This document shows, piece after piece, positions 1 to 64,000 of a stretch of 64,000 nucleotides of DNA. Positions within the stretch are counted from its first letter, which is position 1, and each line of letters opens with the position of its first letter. A program made the translations under genes and the position numbers. Origin of the DNA: Neelides folsomi (taxonomy: Eukaryota > Arthropoda > Collembola > Neelipleona > Neelidae); NCBI GenBank assembly GCA_034687125.1, contig JAQGBZ010000046.1:209974-273973 (forward strand), in the 5' to 3' direction. A model generated the notes under the pieces. The model saw only the letters and a list, made by a program, of their open reading frames with translations, was not told the origin of the DNA and did not search any database.

Positions 1-135
1 TTTTAAAATCAATTTGTAAAATAATTACATTTTGTAAAAAACAAATAATTTGTATATATAATTTAATTAATCTGGTTTTAAATAATTATATAATTATGTA
101 TCTTTAATTGTGTATTTTCTAAATATATAAATTTT

Positions 136-738
136 TTAACTTGTCGAGTTAAACGTCACTCCTGGGATATAAAACCTTTGTTTTAAACCATATGTGCAAT
201 TCATAAGTTTATAATGTAATGGTCCATATTCATTTGTCACTAGTGTAAGGCATCTATTTTTAAAGTATGTTGAAACAATTGAAAAATAAGGTTCTCCATC
301 GTCAGTTGAGCTTGCATTGGTTGGCGCCACAGCGATTTTCCATCTTTGCCAAGGATTCCCTTGGCATCGGGCACTCATATCAACATTGCAATCTTCCTTT
401 GCATCCCAACAATCCATACAAGCTGGCCCAGCCCCGTAACATGTGTCGTTTCTGGGACATCGGGCAGCTCCTCTTGACCCGGCCATTAAATAACTATTAG
501 TGAAGTACCATTTCTTTTCTCCATCTGTAAGAGGGCAAGTTGGGCTGCTCCACAAATGTCGATCAGTCGGAGAACCTTTCTGGACACAACAATTGCCATC
601 GAGACAACCATTATTCATGGAATCGGCGTCATGCGCTGTTCCTATTTGCGTCCCTCGGTTTCCATTTTCGTCGATTTGATTTTTAGCGTTACTAACCCAG
701 TTTTGTAAACCGGGAGGAAGAGTTTGAGCAGAAAAGAT
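136..738 (-). CDS. terminal coding exon of an unrecognised secreted-type Cys-rich protein (partial)
   Basis: The exon opens after a TTTTTTAG acceptor (AG at 739-740) and ends at a TAA at 136-138, giving 200 residues. It is rich in cysteine (for example GNCC, CYGAGPACMDCW, a late MNCTYG) and tryptophan, with several N-glycosylation sequons. The second half, with QRWKI, RCLTL and LKQRF, vaguely recalls one unit of a ricin-B-like beta-trefoil, but I would not assign a domain. I could not find a matching signal-peptide exon upstream. A strong donor (GTGAGTATAA on minus) lies near 1090-1099, but no open frame leads into it. The acceptor is phase 0, compatible with exon 6 of the 290-aa gene upstream, so it might be an alternative last exon of that gene; otherwise it belongs to a separate gene. 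Coding status is fairly sure, gene identity is not. Confidence 0.6.
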   Translation of the reverse strand: MFSAQTLPPGLQNWVSNAKNQIDENGNRGTQIGTAHDADSMNNGCLDGNCCVQKGSPTDRHLWSSPTCPLTDGEKKWYFTNSYLMAGSRGAARCPRNDTCYGAGPACMDCWDAKEDCNVDMSARCQGNPWQRWKIAVAPTNASSTDDGEPYFSIVSTYFKNRCLTLVTNEYGPLHYKLMNCTYGLKQRFYIPGVTFNSTS

Positions 739-1713
739 CTAAAAAATAAAAAAGGTTAAAAACAAAACAACACGAGTTTGATGAATATGGAAATTGGAAG
801 TGTAAATTATTTGAAATGAAATTTTAGCATTTAATGATTTTGAACCTTGATCAAATATATTAAAAATATATAACTAAAGATAATTCTGATAGAAAGTTTC
901 ATTATAAAGTATATTAATATAAAAATAGTATGAGAATTTTTAAATTATGAACGATAATATAATAAAAAAATTAATGTAAAAATTGACAAAAGTTTAAGAT
1001 TGTACAAAGTGTAAATTTAAGGTTTAAGTGAAAATTGTATAATTTTCGCTTCTTATTCCGCCAGAAATGCTTTTCATTCCACTATTTATACTCACCAAGT
1101 GACGTTGATAAATCAATTATGAATCTTTAAAAGCAAATAACATTATAATTCTTTTACCTATCTGTAAGTTTTGAATCGTTAAGTATGGATGTGAATTTTA
1201 TATGGCCATTGTCTTTTTCATTTGAATGAAATAAATTTATTTAAAGCCACGAACGATAAAATATTTTGAAAATCTCTTGTTTTGTAATTTTAACCTTTTG
1301 TCTAGAGGTTGTTATTGTTTAATTTGATTTGAATTTGACATTCAGGAATGTCAGGAATAAGAAATTGAAAAATATCCACATTTTTTAAACAGGATTACCT
1401 AAATAGTTAGTTGTACTTGTAGGTAATACTACATACTACATATGATTTGATTAATGTATGTTATGTGCATAAACGAATAGTATGTATTTAATATGTAGTA
1501 TGTAGTTGTACAGTGCTTTTTACGTTTATTGGTTACCTTTTAAAGTATTATAGGAGTGTTACAAAAGTTGATTTTAATTAAGATAATTAATTATGCAGAT
1601 TATAATTATATTTAGGTACCAATTTTCAATAATTGGATGTATTTATCATAATTATTTGCTTTTAGTATTAGTTAAATTCAGATTTCAGAACACCAAATTT
1701 TTTTATAATAATT
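739..1713. other. intergenic or intronic AT-rich stretch
   Basis: This stretch separates the orphan exon from the last exon of the 290-aa gene. On minus it contains a consensus-like splice donor near 1090-1099 (GTGAGTATAA), but the sequence in front of it is closed in all frames or lacks a start. It could be a 5' UTR exon of the gene ending at 136. No other gene seen. Confidence 0.4.
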
Positions 1714-3142
1714 TTAAAGGCATCCGATAAGCCAAGGGTTTATGAAATAAACATGCATTGATGTAGTTCCAATTCTCTTATTTTGTTTGATGATGCAGTC
1801 AGGCGTAACAAAGCCAGTGATTGCCTAAAATAATCAGAGGAAAATTATATATTAAGAAATTATATTTTAGTATAGTCTTACATATATTTCTTTAGCCTAT
1901 AACTTACTCTTATTGCTAGTTCGGGAGGATGTTCAAATCTTTCAGATTTCGCGAGTCCTCCTGTAACGAATCCAAATCCATGGAGCTGATCATGAGTGTT
2001 GTACAAAGTAAAGGCTGGAAAAACTTCTTGGCAAGACTTCTCTTCCCATTTTTCAACCTCATAAAAATTGTGGCGCCCTTTTAAGCCAAAAGTTGAAAAT
2101 ATTATTTTATTTAATAACAATTAGAATTTCTTGGTTGGAATTTGTGCATGTATATTTTAATGAATAATTAGAAAATTAACTAAATAAAGAGTTATTTTTA
2201 CCCATTAATGGAATACAGGCCTTTTTTGTCCATCCCTTTTCAATTGCTTCATCTCGCTTTAAAGGAACTTCTTTATAATTGGATGGATTTTTCCCTGTTT
2301 GAAAATAAAGGCCGGTTCCAATCCCTTCAGTTGTAAGAGATTCTTTCGTTCTCCCCTTTTCGCATAGTTTTGCTAAATTAAATGTAGAAACATAATTTAT
2401 TATTTTTTAAAAATTTAAGTTACATGTGTGGACTTGTTAACTTCACGCATGCTTACATGGATTTATAAAATATGCGGTAAGAACAAAAACTTGATTTCCG
2501 TTTCTCGTTTCATTTTGGTACATGTCAACCAAATCGTAGCGAATGTCATTTTTAGAGCTCAAGACTTCATCGTGTTTCAACTTAAAAATAAAAGTTGTTG
2601 AAATCACTTAGGTAAATAGGAAATTATCATTTGAATAAATAATGGAAAATGTTAAAATCTTACGAATATTTGAATTCCAGCTACGATTTCATTTATGTCA
2701 TAAATCACTGCAACTGACCCTTCCTTGGGATATGTATAGCGAATTCCATTGAAAGGAGCAGTTGGTGAACATGAATCAGAATCAAAATCCCATTTGGATT
2801 TCTTTGCTTCTTCAACTGTTTTGGGGAGTTGTTTAAATCCATTCAGTTTCCATGGAGTAGTGCTAAAAGTTACTGAAATAAAAAGAATTTAAATGTTAAA
2901 ATAAATATCAATAATTATAAAATATTAACTATTTAGATTTCATATTTTAATTACTTCGAAAATCATTCCAAAGAGCTCCATTTCCAACATCTGTATAAAA
3001 AATTTAAAAAAAATTATTCAAATTCAATATTTATTAAAATTGAATAAATACCTATATATATATATTTTAACTTAATGTTAGAAAACTCACCAATGGATAA
3101 AATTGAAATAAACACCACAAAAAGTTTTATTTTCAGGTTCAT
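1714..3142 (-). CDS. secreted protein of an unnamed invertebrate family, 290 aa, 7 exons
   Basis: Exons on minus: 3091-3142, 2955-2990, 2664-2872, 2457-2580, 2202-2372, 1908-2077, 1714-1824. All introns are GT-AG and the phases agree, giving 873 nt. The protein starts MNLKIKLFVVFISILSI, a clear signal peptide. The body carries RYTYPKEGSVAVIYDINEI, then VFVLTAYFINP, then TGLYFQTG, then FPAFTLYNTHDQLHGFGFV and FEHPPELAIR, and ends near TSMHVYFINPWLIGCL. I recognise this string of motifs (DVNGYIAGIQ-like, LTAYFVDP-like, FPVFLLYN..GFG-like) from a family of extracellular proteins in arthropods and other invertebrates that has no established function. Full length is consistent with that family. 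It is probably extracellular; no catalytic motif is apparent. The start codon is the only Met before the signal sequence. Confidence 0.82.
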
Positions 3143-3875
3143 TTTTCCTCCTTTGCCTTGTCTAATTTTTATGAAATCTTTTTTATTACGCATAGAGTAG
3201 TATTAAAAATTTAACACAGCTCTGTTGCGAGTTAGACAAAAGTAAATATTCTTTGCGTCATAAAGGACCCTGATGACAATTACAAATAACTTCGGAATTT
3301 GCAAATGTTATTCAGCTTTATTGTTAGCATATGATTTATTGTTGAAAAACATTTAATGATGCTTTTGTTATTTTGTGTAATGAAGGAGAAAAGGTTGTAC
3401 TAGTATGTTGATTGATTTGGCAATGGGTTTGTAAAAACTAGTAGGTAGATTGATTTTATATAAAAACTTGCTTGGAAGGTTAAATTATTAAAATACTAGG
3501 TTTTCCAGGATTTCTATATTTATATTAGGTATAATATTTATCAATTGGCTTAATGGGTTTAATATGACTCACATGCAAGTTGTTACGAATTTCGTAAATC
3601 AGTATTTTTGTTTATCTTATGAATTCTTATTTTTCTTATGACTCATTGCTTTTTATTTACTTTCGTCAGATTTCGGCTTATCTCATTTATGTCATTATCA
3701 TTTATTAATTTTACATTTACTGCAATGGCTAAATTCTGGTAATTCTGGCAATATAAATGCTCATTGAAATGTCAGTGTTTATGTTTTTGAATAAAAGTAA
3801 TTTTTAATAACAATTTTTCATTTTTGTTTTGTTTTTATGATTAGAAATGATTAGAAAATAAATTTTTTATCTTAA
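3143..3875. other. intergenic, no gene seen
   Basis: This is AT-rich DNA between two minus-strand genes. It must hold the promoter of the 290-aa gene and the 3' end of the Shisa-like gene. No open frame of note, no repeat and no clear TATA box were found. Confidence 0.5.
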
Positions 3876-5074
3876 TTATTTCCATCCTGGTTGAGGTGCT
3901 ATCTGAGGTTGAGGCATTTGAAAAGTGCTTGCATATGAAGGATGTCCTTGTGGATAGGGAAGATTATCTTGAGGATATGGAAGTACGGCGGGTGGATTTG
4001 AAACATTGTAATTGGCGTTCATGTTGTTTGGCTGTTGTACATTATATTCTTGTTGTGGATATCCTGCGTTCACTTGTCCAATGTTGACCATTGGAACGAA
4101 AGTGGTTTCTTGAGGTGGAATAGTAATTACTTAAAACAATTCAAAAGCATTTAAAATTTTTCTAAAGCCTAATAATATTTTAAAACATAAATTTAACTTG
4201 GTTTTACTTGTTGGAGGTGTAAGAACTTTTCCTTTATTCTTTCTATAAGAAAAACATGCACAAGCACAGCAGAAACAGCAAAGAACCGGAATTCCGATGA
4301 AAATTAAAATACCGACAATGACGAACACAGCTATCAAACCGCCGCTAAAATATGAAACTCATTCATTTATTATTGCAATGTGATTTATTCAATTCAAAGA
4401 TTTCATTTATTTTTACAAAATACCATTTTGATTTCACACTTACAATAATATTGAATAAATTATGGCTTTTAATTAAATTTTGTAACTTTATTTGCACAAA
4501 CAGTGAAAGTGTAATATAATTATATAAATACATTTGTATTACATATTGTCGAGAGTTATGTGTTGTGTAAGTGTAATTTGGTGAATTATTTGAGATTTTG
4601 ATAATGAAAAGAATAAACTCCCCGAGTCCTACACCCCATTTTGCATCAGGGGCTCTCATTCATTTATATGTAATTAAATATAATTCTTGTACACTACGTG
4701 CGTAGTGTGTATTTATTTTATTCATTGTCAGTATAAATATTTTTAATAGTATTTTTATAAGATACAATCCTTCCACAAAATGAGTGAACATGAGGACAAT
4801 GAAAATTATATGGAAATCCATAGAAACTGTTGTTATTTTGCAAAGGTTTTGACATACCCATGTTTACTCATTTTGTGGAAAGATTGTATAGGTACACATG
4901 AATTTCGTTTCTATCAATTTACCTGATTTCAAAATCCTCGCAATCACCGGTCCATTCGTCTTCATCATGATCATAATCACATTCCCAATCCCCAACAACG
5001 GAATTAATTAAACAAAATATTCCAAAGATGCGAATGAAACTAAAGCCAATTTTATTATTTAAAACAGAATACAT
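3876..5074 (-). CDS. small Shisa-like single-pass membrane protein, 3 exons
   Basis: Exons 4923-5074, 4208-4344 and 3876-4129 on minus join in phase to 180 residues. A signal peptide (FIRIFGIFCLINSVVG) is followed by a short acidic ectodomain with two cysteines (DWECDYDHDEDEWTGDCED). Then comes one membrane helix (LIAVFVIVGILIFIGIPVL), a juxtamembrane CCFCCACACF cluster likely to be palmitoylated, and a cytoplasmic tail rich in Pro, Gln, Asn and Tyr with repeated LPYPQ-type motifs. Signal peptide, one helix, cysteine cluster and PY-rich tail are the architecture of Shisa-like and related adaptor proteins that bind WW-domain or trafficking partners. The ectodomain is too short for the full Shisa Cys-knot, so the family label is by architecture only. 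It is transcribed divergently from CFAP44. Confidence 0.75.
4762..4889. repeat. 128-bp fold-back element (31-nt arms) in intron 1 of the Shisa-like gene
   Basis: Arms 4762-4792 and 4859-4889 are inverted copies differing at two positions; both contain CCACAAAATGAGT or its complement. The spacer is about 66 nt. Size and symmetry suggest a MITE or other fold-back element. No convincing target-site duplication is visible at the ends. Confidence 0.6.
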
Positions 5075-6115
5075 TTTAACACTCAACAATAAAATGGGTT
5101 TTTATTTAAAAAAAATTAGATATCGATTTCTTAAAATGTCTACGAGCAATTGATAATAATTAATGAAAGTGATTGAAATAATCAATTATTTAAATAACAA
5201 TGGAAATTATTGAATACCTTATTTAATTACTTTTTACCATTAAACCTTGCTCACAATTGAACGCATATTCATAAAAAGAATGTTCATGTTATCTTATCTA
5301 TTAGTAATGTCAATGTCAAGATTAAATTATTGTGTATGATAAAACATAAAAATATAGTGGGAGTATATACCGTTATATACTTACCACTTTTTGTGTCGAT
5401 TATGGAAGTATTGAGAAAGTGTAAAGGTGTCCAATATACGGAATTATACCATACAATAGACAATTTTTAAAAAGATTGGCAATTTTTTCAAATGAGCTAG
5501 ACTAGCATTTTATTTATTGTATCATATATCAATGATGCATTATATGATACAATATCATCAATTTCATATTGGTACATAGGTTTTTAAAGTGCAGTATCTT
5601 ATGTATTATGAGTATACGTATGAATAATAGACGCCTTTATTAATTGAATTCGACTATTTCAGTATTAGGTTTTAATTTATTAATATTGGTATTTATTGGT
5701 AAATATATTGTAGAGTACTTTAAGATATTTTATTTTTCACTGTTAGATATTTTAAATTGTAAAATCTAGAGGAAAATTAATAAGTACTCTATTAAACGAA
5801 AAATTATGTATCATATAATATGTTACCGGTAAAATGAAATCACAACTAATATACATAATACACGATGAGTCATTAAAAATTGTACAATACTTATATTGTT
5901 TAATCGATAATCGATGAGAATTCAACTTCAATCCACATATGGTAAGGCGTAATGCCTTTTAGTTGTATTGATTTAATAAGAATACGCTTTCATGCCAGAT
6001 GTTAACTTTGATAATATTCATTTTACACAAACTTAATTGTATATTTAAGATTGATTAATATAACATATTTATGTATTAATAAAGATATATCAAAATATAT
6101 TAAAACATTTAGACA
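5075..6115. promoter_or_regulatory. shared upstream region of the divergent Shisa-like and CFAP44 genes
   Basis: About 1 kb of AT-rich DNA lies between two divergently transcribed start codons. I see no TATA box at a sensible distance from either start and no coding potential. Any control elements must lie here, but none can be named from the sequence. Confidence 0.4.
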
Positions 6116-9100
6116 ATGAGTGAAGACGAAGAACACGAAGAATATAAAATTGTCTACGAGCCTTTCGACGTCTCAAAACTCAAATATTACAACGATCCAA
6201 GTAGCTCTGAAGAATCAACAAATGAAGAACAAAATGAAGAATTTGAAGGTGGAAACGAAGATGATAAAACAGAAATTGTTGTCGACGAAAATGAGAAATT
6301 TAATTCACTTATGGTGTGGTTTGAAAGGAAGCAAAAAAGAAATAAAATATTTGAGACACGAGAAAAATGGAGTAAGTAATTTTTCTAACACAATTATTTT
6401 AATACGATATTGATATTATGTTGAATTTATTGTAGCTTGTTATCAATATGATATTTATATAATATTTATTAAATTTATGCTTACTCTATATGAGTTAAGT
6501 TTAAAGATGCATTTAATTTTTAACAATTTAGGGGCTGCAAAACAAGAAGGGATGTTAGAAACTGAAGAAACTGACCATGAGTTAAATGAACAAAGCGAAA
6601 TGTTTATTAAAAAGGGATTAGAAGAAATAAATGAAAAGTTCATTGTAAAGGGAGTTTATTCCGACTGGTACAAGAAAATAACAAATGCAAAGTTTCAATC
6701 ATTAACAGATGATGAAGAAGAATTTAGCAAAATAAATGAAAATCTTATCTTGGAAGGAAAACCAAATGAAAACCAAAGTGAAACTGAAATTTCCATAAAA
6801 ATACCATTAACATCTTTAGAATCTAAATATACTCAAGAAGAATCTGAAGAAAAAGAAGACGAAATGACAATATTGTTAGATTATGCATAAATCTTAAGTT
6901 TTTATTTAAACTTAAACTTTAAAATCAAATTCAAGGAAAACATACAAACAGCATTATTAAATTATTTTTACATTTATCACAGACATTCGTATGGAAGCAA
7001 TGCTTTGAAAAGAAATAACATTGAGATCGTCAATTCAAACGTGATCGTTTCAATCAACGGAAATCACCTTCAGTTTCAAGTTGACTCTTCGAGACAAAGC
7101 AAAGTAAACAAAGCGGATATTAAAAATTCCTTATGGAAAAACAAAAAAGCAGATGGAATTTCGACATTTGCAATTCATCCCAAAGAGACATTCATAGCAA
7201 TTGGAGTTTATGGGATTCGCCCTTCGATTTATTTACATTCTTGGCCTGATTTAAAGGAAATTATTGTATTGAAAACACCGGAATGCAATAGTGATTATGG
7301 CTATATGTGTTTTAAGTAACTGATGAATGAATTATTTATTTATATATATATTTAAAAGTTTTAATTCATCATTGAAGCCTATGATATTCAATGAATAATT
7401 GTTTAAATTTTAGCAATTTTGGAAATTTATTATTGACCCAAACACGTGACTTTAAATTAATTGTTTGGAATTGGGAGAGTGAAGAAATAATTTTCAAAAC
7501 ATTTGGAAATTCCATGATTAATAAAGCGTTTTTTTCTCCTGTTGAATCTGACTGTTTTGTTACTGGCAGCAAAAATTCCCTCCAAATATGGAAATTTAGA
7601 AACCAACAAGAATCAAATTTAATTTATGGAAATTTTGCCTTTTGGAAAACGACAAATATAAACTCAATTTGCATAATTCCATCTGGACAAGTATAAAAAT
7701 TTTAATTAAAAAATTAACCATTTCAATTTAAAGAAAAATATTTATAATAAATAACGAAAATGTTATTAATAATGTACATAAATTTCGTTAGATCATAACG
7801 GGAACATGCTGGGGAAATCTTTATGTATGGGAAAATTCGTTGATCATTGGAGAAATTAGATGCCCCAAAGGAAATTGCCACAATGGAGAAGTAACTGACA
7901 TTTTGCATATTAAATCGGAAAGGAATGAAATCATAACAGCGGGAGTCGATGGATTCATACGAATTTGGAAGCTGGAAAAGCTCATGAATGCAATTCACTC
8001 AAACGCAATTGAAAATTGTGTGACAATTGTTATGTTTGAGCACGAATTAAGAATAAGCGAACCTTCATCTTTATTAAACATTCGGAAAAGCTCAATAGAA
8101 GATAATTTTTACCATTTTTATGCAAAAGTAAAATCAAATTAATCCTTTAAATGAATTATGGTTTTTAATTATTATAATAAGCTTTGGTCATAATATGAGT
8201 AATTGATAGCATTTCTGGTATTGTCTAATACAATATGCCTTAAATACATATCACATTATATATAAATAAATATTTTATCATTTTTAGAACAGTAGAGGTG
8301 GAATTTGGAGCGTTGATTTGACAGACGAATACAATATGGTATGCGAAAAATGTTTTGATGTTCCATCAGGTAAAATCAATTCGATTGCCGTCAATCAATC
8401 AAACTTCACAATATTCACCATAGGAAGCGAATTTGGACATTTGCGAATCTATGATTATGCAACTGGAAAATTACTTGCAAAAAAGGAATATCAATATGAA
8501 ATAACTCATGTGAAATGGATACCGTTTAAATCAACAATTAATGAACATTTAACAATAATTACTTCATCTTCTAGTGGGACGATTCGAATGCTAACAATTT
8601 TTAATAACCCAACTAATGAATTAACCAAAATGGAAGATTTTCAATTTTTTACACTCTTTAAAGGAAAACCTCATGAAGGAAAAATTAATATTTTAGAAAT
8701 TCATGGAAAATCTCAATCGCTTTTAACATTCGGAGAAGATAGAACAATATTCATATTTGACATCAAAAATGATCAAGAATCTCAATATCTTTCACTGATT
8801 CCAAAAATTTTGACAAAAATTTCATTTTTAGCTTCGCATGCTTTATCCTTAAACGAGAATGAGATTTTAGTTGTTTCTAAACAAGGAGAAATAGCCCAAT
8901 GTAACGTTTGTAGCATAACAAAGCCAAACACTGAAGAAAATTTTAGTTACTTTGTTGAAGACGTTTTTAAGAATTTGGGAAAGTTTGAGACAATTGTTAA
9001 GAAAAGTCTTATAATAGACAAAATCTATACATTTAATGAAAACCATTTCATTTTTGCTCAAAGTGAAGAAGGAAATCAAATGATTTTTCTCATTCAAATT

Positions 9101-12100
9101 CACTCAATGACTCTCAAACAAATATTCAACTTTGAAAAAGAAAACATTTCTGAATTTAATTTCAGTTGTTGTGCAATTTCGTAAGTTAAACATTTTTAAA
9201 GATCTTACAAAATAATTACAATTATGTATTTATAATAAGTAACTTAATAAATATGATGTATGAATTTTATGGATATTGAACAAAAATTTCATGAATGATT
9301 TAATGAAAATGTTTAAAATGTATGGTATACTTTTATTATTGTAGACCTGATGAAAATTGGTTAATATGTGGAAGTACAAATGGGAAGATTTCAATCATCG
9401 GAAGGAATTATTCAAAACAAATTCCTTACTGCTTTTCCAATTTGTGCATGAATATTTTTCACATACATGACCATGAATCAGGTCACGTCAATCAAGTTGA
9501 ATGGGATTTGAGTGGAAATATATTATTCTCTATAGGAAATGATGGTGGAATTTATACATTATTGAAATCGAATAAATCAGTTTCTATTCAATCTAATATT
9601 CCACAACAAATTGAAAAAGTTAAAATTTAAAACCAAATATTTTAATATGCGAAAGATTCCAAATTTAATTCATAGAATTATTTAACTTTATGAAATGAAA
9701 TGACAATATTTATTCTTATTTTGTTTAATAATATTTTTATTTTAGCCAAAAATTGATGAAATTCCCGATATGGAAAATAATCTTGAAAGGACTTTAGAAG
9801 AGTTAATTAATAAGCCCGATCAAAGTCAAAGAGAATTAGAAAGAATTGAAGATGAAAAAACTGAAATGAGAAGACAACTTACAAGAATGAAAATGGCTTA
9901 TGAAGCTTTAAAACTAAGGCTAGAAATAACGTTCTTTTCATTGTCACATACAGAATTGTATTTAATATTTCAATTGATTATTATATTATTATTATATTAT
10001 TACTTTACAGGAATAACGAATTGCCTCAACAATTTCAGATAAATAAAAAAGAAATGGAATTAAGTCCTGAAATAAGAAAGAAATTTAGAGATGCTCATAT
10101 GAAACATTTAGAAAATGTTCAAATAAATCTTGAATATGAAAGCAAAGTGTCCATCAAAAAATATGAAAAAATTCAGAAACATTATTTTGATGAAATCGAA
10201 ATTGGGCATTTTATAGTTAAAGATATTTCTCACACAATTCAAGTTTCTTCATTCAGACTGAGAAAATTTTCCCAAACATTTGAAGCCATATTGGAAGAAA
10301 ATAAACATGCAATTTTAAAAGAGCTTGGGATTTTTTCTCCAAGATCAAGGTCAAAATCAGTTCCAGCGCCAATTGTAATTCCACCAGTGCAGCGATTATA
10401 TGCTAAAGATGTAATTGGAGATTTCTTTGATAAAGATTTGGATTTGAGGACAGCGCAAGCTATCAGAAAATTAGAAATGAGACTTGAGAAAAAATACGTT
10501 CGAGAATGCAAGGTAATAAATAATAGATATTCCCTCATAGCTATGAATTATATCATTACGATTATGTAATGTTTATTATTGCCAATTCCATAATTATTTT
10601 GTAATAAATTGAAAATGTTCCATATTTTTGATACACTGTATGTATTCATATAAGTGGTCAGAAATTAGTGCAAGTAAACCAGAAGAAGTTGAAGACGAAA
10701 CTGAAAACAATGTTATTCAATTTGCTGAAAGCAATAAAGGCGATTTTATATTAAAAAGCTCTGAAGATTTTTGTGATAACAAAAAAATTACAACTACAAA
10801 TATAAGAAAAAACATTTTGGATTTAAAAAGAAAGGTAAATATTAAAAAAAATTAACTATTTTATAAAATAATGCTCATGTATTCAATACATTCAATTAAT
10901 TTTACAGATTCACAAAAAATCGGGAGAATTTAATGAAAAACTTAAAAAATTAAAAGGCGAAAAGCCTTTTGTTCTTGAAAAATGCCATCAAATTAAAAAT
11001 GAAATATTGAAAATTCAAAGGCTTCTACCACCTAATTATCACCAAGACTTGCCATTGATTTATGAAATTGATGAATCGGAAGTTCCAGAAGATTTTTACG
11101 AAATAGAAATTGATCAAATAAGAGAAAGACAAAGAAACAAATGCCGCGAAATAAAACTGGATTCAAACGTTACATTTACTCCATATTGTAAATATGCATC
11201 CATATCCACATTGACATATAGCGAAGATGAACAAATGAATGAATTGTCAATTATGGCACAATTATTAATTGTTTCTCCCAAAATGTGTGAATTGAGTCAA
11301 GAGCGAGAACAAAGAATGAAAATAACTCTTAATACGAGATTAAATCAACAGAAGAATTTAATTGAAAATCTCAATAAAATTATAAACGATTTCAAAACCA
11401 AAGTTGTAGAATCGAGAAATGAAAGACTCAACAAGGCAATTGATCTCAAATTAATGCACATAAAATTCTTTGCTTTAATTGCCGAATTAAACATTTATAA
11501 AGGAATGGAAAAAATTGAAAATGAAACTAAAATGAAGTATTGGGCTCAAAAAATGAAATTTTCATCTGCTAAAAAAACTGTAAGTAAAATAATTTTTTTG
11601 TTAAAAGCACGTGATTAATTTTTATACTTTTTATATTAAGCTTCGGCAAGAAATAAAGCGGCAAGCGAATTTAGAAAGAGAACATGATCAAATAAAGAAG
11701 AAATTAAAGAAAATCCAATTAAAAGCTGAAGAGTTTATTAACACTCAACCGACAATAATTTCAGATAGACTTTTCAATTTATTTAAAAGAAGAAAACATT
11801 CATTTATCGGTAGAATGAACGACAATTACTAATTACTATTATCAAAATATTATCATTTGTTATATAAAATCTTATTTTAATTTCAGATATTAATTTGGCA
11901 ATGGAAGATGAAAAGAAAGAAGGTTCAAAATCGGAATCAAGTAGCGATGAAGATGATTCGAGCTTTTCATCAAAAGACTCAAATTCTGATTTGGATTCTC
12001 TTCCTCCAATAATAAATAAAGAAAGCAAAGACATTGAAGAAATAGCAAAAGAAGCAAGGACTAATTCACTTTCACAACCTTTATCAATTGAGCTCAGCAT

Positions 12101-13803
12101 TTCTGATAAAGAAAAGTTTTTTAAATATCGGAAAGAAATTCTTGAAATTGAAAGTAAGCTTAAACTTAAGAAGAAAGGAGTAACTAGAAATTCAAGAAAG
12201 CTTCAATTAGTTCAAGCCGATCATGATGCACTTAAACTTAATATGGAAAATACAATGGTTAAAAGAGAGAATCTTAAAAAAGAGAAACAAAAGAAAGTCA
12301 ATAAAATTGACGGAACAATTCTTATTAAAGCGGGCAATTTAAAGTATGTATTTTAATATTTCAATTTATTTTTTTGTGTATTTGAAAACCATATTTTTAT
12401 GATTCATTAAAAATGATAAATGAATAGTTAAATTAGACAAAAATGTTTTCTTAATTTTAGATTCTTTGCATCAGTTGATAAAGTTGACCAATTTGCAAAC
12501 ATGAACTCTATTGAAAAAATTATTTCACTACTTGTCAAAAATGTTGAAGATATTGTTTTGTTTGATAAAAATGAATTAACAAAACTAGAATCAAGAGCAT
12601 CTGATTTGAAATCCGAAATGATATTTTTAAAAAATGAAATGAGGTAAGATCATCATTATTGTTATTGTATTGCTTAAAAGTTTCTCTTCATTAAACAGAT
12701 TGAATAAAAAACTTGAGCTAAATAAAAACAAAGAATTGAAAATATTGGACAAAGAAGTAAAGAAAATAGAAAAATTGGCTATGAGAAACTGTCTTGAGAA
12801 ATTTGGAAGGATTGTTGATATTGATAAAATGGCAATGGGAATTATTAATTTGGATGTGATGGACTCTATATTAAAATTCCACGAAAAAAGGAAACATTGT
12901 TTCAAAGAAAGAAAGCAAATCGAAGCACAAGTTGAAGAATTGAAGATAAAACTCGTTGATTTGACAAAGAAGAATACGGATCAAAATCTAATGTTGATCA
13001 AGTTAAGGGATAAAAAACTCAATTATAATAAAATGGCTAGACGGCATTCAAAATTTGAGGTTTGATCTTAAACACTTAATTATTCCGGTTATATATTCTT
13101 ACTGCACCACTATAAAAATTCCTACACTAAAGTCGGTGGCAATTAAAATATCACTTATTTTTGAAATTATTCGTGGAATCATGAGTAGAGAGTCTCCTCA
13201 CCATTCTAACACCCCATTCCCACATGAGAGTTTAAACCAATGAGAATATTCAATAAGAGAGGGAATATGAATCAAATAAATGAACCGCTTTAACCCGTTC
13301 TTTTCCTACGCATATCATTATCATCAACACTCTATCATCTTTATAATCTCTATATTCTATCCTTTAATAATTAAATTTAGCTTTAAATTAAAGTTTTAAA
13401 AGTATTAAATGAATTACGGATGTAATTTAAATATTTATAGGCTGGCGAGAATAAAGATCTTATGAACAGAAGAAAAAGAAGCATCATCTCCGAGACAGAA
13501 ATGCACAAAGAAAATTTATTTTTGAAAGATTTGTTGAATAAACAACTAGGAAGAGTTGAAGTTTTACGTGAAGCTGTGAGTTCATGTAAACAAAAATCCG
13601 GATTACCTCAACTTCTTACTGTCTCGGGTGAAAGTGGAGGTGGGAGCAGCCAAATTTCCTCAAAAGAATCATCATTATTGGGAATTCAAAAGGAGGTTAC
13701 ACAGCAAAATGAAACACCCACTTTCAGCGCAATCAGATTCAAATTAAATTCAATAATTAATGAGAACATTGAGGGCAATCTTGAAGAAAATGATGATATA
13801 TAA
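6116..13803 (+). CDS. CFAP44: cilia- and flagella-associated protein 44 (WD40 plus coiled coil), 16 exons, 1927 aa
   Basis: Exons: 6116-6371, 6532-6874, 6983-7315, 7414-7690, 7792-8127, 8288-9180, 9345-9618, 9746-9930, 10011-10512, 10655-10834, 10908-11579, 11641-11809, 11887-12343, 12461-12643, 12699-13059, 13441-13803. Phases agree throughout (5784 nt). Residues 1-200 are acidic. About 200-900 form WD40 propellers, with HSYGSNALKRNN, ITGTCWGNLYVWE, CHNGEVTDI, GVDGFIRIW, FYAKNSRGGIWSVDL and VEWDLSGNILFSIG in the order expected for CFAP44/WDR52. Residues 900-1927 are highly charged coiled coil containing NNELPQQFQINKKEMELS. Length is close to vertebrate CFAP44. The family forms, with CFAP43, the tether of the inner dynein arm I1/f on axonemal doublets, so here it is expected in sperm flagella. 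Exons 2, 7 and 8 use weak donors (GTTAGA, GTTAAA, GTTCTT), so those exact joins are the least certain. Confidence 0.93.
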
Positions 13804-13929
13804 AGAGAAAATTCGTTATTGTTCATAGCGTACATTGTAATACATACTATGTTCCTTGTTCATATTATTCAACCTAGAATGGTAAATATGTAGCACACTG
13901 TATATTATATTCATATTATAAATTACAAA

Positions 13930-15045
13930 GGTTATTCCTTCCTATAAGTCCAACTTTTAAAATAAGGGTTTTATTCAAATCCTACGTGAATGGATCTGCT
14001 TTATATTTTTAATGTGTCTCCCCTCTTTCTTCACAACCATTTGACACCTTTTTTTCCATGCTGCATAGACGGCTCTTGTCTTGTTGAGGTCAATTCTTCT
14101 CCACTCTTTCAACGCTTTCCAAACTCCTTCCATGGTCTTCGCTTTTCTTTTCCAAAGTCGTTGCTTAAGAAATCCGAACCCATAAAAATCCATGGGGGAA
14201 ATGTCAGATTTGATTGGAATTTCGTCGTTTGGTATAATTGTTCCTATTCTGCAAGTCTTTTGCGTAAGCTTGTATTTTGCTTCCGGTGTGAGATGAAGCT
14301 TTATCGTGATGAAGAAAAACCCTTCGGAGTTCATCTCTGGTGTAAAGTTTTAAAAGGTCTTTCAAGTAACGGTTTAAGAACTTTATCAATGTAAAAATCT
14401 TGATTGATCTTAGTATTTACTGAAACTTTCACCAATGGGAGCGGTCCTCGTCCAGTCAAAGCACCAACCACTATCATATGCTTGCCAAATTTTTCTTTCT
14501 TCTGACATATCCAATCATCGGGTAGTTTTTTCCCTACTTCACAGTAGCACATCCGACGTTCACCATTGCAATCCTGAAGTTCGAATATGGCTTCGTCGAG
14601 ATTTACAACAAATTCACCTTTACGTCCTTGGAGCCTCCGATGGAGAATTTTCGCAGCTTGCTCCCTCACTGGAAGAAGTTTTGGAAGAAGCTTATGAATG
14701 GATGGCTTGATTTTCTTCACATATACCATTTTCTTAATTTCTTTGCTTACACAACTTTGGGAGACATTTAATGAGATGGCCATTGAATGTTGTGTGCGAG
14801 AATTTTTCTCTTTCAAAATACAGATTCTCTTCAGTTTCTCCTTTGTCAACTTTCTCCAACGTGGTTTTGTTGTCCTAAAATGGATCTTATTAACTATTAT
14901 TTTATAACTTTATTAACCATTTTATCAAAAAGATAAATAAAATATATCTTAATATAATAAAAGCCCGCCTAAATATTTCCCGCTTGCAAAAGTTATTTGT
15001 GTGAAAACGAGGACCATCCAAGTGGACTTATAGGAAGGAATAACC
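13930..15045 (-). mobile_element. Tc1/mariner-type DNA transposon, decayed
   Basis: Inverted termini 13930-13952 and 15023-15045 share a perfect 23-nt sequence beginning GGTTATTCCTTCC. They enclose a minus-strand transposase. A clean TA duplication is not visible at the ends, so the true termini may be eroded or a base or two off. The element lies 126 bp downstream of the CFAP44 stop codon and about 150 bp from the 3' end of the Cys-rich peptide gene. Confidence 0.8.
13975..14910 (-). pseudogene. mariner-type transposase pseudogene
   Basis: Three overlapping frames read in order on minus give one transposase. 14331-14849 has a helix-turn-helix (SMAISLNVSQSCVSKEI) and the first catalytic aspartate in FVVNLDEAIF. 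14204-14389 has the second in VFLHHDKASSHTG. 13975-14334 has the third in SPMDFYGFGFLKQRL. The frame changes at least twice, and no good ATG precedes the first part, so the enzyme is inactive as it stands. The spacing between the second and third aspartates is roughly 39 residues, but it crosses a frame break and cannot be fixed. The DDD chemistry and PMDFYGFG block place it in the IS630/Tc1/mariner superfamily, nearest to maT-like or DD(37-39)D groups. Confidence 0.85.
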
Positions 15046-15204
15046 CATGTATATGTATGTACGTAGTATGTACTACCATATGGAATGTATCAATTATTTG
15101 TGAACGAATTAAATATAAAAAAATTGAAATTCGAAATTTTATAATTATTTATGGAATTTGTACTACTAGAAACCTTTTCACGAAATAAAGGGTTATATAG
15201 AAAT

Positions 15205-15480
15205 TGTCACTTTAAAGAAGCCAAAAAGCTTTTCGTGAATTACAATAGTAACAACCACATGTCTTATAACGTGGGTTGGGCTTGTCGGGGTTGAACGGTG
15301 TGCACAAGCAGGAACAAGAGCAGGAATTGCAGCATCCCTTGATACCACCAGATCTCAATTGGCATTTGCAGCATTTGCTGGTTCTTCTACATAATCTGCT
15401 GGAGGATTATTTCCATCATTGCCACAGTTAACGTACAACACCATTGTCGCGACGAGCAAGCTAAGCAAAATTCCCTTCAT
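15205..15480 (-). pseudogene. small Cys-rich secreted peptide gene with a one-base frame break
   Basis: The ATG at 15480 starts a signal peptide (MKGILLSLLVATMVLYVNCG) followed by NDGNNPPADYVEEPAN, after which the frame meets TGA near 15356. One base over, from about 15376 to the TAA at 15205, a frame encodes a densely Cys-rich tail with CCKCQ, GCCNSCSCSCLC and TCGCYYCN and about 13 cysteines. That frame is closed just upstream, so it cannot start alone. One extra A in the AAA run near 15374-15376 would join the two. Promoter, 5' UTR exon and intron are all intact, so this is either a very young pseudogene or an assembly indel. The mature part looks like a disulfide-rich or metal-binding peptide (defensin-like or metallothionein-like). 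I do not recognise the family. Confidence 0.6.
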
Positions 15481-15636
15481 TGTAGTATGTGTATCTAGAA
15501 ATATAAAAATATTTTAAAGTATAATATAATATGATAAGGTATACATTAATATTACTGACAATGATACTTAAAATTTGGAATTCATTGATATTTATTGCTT
15601 TATTGTTTCGATAAAAATTAAAATATCAACTCTTAC

Positions 15637-15696
15637 CTTGTAAGATCAAAATATGGGTTTGAATAGCGAAGAAAGATTCTATGTAAGTTTTATATA
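15637..15696 (-). promoter_or_regulatory. TATA promoter and 5' UTR exon of the Cys-rich peptide gene
   Basis: On minus a TATATAAA box (15689-15696) precedes a short untranslated exon ending at 15637 with a consensus donor (ACAAG|GTAAGAG). The matching acceptor (TATTTCTAG at 15495-15496) is 14 nt before the ATG. The start site is inferred about 30 bp downstream of TATA, near 15662. Confidence 0.65.
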
Positions 15697-17533
15697 AGAA
15701 TATTTGTAGTGTGGCTTGTTATTGAATGTTGAATGGAAAAACAATTTGTTGTTTCTAATTTAATTAATATATAATTAGAATAAGGCATATTATTTTGTAT
15801 CCTATGATTTTATAGCATATAGAGCTTTGGGGAAATGCTTTTAAACGTTATTTCCGTTGCTTTATTGTATTTTGTATTGTTGATTTCATTGTTGGGGGCA
15901 ATGGTACGGTTTAGTTCTACCATTCCACCTTTTGCGATAACTTAGGACCCATTCTGCAAGTTCAATATACATGTAACAAGTAAATTATTTGAATTATAAA
16001 TATCGTCAGAATAAAATAAAATGACGCCCAATTTATCCCGCCAACTCAAGCTAATTCTACAAATAATCGAAGACCACCCGTGAGTTCATAATCTGAAATC
16101 ATGTTTGGCATGGAGAAAGTGTCAGAAGGTCTTCGAAATGAGTGTCGAAAAAGGTATAGTATTTTTATGAGGTATAGAAAAATAACATGAAGGGGAAACA
16201 CATTGAGAATATCAGTTCTATTCACTCGTCGAATCTGAAAAATAAAGTCCCATTTCTACCTGATTTATAATCTGAAATCATGTTTAGTAAATGAACCTGG
16301 AAATTTTTAAAACTATAATATACATCGTTATGAAATAAACTTCATAAATCATACATGAATGTTTGATTTATTACAGGGGAAGGTGGTTCAATATGAAAAT
16401 GAATCTTTACTCTTCAATTAATTACTTGTGCTAAAATGTCAAAGGTAAATTAATGAAGGTGAATGGAAAGTTTGACTATTCGGAATTTGAATAAGATGTG
16501 TTGTTTTTAAATTTAAGGTTTATTTAAAATTTCAATTAATACATCGTACATGTGTAAAGGGAAATCTTGTAAGGTGGTATATTCATAAATGAGGATAGAT
16601 TTTTAAGGATAATTGATTTAATGGTGATTAAATCAATTATGTACATACAAATAGATACCCATTTCATTTGTAATATCCGTTCGTAAAAGTGTGAATATCA
16701 TTCTCTTACAAAAATAAGCATTCTCTTTAGAAAAAAATTATACCAAATTCTTCTTTATATTATACTCTTCAAATATTCTACACAAGTAGAAAATGTATAT
16801 AATGTGAAATAATTCTTTTTATAATTAGGTAATGAAGAGCAACAAAATGAGGATAAATTCATAAAAGTTAAATAGAATTATTCGTAAATTCGTAACTATT
16901 TTAATTAAATCACTCTTAAGTTTCATAAGTTTTTCGGTATCTAAAAGAATCAAATGCTAGAAAGCATTTAAATAAGAAATTCGCTTATTAATAAGCCATA
17001 AATACACAAAAGAATCATGACTTGAAAAACACAGTTCTTGGACTAAAAATGATTGAATGTAATATTAATATAGGTAATAAGTTAATTAGTCAAATTCACA
17101 TTATTGAGGAACTGAAATAATTTCCTCTTGTCGAACACACAAGGTCAGTAAATTTAAAATACTTATGATTGACATTCGTTTGAATAATAACACTGACTTT
17201 GAGATAAATAATGTTAAATATACATTGAAAATACTTGAACACATTATACATATGGTATATTATAAAAGAATAAAAGTGGAAAAAATAAATAATGTATAAA
17301 TACGCTAAATATAAATTGAATACAAATGGCAAATCAAGAGATATAAATTAAACAAGGGTTAAATAAGCATAATAAGTCTCCATATTATTGATATTTTATA
17401 AGGATAAAGTGACAATGTATGGAAATACAATTATAGATCATCTTAAACAGGTAAATACTTAATTGGTGTAATTGGGTTAAGCTTGAAGTAATTGGAACTT
17501 AATAAGCTTGCTTAAATTGTGATGGACGCCTTT
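15697..17533. other. intergenic, no gene; one dispersed direct repeat
   Basis: AT-rich with no convincing exon. A 19-nt direct repeat beginning ATAATCTGAAATC occurs at 16088-16106 and 16267-16285. Otherwise nothing seen. Confidence 0.5.
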
Positions 17534-19086
17534 TCATGTCGAATTTCCGAATCGAATTTCGCAAATAATGCCATTGCAACCTTCCTCTTTACATCGGCAA
17601 GGGATCGGCTTTGTGAACCGGTAATCGATTGTGATTTCTTCGTCATTGTTAATTCTCCGTTTAGCATACATCGCGATCCGGAATTCGGAAATGGGATAAA
17701 CCTCAGTGTTCGGATTGCATGAGTGGTTGATATACCGTGAATAATTTCCGCCTGCTTCGCTATTCCCGTCGATGACAAATCCATTTCCAAGGTCGAATCC
17801 GCAGTGATTATATTGGCCCGCATAGATAGTTTTGGTACGATCGTCAAACAATTTTGATGAAATGACTTCCCCCGAATACTCCACAATGAAATCATCCTTC
17901 TTGATCACCTGAGCAGCGAAGAGTCCAGCACCTTTATCAGGGGTTTCTCTAACTTCAGTTAATGCAGGAATACCCATTTTTACTTTCTCTAAAATTAACA
18001 AAGTGAGAATTGGTCAATTTTATAAAATTGTTTTTTAAAAATATTAATAAAATTAATAATAGAATAAATATAATCAATTATTAACAAATTATTGTTTAAA
18101 TATCATACTTTGACTCTGAGCATATTGACAAATTGTCTCTTCCTCCTTTGGAATATCAATCACAATTTGAGGCTTAAGAACTCTGATGTTAGAACTTTGT
18201 CCAGCGGCTGCAAAAGCATCACTAATCATTTTGGTAGTAATATCACTTGTATCGAAGTCTTCAGGGACGAAAACCCTTATATTTTTAATTTGATGTTTAT
18301 TCTCTTCTTTGGGCTTTACAGTGGTTTGGTTTTGTGAAGTTTTGGCTTTTTCCGATTTTGCTTTTGCCAATTTTGCTTTTGACATTTTCATTGCTGCCTT
18401 GGCCTTCTTTGCAGCTTCTGCGACTTTTGCTTTTTCAATCGCTTCAGTTTTTAATTTCTCCAATCGTTCGGCTTCTTTCTTGACTAAAAATTATGAAATG
18501 TTGAGAAATTGTCAGTATGGTGTAATTAATTCCTTTTTTGTAATAGATTAGTAAAATAATTAGCATCGTCGTTTTTGTATTACAACAGTATGATAACACA
18601 AGATATAATAAAAATCATTTCATAATTTGTGTACATATAATCAATTATGTCATACTTTTGTCAAAATACTTTTATAATATATTTTAACAAATGAAATATA
18701 AAAAGAATTAGTTAGTCAATATATTCATCTTACCCTCCAGATCTTCAAGAAATGCTTTTATAATTCCTCGCTCTTGTTTAAAATTAATCTCAATTTTGGG
18801 TTGAAAAATGTGTAAATTCAACGACGAAAGTTCAGTTCCAGCAGGGATGATGGGATCGAGAATGATTTGCTTCTGAAAGAACAAAAATATCTCTAAAAAT
18901 ATCAGGCCCATACAATCCAATTTTAATAAATATTAATTAATTTGGTTAATCAAGTTTTTAATGAAATTAATAGTGTTAAAATTTGGTATTTACACTAGTA
19001 GTAGGTTTAGCCCCAATCGTCTTCTTAACTCGCTTCATTGAAATAATTTTTGGTTTTTTCCTCAATGGTTGCTTTCCTGGAGCCAT
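17534..19086 (-). CDS. SET-domain protein lysine methyltransferase, 353 aa, no pre-SET
   Basis: Exons on minus: 18994-19086, 18734-18872, 18109-18483, 17534-17988; phases agree (1062 nt). The N-terminus is basic (MAPGKQPLRKKPKIISMKR) and could direct nuclear import. Residues about 75-130 are an Ala/Lys-rich helical repeat. The SET domain fills roughly 205-335, with GAGLFAAQ (cofactor loop), IVEYSGEV, FVIDGNSEAGGNYSRYINH and the hallmark NHSCNPN, then EEITIDYRF. The post-SET CRCKEEGC (CxCx4C) completes the zinc site near the active centre. All expected SET catalytic motifs are present. The AWS/pre-SET cysteines normal for SET2/ASH1 or SUV39 classes are missing, so the class and substrate (histone or other) cannot be assigned. 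Confidence 0.85.
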
Positions 19087-19460
19087 TGCTGAAGTTTGAT
19101 AGACGAGGAAGAAAAGGCAGATGATTAGATTGAAAAGAATAAAAGAGATCACAGGTAAATTCTTTGAAAATTTTAAGGCTCATGTCAGAACTCGACATGA
19201 GCCTTCAACACAACATAATAGCGATATTTCGTAAGCCACAAATGCAAATTCAATCGTACGGCAAACGTATGTGATATTTATTATGATATATGGCATGTGC
19301 TAAGGGAAAGGAAAACGAAAAAGCGGCTTAAAATTTGAATGTGGAAAAAAAGGAAGATTGAAGCGGCTGGACAAGGCAGAAAATAACCTCAACGCTTGCC
19401 CAATTGTACAAATTGCAAAAATGACCATTTTTATTTGATATTGCCTATCTAATATCTATA

Positions 19461-20283
19461 TATGGTCGCCTTATACCAATAACTCCTTATCCAAATTTGA
19501 CTAAATCTTAATAAATGGTAACCTTGAATAAATTTCAAAAATATAGATTACTAGCAATAAAAGGCGTTAATGATGCAAAATATAAAGTTATTAGGTATAC
19601 AAGTTTAAACTTGCTGTTAAATTATTAAAGTTGGTATTTCACAAAAAGGTACTAATGGTAGTAATATGTTTGTTTTTTAATACTTACCTACTTACAATTT
19701 GTACACAAGTACTCTGGTTCTAGCCGAAATTGCAATATGTTTTTAATAAATTTTGAAGAGTAGTAAGCAACTTATATAGCAACTTTTAGCATAGTAACTT
19801 TGACGTATAGTAAGTTTGATGGTGAATCATTCAAATACAACCCATCCTTGTATGGATGAAAATTGTTAAGAAAAGACAAAGCTTATTCTTACTAACTTAA
19901 GAAACCTAAAATATTTAAACCCTAAACGATAATTGAATGAGATTGGGATAATTATTACTTTCATTACAATTTTTTGCTATTTGTATTGCATACAATTTCT
20001 AATAACCACTACAGAATCATTTGGATATCGTATAATGGGATTATTTTTTAATATCATTTTTATGTCATAATTTTTTAAATACTGAATATAACAACTATTA
20101 AAATGCAATTAAAGAAAATGAATAGTGGAAAATAATGAAAAGATTAATTGAGTTTCCAAGCGTTCAAATGGCGACAACTCAAAAATTATATATATATAGG
20201 AAAAAATTTAAAATTTATTTATTTATTGTTATTTTTTAAATTGAACAATTTGGATAAGGAGCACTTGGGATAAGGCGACCATA
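19461..20283. mobile_element. 823-bp inverted-repeat element with TA target duplication
   Basis: Ends are imperfect inverted repeats of about 40 nt: TATGGTCGCCTTATACC at 19461 and its counterpart ending GGTCGCC-complement at 20283, each followed inward by a CTCCTTATCCAAATT-like block. TA dinucleotides flank both sides (19459-19460, 20284-20285), as for Tc1/mariner insertions. No transposase frame is visible inside, so it is a non-autonomous element. Confidence 0.6.
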
Positions 20284-20882
20284 TAATTTATAATATAGGA
20301 CCAGTATGAGCCTTCCAAATATGTACCGTATATATATAATGCAAATAATTTTAGTGCTATTTTTTTATTTAAGGGTCGCATTGGTCGCCATTTGATTATT
20401 GTATTTTTAAATCAACTGTCCATGTGCCAATCGAATAAATAAAAAAAATGCTCATGTTGGGCCTATCTAATACCTATGTCTTGGTATTAGGGGGCATTAG
20501 GTATTCAATTATGAAGTTAATTCTAGTGCCTCGTTTGCTCCGGGCGCATTTAACTTATTGGTAATTTTCGTCTTTTTCATTATACTAATTTCAATTTAAT
20601 CAATTTATTTAGCTAGAAATTGAAATTTCTAGCTAATATGACAGTGCTAAACGATTAATAAAAATTTATTACCAGAATTATACTACAACTTTATAATCTA
20701 AATTATTCTGTTAAATACTGTAATTCGGGGCAAGTTAGAATAAAACGTTAAAATCTTGATTACATGATTCGCATATTCTGCTAAGCTAAACAAAGCAGTT
20801 GTGTAGAATAAATTAGGTAATTGTGATATTTTTAACAAAGTTTTAATTTACCTGAATAGAATTAAAATAAATTGTAAATAAA
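20284..20882. other. intergenic, upstream region of the gustatory receptor
   Basis: AT-rich. A CCTATCTAATAYCTAT segment at about 20461-20478 repeats one lying just outside the left end of the inverted-repeat element (19443-19460). No gene seen. Confidence 0.4.
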
Positions 20883-22691
20883 ATGACCAATATGAAAATA
20901 AATGATGGGGACCCTTCAAAAAATAAGAAAATTAATCATTGTGACGTTTATTACTGCGTATTGTTTATTAAACTTTGGTATTATATTCAAATTTCTCCAT
21001 TTTATATTGAATATGATGAGTTGTCGCAAGCATTTATATTGGTTGAGGGAGGAATTATAAGAAAGGTTTCTTACTTATTTGTTACTTTACTATATTTTTA
21101 AAACAACTTACCAGCATTATATCATAATATAAACATGTATTATAGTACTCAAATTAATTTTTTTACTTTAGATTCTTACTGTACTATTTCCGAGTTTATT
21201 TGCAACGATTCACTGTCTGATGCGCATAATTTCAACTTGGAATATTAGTCCAACTCCAACTGTAGGCTTTTTTGTGAAAATCATAAATTTAAGCGCTCTT
21301 GGAATTTACTTGTCCATATTTTATGCTATGTGGTTCAAGAAAACTCAAATTTTAAATCTCATAAATTCGACAAATCAAATGTTTAGCCAATTTAAAAATG
21401 GCGAGAATAATATGAATAAGAAAAAGAGAATTGGATATGCTTTTTATTCCATTATCTTACTTTTCACTATCATGTATACGGCCATTGTTGAAATCAGAGT
21501 TTTGGAACTCAATGAAATAACATTTAGCAAATATTTTCATCAATTAAGTATTAAATTCTTTAAATTTTGGAGAATATTCAATTTTAGCAATTCCAATGAA
21601 GAAGAATTAGCAAAGAATATTTTTATCAGCTTCTTGATGACATTTTTGTACAGCATTGAAACTATAATTTGGTGTTTAAATTTAAGTTTTCTTATGCTTT
21701 GGGGAATTCTATTCAGAAACCTTTTAAAGAAATTTTATCAAAATATGGACCTTTACAGTTCAAAACAAGAAGTAAAGTTAATTTTTATCAACTACCTACA
21801 ATACATACTATCAATATTTTTTTAAAGCCTAATAATTGATTAATTAATACTTTTTTTAAATACCGACAGTGTTTTGAGACGTATTTTCAAATCAAAGGGC
21901 ATTTGGATGAATGTAATGGGATTTTATCTTATGAGATAATTAATGGCTACATTTGCTCTTTTTCATTCATTTCATTAACAGTCTCGGAGTACATCTATGC
22001 AGGAAAAGATTACATTTACATGCTGTTTATTTACTTGGCTTTTTTATTGTTCTTTGTTCAAACATTCGTGTTAGCGTTGGTCAACCATGAGGTACATACA
22101 TACAATGATAATACATAAAGTACAATATATTTAAATACATTTAACTATATACTTAATCTATATTTTTAATTTAACTTTTTAAACTTATATTAACCATTAT
22201 ATAAAATTGTAATAAAAAATTTTCTGATGATTTGAAATTAGGCTGGATTCATTTGTGAAGAGCTCAAACATAAAACAAATTTATATTGCAGTATTCAAGA
22301 TCTTTATAATCTACAGCTAGTTTTGTGTGATTTGGAGAGAAATAATATTGGATTTAAAGGACCGAGAGAAATTTTTACTGTGACCTTCAAATTTATTGGA
22401 ACCGTGAGATCGTATAAATTTATATATTTTATATCATATCTTTAAAACACAAGTTCAGAATGTGAATTCATATATCATCTTATAGATTGAATTTTTTTAA
22501 TTTGTTTCATTGTTAAATTGACTTAATTATTAAAGCGTGCAACATTTTTTCTATTACACAATACTCTAACATTAAGATATATCTTGGATTATAATCAATA
22601 ATGTACTTTACAGGTTTTAGGTCTCATCTCTACATATGCTGTGATCATTTCTCAAACTAATGAAATCAGTGATAAGGAATATGATCCATAA
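20883..22691 (+). CDS. gustatory receptor (7-transmembrane chemoreceptor), 414 aa, 5 exons
   Basis: Exons 20883-21065, 21172-21771, 21870-22091, 22242-22403 and 22614-22691, all joined in phase 0. The protein has about seven hydrophobic helices (for example SALGIYLSIFYAMW, YAFYSIILLFTIMYTAI, FISFLMTFLYSIETIIWCL, YIYMLFIYLAFLLFFVQTFVLA). It ends with LGLISTYAVIISQTNEI, matching the TYhhhhhQ signature of arthropod gustatory receptors in helix 7. Such receptors are ligand-gated channels in chemosensory neurons, with the N-terminus inside. Length is typical (about 400). The short last exon carrying the TY motif with a preceding phase-0 intron is also typical. Ligand unknown. All exons are open, so the gene looks functional. 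Confidence 0.87.
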
Positions 22692-23663
22692 ATAAATCCA
22701 TGATGGATAATGGATTACTTACATTCCATTCCTTTACATTTACTAGTTATTAATGTTAGTCAGTTAAATAATACCTACATAATGTAATATACAAGTAAAG
22801 TTTCTTATGAGTTTAGTTATTTTAATTATACAGAATATACTTACAGTTCATGAAATTGAATTAGTATAATAGAATTTGAGTGAAATACTTATGCATTATC
22901 AATTAAATAAACAAATGCTAAAAGGTGAAAATCGATTAAAAGCTCTTAAAATATTACTACCCTGTACCTAATACATAACAAACATAACGTTTTCTTTTGC
23001 ACAACATAAAAGTTTTTGTGTGCGAAAATCAAATTATAACTTGTATGAATGTATGCAAAGAAAATTAAATAACTGAAGAGGGGGCATGAGCATAGGAAAA
23101 TAACAATCAATAATGAATAATAGAACCCAATATATAACTTATTATCTAATAATCTATAAAATATATATAATTTACTTAGGTATAACATATAAAGTACCTT
23201 ATTTTAGCTATAGCTATTAATCTGTAGAGTTGCATATTATTCATACAGTATTGTTAAGTTAGGTTAGCTTCACACGCCTCATATTGTTATAATAATGTTA
23301 TGTTATAAGTTAAAAATAATAAATTTACATAATAAATATTTATTGTGATGTTTGACTATCTGCAAGTAAACAATATTAGTCTTAAAAACTCCCATGAATA
23401 TTTAAATTCAATTAAAACATGACACATTATTCGATGTTATAAGATTGCATAAATTTTTACTTGCCCATTTTTTAAATATTTTACTTATAGTTAAATGATA
23501 AATTTTAAATAAAAGGATTATTTATTAGTAAATTGAATTGGCTTTGAAATTTTATCTTCTCTTTAAAAGGAAAATAAAGCAAAGAAATCTCAATAAGCTC
23601 ACAAGTTATTTGCATGTTTTAAAAAAATCAGAATACCTAGAGTAAATACATTTGACATTCAAA
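22692..23663. other. intergenic, no gene seen
   Basis: AT-rich. Minus-strand hydrophobic open frames around 22946-23188 lack splice context and look like chance. Nothing else noted. Confidence 0.45.
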
Positions 23664-24693
23664 ATGTGCTTTTATGGAAATCCATATTGTCGTTGGATGA
23701 AAACAGTTCCAATTAGGAAACAAGCTGTTGGTGCGGCAATTTGGAAAATGGTTTCGGTTAGTAAATATTATATTATTGACCAAAAAATAATACTATTAAA
23801 TACTTTATTATGAATGGTACTTATATTTAAGAAATTTAAGATATATGTATACACTACTAATATACCTTAATTTTTATATTTTTTGTAAAATGTAGTGCTT
23901 TATTGGAGTTGTTCTGGTTGTGTGCCTCATTCCAATTGTTGGCAAACCAATTGGACAAGCCAGCATTAATCGCAGAAGGACTAATTACGAACTTTCAACA
24001 TTTTGGAGCGTTTTCATTTTATGTAATTAGCTAAAATGGATTATTTTCTATACTTATTTATATTATAAATAACAACAAATAATTATAATACGAAACACGT
24101 AAAATATTTAGTTTTTATTTATGCTCAAGTAAATGGGAATTATTTTGTAGTTTATGCAATTTGGTCTATGATCATTAACTTTTCGGGAACTTTACTGCTC
24201 ATTTTTAATCTAAAGGCTGTAAGTATATTTACAAATAACGAATCACTTTATGATTCATGATTAATTTATATGCAAGTTGTATGTAATATATGCATATTAC
24301 TTTCCCCAGTATAAGGTGAAGTATATTTGGATTGGAAAAATTTGTATTGCAATTCAAGTTATCAATATGATCGTCGCGCCAGGTAAAATGGAAATTATTC
24401 ATTACATTACTTACAAATAATAATAATAAAATATTTAATGTGTCTAAAATGTCGTGTCACCACTTGAATTTTGCCACCGAAAATGAGTCAGTTAATCAGT
24501 ACATTGAATTAGATATAAACGAATGATGAAATTTTTTATTATTTCAGTATTTATTTTGATTGACATTTGGGTCATTTTGGTTGTGCTGGGTTTAATCAAA
24601 CAATTAAGACAATCGGAGCAATCGTGTGAAGTGAACCAAGTGTCCGAATCAAAAAAGGAAGAAAAGGGAAACTCGTATTTTAATTATACTTAA
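23664..24693 (+). CDS. small multi-pass (about 4 TM) membrane protein, 168 aa
   Basis: Exons 23664-23756, 23896-24022, 24151-24218, 24310-24382 and 24548-24693 join in phase (507 nt). The N-terminus is short and cytosolic with CFYGNPYCRW. Helices follow: CFIGVVLVVCLIPIVG, FWSVFILFYAIWSMIINF continuing to LLLIF, YIWIGKICIAIQVINMIV, and VFILIDIWVILVVLGLI. The C-terminal tail is hydrophilic with KKEEKGNSYFNYT. Exon boundaries fall between or within helices, as in small arthropod tetraspan proteins of unknown role. I cannot name the family. It sits between a gustatory receptor and a single-pass membrane protein, all on plus, each with its own upstream region. Confidence 0.75.
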
Positions 24694-25201
24694 CATTCTA
24701 TTATAAAAAGGCTTAATTAAATGCATAAGTACTAACGTATAAAGTAAGGTGTAGTAAACTACATTTACATATTTAGGTATGTAGTAATTAATATAATGAG
24801 GTAGAGTAATATATATGATAAGACCTTTTAAATCTACTTTGTCACTCTCACTCCACTGTATTTACTGAATAAAATTTTAAATGAGTACCAAATTGTTAAT
24901 TACCTAGATATAAGGGTAAGTTTTAATACTTAATTATTATAAGAATTAATGCAATTATGCTTATAAATAATAGTTATTGAAGTCGATTTTACTTTTTTTA
25001 ATGCTGATTTTGGCATCCATAGAATTGTATCTTAAATAAAATATTCACGCATGGAATTTTAGAATTATGGATGCCCTAATCAAAATAAATGATTTTCCGA
25101 CTATTAAAACCAGCCAATCATAATTGGCTATTATAACTAAAAATCTGCAGAGAAAACTTAAATGTACTTTTTTCAAATATGTGCTGAAAAAACTTAAAAT
25201 C
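24694..25201. other. intergenic, no gene seen
   Basis: Contains 3' flank of the 4-TM gene and upstream DNA of the next gene. No promoter motif could be assigned. Confidence 0.4.
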
Positions 25202-26168
25202 ATGTTAATGTTGCTTCTAATTTTCGCGGTTACAATCGTCAATGGACATGATGTTGAAATGGATATCCGAACATTAGGGCAGTCAGATACTGGTAAAAAT
25301 CAATAATTACAAATTACAAATCACTTATTGTAACAATCCAACATCTACATCATCTTTGTATAATAACATCTAATAAATAATGACTGAAATTACTTTTCGT
25401 CCTAATCATTTAATCAATTAATTATTAAATTAAGATCTATCGAAAATCGAACAATCCTTCTACCGCTACACTGTCGAACTTGGGAGGAATCTGAATGGAA
25501 AACTAGAATATGGCCAACGTTGCGATTATCTTTTTAACAAACCCAAAGCCACAACGCAAATCAATTTCAAATATCGATCAATGTTCAATACCACCGAACC
25601 ACTCGGCCCCATTGTTTCAGACCTTCTTTGCAACAAGGAAAAATTCCTCTTCTGCGATCATGGAAATTACACCAAAGATGACCTCGGATTCGTAACGTAT
25701 TCACCCACGTGTCAATGTGTCAAATTTCAAGAATTTCGAGATTACAAGAAAACAAATCTCATCTATGACAATAAAACTAAAAAATGTCGCTATCGTGTCA
25801 ATGCCCACTGTGACCCTTTCAACACATCGATGCTCATCAAAGACGCATGTAATCTTTATTCATCTTATTTTGAAAATGACAAGTTTAACGTGAGCTGCTC
25901 GGAAATGACAGAATGTCGGATTTTAATGGACGTTCTTCACAAACGCTCCTCGCTGGTTCCAGGAAGGAACCGCTGCCGGTGTTTGATGGGATATTCAGTT
26001 GATGAAGATCGGGTGACTTGTGTGCAGACGCCGAAGGAGATTGAAATTAAAGGGATTATTGCCATTGGGTTTGTCATTGCAACTTTCATTACTTTCTTTG
26101 GCTACGTTGTTTATCAAGAGAGAGGAGGGAGATATGAAGGATGGTCACATAGGAAGCCTCATTCTTGA
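25202..26168 (+). CDS. type I single-pass membrane protein with Cys-rich ectodomain, 274 aa
   Basis: Exon 1 (25202-25292) encodes MLMLLLIFAVTIVNGHDVEM, a signal peptide. The ACTG|GTAAAA donor joins exon 2 (25435-26168) in phase. The ectodomain has many cysteines, with spacing such as CQC, CRCLMGYSVDEDRVTC (EGF-like end), and several NxS/T sites. A helix near the C-terminus (IIAIGFVIATFITFFGYVV) is followed by a short basic tail. It should display the ectodomain on the cell surface. I do not recognise the family, although the CxCLxGYxxDxxxxxC segment resembles EGF-like or similar short modules. An upstream in-frame Met exists, but the chosen Met gives a proper signal sequence. Confidence 0.78.
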
Positions 26169-26549
26169 AATTAAAAATTTAATTGCATTACCTATTATAC
26201 TTTAAATAGATAAAGACCACTTACAATTTTTAATGTAAATTTATAAGACTTATAAGTAGCAATGAAATTATGTGAAATAAATAAAATCAGAAAAACATGA
26301 AGACTAAATGGAAATTTTGTTTTACATTATTATTATTTTTTTAATATCTTCACTTGTATGTAGGTAAAGTATCGTAGAGGTAAAGTACAGGTATATATGG
26401 CGTATAGGTATTTTATTAATATTAAGCATAGTAAACAAGTATTCCTAGGTATATAAATAATAATAATATACTAATATACGTTGGTTAAAATATTCATGAT
26501 GAATGAAAATAATTTGGGGTGAATATTATTAAAAAAGAAATTGGAATTA

Positions 26550-27496
26550 TCAAAAAGAAACCAATAAACCTCCGATGTTTTCAACACAAATAGCGACCAA
26601 TGAATTAAAACTCTCTCTGCCGAAATAGAAAAATATACCAATGGGGAACTTAAGTTCAATTGTTGAGAACTTTAAAGCCATCAAATAATGGAATTTCTTT
26701 TTGGATTTAATCGTATTCCAATCGCATTTGCTATTCACAATGACATTAAATTCGTGTTGAAAAAACTCGTTTTTGTATTTAATTGACGTTTCCCAAAATT
26801 CTACGCACTTACGATAGCCAAGAATCATGTGGAATAAATTTATAATGTAAATGTAAGCAAAAATCAAAATTATAATGTAATCAAAGTCCGAATAAAATTT
26901 AATAAATAGTACAGGCAAGGAAATTGTTATAAATAGTAAGACTCCAAAAGCTGCTGGTAATATGGTAATATAAAATGGCCTAATTGATGCAAAAGCAATT
27001 GTTAAGTAATTGTAATATCGGAAGCCGTCCCAACGTCTATCATCTTCTTCAAACCTAAAAATAACTGTAGTTTATAATGTTATTTTTTAAGTAACATTAT
27101 AATATTAAGCAAGTAAAAATGAATTTCCGTATTTAATTTATGTTTTAATTTATTACAAAAGATTGTTTGTTGTTTTAATAGTAGTAAATATATCATCGTG
27201 AATGATTAAAGCTGCGTATAAGTAACAGGAAAGAAAGAACATTACGGCATAAACAATGCCTACAAAATTTTTAACAATTCCTTTCTGGTATTGAATGCAA
27301 TTATAAAGTGAAACAGATAAAGTAAAAAGACGAAAAATTATAGTTATCGAAAACTATAATTTGTAAAATATTATTTTTTTCCATTTATTTGGAACTAATC
27401 TGCATTTCATATTATCCCATTTATAAGGAAAGCAAGGACTCTTAGAAATTAAAGAAGCGAAGAAAAAAAATTTGAGAGTGATTTAGATAAAAGCAT
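26550..27496 (-). pseudogene. 7-TM chemoreceptor (gustatory-receptor-like) pseudogene
   Basis: On minus, 27157-27353 and 26550-27054 join through a GTAATAAA donor and a TATTTTTAG acceptor in phase. They give five or more hydrophobic helices, the hydrophilic block DDRRWDGFRYYN, and a receptor-like C-terminus with FGRESFNSLVAICVENI. Directly upstream the frame continues as CFPYKWDNMKCRLVPNKWKK then IIFYKL, typical of receptor N-termini. It is interrupted by an in-frame TAG at about 27354-27356, then resumes with FSITIIFRLFTL. The ATG at 27496 (MLLSKSLSNFF) is in another frame, shifted across a run of eight T. Two lesions therefore separate the start from the body. Alternative: an intron hides the TAG, since TATAG could be an acceptor, but the continuous homology-like reading argues against it. 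Confidence 0.65.
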
Positions 27497-28273
27497 ATTT
27501 AATACTATTAATTTATTCAATTACTAACTAAATATAAGTAAAATCTTTTTAATCAAAATCGTATAGCTATAAGACTTAAACATGTTATGATAGCCACTAA
27601 ACTAAAAATTGTAGACTAACCCATTATTATAGATAATAGGTACGTCCTTAATATTTAAAAAGTAAATTAATTTAAATTCATGCTGCTTTGATAAAATTGT
27701 TTGCTTTTCTGAGGCGGAGGCCGCATTACAAAATGAGTAGCCTTCCTAGCCAATGGCCTATCATCAGAGCCGTAGCTCAGTTGAGTTGCACTGAGACAAA
27801 GATCTCAGGGCCCCCGACCTAAAACGATTTTTCTAAATTGGTGTAGATATTATCGAGGTACGTTTGTACTACTAAAAATCTGTGTATGTACAAAAAATAC
27901 CTACACAGGTTTTTAGTGCAATTTGTATTCATTATACATGACTCTTAAGACGAACGAAGAAAACATTTCCGGGGAACGTTCCCGGTAAACGTTTTATTGT
28001 AATGGAACATCTCTATCCTGGAGGTACTGTCCCCTTAATTACATTTAGATAAGTACTAACTCTGATGAGAAAAATTAAAATATTACTCGATACTCTTTTA
28101 TCGAATTTGAACACTTTTAACCTTACTAATTACATTTAAAATTTAATTTCAACAAGCAAGGAATAGAATTTTCAATGAAAAATGCAAGTTAAATAATTTT
28201 CAAAGTTGCCAAAAGAGTGTAGAGTAACCATTCAATTTTTTTCATCAGCGCAGCGTACGTATTTTATCTAATG
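27497..28273. other. intergenic block with GC-richer insert, hairpin and palindrome
   Basis: From about 27710 to 28030 the base composition is richer in G+C than the surroundings. Inside are a stem-loop (arms 27871-27886 and 27902-27917, one mismatch, ACTAAAAATCTGTGTA type) and the 12-bp palindrome GGGAACGTTCCC at 27972-27983. Probably a transposon remnant; no protein-coding frame seen. Confidence 0.4.
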
Positions 28274-28392
28274 GGACAGTATGAATATTTAAAATGTAAA
28301 TGTAAACAGCAATCATAATAAAAATGTAATCAAAGTCCGAATAAAATTTTATTCCTATAACAGGAAACGATATGGTTATTTATAAATAGTAA
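28274..28392 (-). pseudogene. duplicated shard of the neighbouring chemoreceptor gene
   Basis: The segment repeats part of the chemoreceptor at about 26831-26945. A 26-nt identical core (26875-26900 and 28324-28349) is flanked by recognisably similar sequence. On minus it still reads FYSDFDYIFIMIAVYIY. No start, splice site or longer frame remains. It sits 77 bp below the end of the esterase gene. Confidence 0.65.
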
Positions 28393-28468
28393 AAGCAAAA
28401 CAAAACAGAGGTATTATTACAAAATAATGAATCTTTTTAACAAAGGTATTCTTTAATGTGAAATTATA

Positions 28469-31437
28469 TTATGGGAGTGGTGGAACTCCATTAGGATAAA
28501 GTTCATGGGCTACGCCCACCCATCGGTCCCTTGTATTTCCATTATAGACGTAATCGTCTTTCTTTATAACAATAATTTCTTGTCCTTCTTTCGTATATGC
28601 TGGCCAAGCTTCTCCATCTGGTCCATTTGGATTTCCATAATAAGCAAAATTGACCCAATATTGAGTAAATCTTTTTGCAACGTACAAATCGTTATTCCAG
28701 ATCAATGGAAGAAATTGGAACTGAAATTAAAAAAAAAGTTTTATTGATTTAATTAATCAATTCCATAATTAAATGACTTGATCAAAAATGTAAATAAAGT
28801 TGCACCACGAGTCTCTTTTATATGCTTACCAAATACCTGAAATAAAACAAACAGTTGAGTGAATTAATTAATTTAAATTAGCTTATAAATGAATGAATTC
28901 TAAATCATCTATTATGGAACTTATAACGATTTCTTACAACATGTCATCTGTGTGGGCGACTCCTATAAAATTTAAAAAAAACGTTAGTGAAAATTAATCA
29001 CCAAATTTTTTTTGCAAAATGACAAAATTAATAATAATGTTTCATACCTCCTGGAATAATTGAGTCAGGTGAAACAAGAACAATGTAATATAGGGTCCAC
29101 ATTCCACGATAGTCAAAGTCATAATAGTAAACATCTCTTTGAATTTTCTCGTGGAGTTCAAGCAATTGAAGTGATGCTGATTTCATTCCAAAAACTGAAG
29201 TTAACTAAAAATTGATAAAAATCAATTATTAAAGATAAAATTAAACTGTATAGTTACAAAAAATATCTTTTTACATCAATAAGTCCTGGGAACTTTTCTG
29301 GAAGTCCTGGGGATCTATAAGCTTCTTTCATAAAAGTTTTTCCTAAAGAATAGAGCATATTTCCGCTTGAACGGTCGTCAATATCTTCCAAACCTAAATT
29401 TAAAAAAATATTTAATATTAGCCGTTTATTGTAATAATGTAATTTTTTATAATAAAATTTTAGTAATACCAATAAAGTTCATAAGATTTGGGAGTAAATC
29501 ATTTTTCAAATAAGTTTCATTTTTCTCAAGCCCATTGTGTTTAATATAATCTTCATACAGTTTGTCCAAAAAGTAAGTTCCGTCGTGTCTTGTTGATCCC
29601 ATCATCAAAGGAACATTGTATTGCTCTCCACGCTCAAAGACTCCCAAAGGAGCTTCTGGAACAATTTTTTGAGTGTTGACCAACTTCGGACTATCTTGAA
29701 CTGATGCGACCTTTGCATCAAATCCCAACCCAAGCCCATTGTTTTCCTGATGAGTCGTGTGGTTGTTCGTGGCCCAAACAAGATCTTTGTAATCGACGGA
29801 TTCCATGCATTCTAGAACGCCTGCAATGACGAGGTCATCTTCTGGGTCCAGATCTTTGTTGTAGCATCCCGCGAAAAAGGCCACGTCCAAATAAAAAGGT
29901 AATGAAGGGCGACGGGCAGTTCCCCATACGGCTGTGGCACTTCCACTGGATCCAATAACACCGTGATAATAACCATCAGCCATTCTTGAAGCCATCAATT
30001 GGGAGACCATCATAGCCCCTGCACTTTGACCAGTGATCGTAACTCTATTTGGATCTCCTCCAAAATGAGCGATATATCTAAAAAAAATTAAAAAATTATT
30101 ATTAAATAAACAACCCATTAAATTGTAAATCAAAGAAGACTGTATAAATTACTTAACTATAATTGTATGAAATAGGTTAAACATTTATAAGTATATTGCT
30201 TTTAAAAAATTTAATTACTCTTTAATCCATTTAAGAGAATTCAGAGCATCGTAGAGAGCAGCATTTCCGGGAGCTCCATCAATCCCCAAATTCATTCCAC
30301 CTAAATTTTATTAAAATCAAAATTAAGGAATACCAAATACCAAAATTCTTAAATAAGTTACGACATAAGATCATATTGATACGTCATATAACATAAATAT
30401 ATCGCCTTACATTTAGGATACAGCTATGATAGCATAAAATGCATAAATTATACTTATATTTAAATAGACACTTCATTGTTACCTAATATAGTTAATATTG
30501 AATGGCTTTATCTTTATCAGTCTGAATTTTTTAATCAATATGCTAACCTAGGATTCCGAGTCTGTAATTGATAGAGACGAGTACAACGGGGTGATTCATG
30601 AATCGAAGGCCGTTCCATAAAGAGCTCCAAATTCGGTTAGAACCTTTGACCAAAAAACTAATTAACTTACAGTCATTATTTATTATTTACAAACAATTTC
30701 CTAATTTTATTATCTAATAATCCCACATATAATCGTACAATATAAAAAACATTAAATGGTCGAACCTCCTCCATGAATGAAAACAATGACTGGATAAAGT
30801 TGATCGTAATTTCCACCCTCGTCGGGTAAATTGGGTGTATTTATATTTAGAATCAGACAATCTTCAGCTCCCATAACTCCTTCGGCTTTGATGCTCGCCC
30901 TCCTCTTTTCCTTCATCTGCTGAGTTAAAGTCTCGTAGATTTCAGCCGCTTCAGCGGGATCTTCAACTTTCCCTTCTTTTTGGAAAATCTCGTCGTCCTC
31001 ACGTGGGAGAGCAATCGGATCAAACAAGGCATCTTGAGGACAAATTACAGCACCTCTTGTGGCATTGTATTCTCCTCCGTTAACTTCTAATAATTCTTCA
31101 AGTGGGTATAAAGTAGATGGCTAGGACAAATTTAAATTATCCGCTCTTTAAGTTATTATTTTATTTAATTGCTGTATTTATTGTTTTATGGTTATACAAC
31201 GATTAATTATTGTTAGTGTTGGTTATTTATATTTAAATTACCTACCTTAAATCTCATTGGTCCAGATGTATCATGGGCATATGGAATGCCTGCAAATGCG
31301 ATGTAACGATTCGCATCCACTGTAAAATGAACCATTCCATTTACACGTCCATGTGGAGTGTCAACGAAATATTGACCCATTGAAATAGAAGAAATAGCTA
31401 AGAGGCATAAAATGGAAAATGTCGTTTTTAAATACAT
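28469..31437 (-). CDS. type-B carboxylesterase, about 635 aa, 10 exons, one phase conflict
   Basis: Exons on minus: 31246-31437, 30766-31120, 30548-30657, 30219-30300, 29470-30077, 29275-29393, 29048-29204, 28938-28962, 28830-28836 (7 nt), 28469-28720. The signal peptide is MYLKTTFSILCLLAISSISMG. Family marks in order: CLILNINTPN, FIHGGG (oxyanion), NYRLGILG, the nucleophile elbow GQSAGA, GSTRHDGTYF (acid residue, Asp where Glu is usual) and GVAHTDDMLYLF (catalytic His). It should hydrolyse esters in a secretory or extracellular setting, in the juvenile-hormone-esterase and alpha-esterase fold family. Every join is in phase except exon 2 to 3, which is one base off at a TTTTTT run. The gene is either subtly broken or carries an assembly indel. 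Substrate unknown. Confidence 0.85.
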
Positions 31438-31837
31438 TTTTGAATTTTAAGACTTTAATTAAAGTCTCATGGAGAAGGGAAGGAAGAGAAGAATCAAACT
31501 GGACGAATTTTCCAGTCAACTTGAATTGATTTTATCTTGATTGGTCAAAATAATCTTTTCCATTCACTGCATTATCATTGTTAATGGGTTTTATAGACTG
31601 TATTTATTGGTCCATTGGGAAATTTTGGCATTATGTCAATTGGTGAGTGATTTGATTGACATTTCATATTGTATTCTTTTATCAATTTTCAAATTAAGGA
31701 CTTCAAAAGTATAAATAATATATTAGTACAAGCACATGAGTAAATAAGCTTAACTACTTTTCAGTTATACACTTTATATTGTATGAGTGTATTGACGATC
31801 AAATCCATAAATTAATTCTAATATTCCATTAAAGACT

Positions 31838-32056
31838 TTAGTTGACATATTTATCAAACATTTCAACATATTGAGCGAATAAATGTTCAAGATCAAACAC
31901 AGTATTTAAATATAAAATTTTATTCAGAACTTCAAATGTCCAAGTTTTAAATTCTATAATAGTGGAGAATATCATTATGTCTGTAATATTTAAAATAGAA
32001 TCCAAAAATACGTATCCACAAATGTTATTATTATTACAAATCAAATTAAATTGCAA
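31838..32056 (-). pseudogene. coding-like fragment with TFEVLNKILYL motif
   Basis: An isolated 72-residue frame without visible signal or splice partners. Its second half (TFEVLNKILYLNTVFDLEHL) resembles two other fragments at about 32988-33060 and 33200-33333, suggesting relics of one repeated coding unit. The family is not recognised; an F-box-like helix is conceivable but unproven. Confidence 0.25.
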
Positions 32057-32987
32057 GGATAATTTTACGCTTTAAGTTATGGAACTATGCCACACGTAAT
32101 TTAGAAGCTACTAATTATTCACTACAACGCCAGTCGGTCACTTTGAGTTTGAGTGTTTGAAATCCTTAAAATTAAAAACCCAAGCCCTCATAAAATTGAA
32201 GTATTAGATTTATTTGAGGTTCAACACTTTTAACTCTCGTTAACTTGCCATTTAATATGGAAATTTTTGTCTGAATGTGAGTGAGTCTAAGAATAGCAAG
32301 CATCTTAATTTCCAATTATTACACTGCCTTTTTACAATAACTATCTTACGATTTTTAATAATCAAACCTTGATTTAGTCAAGGTTTAATCATCAATTATT
32401 ATTTAGAATAAAACTTAATGTCAGTTAATTTTTAAAAAAATGATAACAATAAAATAACTTTTAATTGTTATGTTTGATTAAAAAGATATCGGGATGAATT
32501 TCCTAAGGTTCGGATGATTTTATAAATATTTATACATATAGATACATACCTATACTTTTGTATATAGTAGGTAGATAATTAGATAATCACAACAACATGT
32601 TGTAATTAAAAAAAATAGTCCCAAAATTTTAGATACAAAATGCGAATATACATAATTGAATAAAAACAAAGATTAAGCTTAAAATATCAAATAAAATATT
32701 GCGCATCAAAATAAAATAATTAGAAATAAAAAATAAGTAAATAGACTAAAGCACCCATTACTTGAAGATTAACTGGGCGTTTGAATGAATAGGAGAGTAG
32801 GACAAAGTTATCTTTAACATGCATATACATAATTATGAAGAAATGACTTTATAATGTTTAAAATCACATAATTGCGTTGAAAATAGATTTTGTGATTTTC
32901 TATGAGAAATGAATGTCTATAATTGCATTTTCAGTCATTTGATAAGAAATGTGTTTTATTTCTAAAATCATCCAGTTTGTTCATTCC

Positions 32988-33333
32988 GCAATTTGCTTCC
33001 ATTCAGGTCTAATCAGAAGATCTTTGAAAACCTCAAATACCCAATAATTTCCTATCTTTTTACATTAGTATTTTAAACATGGAATTGGTATTATGTAATA
33101 TTATATAAGATATTACATAATATAATAGTGTACCTACTTAGTGTTAGGTAGGAAGTTAGAAAGGTAGTTCTTTCAAACCTTAATTTATAAGCCAAAGCCA
33201 TATAAATGTATTTATAAACATTTTTGATCAAATTATTATAATTACCAAATACGTTTGCCCTTTCCCAACCTTGAAAAAACATCATTTGATTTAAAACTTC
33301 AAAGATATAAATATTTGCCAATATTTTTTGCAT
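32988..33333 (-). pseudogene. two adjacent coding-like fragments related to the one at 31.9 kb
   Basis: On minus, about 33091-33333 reads MQKILANIYIFEVLNQMMFF then a hydrophilic stretch. About 32988-33060 reads KKIGNYWVFEVFKDLLIRPE then stops. Both share a (W/Y)xFEV(L/F)(N/K) core with similar flanks. No complete gene can be built. Confidence 0.25.
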
Positions 33334-36300
33334 TCAAATATTTTACTGGTATTATTATGTAGGATAGATATCATCTAAACATGTTACAGTACATGCAGCT
33401 TAACCATTTTAACCATTACAGCTTAACCATTTTCAGTAATTTGCTAATTGATATTTTAAATATGAAACTTTTTCAACATGCGAAGTTTTCCTTTCCTTCG
33501 AATCTGGTGAAAAGAATTGATATTTAAAGGCAATTTGGAATGGTCCTTGGTTTTTTCCTCCCTCACGTTTCCTTTCAAATCAATATTTATGAAGTGAATA
33601 AATAACATTTAATAATCCAATTCTCAGTCGATCTCTCTGCACCCTTGAAATAAAAATGTTTAAAAATTTTCCAGCCAATCCTCTGTACGTAATTCTTCCC
33701 TTATTTATTATGGATTTATTCAGGATTAGATGACAGAATTTAAATTCGGCAAAAGATGAACGAAGAACGAATGGGAGAAAGTATTTGCTATACTATGCTC
33801 ATATACCTAATACATATAAACAGTGGTACATATCATATTTAATTTATTAAATAGGTAAATACGAATATGTATATTTAGTGTAGTATGTCATCTTCTCTTG
33901 TAATTTTTTCTTACTTTCCTGTACGTGTACCATGCTGGTACAGGTAAGGTATGTATAATCTAAAGATAGCGAAAATAAATTGCCAGTGAAGATTCCATTG
34001 AATCGTAATTCCCTTTTGACTCTTAAAGCCAATGTTTTTAGAATGTCACTCCAACTATATGATTTTAACATTAAAATATAAATAAGCATATTATGCATCT
34101 ACATATTTACAATTAGTTATGTTGTGATTTAGTGCTCATGCATTTTCATTGTGTTAGTATGCCACTGGGAGCATATTGTGTAATGAGAGGAATATATCAA
34201 TCGATACCGCATCTGCTGCATCTTTCATTGCTTCAATACTTCAATCATTTATTAAAATTACTCGTCGGGGATAAGGGTTTTATAAATCATAGTAGCTTTT
34301 TATACTTTATAGTAAATCAACTGCAACTGGATTTATGATTTGTATCCTACATATACGAATGCATGTAAATTCTTACAAAAAATAATCAAAATAATTTTAA
34401 ATTTAAATAATTTAAATTTATAAAAATGCACTTTAAACGACCTTATAAATTTCAATGCTTAAGTTTATATAAAAATAATAAATTATATAAAATCTTAATA
34501 TGCAAGAACACCTGCATAAATATTTTATTATTTACATCTATCCAGATACAAGGTCTTTTCTAATTGTATTAAACTTTAAATCACTCTTTACAATGTGGAT
34601 TTTATTTATTGCATTTGACTATTGTAAATTAATAAGCGAATTTGAATGAGTCAAGCTTACAATTACAGTCATTGCAAATTCCAGTTTCTCTCCATGAAAT
34701 TCAATGAATTAAAGAATGTAAAAACACAGCTACTACCTTAATGAATAATTCCCCAAGCTCAAAATGCATTCTTAGGAAGTCGTTGTAAATGCCAAATAAG
34801 CTAATCACGCAAATTAACATATCATGCATTAAAGAATCTCCGTATTACATTTTTGGTAATGATCCCAATACTAATTTTATTTATTTAATGGATGGGATTC
34901 CAACCACGAGGTCCGACGAGTAATCCCAAGTTTGCAATTTTAATATCCTCTCCTAATCTTTTATAACTAACCCAAGTTTGCTAAGGTTAAAGTTGCATCC
35001 AATTAAGAACCAACTTCATATTTCTAAACGTGTTGAAACCCTGTCCATATAAATTATCCATAATTAATCTTATGCACCACCAATAGAAATGGATTCTAGG
35101 AAATAGTATAGTGAGTAATGTATAGGCGGAAGATGTATAGTGAAGAATATGTATAGTAGTACAATTGTATAGTGAGAATATATAATATGCTGAATACCTT
35201 TTCCGGCAACCATAAAAATACACTTAAAAATTGTGCATGTTAAATTGAAGCAAAGTGGTTCTTAAAAAGATATGAAACTCAAAGCTTCCATCACGCCATC
35301 AACGTCGCCAAGAACACGAATTTATATGCAGATTTATGGAATATTGACAAGGCTCGTGGTTTGGAAAAAGTATTTTGAATGAAACAAAGGAATCATTGTT
35401 AATTGATAGGATAAATTAGTGAACATTTCTTCGGCTCAATTTCTTACGAAGTTTCAGTGGGGAGATGAAGGAAAATGGTAATGAAAAGGAAAGGCTTATC
35501 TTTTCATCTTGTACACCAAGGCGCCTCCTCGACCCACTCATTTGCATACAACGCAAAAGGCCCATCGGTTCGAGTAGAACTAAAACACAACATATGCATA
35601 ACCTCATTCTCATTAACTCTATAAGATCAATTACGAATATAAATACAAGATTATAAAATGTATATAAATATACCCAGCTTACATATAGGCATACATACCT
35701 TATTTAAGTTATATGGGATAGTAAATGCATAATAAGGATATTAATGGAATAGAAGCTTTAAAGAAGCTTTAAAAAATGATCAATTAAATCAGCATATTTA
35801 CAATTGTAGACAAGTTTGTTCTACATAAGGATACGCGAACTCGCCGACTCCTTCCAATTAATCTTTATTATTAAGGTTTTTCTCCTTCTGCTATCTTGGA
35901 ACATGTGTTTCCAAAGACGTTTACAAAAGATTTGTCCGTGGCTGGAAATGGGCTTTTAAAGATTAATATAAAAAAAATTGTTTGATAGATATACTTGCAA
36001 CCTGTTACGCCCTTAATTCAAAGCGTCTTACGACAAGCTCTTATGGCCATTTTTAACTTTCGCACCTAATGTTTTTTTTACATTTTTCCTAGTTATTATG
36101 TATGTAGTATCATATGTAATTAATGAAATAACTTTATATGATCCGTTGTAATTAGTAATAATTAAGATATATCCATTTGATTACTAACACCTAATTACTT
36201 TTGACGTTGAAGCATATTATTATCAGTTTATTATACATTTAAAGGTAACATTTACAGCAACATAAATTTCCTTGTTATTATTAATAACACAAGTGACTTT

Positions 36301-36537
36301 AATGACTTTGGCTGTTTAGACGCGCATTAAATCTGTTTGAATTTGATAGTTTTTTCTTTCAAGTGTTCTTTTGCTAATTCTTGGTAGTTAAAATAAATTA
36401 AAAATAATTACTTGGTTAGTTTAGTTTTAATAAAAATTAATTACAATTCCAAATAAAAGGCTTATTTATTGCTAAAACGACGAATTTATAATAATATTCG
36501 TATAAACTTAAACAAATATGCAATTAACCCATTCTTG

Positions 36538-36842
36538 GGCTGAGTTTTACTTTTCCCTCCAGCTTTTTTGACAAATTTTGGCAATTGCTTTCTGACTCAT
36601 AGTTGATTGTATTCTATTGTTTTTGGATATGTTAGGTTAGGTTAGGTTAGAATTAATGGGAATGACGTCTTTCGCCAAATAACCTAACCTAACATGTAAT
36701 AAATTGATTAAAATGCATCATGGCAGTTGGCAATTGCCATGATGGCAAATAATATCCATATCATTTACATGCATAGGCAATTGCCAACTTGGCAATTTTC
36801 AAAATTTGCCAAAAAATCTGGAGGGAAAAGTAAAACTCAGCC
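36538..36842. mobile_element. 305-bp MITE with 8-bp target duplication, hAT-like
   Basis: Terminal inverted repeats of about 43 nt start GGCTGAGTTTTACTTTTCCC and differ at only a few positions. The 8-bp duplication CATTCTTG flanks both ends exactly (36530-36537 and 36843-36850). Inside are a second inverted pair made of TTAGG/CCTAA units and several GGCAATTGCC palindromes. No coding frame. Eight-bp duplications are typical of hAT (and P) superfamilies. Confidence 0.85.
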
Positions 36843-38343
36843 CATTCTTGTATGTATCTGCTAATAAAAGGATTTAATTCGGATAAATCATTCCATCATG
36901 AACAATCGTTAAATCAAAAGTCGTGCATTTGAAGGAACTGGGGTCGAATGGACGCCAAAAGTACAACTAATATATTATGTTTGTCTGTCTGTTCAATGTA
37001 AAACGCATTAGCTTGTAGAAGTCCTATTTGAGTTAATCAAAAGAATTTAGCGAATATCTGCTAATAAGCGGAATATTTAGATCGACATTGCATAGGTTCA
37101 TATTAGTAGAGCAACGAACTTTATCTACATATCGGAAAACAGAGGATTCCATTCATACGTATAAGGATGAAATAAAAATTGGCTTTACTATAACTACAAA
37201 CATTTTTAATAGTTCACTTTGTCGCAACTTGTAACCACTTGTCCATTTTAGTTCGAAGGAAATGGAGAATAAGGAGGAAAAGTCTATAAAAGGATAATTA
37301 CACAACCCGCGATGAATCCTTTATTCCCTCCTATCTAAATTGGAACCATAAATGGAAATACTCAAAAGGGAAGTTGGTTTGAGGAAAAAATAGTTAACAA
37401 ATAATTTGCAAATAAAATGGATCGCAAATTGTTTCCATTTATCCTCAAATTGCCCATAAGCTCAATTTGCAAACAAGACCAACAAAGCTAACAAATGATC
37501 AAGTTTTAAACATTTGATCAGTTGACGACAAATTGAAATATTATACAAACGGCATCTTATGCTTTAACCTTTAACATTTTTATGTCTTGGGTAATCTTTA
37601 GGAAATGTCCATGTATTTATTAACCATTTAAAAATGTCGTCAAATGATGTGTAACAAATACATGGGCTATTTGTCTACAATATTTGCAGATGCAGCCGTG
37701 GGTCGAATAATTGTATTGATACTATTTGTTAAATAAATACGGAAAATATATTGAATCTTAAGGAAGATATATTTTTACAATATTCTCGATATTTGTATAA
37801 ATATGTGTTAAGGACGGGGAAGGGCGACGCCGAAGAAGGATGAAATTCGTCACTATAGGTTATCATTGGGAAAGATATAAAAATTTGCAAACAAACTCTG
37901 CCCTTCTTTTGGCCGAACAGAGAAATCTCCTGAACCTCCAAAGATTCCCATCATAATGATAATGAAGAGGAAGTTAGGGGAATTGAAATAGCCTACATTC
38001 ACACAACCCATTATTTTTATTATCATTTACCATCTCCGCCATCGGCTCTTAATTTATGATCACTTAACTACGATTCAACAACTTCTGTGTCAACGGGAGG
38101 AATGTCGCATTTGTGGAGATTTTCCTCAAAACGCGACCCAAGTTGAAGGTTCAGTAGAGAGGATCATTAAGAGAAAAAAAGTAATGCGAATTTTATACAT
38201 GGAGTTCTACAGAGGAGGGATATGCCAATAACGAACTCTGGCCGCAGCTTGACATGTGAGGATTCTTTATCGAGGGTTTGGACGTTTGGAGCTGGGGAGA
38301 GGAACCGGTATAGTCTGGCTCGCACCCCATCACACTTGGCCGG

Positions 38344-38369
38344 TATAAATACAACTCGAGTTCCGCTCA
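38344..38369 (+). promoter_or_regulatory. core promoter of the acidic microprotein gene (TATA plus initiator)
   Basis: TATAAATA at 38344-38351 is followed at the right distance by an initiator-like CTCAGAAC (A near 38369). It sits in a locally GC-rich block. ACTCGAG occurs twice, at about 38354 and 38395. Confidence 0.65.
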
Positions 38370-38623
38370 GAACAACACACAGCTTTTGCAACTACTCGAG
38401 ATCACTTCAAGCTCAAATACAAACACAAAGGCAAGAGCTTAAACATTAAAACAAAATTACACTTCAACTTTGAACAAAAATTTGTTCAAAATCTTATTTT
38501 AAATTTTTCTTCAATTAGAAATTTTATGGAAATTAATTTTGAAAATTGAATTTACTTAAATTTTTGAGTTTTATTTCAATTATTAAATATTTTAGTTAAT
38601 TATAATTTCTCTTTAGATTCAAT

Positions 38624-38812
38624 ATGAATCCCCCAGAGAGTGAGGAACAGGCAGTGGAGACTCCCTCGGAGGAGCCAGCAGCAGAAACAACCGAAGGAGG
38701 AGAAGTAAGTTGAATATTTAGAAACTTTTGAAATTAAATATTTTGAAATGATTTGGTTATTGGATATTTTACTAATTTTTTTAATTTTGAATAGGCGGAG
38801 GCGGCGGAATAA
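38624..38812 (+). CDS. 32-aa acidic microprotein, 2 coding exons
   Basis: Exon 1 (38624-38704) ends GGAGAA|GTAAGT and exon 2 (38795-38812) follows TGAATAG, joining in phase. The product starts MNPPESEEQAVETPSEEPAA and is made almost only of Glu, Ala, Thr, Pro, Ser and Gly, so it is disordered and very acidic. A CTTTAG acceptor (to 38616) lies 7 nt before the ATG, implying an untranslated first exon beginning at the TATA promoter; its donor may be the non-canonical AAAG|GCAAGA near 38430. The ordered set of promoter, acceptor, ATG, consensus donor, acceptor and stop argues that this is real despite its size. The family is not recognised. It could alternatively be a leader ORF of a non-coding transcript. 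Confidence 0.55.
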
Positions 38813-41800
38813 AAGATCTGATTAAAAAATGTAAGAGAGAAGACGCTTAGCGGACACCACTGCTAGTGATGGACTTTTTACTAATAATAGAGAAACGCAT
38901 TTTCCAACCTTCTTGTATTGTCTCTTCACTATCTATGTATTTTTATGACTTTTTAACTTAATTTTCAATACTTCTTTGGTTTATTAAAATGACGAAAAAA
39001 ATGTTACAATTATGGTTGGTATTTCAAACAAGGAAGAATTGGAATCTTTAAAATATTTAGGAGATTAATTGGCTCAATGTTCTAATTCTAAAATATTGTT
39101 GAAAATTATGTAAAAAAGTTTAAATTTTCTGTTACTCATTTAAGATTTACTCACTAATCATTTAATGTTTTTCTGAGTCTATCAATTTATTGTTTTATGT
39201 TCAATTTTGGCAAAAAATAAAAAAAACGTACTTTTATTATAACATAACATAAATGCTCACAATATTTCATGAAAATAAAACAATTCAGAGCATAACCACA
39301 TTGAATTGAATAACTTCTTCCACATGTGAAAATATGTGCACATGTACATAGCTCACCAATTAAATGCATCTATGATAATATTATAAGATTTGTATTAGTA
39401 TCTAGTATGCATGATACAAACACATATAACATACTTATACTAATAAATATATGCAAAATTCTGTGATTCATAACTTTGGAATTGGAATTAGAGTACATAC
39501 ATTAGATATAATATAGGTAGATTTTCATGTTAAAATAAATGGTTCCGTTTTAAGTATATTCTTATATAATTTTAGTTCGTTAGTAGCTCTCAATTCATAG
39601 AATGATGAGATTAACAAAAAATGCTTATATCGTTTACTTAAATAAAAATCATCGCGGCTACTTCGAATTCACTGTAATTGGAATCATCGCAATAGGAAGA
39701 AATGCGTCTTACTTTTGTTATTATTATTGATCAAACAAAAAAGTCTGTTGATTCATTTTGCGTAACATGATCAAAACATTGAAAGGATGCTGATATTGAA
39801 ATAATCACACTTATAGATATACTAATATTTATGTACGAGTATGTTACATTTAAGATATACCTTCATATGTATACAGTATGTACATAAAATTATATGGTAC
39901 TCCTACTTATATACAAATAATATGGTAGTAAATAGTATAAAATATGTTATGTTATACTTTATATTTATAATATGTACTAATGTTCATATATATTTACTAT
40001 TATATCACAATATCACTAACTCATATGCATACATTAGCATTTTACCATTTCCCATGTTCAACGCATTTTTTACATGGGAGTTGATTGGATGAAATGGAAG
40101 CGCTCATGAGTTCCGAATTGGCGAATTCCGTTCGTGATGAAAATTCATTAGGAAAAGGGAGAAGATGAAAAGACGCATTTAGAAAGAATGTTTTATATTT
40201 ATGGAGTCTTAATTTCCTTTAACGATTCGCTTAATTATTGCTGTAATTTGTATTGTAATTAACAATTTGTTGAACCTCAAATGTTAATGTTCATTTTGAA
40301 CTTTTTTTACGTAAAAAAATCACAAAGAAAGTGCGAGGAAGATTCTAGAAATTCAGACAATGTCGAATTTGCTATTTCCATAATAAAGGTTTTCCCTTGC
40401 TAATTTGTGCAAATGGTAGAAAAAAAATACTTTCTTTCGTGTTGAAGATGACAAACTTAAAAGCTTATCTCCTGTGGATTTTTCTCTTGTTAAAGATAGC
40501 ACATACTAGTATAGATGTATTTATACATATATACCATACATAGAGTGAATTAGATATGTACTATATAAATTTGTATTGAATATATATTACTTTAAATCTC
40601 GTATGAAATCAAGATAATTTATAGTATATTTAAGTGGCTTCCTATATCATTCAATATAATGCGATATTCTTTTGTTATCTTTAAAAGCTCAAATATGACA
40701 AAGAATTTCGCGTGTAACTTTCTACTTCAGCGATTTCCTCTTTCTTCCAATTCATCTGCTTATATGGAGTATTTTAATTAAAGGATCCTTCACACATATC
40801 TCAGCACCTGTAGGAGTCTGTATAAGAAAGAGTCTGGTGGTTGTATAGGCCATGGAGGTTCTATGTATGTATTTATGACAAGTGGAGAAGACGTTGGAAA
40901 CTTGTTCCAAGCGTCTCACGATCCGATGGAAAGAAAAGAATTTATTCATCAGGGTGGCGCCTCTACAAGTTAACCTTAAACTTCAAACTCTGATACACTT
41001 TATGTCTTCTGTGTAGCAAAAAATGCTTTTTGCACATTTTCCTCTCCCTTTGGCTTATTTGAGCCACAAAATCACAAAGATTCGTTTCCCAATTTGTGCA
41101 AATCATCCTCACTTTTTTGCACACCAACAAATTTATATAACACAAATGTTATTATGTTATGCATGTATCATATAATACACAAATACATACCTGTATATTA
41201 TAAAATATATGAAGATGTCCTTATAAGCAAATGTTAAATTATACTGGCTCACTGGCTATGATTCCACAATCTCAAACTTTAACATACTGATACATGCATA
41301 ATATTACATAAATATACGTACTAGAATACACAATCTAATATTTTCATATATACCCAATATTAGCATATATGTAAGATAAGTAAGTAAGTGGGAACATATT
41401 TATTTATATATAAGTTAAATATGGGCATGTATCTTCATTTAGATTCAAGCAGATATATTGCGGTTTCTATAATTATGCACACTATGGGTCTTTTTTGCTT
41501 GTGTAGTATAATGAGAAGTTTGATATTTACGAATATAAATTAGCATATAAAGCACCTGTCAGGCTAAATTATGTAACATTTCCTTGATTCCATCTGTTAA
41601 AATCAAACGTCATTGTCATTTGCCGAATCTTGTTTATGAAAGTTAATAAGGTGAATTGGAGTTAAATGGTTGTTAATTCAATCTTTCGATTTATCATCAA
41701 TTATTTGCATATTATTTTACAAACAAATGTTAATGCGTTCTTGAAAACTTTAATTTTTTCAATTGTCTTCCAATGTAGCATACAAAGTCTTAAGAACATT

Positions 41801-43021
41801 GAGAAGTGATTAACGACTGCATAAAATATAAGTAGTGGCTATTGACATGCATTAAAAATGTGTTTACATCTTCTCAATCTTATGAAGGAGTTCAATGAGG
41901 AATTAAGAAATCATTCATTCACTTTCTTTAATACGCATCCGTACAGCGTAATAACAATAGTAAAATTTTTACATTGTGAGGAGTAATTGAGCTAACTGGC
42001 CTAAACTGGTAATATCTGGTAATAACTGGCGAATGGGTTGCACATTTACATAAGTATTTTGCATAATATTAATTTTATATCGTCTGTAAGTATAAGTATG
42101 TATAATATAATCTATCAAATACTTGTAAGGAACCCGATCTATGAATTTCGACTTCAACAGAATTGCTATCTTATTTTCTTATAAGCACGTGTACTAAAAT
42201 AAGTATGTATATTAGAGTACATAACCATCTGTAGATATTTATATAATAATACTCAATATTGAGTGTGGTGCTATTGTGTTAAATATCAGTTGACCTTACC
42301 ATTGATGTTAGCATATTTACCTTTTGATTCTTGATTATTAATTGAAGCTCTTTGGCAAATTATTATGAATAAATAGGTATGTTACTTGCATGTAAATGTT
42401 GAAGAGGTCGTTTGGATTTTATGAAACTTTACTTATTTTCAAATTTATTGTTTTTACTAACAATTAACGCATGTTTCAAATTTTGATAAGAATGAATACT
42501 GGGATTTAAATAAATATAGTGCATAGGTATATAATAACCCATATACTATAAAGTCATAATTCATCTATAGGCATTATTTATACCCATACATTAATTTACA
42601 ATACTGATATTTACAAAAATCATTGTAAAAGATTAAATTTTATTATTAGAAATGTGATTGTGAATATGAAAATAGCTATATACTAGTCATAAAGAAAAAT
42701 GAAAGTGTACTTTGTAAGTACAAAGTATTACTTAAAAAATTTAAAATCAGTCAAATACGTGTTCACACAAAATTTAGATGATTGTGGGAAAGGGAGATCT
42801 AAAAGGAATTAAATTCTATTGCGTAGATAAAATAATATAGGTACAAGTTTAAATACAACATGGCATGACATGTTGAATTAAATAATGTATTTAATTTATC
42901 TTCCGAATAAACATAATCTAATCATCTTATATTAGGTTAATATTATTTATCTAAGCGAATTCGTTACTTCTCGTGTTTATAAAATTAAATTCACCAGTGC
43001 GTCTCTCTTCTTAAAATCTTA
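38813..43021. other. 4.2-kb intergenic stretch, no gene seen
   Basis: AT-rich DNA with scattered TA microsatellite-like tracts, for example around 39840-40020. Open frames present are short, hydrophobic and lacking splice context. Confidence 0.45.
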
Positions 43022-43029
43022 TATAAAAG
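43022..43029 (+). promoter_or_regulatory. TATA box of the lipase gene
   Basis: TATAAAAG lies 86 bp before the start codon; transcription probably begins near 43050. A short direct repeat CGCCTCTTAA occurs just downstream in the 5' UTR. Confidence 0.6.
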
Positions 43030-43114
43030 CGCTTGTTCTCAAATTTTGTCGCCTCTTAACGCCTCTTAACGCCTTATTTAAAGTAATTTACAAAATTCAC
43101 TTTTAGTTCTCAAC

Positions 43115-45665
43115 ATGAAAATCTTATTTTTCATTGTTGTTTTAGGTCTTAGTACAAACAATTTACAAATTTCTACTGCTTCTCCCCCTATTTATTTGCC
43201 ATCTTCTCCAGAATTACTCTTGTGCAAAACCTTTACTATCTAACTTAACATGTACAAAACCTACAATGCCTCAATTTGGAAAGACCACAGTAAATCTCTT
43301 TAAAATATAATTTACCTTTTCTTAATTTATTAAGAATTTACAGTATACTATATACATTCTGATACTCCTAATTTAATAATATAACCGTTTATAGCCAGAG
43401 TTAATTAAGCAAAATGTTTATCCGGTCGAAACTCATATTGTAACATCCCAAGATGGATATCTACTAACTGTCTTTCGAATTCCTCATGGGGCGAACGACA
43501 ACACTTCAAATCCATCCGCAAATAAATCCGTTGTGTTTTTGATGCACGGATTCCTTTGCTCTTCGTCAGATTGGCTCATGCAGCAAAAGGCCAAAGCACT
43601 CGGTAAGAAATCCCTCATAATTATTTTTTTTCCAATCCCAGAACTCAGCAGGAAACTTTCAAAATCTCATTTGAATCTTGGACACGATTCACTTCAATAC
43701 TTACACTGAAAACTAATATAAAAAATATTCAAATGTCCATTCATACAATATTGTTTATTCATACTACATAGACTAACTAGATATTATATTATATATGATA
43801 TTCGTCTTAACATTTTAAAATTTTTATGAATATAATATATAGTACTTGTATGCAATGTGAATGAGTGAGCAATATGAAGATATTAATCTTTTCCAATATA
43901 AAATCTTCATTGATTAGAGTTCATTCATCCAAATATTTGTTTGATGTGTCATTTGTTTTATAGTGTATCTTCTGGTTGATGCTGGCTATGATGTTTGGTT
44001 GGGGAATGCTCGAGGGAGTAATTACTCACTCGGACACACCACATTGAACTCATCTGATTCCAATTCCGCTTACTGGGATTTCAGGTCAATAGGATGAATG
44101 TAGTTGTGAGGATTTATTTAAATGTCTTGATTTGCCTTTGATTCCAGTTGGCATGAAATGGGCAAGTATGATGTCCCAGCCTTGATTGACTACACGTTGA
44201 ATATAACAGGACAACCCAATTTGTACTGGATTGGACACTCAATGGGAAACACAATGGTGACTGTCGCACTCTCATTGAACCCAAGTTACAATATAAAGAT
44301 TCGGACACTCTATGCCTTAGCCCCAACGGCTTATAACAAACATGCCAATAATATTCTGTTTTCGGTCTTTATAAATTCGTCGGTTTATGAAGTACGGAGC
44401 GATTTTTATTAAATACATTTGTTTTAAGTTTAATAGTACCTACCTTTTAAGTTACAATATTAAATTATATTAGGTTAAGCCTCTACCCCCGTAACACACT
44501 AACTAATACTATAGGTAAGTCATTACTTATATATAACTACAAGTTAAAATTTTTTACTCTCCTCACTGATTTTTCACTTACATGACAAATACATTTCTAA
44601 CCCAATTGTATGTGTGTTACGGGGGTAGGTTAAGCCTTTAGATCTATTATTTTAGCTTAAAGTTATTATAAAATAATATAAATGGAAATTTCTTTTCAAG
44701 TTCATGTAATTTAATAACTAAAAGTTAAATTATTTATAAGCTGGGAAACTCATGTCACTCATGAGTCTAAGACGCAGTTCAAGTTTAATTGCATGGAAAT
44801 TTTTAAATTCCACAGACTGGATATTTAGCATTAGGACAGAAACAATTTATTCCGAAACCCGTACAAGAATATGCATATGAATTGGGAGTTTTATGCAAAC
44901 CGCTCGCCAGTAAATTCTGTATTCCATTAGATTTATGCAGCAATGTTTTATTCCTTATATTTGGATATGATTGTCCTCAAGTGGATCCTGTAAGTGTCCT
45001 TGAATTCTATTCACATTTATTAATTTAATTAATTATTTTATTAAATTGAAAATATTTTTTGATAAAAGGTAAATTGAATATTTTCATTAATTAGGAAATG
45101 GTTCCTTCGATCTTGTATCACACTCCGTCAACAGCAGCAGCACGAGTTTGGGCTCATTACATGCAAGTTCACGAAACTGGCATATTTTCAGCATTTGATT
45201 ACTCCCACACACCTAATAAGTCAAACATGGTTGAGTATGGATCTAATACTCCGCTTGTATACAACTTGCTAAATGTTAAAGCTCCTGTTATTTTCTTTTC
45301 TGCTGATGGGGACAATCTTGTACCTCCAATAGTAAGTCAATAGAATATTAATCCGCAATATAAAAGAATGTTTCTCATGATAATTTTAATTAGCACTATT
45401 TCGAGTTGTTTCAGTTAACCTATTCAATTCTTTTATTGTAAAGGATGTTTGCGAGTTTTCAAAGAATATTCCGGGTTTGAAGGAGCACATTCAAAATTTG
45501 GGCTCACCAAATTTCACATTTAACCATATTGATATGCTCTATGCTAAAGATGCAAATATTTATATTTATAAAGAACTATTGGATAGAATGAAGCCGACGC
45601 CTTCTGGAACCAATGAAATAATTTCAAAAAATATCACATCTTGTGATAAACTAAAAATTGTTTAA
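43115..45665 (+). CDS. acid lipase (gastric/lysosomal-type triacylglycerol lipase), 7 exons
   Basis: Exons: 43115-43289, 43395-43602, 43964-44084, 44148-44391, 44816-44989, 45095-45331, 45444-45665. The signal peptide is MKILFFIVVLGLSTNNLQIS. Family motifs in order: QDGYLLTVFRIPHG, LMHGFLCSSSDW (oxyanion), NARGSNYSLGH, the nucleophile elbow IGHSMGN, SADGDNLVPP (Asp) and FNHIDMLYAKDA (His). So the full triad of an alpha/beta-hydrolase acid lipase is present, probably digestive or lysosomal. Exons 2-7 join in phase. In exon 1 the signal-peptide frame runs into TAA at about 43239, while the frame that joins exon 2 (CAKPLLSNLTCTKPTMPQF) is one base over. Either one extra A sits in the AAAA run near 43228 or a very short intron ends at CTCCAG (43213). 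Confidence 0.87.
44483..44628. mobile_element. 146-bp MITE with 9-bp target duplication in lipase intron 4
   Basis: Perfect 17-nt inverted ends CTACCCCCGTAACACAC (44483-44499 and 44612-44628) are flanked exactly by GTTAAGCCT (44474-44482, 44629-44637). A 9-bp duplication is typical of Mutator-like elements. No coding frame inside. Confidence 0.82.
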
Positions 45666-48600
45666 TTCTACATAGTGTTTACATTAATGTAATATTATAA
45701 TAAATGAATTAAATAAAATTACATGATGACAAATTTAAAATGTATTCATTTAGTACAAGTCAGTTAAAACATCAAAATCTTAATTGTACAGATAGGTAAA
45801 ACTATCAGTATAAACGTATAAAACATGCTGTGAATTTGCGCATTAATTATTAAATTGCATCAATTGACATCATTTTACTAATTCAAAATTCCAGTTGTTT
45901 TCATGTCTGGCACAGGCGACGTCTCGTCGGTATAAATGTCAATTCAATATAATCAAACTAATGAATCATTTTTTAACAAATGCATGAAAGTTGAATAACT
46001 AAAATAAGGGATTTGATGTAATTTTTATATACTTATAGGAATATTATAGCGTTTTCTGCTTTTTAACTTTACCCTCATTAAATAAATTATGTTGGAGAAA
46101 TTGTTTTATAATTCAATCATATTATTACGTATGATATATATCAATTAAGAATCATTCGTTTGTAATTCAAAAGCTAAATATCTTCCTGGAAGTGTGTAAT
46201 TTTAATTTGCATATCAAATGCAATGAAAATGTCATAATGTAAAGTACGTGCGAATGTGTTCTATGAAACCAAACAAAGAGTCTGAATATATTTGAAATGA
46301 CAATGAATCTCATTTGGACACATTGCAGGATGTGGTTTATTTAGCTTTACAAGAACATCCCTGGCCTCGTAAAACATTTTGAAATGTACGTAGATGATCC
46401 AAAGTACAAATTGAGAATTGGCTTACATTTCGCCGTAAGAGAGAGAGACGGATATGTTCGTTTACAAAATTCATTGACGAGTCCACGGGCGCCTGGAACA
46501 TCATGAAAACATTCCGGTTGTGCTAAACTTCACCTTCATTTCCCATTCATTCATATTCATTTTAGTAAAAAAAACATCTGTTCCTGTGTGTGGTTCCTTT
46601 CTCGGACATTTATTATTGATTGAAAAAAACACCTGAATAAATGACACTTTACTAGTTTTATTTAACCCATACGTGTAATTAATGCATACAATCAAGCTTA
46701 ACCTTTACGAAGGTAATTCTATGAATTATTCAATATTTTATACATGTAATGTATTATGTATGTACATACTTTTCATATTGAACTTCAAATAGTTTATAAA
46801 TAGTTTACCTAAAATGAGAAATTAAAAAATATTAAACTGATGACAAAATCTGAAAGTAAAAAATGTTATTCTATAATATTTTTAATCCTATTGAAATTGT
46901 AATTGCATACATAAATATGGCAAGTGTTATTTTATTTATAAACAAAAAATAAAAAATAGGTTTATTTAGAATTAAAAAAAGCGTTTTTCGCATAATAAAC
47001 TTATAACTGATTGCTTCATCAATTTATCAAGCTCGATATTATTGGCATTACTATAAAGTAAAATATATTATATTTTACTCAAGGATGTGCTTACATACTT
47101 GGAAAATGTGGGAAAGTTCGTATTACCAATAAAAATAACAATCTGATAAACTTTTTTCTTGGAAGTAGGCCTATGGTCTAATGATCTATTGGATCTGGAA
47201 ATACTTCTCAAAAAACTAACATCATGTACCATTACCATTAACCATTGTAAAAGGAAAAAGATAAACGATTAATAATATAAAATATATAAAAGAGCATATT
47301 TGATATGTATATTACATAGTTACTTAGATGAGTCCTATTCAATTGATACTTTCATTGTTATCGTTGTAAATTAAAAACTAAGGGCCAAATCGCCCTAATT
47401 TACGAGTAATATGGAATTCGAACCCGCAGAGCAAGATCCCATTAGGAAACCTGGCGTGGTCATATCAATAAATCAATGAGATCATCTCAATGCTTCTTCA
47501 CAACTCTAAGACTCTCATGATTCCCACTAATGAGAACGGGATTTAAATGGGAAAATAAATAACAAGATACATTCAAAATTTTGTATCATTGGATAAGATA
47601 AAGCAATTAACCTTCTTGCAATTCCCAATGTCAAGGAAAGTAAATAAAAGATTTGGGAACTTGGCCCTATTGGAAAGCTTTTCATATTTTCCAATTTTTT
47701 AATCTACAAGTTATATCCTATACTGCATACTGGGCTAATACTAATAAAATATTAAACACCAGACAGCATACTTATGTTAAAGTTTTCATGCTTCATGATG
47801 GTTATACGGGTATGGTATACCATGATATTGGTATTAGATACACATTGGGCGTTTCAAACTACAATATAGCGCAAAATGGTTTAAAGTTTAATTAAGCTAT
47901 AAATTAAATTTGAGGTCCATAAAATTTCAAACAAAAAATGAGGAATTGTTAATTTATCTATTGAGAAATTAAAACGTGAAATTAGAAGAAAGTGGGTCGA
48001 TTTCCAACAGTAAATCATCATGATCATTTGGAGCTTAATTAGGAAGCGTGCGAATTTACTGGAAATGATTAAAATATTCTGTCTCGAGAGATCAATCACC
48101 TTTCAGCACAATTGTTGACAAAATGAGGAAATTCTCATTAAATGACGCGCCTCCAATTCCCGGACAAATAAATATAATGCCGAAAAGAGAGCTAATTATT
48201 ACACTTGGGAGTTAAACACAAGGAAAATTTACAAATTACGCGGATGGTAAATTTCAAACTAAACGCCTAAGCGTGAATAGCGGGTAATTAGGTTTAATTG
48301 TGTAATGTCCTCAATTTTAATGGAGCTCTTTGCACGTTATTTCTACAGTTTTGTATATTCGGAATTAATGTCGAAATATTGTTCTGTGTATTTTTAATCG
48401 ATGTTTTTTTTCTGGATATTATTCGGTAGTTCACCTTAAACAATTTGTAATTTTACCTTAATATAGTGTGATCTGTGTTCAAAATATTTCAATTGAAATT
48501 GACACAAATGTGGTTCCTTTGTTGCAATTAATAGCTTCACTCTTCTTTTTCACTTGGTGAAAATGAGGCATTTTATTACTGAAGCAAAAATGATTTGACA

Positions 48601-51341
48601 TTTGGGAATTATTTAATGAACATACCTGATACCTGTTGTACAAAAATATTTATTTACTTCCTAGAATAGGGATAATTGATAGTTCTATTAAAACCCATAT
48701 AATAATAATAGCTTCGTTTTTTCAAATATCCAGTTAAAATGTTATTTAATTAAAAAAAACAATCTCAAAAATAATTTTATCAAGTACTATTTTGATTGCT
48801 ATTCATTTTCAAGGATTGTTTTTCCAAAAAATCTTTTGCTTTTATCAACATCATTATAACCTGAATTTCCTCCTTGAAGCCCCCGCAATGTTATTTTGTT
48901 CCATGAAGTTTGCGACGCGTGGAAAATGAGGTTTTAAAATAATATTTTAATCTCCTTCCGTCTCTGTCTCTTATCAAGGTTATCAGGGTGTGTGGAGATG
49001 ATCGAGTTAAGGAGCCAAGTTTACAATGTCGGGTTCATAAAAGTGCCCCAAGGAAAGTGGAAGAGATTATGAAACCGGAGAATAAATTCAAAACTTTTAA
49101 AATGGAATTTTAAATGATCAAAGGCCCCCCATAATGAAAGGGAGCATTGAAGTGTAATTGAATCTCAAATTAAAATCACTTCCATATAACTAATTTTTTT
49201 ATTTTACTTTTATGCTACCCATTAAATAAATAAGATACATAGGTAATAGGTATACATACATACTTAACAAACCCTTGTTTTCATCTTAAATGTATAATAT
49301 AGGTATGTGTAGTTAATTAATTTATGTAATGCAATATTCATATTGTTTGAAACTTATGAAGCCAAGTTCTTAATCTTAATTTCAAATCCAATGTTAATTT
49401 CCAAATTCTCATTTGAGAAATTTCCTTAAATGTAATTTAAAACTAATTATATTTAAAATTGGTAAAAGTAGCTTATCATATTACTGGTGCCTACTTTTAA
49501 GAACTCCGTCTAAATCCTCATTCAAGGAGAAGAAAGGGAGAAGGAAATTTTGCAAATTGAATTTCAATGTTCTCTATTGTTCAAAACTTGAGTAAAATCC
49601 CAATTTTGCCCTAATCAATTATTCGATTTTTAATGGACAAACTTTAAGTGAATTTGGGATTGCGTCACTCAGAAGGACCCTTGGAAGTTGGACAATGGAC
49701 TTTTAATACCTTAAACAATTCAACGCCATGAGAAACTTCCTGTAGGTGCGAAATTCTCTTATTTTAGAACCCTGGACAATGAAATGGACAATAAAGGACT
49801 TGTGACGTTTTGCTGTTCAGTTAAATTGTTTACCATGCGGGTATACGGGAGAAGTGGACAAAGTTCCCAGAACGTAGATTTAACATTTACCAATTTCGGA
49901 AGGAGGAAGCTTTTGCTGCCTGCGTCGTTGATTAAAGAAATGATTTTTAATTTCCGTTCGAATCAATTAAAAGGGGAAATGGGGGCGTCAGGCGACAAAA
50001 CTCTTCACTTTCATCATCATGAATAGGAAATTAATAATGAGCAGCTGAAGAAAGTAAAGTAGTTTTACAATTTTTATGTGTAGGTAAAATGTATTTTTTA
50101 ATTTTCGTTTTATTGTTAGGAGTGTTTGATTTGATCCATATAAAAGAAATATTAATATATTTTAAAATTTGTATGAAACACGTAATTGATGATGTTGATT
50201 CAATAAAAATATTTTAAAATTTTAAAAACAAAATTAATGTTTTATTCTTTATTGATATCATTAAATAAAAGTTCCTTATTTATTTTAACAAAATTGAATA
50301 TAATTAATTTAACATCACATTATGTTTACCTTTATTTTCAACAAGTCTCTTTACTGAGTTGATCTGATTTCAAATTTTCATACATATTGATATCTTTTCA
50401 AGTCTTTCTTTTTTATAATTGACATTGGATCATTAATACTTATTTTCATTGGATCATCAAGAGACTTTTAATCATATGATATAATTTTTCATAGAATCCA
50501 TATTAAACTTCTTACTCAATATTTTTCACATTTCTTTTCAACTTAAAAGAGACTCTTTTATCAATCTATTTTTTTATTAAGGAATGATTAAGTCATGCAA
50601 TTACTAACATTAAATTACATTATTACATAATATGTGTTATTTTATAGCATTTGAAATGCATTAATCATAAGTTTCTTATTAAATATTAAGATTATATTTT
50701 AAAGCAAGCAAAATGGAAACTTTATTATACCTACCACTCATCATATGGTTAGTAATTATTACTCACATAGTACAGAATAATAATTGTATTTATTATCTTT
50801 AAAAAATAAATATCCTTATTAAATTTTAACCAATAAAAATGTGATAAGTACGGATTTATTAGCAACATTTTTGCGAAGCCAAAAATAAGCAAAGCGTCTT
50901 TGATTTAACTTATTCACAATCACAATTAGGTATTAATATACTATATTATTTTAGTATATTGACATTAAAATTCTATGAGGTAGAGGTAGATGCATATATT
51001 TATGTGTAATGATAATAATAATATTATTATGTAGGTTACAATGTACACAATCACATTAATATACTAATGTAAATAGAGTATATTAGTAATAATTCATTTA
51101 AATTTTTTTATAAAGAATAACATCAAAATTAGAAAGTTTTTACAGATAATATTATATGATAATATATTTAATACGTAAGGAGTATATTATATTTACTTCT
51201 TCACTTTATCTGTGTACTGCGACATTGCTCTCAATATGCAGATTATTTTTATTAAGTTGTAATATGTTGATTGCATTTGAAATTTTCATTGCAATTTGGA
51301 TGTTATTTAATGCTTTTTCCAAAAAATATTTTTGGTGTTGT
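45666..51341. other. 5.7-kb intergenic stretch, no gene seen
   Basis: AT-rich with some GC-richer patches (about 47380-47540, 48990-49130, 49640-50030). The open frame at 49784-50026 has no splice context and no recognisable motif. A TATAAATG near 45931 has no gene downstream. Confidence 0.4.
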
Positions 51342-54300
51342 TTATCGCCTTCGTCCGAGACCCATCGTTGGCCATAGCCATCTTGGACTGTAGTTGTTTG
51401 CCTTCTCGAGATAAATCTCGTCATCCGATTGTTTCACCGGTTTAGCGAAATTCCTTATTTTGTGCTTCTGCTCGATTTTAATAGGAGCGTATTGGAACTC
51501 CGAAGCTGAAAGTAAGCAAATGTCAATATATATGCATCTTGGAGAATATACGAAAACGCCCACGCAAAATCTTGGGCTTTCCTTCAACACGCCAAATGTC
51601 CGTGTTCTTAATTATCTCCTTTGCTCCACTTTCTCCTCTCATCAGTCCATAAAAGTGAAGTTGATATAACTCCCATGCTTTATGATGGGAGAGAAATAAT
51701 ATTGAATAACGTTTCTAAAAATCTCTTATTACATCATTAACTCTCATTTTCTAATTATACCTCAGGTGAATAGAATAATAATAAATCAATATGCTATAAA
51801 AATTAATCCCCCGCCTTATTAAATCCTGGTTCATATTTCAAATGCAAAACATTATATTTAATAGTTAAAAATTATTATCAAAATTGAGTAATTATACTTT
51901 CAATTAACTATAATAATTATTTAGGTAAATTAATGATGCAAATTTTAATGAAAGTATTAATCTCCAGTTATTTATTATCTACCAATAGTAATAATTGGGA
52001 ATGAATATGTATGTATATTGAGAGATTGTGATGTTACCATCACAGCCGCGCAGGCCTAGAGGCCCATTGCAGTTTGTTTCAGCCTATTCACAAGTATTTC
52101 TTTACTCCGTATGGCACACATTATCAATATTAGATTGATATGTGTGTTTCCAGCGGAGAGTAATTTACCCCCGTGTTGTATACGCTATTGGTATTAGACT
52201 AATTTGTATGCTTCCATGGGGATACTTAATTGTGACCGTGTGTGTGTGCAATGTGGGCCACCTATGTGCTCTTAGGGAGAGAAATGGGAAGACCTTTTGC
52301 ATTTAGTCCTCAACTGACCTGGTAGGGGCCACTGGCCAACCCGGCTCCACCTCTTGGTGAGCTCTGGTCCTTTCGCCAAGGTGAACCCCTCATCGCCAAT
52401 TTCGAACCTCGACTCTTCCTGATGGGTGTAACGGGCCATCCCGTTCACCCATCCAGGCAAGCTCAGGGCCCAAAATCTGCTTAACAAGGCAACTCGTGAA
52501 CACTATCTCTCCCTCAAAGCCAAACTGTTCGGCCCCCTGGGAATGAAGATGCATATTTTAATAATTTGTATGATGTTATATTTTGAATGAACTTTTTTAA
52601 CTAACTTCTTATATCGTATGGTTAAAGTTTTACGTGTTGCATTTACGATTTGTTATTTTCAATTTTTTGAATGTAAATTATGATATTTGACATGAACTTC
52701 ATGAACACATAATCATGGAATTTAATGGAATCTCATTTGTTGCACAAACGCGTAATAAACATCATAATAATAAGTATTACGGTAACGATAAGAAAAATGA
52801 CCGGAAGACAATAAACCAATTTCATCATGATTGTTTTCCCATTTTCCCTTCATCACTCAAAGCCACTCAAAGACTGCACGAGTTCTCCTTAGGATAAGTT
52901 AAGTAAGCTATTTCTTCCACTTGGTCATTTCTCTCTCTTTCTCGTCCAGCTCCATTAGTTCTAAATAAACTTACCGAGATCCTGCGAGCCAAAGTTTCCT
53001 GGTTCTCTTCGTCTCTCAAATTGGCCTTTGAATGTTTTTCCAACTCGGCCCTCATCTTCTTGGATTGCTTCAATGTTATCCCGAAGATGTTCAAAAAACA
53101 TTTCCATGTTGCTCAACGCTCCTAAAATCAATCAATTGACCTTACATAAGTGATGTCTTTTATCGAAAGAAACGGTCCTCATCGTTGTAAAACTCAATTT
53201 GAGTTAAAATAGCTATTCACATTCTCCTAATGGTTCAAGCACAAATCTAAAGGGCAATCCCAACGTCATTTAATTATCCAACGAATCCCCCTCTCACTGA
53301 TATTGTAAAGTTGTGTCTTGACATAATGTATTTTGGTTCTTTGTATTATCTTACTAATTTCTTAGTAGTTGGAACTTGATATAAATAATAAACTTGCTTT
53401 TCCAGGAAATTTCCCAGGTTTGGAATTTTATTGATAAATCAATGAGGGATTCTCCATAATAAAAATTGTAAATAAAAGGGGTAGATTTCCATTGTTGAAA
53501 CAAAACATAAGAATGGAGCATTTGGTAAAATGGGGGATCGTTTATTGATGTTGAATTTAAGTAAATAAAACTCACTTGGGCCAATGAATGGATTGAATGT
53601 TGAATGTTCTCGGTCGAATCCGTAGAGTTCTTCTTCAGAGGAAGCCGAGTTGTCGATGGGCCCTACGGGCTTCAAAAGAGCTTTCCCTCCCGTTCGTCCA
53701 AATCCGCTGAAGGAAGGAAAAGGAAAGGAATTAGGCCCCAATGCCCTTCGTGCTAAAACCCTCTCATCGTCTTTGAAGGATGATTGAGGAGATGGTGGAC
53801 GGAGTAACCTGTGGAGATATGAAGGATTCTTCAGGTGATAAGTCGACCCAAGGGCTTCACCGCCTTCGATCCCGTCAGGGGCATAGTTGGGACCGCGTGA
53901 AACTCGGCGTTGATTCACAACGGCTGGAACATACGGTCCTATGCAAAAATTATAATAATAAATAAAATAAAATAATAGCTTATATCATACAAGTGTAAAG
54001 TTTATGCTTTTTGAAAATTATTGTAGTTTTTATTTAATATGTATGGTATTTATGAATTTGTAGATTGCGAAGAACTTTTCAACAAATATTCAAAAGATAT
54101 TTATTTTTTAAAGTTTTCTTTACATGAAAGATGTAAATAAGAAAAAATGGGACAAATAATTATTGTAAATGGATAACTGTGGGAAAGTTTTGAAGAAAAT
54201 GTACTTTTAGAATCCACTACATTAATACTACAAATGTGCGTATTCTACGTAGGTATGTATATGTTTACTTATCTAGTGTCGTCTTTGTCAAACTTCGGTT

Positions 54301-56369
54301 TGAACTAATCCATCAAAGAGATGAAGATCGAGTAAAAGCAATAGAAAGTAATGCAAACTTTTCCCTTTTTATTCTAAACTTCCTTTCCAAGATCTAGAGT
54401 GGAATCTGATTCGCTTTTATTAGTAAAAATTGAGAAAGAGAGGAAAATAATTAAATTAACTTGAAGTCAATTTCTCAAATCTTTTAAATCCAATTATAAA
54501 GTTTAGCAATGTGCGAGATTTGATCTTTTGTAAGAAATAGTTTAGTTAGGGGAGTTGAAAGCGTGGGAAGAATTTATTCATAGAACCCCTTTCAATTCCT
54601 TAACTCTATTACAGTCTTGGAAATAATTCTTTGTTGAATTTAATTGCAATAAGCCTTCAACGAAGCGCAATTCGCTTACAATTTTTAAATTTCAATGCTT
54701 GAAATTTTTATACAATTTTAAGCTTTTAATAAAAATGAATACTTGTAAATTTTTTACATTTAAATCCTGGCATTGAATTTGGAATGAATTTATATTATTA
54801 GCAATAAGATATAATTCTTATACGTGTATGGGAGGTATTTACTTAATCAAATTAAATTTATTGATTCAAACTTATACTTATTTAGCCTAAATTTTATTCT
54901 GACACTTAATAAAATAAAATTTCTGGTCCTGAATGGTTGGGAAATTGATTTTTATTTCTTTCTAAAGATGTTCGACCTATTAGTGAATAGGTCGAATATT
55001 GTTGGTACAAAAGCTTTATTTAAAGATCCGATTTAATTAGCGATAAAAAGCCTGACGCCCGTCACTTCTTTAAAAGTCTCAACGTAGAATGTTGTGAGCG
55101 ATAAGGCAGGGAAGAAGAGACGAGGAAAGGAAAAGTGTTCTTAATAGGAAAGATGCAGAAGAGAGATTAAAACAAACAAACAAAACCCACACTACTCGCC
55201 CACTAAACCTTTGACTTATACAAAGAGAGAAAAGAGGACGAGGGAAAGTTTGATGAAGATGATGATGAAGACGGTGATTGCTTATAGAACCAATATTGGG
55301 GGATTGGAAATCAATCATGATATCATTGCTGGCTCAATTACTCTTTTGACTAAAAACCTGCGGAGGCGTTTTTAGAAAATAAGATCATTTCGGTCATATT
55401 ATGTGCGTCTATTTGGCAAAGATTCTTCTATGTAACCCTTTTATTTTAGCAAAAAACTATAAACCTTTCCTTCGGTCAAGTTTTCAGTTGTTTTAATGTA
55501 AGAATAATGAAATATGGAATTCGTTATTTGTTACAATACTAAAATTCCTTCTTAATATATTTATACAAAATATTAATTTTATTAAAATTTTCGTATTTGG
55601 CTCTGTTTATTCTTGGAAAAGAAACTTGATAGGTTTTAAAACAAAGAAATATAGTATAGCGTGGGTGTTAGCCCGATTCGTATTAATAATAATCCCTTTT
55701 TAATCTTTTAATTTCTTTTTGCCATTTTTCCTAAACAAACTTATATCAGTATTTAGCCCGTTTTGGTCATTAAGAGGATTAAAAACTTAATTTGTGAATA
55801 CCAAACATTTAGACAATGTAATGTGTACAAATCCACAAATAATTCCACAATATCTAACATTAAATGTATATCCCACAATACAGGATACAGGTATAGGTAA
55901 GTATTATACTATTTTACAATTTTAATATCACATACATAAATAAGTAAGTAAGATAGGCCCAGGATGAGAACACAAAATCTGTATTTGACACATTTCACGG
56001 TTTTTGATCTCATTATCATAAGCTAATCATGAAATAACGTTTCCAGAATAAATGATTTATTTAATTAATAATTAGTAACCAACTGCAACTCCATCGCTTC
56101 TTCTTTGTATAATTTTGATTCTTTAGTTCAATAAGTTAAACATATTTACATATTCTACATGCATAGAGTATATAAAATATATGTAAAGACAATGAAGCGA
56201 TCTTAAATGGTTTTAAGATTACAAATTAAGTATACATCGTAAATTCTAAATCTTTTAACCCTGTCAATTAACAGATAAAAGTCTCACCTTTGAGGATAGA
56301 TCCAAGATAGCCATTCACGAACGTCATTCCAAATGCGAACATGATTAAAAAGGAAAGTGAGCGACCCAT
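51342..56369 (-). CDS. candidate neuropeptide/prohormone precursor, 251 aa, 4 coding exons
   Basis: Exons on minus: 56288-56369, 53576-53938, 52975-53121, 51342-51505. All donors are strong (GTGAGAC, GTGAGTT, GTAAGTT), phases agree (756 nt), and introns are long (2.3, 0.45 and 1.5 kb). Exon 1 is a signal peptide (MGRSLSFLIMFAFGMTFVNG). The rest has no cysteine. Possible prohormone-convertase sites are VNQRR, VLARR, GQFERRR and a terminal GLGRRR right before the stop. The last is the standard layout for alpha-amidation after basic-residue trimming, leaving ...RWLWPTMGL-amide. Other parts: a Gly/Phe/Pro segment (FPFPSFSGFG), an acidic spacer (SASSEEELYG) and a helical stretch (MEMFFEHLRDNIEAIQED). 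Codon use is richer in G+C than neighbours. It matches no precursor I know. Function as a secreted peptide source is inferred from layout. Confidence 0.72.
52020..52560. repeat. GC-rich insert in the last intron of the prohormone-like gene
   Basis: About 540 bp are conspicuously GC-richer than the flanking intron, with sharp edges. It includes AGGCCTAGAGGCCCATTGC and a long Pro/Arg-coding-like minus frame without motifs. It looks like an inserted repeat, for example a truncated non-LTR retrotransposon or SINE, but no terminal structure was found. Confidence 0.4.
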
Positions 56370-57564
56370 TCTAACAATCAAATTTCTTATTAAAAATATC
56401 TATAATGTTTAATTCAACAAGACTTGAGTAATTGAGCGAATTAAACAATTAGATTGGTTTGGTTAGGATCGTTTCTGGTAAGAATAAGATAAATATGAAA
56501 ATCGGAGGTTTGTGGAAAGTCGAGTGTGAGAAATGCGGGGAGCAACTGAGAATCTCGGAAGGAGGGTTCCGGATTTAATACACAATTTTCTCCCTCCCGC
56601 GGCGAGACACAGATTTGTGTAGGCAGATCCGACGTGGTTCGTCGTCCCTACGCAAGTTACCTTCCTAATTATAATGACCAAATGCCAAATGAATCATCAG
56701 ACACTTTAATTGATAATTACTCTACTTACAGTTTAAACAACTTTACACCTAATTTCAAATCCGTGCATTATACAGTACATAGTTAATTATAAACGTTATA
56801 ATTCATACAAGGTACAATAGTGTATTAGTAATTGGACCTTTTATTTGAACTTTTAATCAAATTGGCTTATTAAATTAGTATGAATATTATATGTTGGAAC
56901 CAACTTCGATACTGGTGTCAAGTATTTAGCCAGTTTTTAGAAATTTTAGGTATCCTATGTTAGTATATTGAAATATCAGAACATTTTCTAGTATCATATT
57001 GTCATGAATGGCATAATGATGTAATAATTGGCAAATAGCGCTTAAAAATGTTATAAATAATTAAATAATGGATAACCGATATTTTAAATTGTTTGGTTTC
57101 CAGTTGTTTGAAATGTGAATAGAAAATGATTGCATTTTTGATTCCTATTCAATAGATACTTCATAAAAGTAATAAATAAAAATTATCAATATTATAGCTT
57201 AAATAATGACAAATGATTGGCCTAATCTTTACATATGACGAGAATTAATAATCCCAACAATAATTTATTCAATTTTCCATATACAGTATGAACATTATGA
57301 GGGTCTTTTTAGGGTTTATAATCTTTATAACATTATAACATAGTTTTATTTGTTAAATGGGTCTGTGTGAATTCTATCAAAGTCATAACATTGACGAGAG
57401 ACATTTCCCTCAACATATCATGGGAAATGGACGAAAGATCCTTTGTATTTACTTAATGTTAGATATTATCTCTGCTTGGTTCGGGCAATAAAATAATGAT
57501 TAAAATGATGTCTAATTTTGATGAATTTAATAGCTATTAGATTTTAATAAGTAATTAGTAATAA

Positions 57565-57690
57565 GATTTTTGGGTGTTTTGTTATCGGGTGGAAATAATA
57601 TCGGGCCTCTTGTAGTCGGATATCCCTCTATCGGGTCTTTTTTTATCGGATTTTTTGGTGTTTTGTATGTCGGATGTCCCTTGTTGTTGC
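57565..57690. repeat. short degenerate direct repeat rich in TCGG
   Basis: GATTTTTGGGTGTTTTGT at 57565 recurs as GATTTTTTGGTGTTTTGT at 57649. Between them ATCGGG/GTCGGATATCCC motifs repeat several times. Origin unknown. Confidence 0.4.
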
Positions 57691-57920
57691 CAACTAAAAT
57701 ACTTTATTTGGTAATTAAGAAAATCAAGTTCATTGAAGGATTCACGAATGAAGTATGAATTAACTGACTCTATGAGTTGTAATCATAATAAATGGTGTTG
57801 GCCATCTGGCAATTCGGAATGTTCGTGATGAGCGGGAGTGTCAGAATGAGGCACGAATTCCCGAGAAACCCAATTGTGAGTCAAACCCGAGTTCCCCGAA
57901 CTTTCATCCAAAGACCTCAC

Positions 57921-57975
57921 ATGATGATAAACAGTGGAAAACAATTCTAATTGCCAGACTTGATCCACTTTTATA
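57921..57975 (-). promoter_or_regulatory. probable TATA promoter and 5' UTR exon of the prohormone-like gene
   Basis: On minus, TATAAAAG (57968-57975) is followed about 45 nt later by a good donor (ATCAT|GTGAGGTC, exon edge 57921). The only acceptor needed is at the coding exon: TTGTTAG ends one base before the ATG at 56369. So a short untranslated exon near 57921-57945 spliced to 56370 is likely; the start site itself is inferred. Confidence 0.5.
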
Positions 57976-57999
57976 CTTCACAACCTCCCTTTCATTAAC

Positions 58000-60085
58000 C
58001 TTTTAATTTCCAGAATTTACCCCCAAATCCCCCTGTCGTGTTCATTTCCCAATACTCTCCCTTTCATACATGTACTTCGTAATATATTACATCATTAGCA
58101 TTAATTCGGGAAATCCTTCGTGGTTTTATAAAACTCTGATCAAATAGGGTTAAAATATCCAAAATATTCCCATTTTGCTTTTAAGTTCCTAAAAATTATA
58201 TCCAAATATCTATATTATATTTATGTACATATTCCATTTTACCAATGTATGAAATATATATATGTAAATCCTAAAGTATTGTATTCTACAAGGGTATTTT
58301 ATATAAATTCACAAGCACACATACCATTATAAATTATGCTTGTCTAATAATATTTCAGCTAATTTGCAAGAATTTACGCGGCTTATTGTTAATTACCTTA
58401 ATTGTCATCATTTCGGAAATTCATATTAATTATCTTTACTGAAAACAATTGTGGTAATATTAAATGTAAGATAGACTATAACATTAAATTATGTTTTCTA
58501 GAATTTCTTAATCTGCGGCTAGATAATGTTTGTTTGTTATTTGTTAACTTAACCATAAAACCTAAATCCTAAATCTGTGCGTATATATAAATTATTTATA
58601 ATTTCCAAACGTCCCTTTTCATTTCCGATTTTCCCAAAAGTTAAATGTGTAGGTGGAAAGGAAGGAGATTCTACCCACGTAGTTTTTCATTTTCCTTTCC
58701 CCAAACACAACACGACATTGCACACTACAGGTATACGTATAGTTTGGTATTGCATTGTTTAACTTTAAAAGTACTTATTTATTAAAATAATCATAATTGA
58801 ATAGTCAAGACGACATTTTTATACCAATAATGCAATTATACCAATAATATAGAAATACTCTTACCTATGACTATAAATATGTATTTTTCTTGAGTAGATA
58901 GTAGATATTATGTATATTGGGAATTGTGCAAATACATATTATAGTAGTAGTTGTATTATGGTAGTTGCATATTATTATGTATGTGAATGTGATACGTGAT
59001 CCTATGTTATCTATTGAATATGCATACCTATTAGTTAGAATAGTTACCTATGTTGAACTTTATGGGTTTTATTTTAAAGTTTTACCTTAATCCGCTGCTC
59101 GTTCATAAATAAAATAGTCATTGAATATTCATGAATATCATGAGAATTCGCTTTGGTAGAAAGCTTTCGGTTCCTTTTCCAATCTCATTTCTCTCATCCT
59201 CCTGACATGACATCAATTATAAATCCATCCAACGCTTTGTTTGCATATACAGTAGCTGTACTACAGACATTTATGACCATAAAGATATAAAGAATATATT
59301 TGCTATGATCATTTTCCGCAAACATCTAAGACTTAATAATATTTATGAGATTTAAGGATATTATTCGATGAATGGATCGAAATTAGCATTAAACAAGGGA
59401 TATAAATATAAAGCTAAATACGGATTCCAATTAACCTTACTAGGAGTAAAAATAAACTTCCCAATTTCATTTTACATCCTGTGCTCATTAGAATCCTTAA
59501 TAATGTTTGTTATAATTATTAATAATTAGATAATATTAGACTATACATATACTACAGCCTATAGCATTAATCTCATAACATAATGACAATGACCAAAAAC
59601 CAAGTAAATTTTCATTATTTAAACATTTTAAACATTAAACATTAAAAACATGACCTAAATTAAGTTTATGTGATTAATTGATTACATACATATAGTCCTA
59701 GGTAATGTTTTATCAAGTAAGGAATGATGATAATTATAATACAATAATTAAACTAACATTATTTTATTTTGATAGAGTTCAAGAAATTTTTATAAAAAAT
59801 CGATTTATTGATGAGGAACTTGTTGATCTCACATTCAGAATCTCTTATATTACATTCTCTCGCTTAATAAATAAGTACAATCAAACATTAGTTGACCTAA
59901 AATTTTAAGATTATTTTACAAACTTATAATGCAATTAATAAATTATTTTTTTATAAACAATTATATATTAGAATTAAAATATTTTAGCTATTTAATAAAA
60001 ATATTTTTAAGAATAAATAAATAAATACATAGGAATTTAATTTCACTCGGATGCTAGGCTCTTATGGTTAGTTAATGCCGATAAA
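58000..60085. other. intergenic, no gene confirmed
   Basis: AT-rich. A plus-strand frame at 59705-59908 (with FDRVQEIFIKNRFIDEELVD) looks somewhat protein-like but has no start context, splice partner or family match. It may be a relic exon. Confidence 0.4.
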
Positions 60086-61060
60086 CTACTTCTCATCGTC
60101 TTCGTTTTTTCTCTCACAAAGTGGAATGTTTTTGTCTTTACTACAAGACGTGGTAAACCATTTACCCGAAGTTTCAATGTAGGCGCAATTTTTATTTAAA
60201 TTTGCTTTCTTGCTCTCTCCTCGTTCCCAATTGTCAAATTGGATTTTCTTGTATCCTTCCATCCACCGCCAATCTTTCTCCTCCCCCATGTCCGTCGCTG
60301 AGAGCCAAAGACAAGCTGAAAAAGTTAAATTCACATTAAGTTCAATTGTTTGAAAAAAAGATGGATTATTTCGACTACATAAAACTTGGAAAATGCCAGA
60401 TATATCATATCATAGGAGCTATAAATTTATTTAACTTATAGTAATATTAAGGTACCTATTATACTGTATACAGTATTTCGCTTTTCTTATGCATTTTAAC
60501 ATTTAAAGAATGCATTTTATAAAATTATATATTTTTTTAAAAAACTTACGAATATCTTTTTCAATCATTCCTGCTTGAACGCAACTTTGCTCATCGTCGG
60601 TAATAATTGTGGCAAGGCCCATTCCATTTGAATGGCAAAAATCCAAAGCTTCGGGCCATTTAAGCTACAAGTAGAAATTTTTTATTCAATTAGTATAATG
60701 TAAATAATGATAATTAGTTAAAAGGTACGATTGAATTTAAACCTCTTCTTTTCCAATGCAATATGTTTTATCTCCCACAACACCCAATGTGTCGATGTTG
60801 CTATCTGCATCAACTTTGTCTTCCAAAGTCTGTTTGCCTTTTCCACCTTTGCCGCCTTTGCCGTTTCTTTTATTTGCTATTAAATTGAAATTATAAGATT
60901 TAATTACCTTATAGAAATATTTATTAATATATAAAATTATTAAGAATTAAGAAAATTTTAATTCATAAATGATCATCAAAATTATTAGAAAATTACCTGC
61001 AGAATCACACTGTAAGCCAATGTTTAAAATAAATGCAATGATAATTAACCACTTAATCAT
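60086..61060 (-). CDS. secreted C-type-lectin-domain protein, 180 aa, 4 exons
   Basis: Exons 60997-61060, 60743-60876, 60550-60664 and 60086-60315 on minus join in phase (543 nt). Signal peptide MIKWLIIIAFILNIGLQC is followed by a Gly/Lys-rich linker (NGKGGKGGKGK) and one C-type lectin-like domain: CIGKEELKWPEALDFC, GMGLATI, LWLSATDMG, WRWMEGYKKI, NCAYIE, WFTTSC and IPLCE. The fold-forming cysteines and the WLS...W core are present. The calcium/sugar motifs EPN or QPD and WND are not (WFT replaces WND), so classical calcium-dependent sugar binding is unlikely. Probably an extracellular recognition or structural protein, one of the large arthropod C-type-lectin-like families. Confidence 0.85.
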
Positions 61061-61849
61061 TTTAATTATTTTTTATAATTTACACTTCAAATTTTAAATA
61101 ATTTCTAATTGTTTGGGGAGTTTTCTTCACTTCCGATCTAAATGAAATGAGAAAGAGAACTGCGTTTCCTTCCGTTTTCATCCATTTACTTCCACGTTCA
61201 GGCCCTTGGCCTCAAGAAAGGAAAATGAGGAAATTGATATTTTAAAGGACAAAGAATTATCTAACAAGTAAACATTTAAAGATCAAGAGACAAATTATTT
61301 AATCCCATTGTCCGCTGCGTATTTTTCTAGGTACTTCCATAGACATTAAATAATCCAATAAGTTCATTTTAGCTATAAAATTTAATGATACGAAACTTTA
61401 AGATTCAGTTGCTTTATATTTATATGTTATGTAATGTGTGTCGTGAAGTGAGCGGACAGTCACTCGACTGGTTTTTCCTCCAATGTCACAATGTCAAATT
61501 GAATAAATTCAATGTCAATTATTTCTCATCTTCTCAAAAACATTCACAATTAACATTTAACTTTGATTTCCTTTAACTTCATTTCCTTAATTTCAGATTA
61601 ACTTCATTAATCTGCGTTAATTAAGTTAACATTTAACTAACATTATACCCTTATACGCTACATAACTAAAAAATAAATATTTTTTAATATAGTACGATTA
61701 ACAAACAGAGGTAGTTAATAACAGAATACTCTCTACTTCAAATGCAAACACAAACATTTATATTGTACTACTTATGTACTACATAATTGTCAATTACAAA
61801 TAACAATATTATTATTGTTCAATTTACTTATTGCTTATTGTGAAAATTA
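61061..61849. other. intergenic, no gene seen
   Basis: Upstream DNA of the lectin-like gene and 3' flank of the methyltransferase. A plus-strand frame at 61385-61576 has no supporting context. Confidence 0.4.
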
Positions 61850-62852
61850 TTAAACTTTTTTTGCAATTGTTAAAAACATTCCATAATACACATTTGTTTG
61901 TTTAGAATCAATACAACTTAAAGGTTTTTCCCCATGTTTTGAGAGACTTGCTCTTAAACAAAAGTCTTTCAATTTTCTCAATTTTTCATCATCCAGCTCA
62001 TCAACCAATGATGTCATAAATTTATTTTTATACAAAGTCCAAAGGAATTCAAGTGAATTAAATAATTCTTCAGAATTCTCAGCTTCCCAATATTTCTCAA
62101 TGTATTCAATATCAACAGATTGGAATCCTCCAGTAGTAATTAAATCCTTCCACATTTTCCTTTGCTCAATTTCGTTCAACATCTCTTTAAATATTTTTCT
62201 CCAATTGCTCATTTCAAATTCTGTTGGAAGGAATTGGGAAATGTTTCGAATGTATGTAATATTTGCATACAAAGTTCCGCCAGGTTTAAGCAGTCTAAAA
62301 ACGTTTTTTCCCATGGTGGTTTTATCATCAACCCAATGGAGAACTCGATTTGCCCAAATGATGTCAAAAGATGACTCAAGGCTTGATAGGCTTAGAGGTA
62401 AATTATTCCATTGGGCTCCAATGTCCGCGACAATATATTTAATATTTTTGTTTGGATATTTATTTTCAGCGAATTGGACCATTTTTGAGTCAATATCCAT
62501 TGATATGATCTTGGCTTGCGGGAATTGATTAGCGAGTAAATCAGTTACGTTGCCACTGCCGCATCCAATGTCAAGAATAAAACATGACCTAAAGGATTAT
62601 AATTTTATAATCAATTTTAAATTTACCCCTATAATATAATGTATATTATTTATGTTATTATTATTATACTCAATTGTTTTTGTTATTTATGATCGATTAA
62701 TTTTAAAAAATGTCAATTTAGTAGATAAGTAACTAGACAAGAATAGAAAGATACCGATTTATTTGAATTTTATCAATTTTTTGTAAAAGCTCTTCAGCAT
62801 CCCTGAATTGAGCACCGTTAACTTTGTTGTACTTGTCTGGATTAAATTCCAT
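61850..62852 (-). CDS. SAM-dependent methyltransferase, juvenile-hormone-acid-methyltransferase-like, 278 aa
   Basis: Exons 62755-62852 and 61850-62588 on minus join in phase (837 nt). The N-terminus MEFNPDKYNKVNGAQFRDA is followed by class I motif I FILDIGCGSGNVT, the acidic turn of strand 2 (ISMDID), then ADIGAQW, FDIIWANRVLHWV and FRLLKPGG. The layout, the about 280-residue length and the VLHWV motif match the arthropod juvenile hormone acid methyltransferase family, which transfers a methyl group from SAM to the carboxyl of farnesoic or JH acid. Many arthropods carry several paralogs with unproven substrates, so I call it JHAMT-like only. No signal peptide, so cytosolic. Confidence 0.85.
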
Positions 62853-63925
62853 GATTTATTTTTTGATAAGCTTTGAAAAAACACCGTGTTACTTTGTTTG
62901 ATACAAAATGATTGAATGTGAGTATTATAACTTTTTATCACAATTTAAATTATATTTAATGAGAATAAATTATTATTAATTCCATCTTAAACACTTGACT
63001 GTTGACTCCTTCTTAACTTTCGCAGAGTGACTTTGATAATGATAAATGATAACATTGCAGAGTGCAGCTTACCATAATTCTAAGGAAGTGTGTATTATGT
63101 ACATACTTGTACTGCGTACTCAGTATTACTATTGAAATAATTGATAACGTTGAGATAACGCTTCGTTACGTATCATGTTATGATTAAAAACTATTACATA
63201 CCTAGGTTTACTGATCATTAGTAATTGCATAAACATAAAAGCAGTTTCTATTGCTTAAAATAAGATGAGATGTTATTACTTTAACCTTGTTTTTCAACCT
63301 CTGTAAACACAAGTTTATTCTATCATATTTAAATTAATTAGTTTGCGAATCAGAAGGATTCTTATGGATTATTGTTACTGTTAATTAAGAATATCATAAT
63401 ATTAATACTTAAAGATTATTCTAACAATGAATATTAACTTAAAACCTACGTTAATGGTCAATACACTGAATTTTTATTTCTATTGATGTTATCAGAAATC
63501 CAGAAATCAATTAATGTCATTTTTAGCTTGAACAATAAAAAGTGATAAATGGCTTTGAAATAACTGTAATAATCGCTCTTGAATGGTGGAAAATGACGTC
63601 AAATCAACTTATTACAATGTATAATGTTAATAAATGTTGCAAAGTCCACTTACCAAGGTATTTTTGGTCTGTCTACTTACTCTACTTGGTATATCTTTAT
63701 TACAATTTTCATCTGACTATAAAGTTTATGCTGTTGAATTACTTATACGAGTGTAATTCTCGTATTGGACATCACGATTTTATTAACTTTTAATATTATA
63801 CCTATATAACTTACAATTAATACCTATACCTGTGATTAACTAACTGTATGTATTGGTATACATTATGCATTTATATTAATGTAACTTTAATAAATTGGAC
63901 ATTTCTAAACTTTAAAGTAATCTAA
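62853..63925. other. intergenic, no gene seen
   Basis: AT-rich DNA between the methyltransferase start and the tRNA. Nothing noted. Confidence 0.45.
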
Positions 63926-63999
63926 GGCCTGTTAACTCAGTTGGTTAGAGTGCCGTGCTAATAACGCGGAAGTCACAGGTTCGATCCCTGTACAGGCCA
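63926..63999 (+). tRNA. tRNA-Ile (anticodon AAT)
   Basis: A 74-nt cloverleaf with acceptor stem GGCCTGT/ACAGGCC, D-loop TCAGTTGGTTAGAG (A box), anticodon loop CTAATAA giving AAT, and T arm CAGGTTCGATCCCTG (B box), with discriminator A. Intron-free and apparently intact. The window ends one base later, so a terminator cannot be judged. Confidence 0.95.
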
Positions 64000-64000
64000 A

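What the first reader, a model, noticed from the sequence alone, without database searches (positions are those of the whole stretch)
51342..56369. Undescribed cysteine-free prohormone with a C-terminal amidation signal
Four exons with strong splice sites and perfect phase give a signal peptide, several dibasic/tribasic sites and a stop directly after GLGRRR, the layout of an amidated neuropeptide precursor. The terminal SPRWLWPTMGL-amide matches no arthropod peptide family I know. Long introns and a remote TATA-bearing 5' UTR exon fit a regulated neural gene. Seen: exons, signal peptide, basic sites. Known: convertase cleavage and PAM amidation at Gly-basic motifs. Inferred: that it makes a bioactive peptide.
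Basis: partly seen in the sequence, partly recalled or inferred. Interest (0 to 1): 0.78.

Follow-up and report, generated by a model that had tools for sequence, protein, structure and literature searches.

The report
Orphan amidated-peptide prohormone candidate gene
A small, probably arthropod genome carries a four-exon gene that looks like the precursor of a long signalling peptide of no family we could identify; it is a credible candidate hormone gene, but nothing yet shows that it is expressed, conserved or bioactive.

Summary
The gene is there, on the minus strand. Four exons (56369-56288, 53938-53576, 53121-52975, 51505-51342), joined through three GT-AG phase-1 introns, encode a cysteine-free 251-residue protein with a signal-peptide-like start and a stop directly after GLGRRR. 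Open frames and codon usage support coding, unevenly between exons. The terminal G-RRR is well above chance; the number of dibasic sites is not. The genome's own myosuppressin-like exon also ends in GRRR-stop. Two corrections: nothing basic precedes the proposed 11-mer SPRWLWPTMGL-amide, so the dibasic-bounded product is 60 residues (188-247), or 32 (216-247) with a monobasic cut; and a remote 5' UTR exon is not needed, since a TATA-like box, an initiator and an ATG-free leader lie just upstream. Family and homologue searches gave nothing for it. Insect parathyroid hormone, the best lead, was tested and rejected. No second copy was found. Most likely an orphan prohormone releasing one long amidated peptide. 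Conservation in relatives, the decisive test, could not be run.

The parts
56573..56580 (-). TATA-like box TATTAAAT; its first base is 33 bases upstream of the initiator A
   Evidence: motif scan; function inferred
56544..56549 (-). initiator-like TCAGTT; predicted start (A at 56547) of a 178-nt 5' leader without an ATG
   Evidence: inferred
56288..56369 (-). coding exon 1: start codon and signal peptide, donor AAG|gtgaga
56310..56369 (-). predicted signal peptide MGRSLSFLIMFAFGMTFVNG (residues 1-20)
   Evidence: crude rule; cleavage after G20 inferred from the -3,-1 rule (recalled)
53939..56287 (-). intron 1, 2349 nt, phase 1
53576..53938 (-). coding exon 2 (residues 28-149, end codons shared with the neighbours), acceptor gcatag|GAC, donor CAA|gtgagt
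53904..53909 (-). dibasic site RR38-39
53745..53750 (-). dibasic site RR91-92
53122..53575 (-). intron 2, 454 nt, phase 1
52975..53121 (-). coding exon 3 (residues 149-198, end codons shared), acceptor ttttag|GAG, donor TCG|gtaagt
53006..53014 (-). tribasic site RRR185-187: predicted convertase cut that frees the terminal 60-residue peptide
   Evidence: cleavage inferred
51506..52974 (-). intron 3, 1469 nt, phase 1, containing a dispersed repeat
51342..51505 (-). coding exon 4 (residues 198-251 and stop), acceptor tttcag|CTT
51357..51452 (-). residues 216-247, NFAKPVKQSDDEIYLEKANNYSPRWLWPTMGL: 32-residue amidated product if R215 is also cut
   Evidence: monobasic cut inferred
51345..51356 (-). 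amidation and cleavage signal G248-RRR249-251
51306..51311 (-). candidate polyadenylation signal ATTAAA, beginning 31 nt after the stop codon
   Evidence: inferred

Best explanation
A single-copy gene for a secreted peptide-hormone or neuropeptide precursor of no family identified here. After signal-peptide removal, a proprotein convertase would cut at RRR185-187 and at the terminal RRR249-251; a carboxypeptidase would trim the arginines and PAM would turn Gly248 into the amide of Leu247. The product would be one long amidated peptide of 60 residues (188-247), possibly shortened to 32 residues (216-247) by a monobasic cut after KHKIR. It would then act on a receptor, most likely a GPCR. Shown: gene layout, open frame, signal-like N-terminus, basic sites, terminal G-RRR-stop, no second copy found, and domains of the processing-enzyme families in the genome. 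Inferred: expression, cleavage, amidation, receptor, neural site.
For: Four exons, three phase-1 GT-AG introns, 251 residues without cysteine. Codon score above all 3000 random segments drawn. Exon GC 0.42-0.51 against 0.28-0.36 for the introns. Signal-like start. Terminal GRRR in 9 of 200,000 shuffles. The genome's only match to a myosuppressin pattern reads ...KRQDMDHVFLRFGRRR-stop, so this genome ends a known kind of amidated precursor in the same way. Processing-enzyme families are present: 5 P_proprotein and 45 Cu2_monoox_C pieces, the latter not resolved into PAM and other members. Class B receptor pieces exist too (25 matches to 7tm_2), but nothing links them to this peptide. No Pfam, NCBIfam or PDB match that would give it another job. 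All 4 matches of the protein in its own genome at E <= 10 are its own exons (the tool scores only its best candidates).
Against: No homologue in the protein database at E <= 10 (none of 894 candidates; the hits match the Tribolium part of chimeric queries), so no conservation of the basic sites or the amidation signal is shown. Basic runs are at chance number. The nearest dibasic site lies 60 residues before the amidation signal. Codon evidence is weak for exons 1 and 4, and exon 4 holds the proposed C-terminus. The structure model of the exon 4 peptide is poor (mean pLDDT 69.1, pTM 0.17, one helix at model residues 27-37). No transcript data.
Confidence: 0.6

Rival explanations
1. A strongly diverged member of a known neuropeptide family: either allatostatin-A/GLamide-like (C-terminal -MGLamide), or one of the recently named insect precursors that could not be compared here for want of sequences (HanSolin, RFLamide, Carausius NPLP, Fliktin and others).
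For: C. elegans nlp-5 is reported to give MGLamide peptides that resemble allatostatins (PMC3414713, passages). Neuropeptide precursors often keep only a few residues of the mature peptide (established knowledge), which the word-based search would miss. The 2016 survey of basal hexapods screened a fixed list that does not name these newer precursors (PMC4770511, results section part 1 of 2).
Against: The paper gives Y-X-FGL-amide as the allatostatin end; here it is TMGL, in one copy and in a long peptide. Insect parathyroid hormone, the one family that I could test with fetched sequences, failed.
Confidence: 0.2
2. A secreted non-hormone protein (salivary, seminal, immune or cuticular) whose C-terminus happens to end in GRRR.
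For: Signal-like start, but no conserved peptide shown and only a chance number of basic runs; orphan secreted proteins are common (established knowledge).
Against: A terminal GRRR arises in 9 of 200,000 shuffles and the genome's myosuppressin-like exon ends identically. No cysteine, unlike many secreted effector or immune peptides (established knowledge).
Confidence: 0.15
3. A wrong or decayed gene model: exons of different genes or non-coding sequence joined by eye.
For: Exons 1 and 4 do not score above all their alternative frames, and one antisense frame of exon 2 scores higher. The third intron contains a dispersed repeat.
Against: Three consensus donors and acceptors with matching phase, about 2 in 10,000 joint probability of open frames (uncorrected), good start context, a promoter-like element and an ATTAAA at fitting distances.
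Confidence: 0.05

Closest known systems
Insect parathyroid hormone (iPTH / PXXXamide / QSGamide), Tribolium castaneum
   Same: Signal peptide, one long amidated peptide, G-basic processing signal; an S-D pair in the peptide
   Different: The six fetched beetle proteins share KRVSDxHLADL...ALNNK.KG..(I/V)T(M/I)PVG.G.ID..(R/K)I-GR; none of this core is present here beyond the SD pair. iPTH has a C-terminal extension after the peptide
Myosuppressin-like exon of the same genome (L036)
   Same: Exon ends with one amidated peptide and GRRR-stop
   Different: Peptide QDMDHVFLRF-amide follows directly after KR; no sequence similarity seen by eye
Allatostatin-A / nematode nlp-5
   Same: -GLamide end; nlp-5 has -MGLamide (PMC3414713, passages)
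   Different: Allatostatin-A end is Y-X-FGL-amide; here a single long peptide with WPTMGL
Long amidated ligands of class B receptors as a kind (CRF-like DH, PDF; from established knowledge)
   Same: Long, amidated, cysteine-free, a possible short helix
   Different: No sequence resemblance noticed; no alignment was run

Membership tests
Amidated neuropeptide precursor (as a kind) | N-terminal signal peptide | tested here: met
   crude rule only, met by 16 of 552 window frames; no dedicated predictor available
Amidated neuropeptide precursor (as a kind) | peptide bounded by basic cleavage sites | tested here: inconclusive
   RRR185 and RRR249 bound a 60-residue peptide, but basic runs are at chance number
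Amidated neuropeptide precursor (as a kind) | Gly followed by basic residues at the end of the peptide | tested here: met
   GLGRRR-stop; 9 of 200,000 shuffles
Amidated neuropeptide precursor (as a kind) | mature peptide conserved between species | tested here: inconclusive
   no homologue found; no relatives of the genome held
Amidated neuropeptide precursor (as a kind) | expression in neurons or endocrine cells, peptide detected | not testable with these tools
   no RNA or peptide data
Insect parathyroid hormone (iPTH) | conserved mature core, as in Tribolium and five other beetle proteins | tested here: not met
Insect parathyroid hormone (iPTH) | strictly conserved amidation and cleavage signal GXX | tested here: met
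   GRRR here; rule from PMC7224569 passages
Insect parathyroid hormone (iPTH) | Pro at position -4 of the amidated end (described as mildly conserved) | tested here: not met
   Pro at -5 here; rule from PMC7224569 passages
Allatostatin-A | C-terminal Y-X-FGL-amide | tested here: not met
   sequence ends WPTMGL; rule from PMC3414713 passages
Allatostatin-A | several paracopies in one precursor (recalled) | tested here: not met
   one GL-G-basic signal in the 251 residues
HanSolin, RFLamide, Carausius NPLP, Fliktin | their mature peptide motifs | not tested

The most novel reading that the evidence does not exclude
A lineage-restricted prohormone family whose ligand is a single long (32- or 60-residue) Leu-amide peptide with two Trp near its end, ...SPRWLWPTMGL-amide, unknown in other arthropods, implying an unrecognised peptide-receptor pair in this lineage.
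Probability: 0.35. Interest if true: 0.55.

Novelty: new member of a known kind. Interest (0 to 1): 0.4.

Why it matters
If real, it adds an orphan ligand to a small genome that is probably an arthropod's, and a concrete sequence to test against orphan receptors. It also marks a class that family searches miss: single-copy, long, fast-evolving amidated peptides. If it proves a diverged member of a known family, it would still show how far such peptides can drift.

Tried and rejected
Insect parathyroid hormone: suggested by an SD pair and a long amidated peptide; rejected after fetching the Tribolium precursor and five other beetle proteins.

iPTH in the same genome: a search with the Tribolium precursor gave nothing, which shows little, since the tool had no positive control.

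Motif terms IDPGRI, PVGGGR, WPTMGL and ANKTMP (9 papers, all listed) gave only the known Tribolium epitope paper as relevant; no listed paper held WPTMGL. TMGLamide, MGLamide, TMGL-NH2, WPTMG, PRWLW and TMGLa (14 papers, 10 listed) gave only the nlp-5 parallel as relevant.

Taxon. A CCAP-like pattern gave 0 matches exactly and 0 with one mismatch; collembolan variants with a deletion would have been missed. DIOX_N, tried as a springtail hint, gave 8 pieces, but the best one is closest in the PDB to a 2-oxoglutarate-dependent ethylene/succinate-forming enzyme, and no isopenicillin N synthase is among the 26 sequences listed, so it does not place the genome. A myosuppressin pattern gave one match, with a Met variant (QDMDHVFLRF). 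The 18S search did not complete. The organism therefore remains unnamed; arthropod is inferred from the myosuppressin-like exon and from my own reading of receptor-like frames in the window, which no call confirmed.

Other published iPTH sequences: term passages (not whole texts) of PMC9552230, PMC10570428, PMC12604039, PMC10148640, PMC3890597, PMC5996578, PMC6425005, PMC8398477 and PMC8557429 were seen; none of the passages prints an iPTH precursor.

Structure prediction of the exon 4 peptide gave a low-confidence model (two searches were collections before it was ready); no fold search was made.

Full report
What is there. The gene lies on the minus strand. Exons 56369-56288, 53938-53576, 53121-52975 and 51505-51342 are joined by three GT-AG introns of 2349, 454 and 1469 nt, all phase 1, and encode 251 residues without cysteine. 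The start codon has a good context. A TATA-like TATTAAA at 56580, an initiator-like TCAGTT at 56549 and a leader without any ATG precede it, and an ATTAAA begins 31 nt after the stop. A remote 5' UTR exon is therefore not required, though an AG just before the ATG leaves it possible.

Is it coding? The four frames stay open in 1591, 143, 648 and 306 of 4000 dinucleotide shuffles, a product near 2 in 10,000 that is not corrected for choosing the borders. Codon frequencies were taken from ten other window frames that I chose (2025 codons). Seven of the ten were scanned against Pfam, and three of those seven match a family above its cut-off. With them the gene scores 0.180 per codon; 3000 random segments from 32-50 and 57-61.5 kb of the window average -0.158 (s.d. 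0.068), and none is as high. The score partly reflects GC content: the exons have 0.42-0.51 GC, the introns 0.28-0.36. Exon by exon it is uneven: exons 1 and 4 do not beat all their other frames, and one antisense frame of exon 2 scores higher. I give the wrong-model rival 0.05.

Is it a prohormone? The first 25 residues contain the only strongly hydrophobic stretch and pass a crude signal-peptide rule that 16 of 552 open ATG frames of the window pass. The end, GLGRRR-stop, is the amidation and cleavage signal; it arises in 9 of 200,000 residue shuffles, and the looser G-[KR]2-3 form in 457. The number of basic runs is not evidence: 4 observed, 4.15 expected. A precedent comes from the same genome: the only match to a myosuppressin pattern reads GVKRQDMDHVFLRFGRRR-stop in what looks like a last exon. 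Domains of the processing-enzyme families are present (P_proprotein 5 pieces; Cu2_monoox_C 45 pieces); I did not resolve which piece belongs to PAM. Class B receptor pieces are present as well (25 matches), without any link to this peptide.

What would be made. Between RRR185-187 and RRR249-251 there is no other dibasic site, so the predicted peptide is residues 188-247, 60 residues, amidated at Leu247. The run KHKIR before N216 fits a monobasic site (basic residues at -3 and -5; rule recalled) and would give a 32-residue amidated peptide. An AlphaFold model of the exon 4 peptide (53 residues, no alignment) has mean pLDDT 69.1 and one helix at model residues 27-37; it is too weak to lean on.

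Does it belong to a known family? Pfam 0 families, NCBIfam 0 (a library for prokaryotes), PDB 0, protein database none of 894 candidates at E <= 10 (at most 100 of the protein's 5-residue words are used). That database does hold arthropod proteins: a chimeric query found the Tribolium parathyroid-hormone-like precursor (1 of 5 candidates, E 8.7), and a second one found it with five other beetle proteins (6 of 66 candidates). In both, the match lies in the Tribolium part of the query. No second copy was found in the genome (all 4 matches are the gene's own exons). The best lead was insect parathyroid hormone, whose amidation signal is described as strictly conserved and whose S-D pair as highly conserved (PMC7224569, passages). 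The six beetle proteins share a core, KRVSDxHLADL...ALNNK.KG..(I/V)T(M/I)PVG.G.ID..(R/K)I-GR, that is absent here apart from the SD pair; rejected. The -MGLamide end recalls C. elegans nlp-5, described as resembling allatostatins (PMC3414713, passages), but three residues are no membership. Several newer insect precursors could not be compared, because I saw no sequences of them. The 2016 basal-hexapod survey screened a fixed list of families (PMC4770511, outline and results part 1 of 2), so a lineage-specific precursor could have escaped it.

Verdict. An ordinary-looking but orphan amidated-peptide precursor candidate. Conservation in relatives and spliced reads would decide.

Noticed in passing
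window 52015-52540 (approximate ends): A GC-rich dispersed repeat of about 0.5 kb sits in intron 3; 25 matches in the genome (a lower bound), several near 90% identity. A GGTTCGAA stretch, like a tRNA-type B box (recalled), suggests a SINE; eight loci compared.
   Followed up: partly
genome G000, 45 pieces, e.g. L026 and L027: The copper monooxygenase C-terminal domain (PF03712) matches in 45 pieces spread over many contigs, suggesting an expanded PAM/DBH-like family.
   Followed up: no
L036, about 1485-1575 (minus strand): Single myosuppressin-like exon with QDMDHVFLRF-amide, Met where Val is usual (recalled); ends in GRRR-stop.
   Followed up: partly
genome G000, L032-L035: DIOX_N domain pieces (8); the best resembles a 2-oxoglutarate-dependent ethylene/succinate-forming enzyme: possible horizontal transfer or a contaminant contig.
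   Followed up: partly
genome G000: No match to a CCAP pattern, exact or with one mismatch, although the peptide is described as generally highly conserved in arthropods (PMC4770511). An intron inside the motif would also hide it.
   Followed up: partly
window 61850-62596 and 29447-30148 (minus strand): A methyltransferase frame (Methyltransf_11) and a carboxylesterase-family frame.
   Followed up: no
window 17534-18013 (minus) and 8288-9184 (plus): A SET-domain frame, and a frame with WD40-type matches that stay under the curated cut-offs.
   Followed up: no
window 63926-63999: tRNA-Ile (AAT) at the window's end.
   Followed up: no
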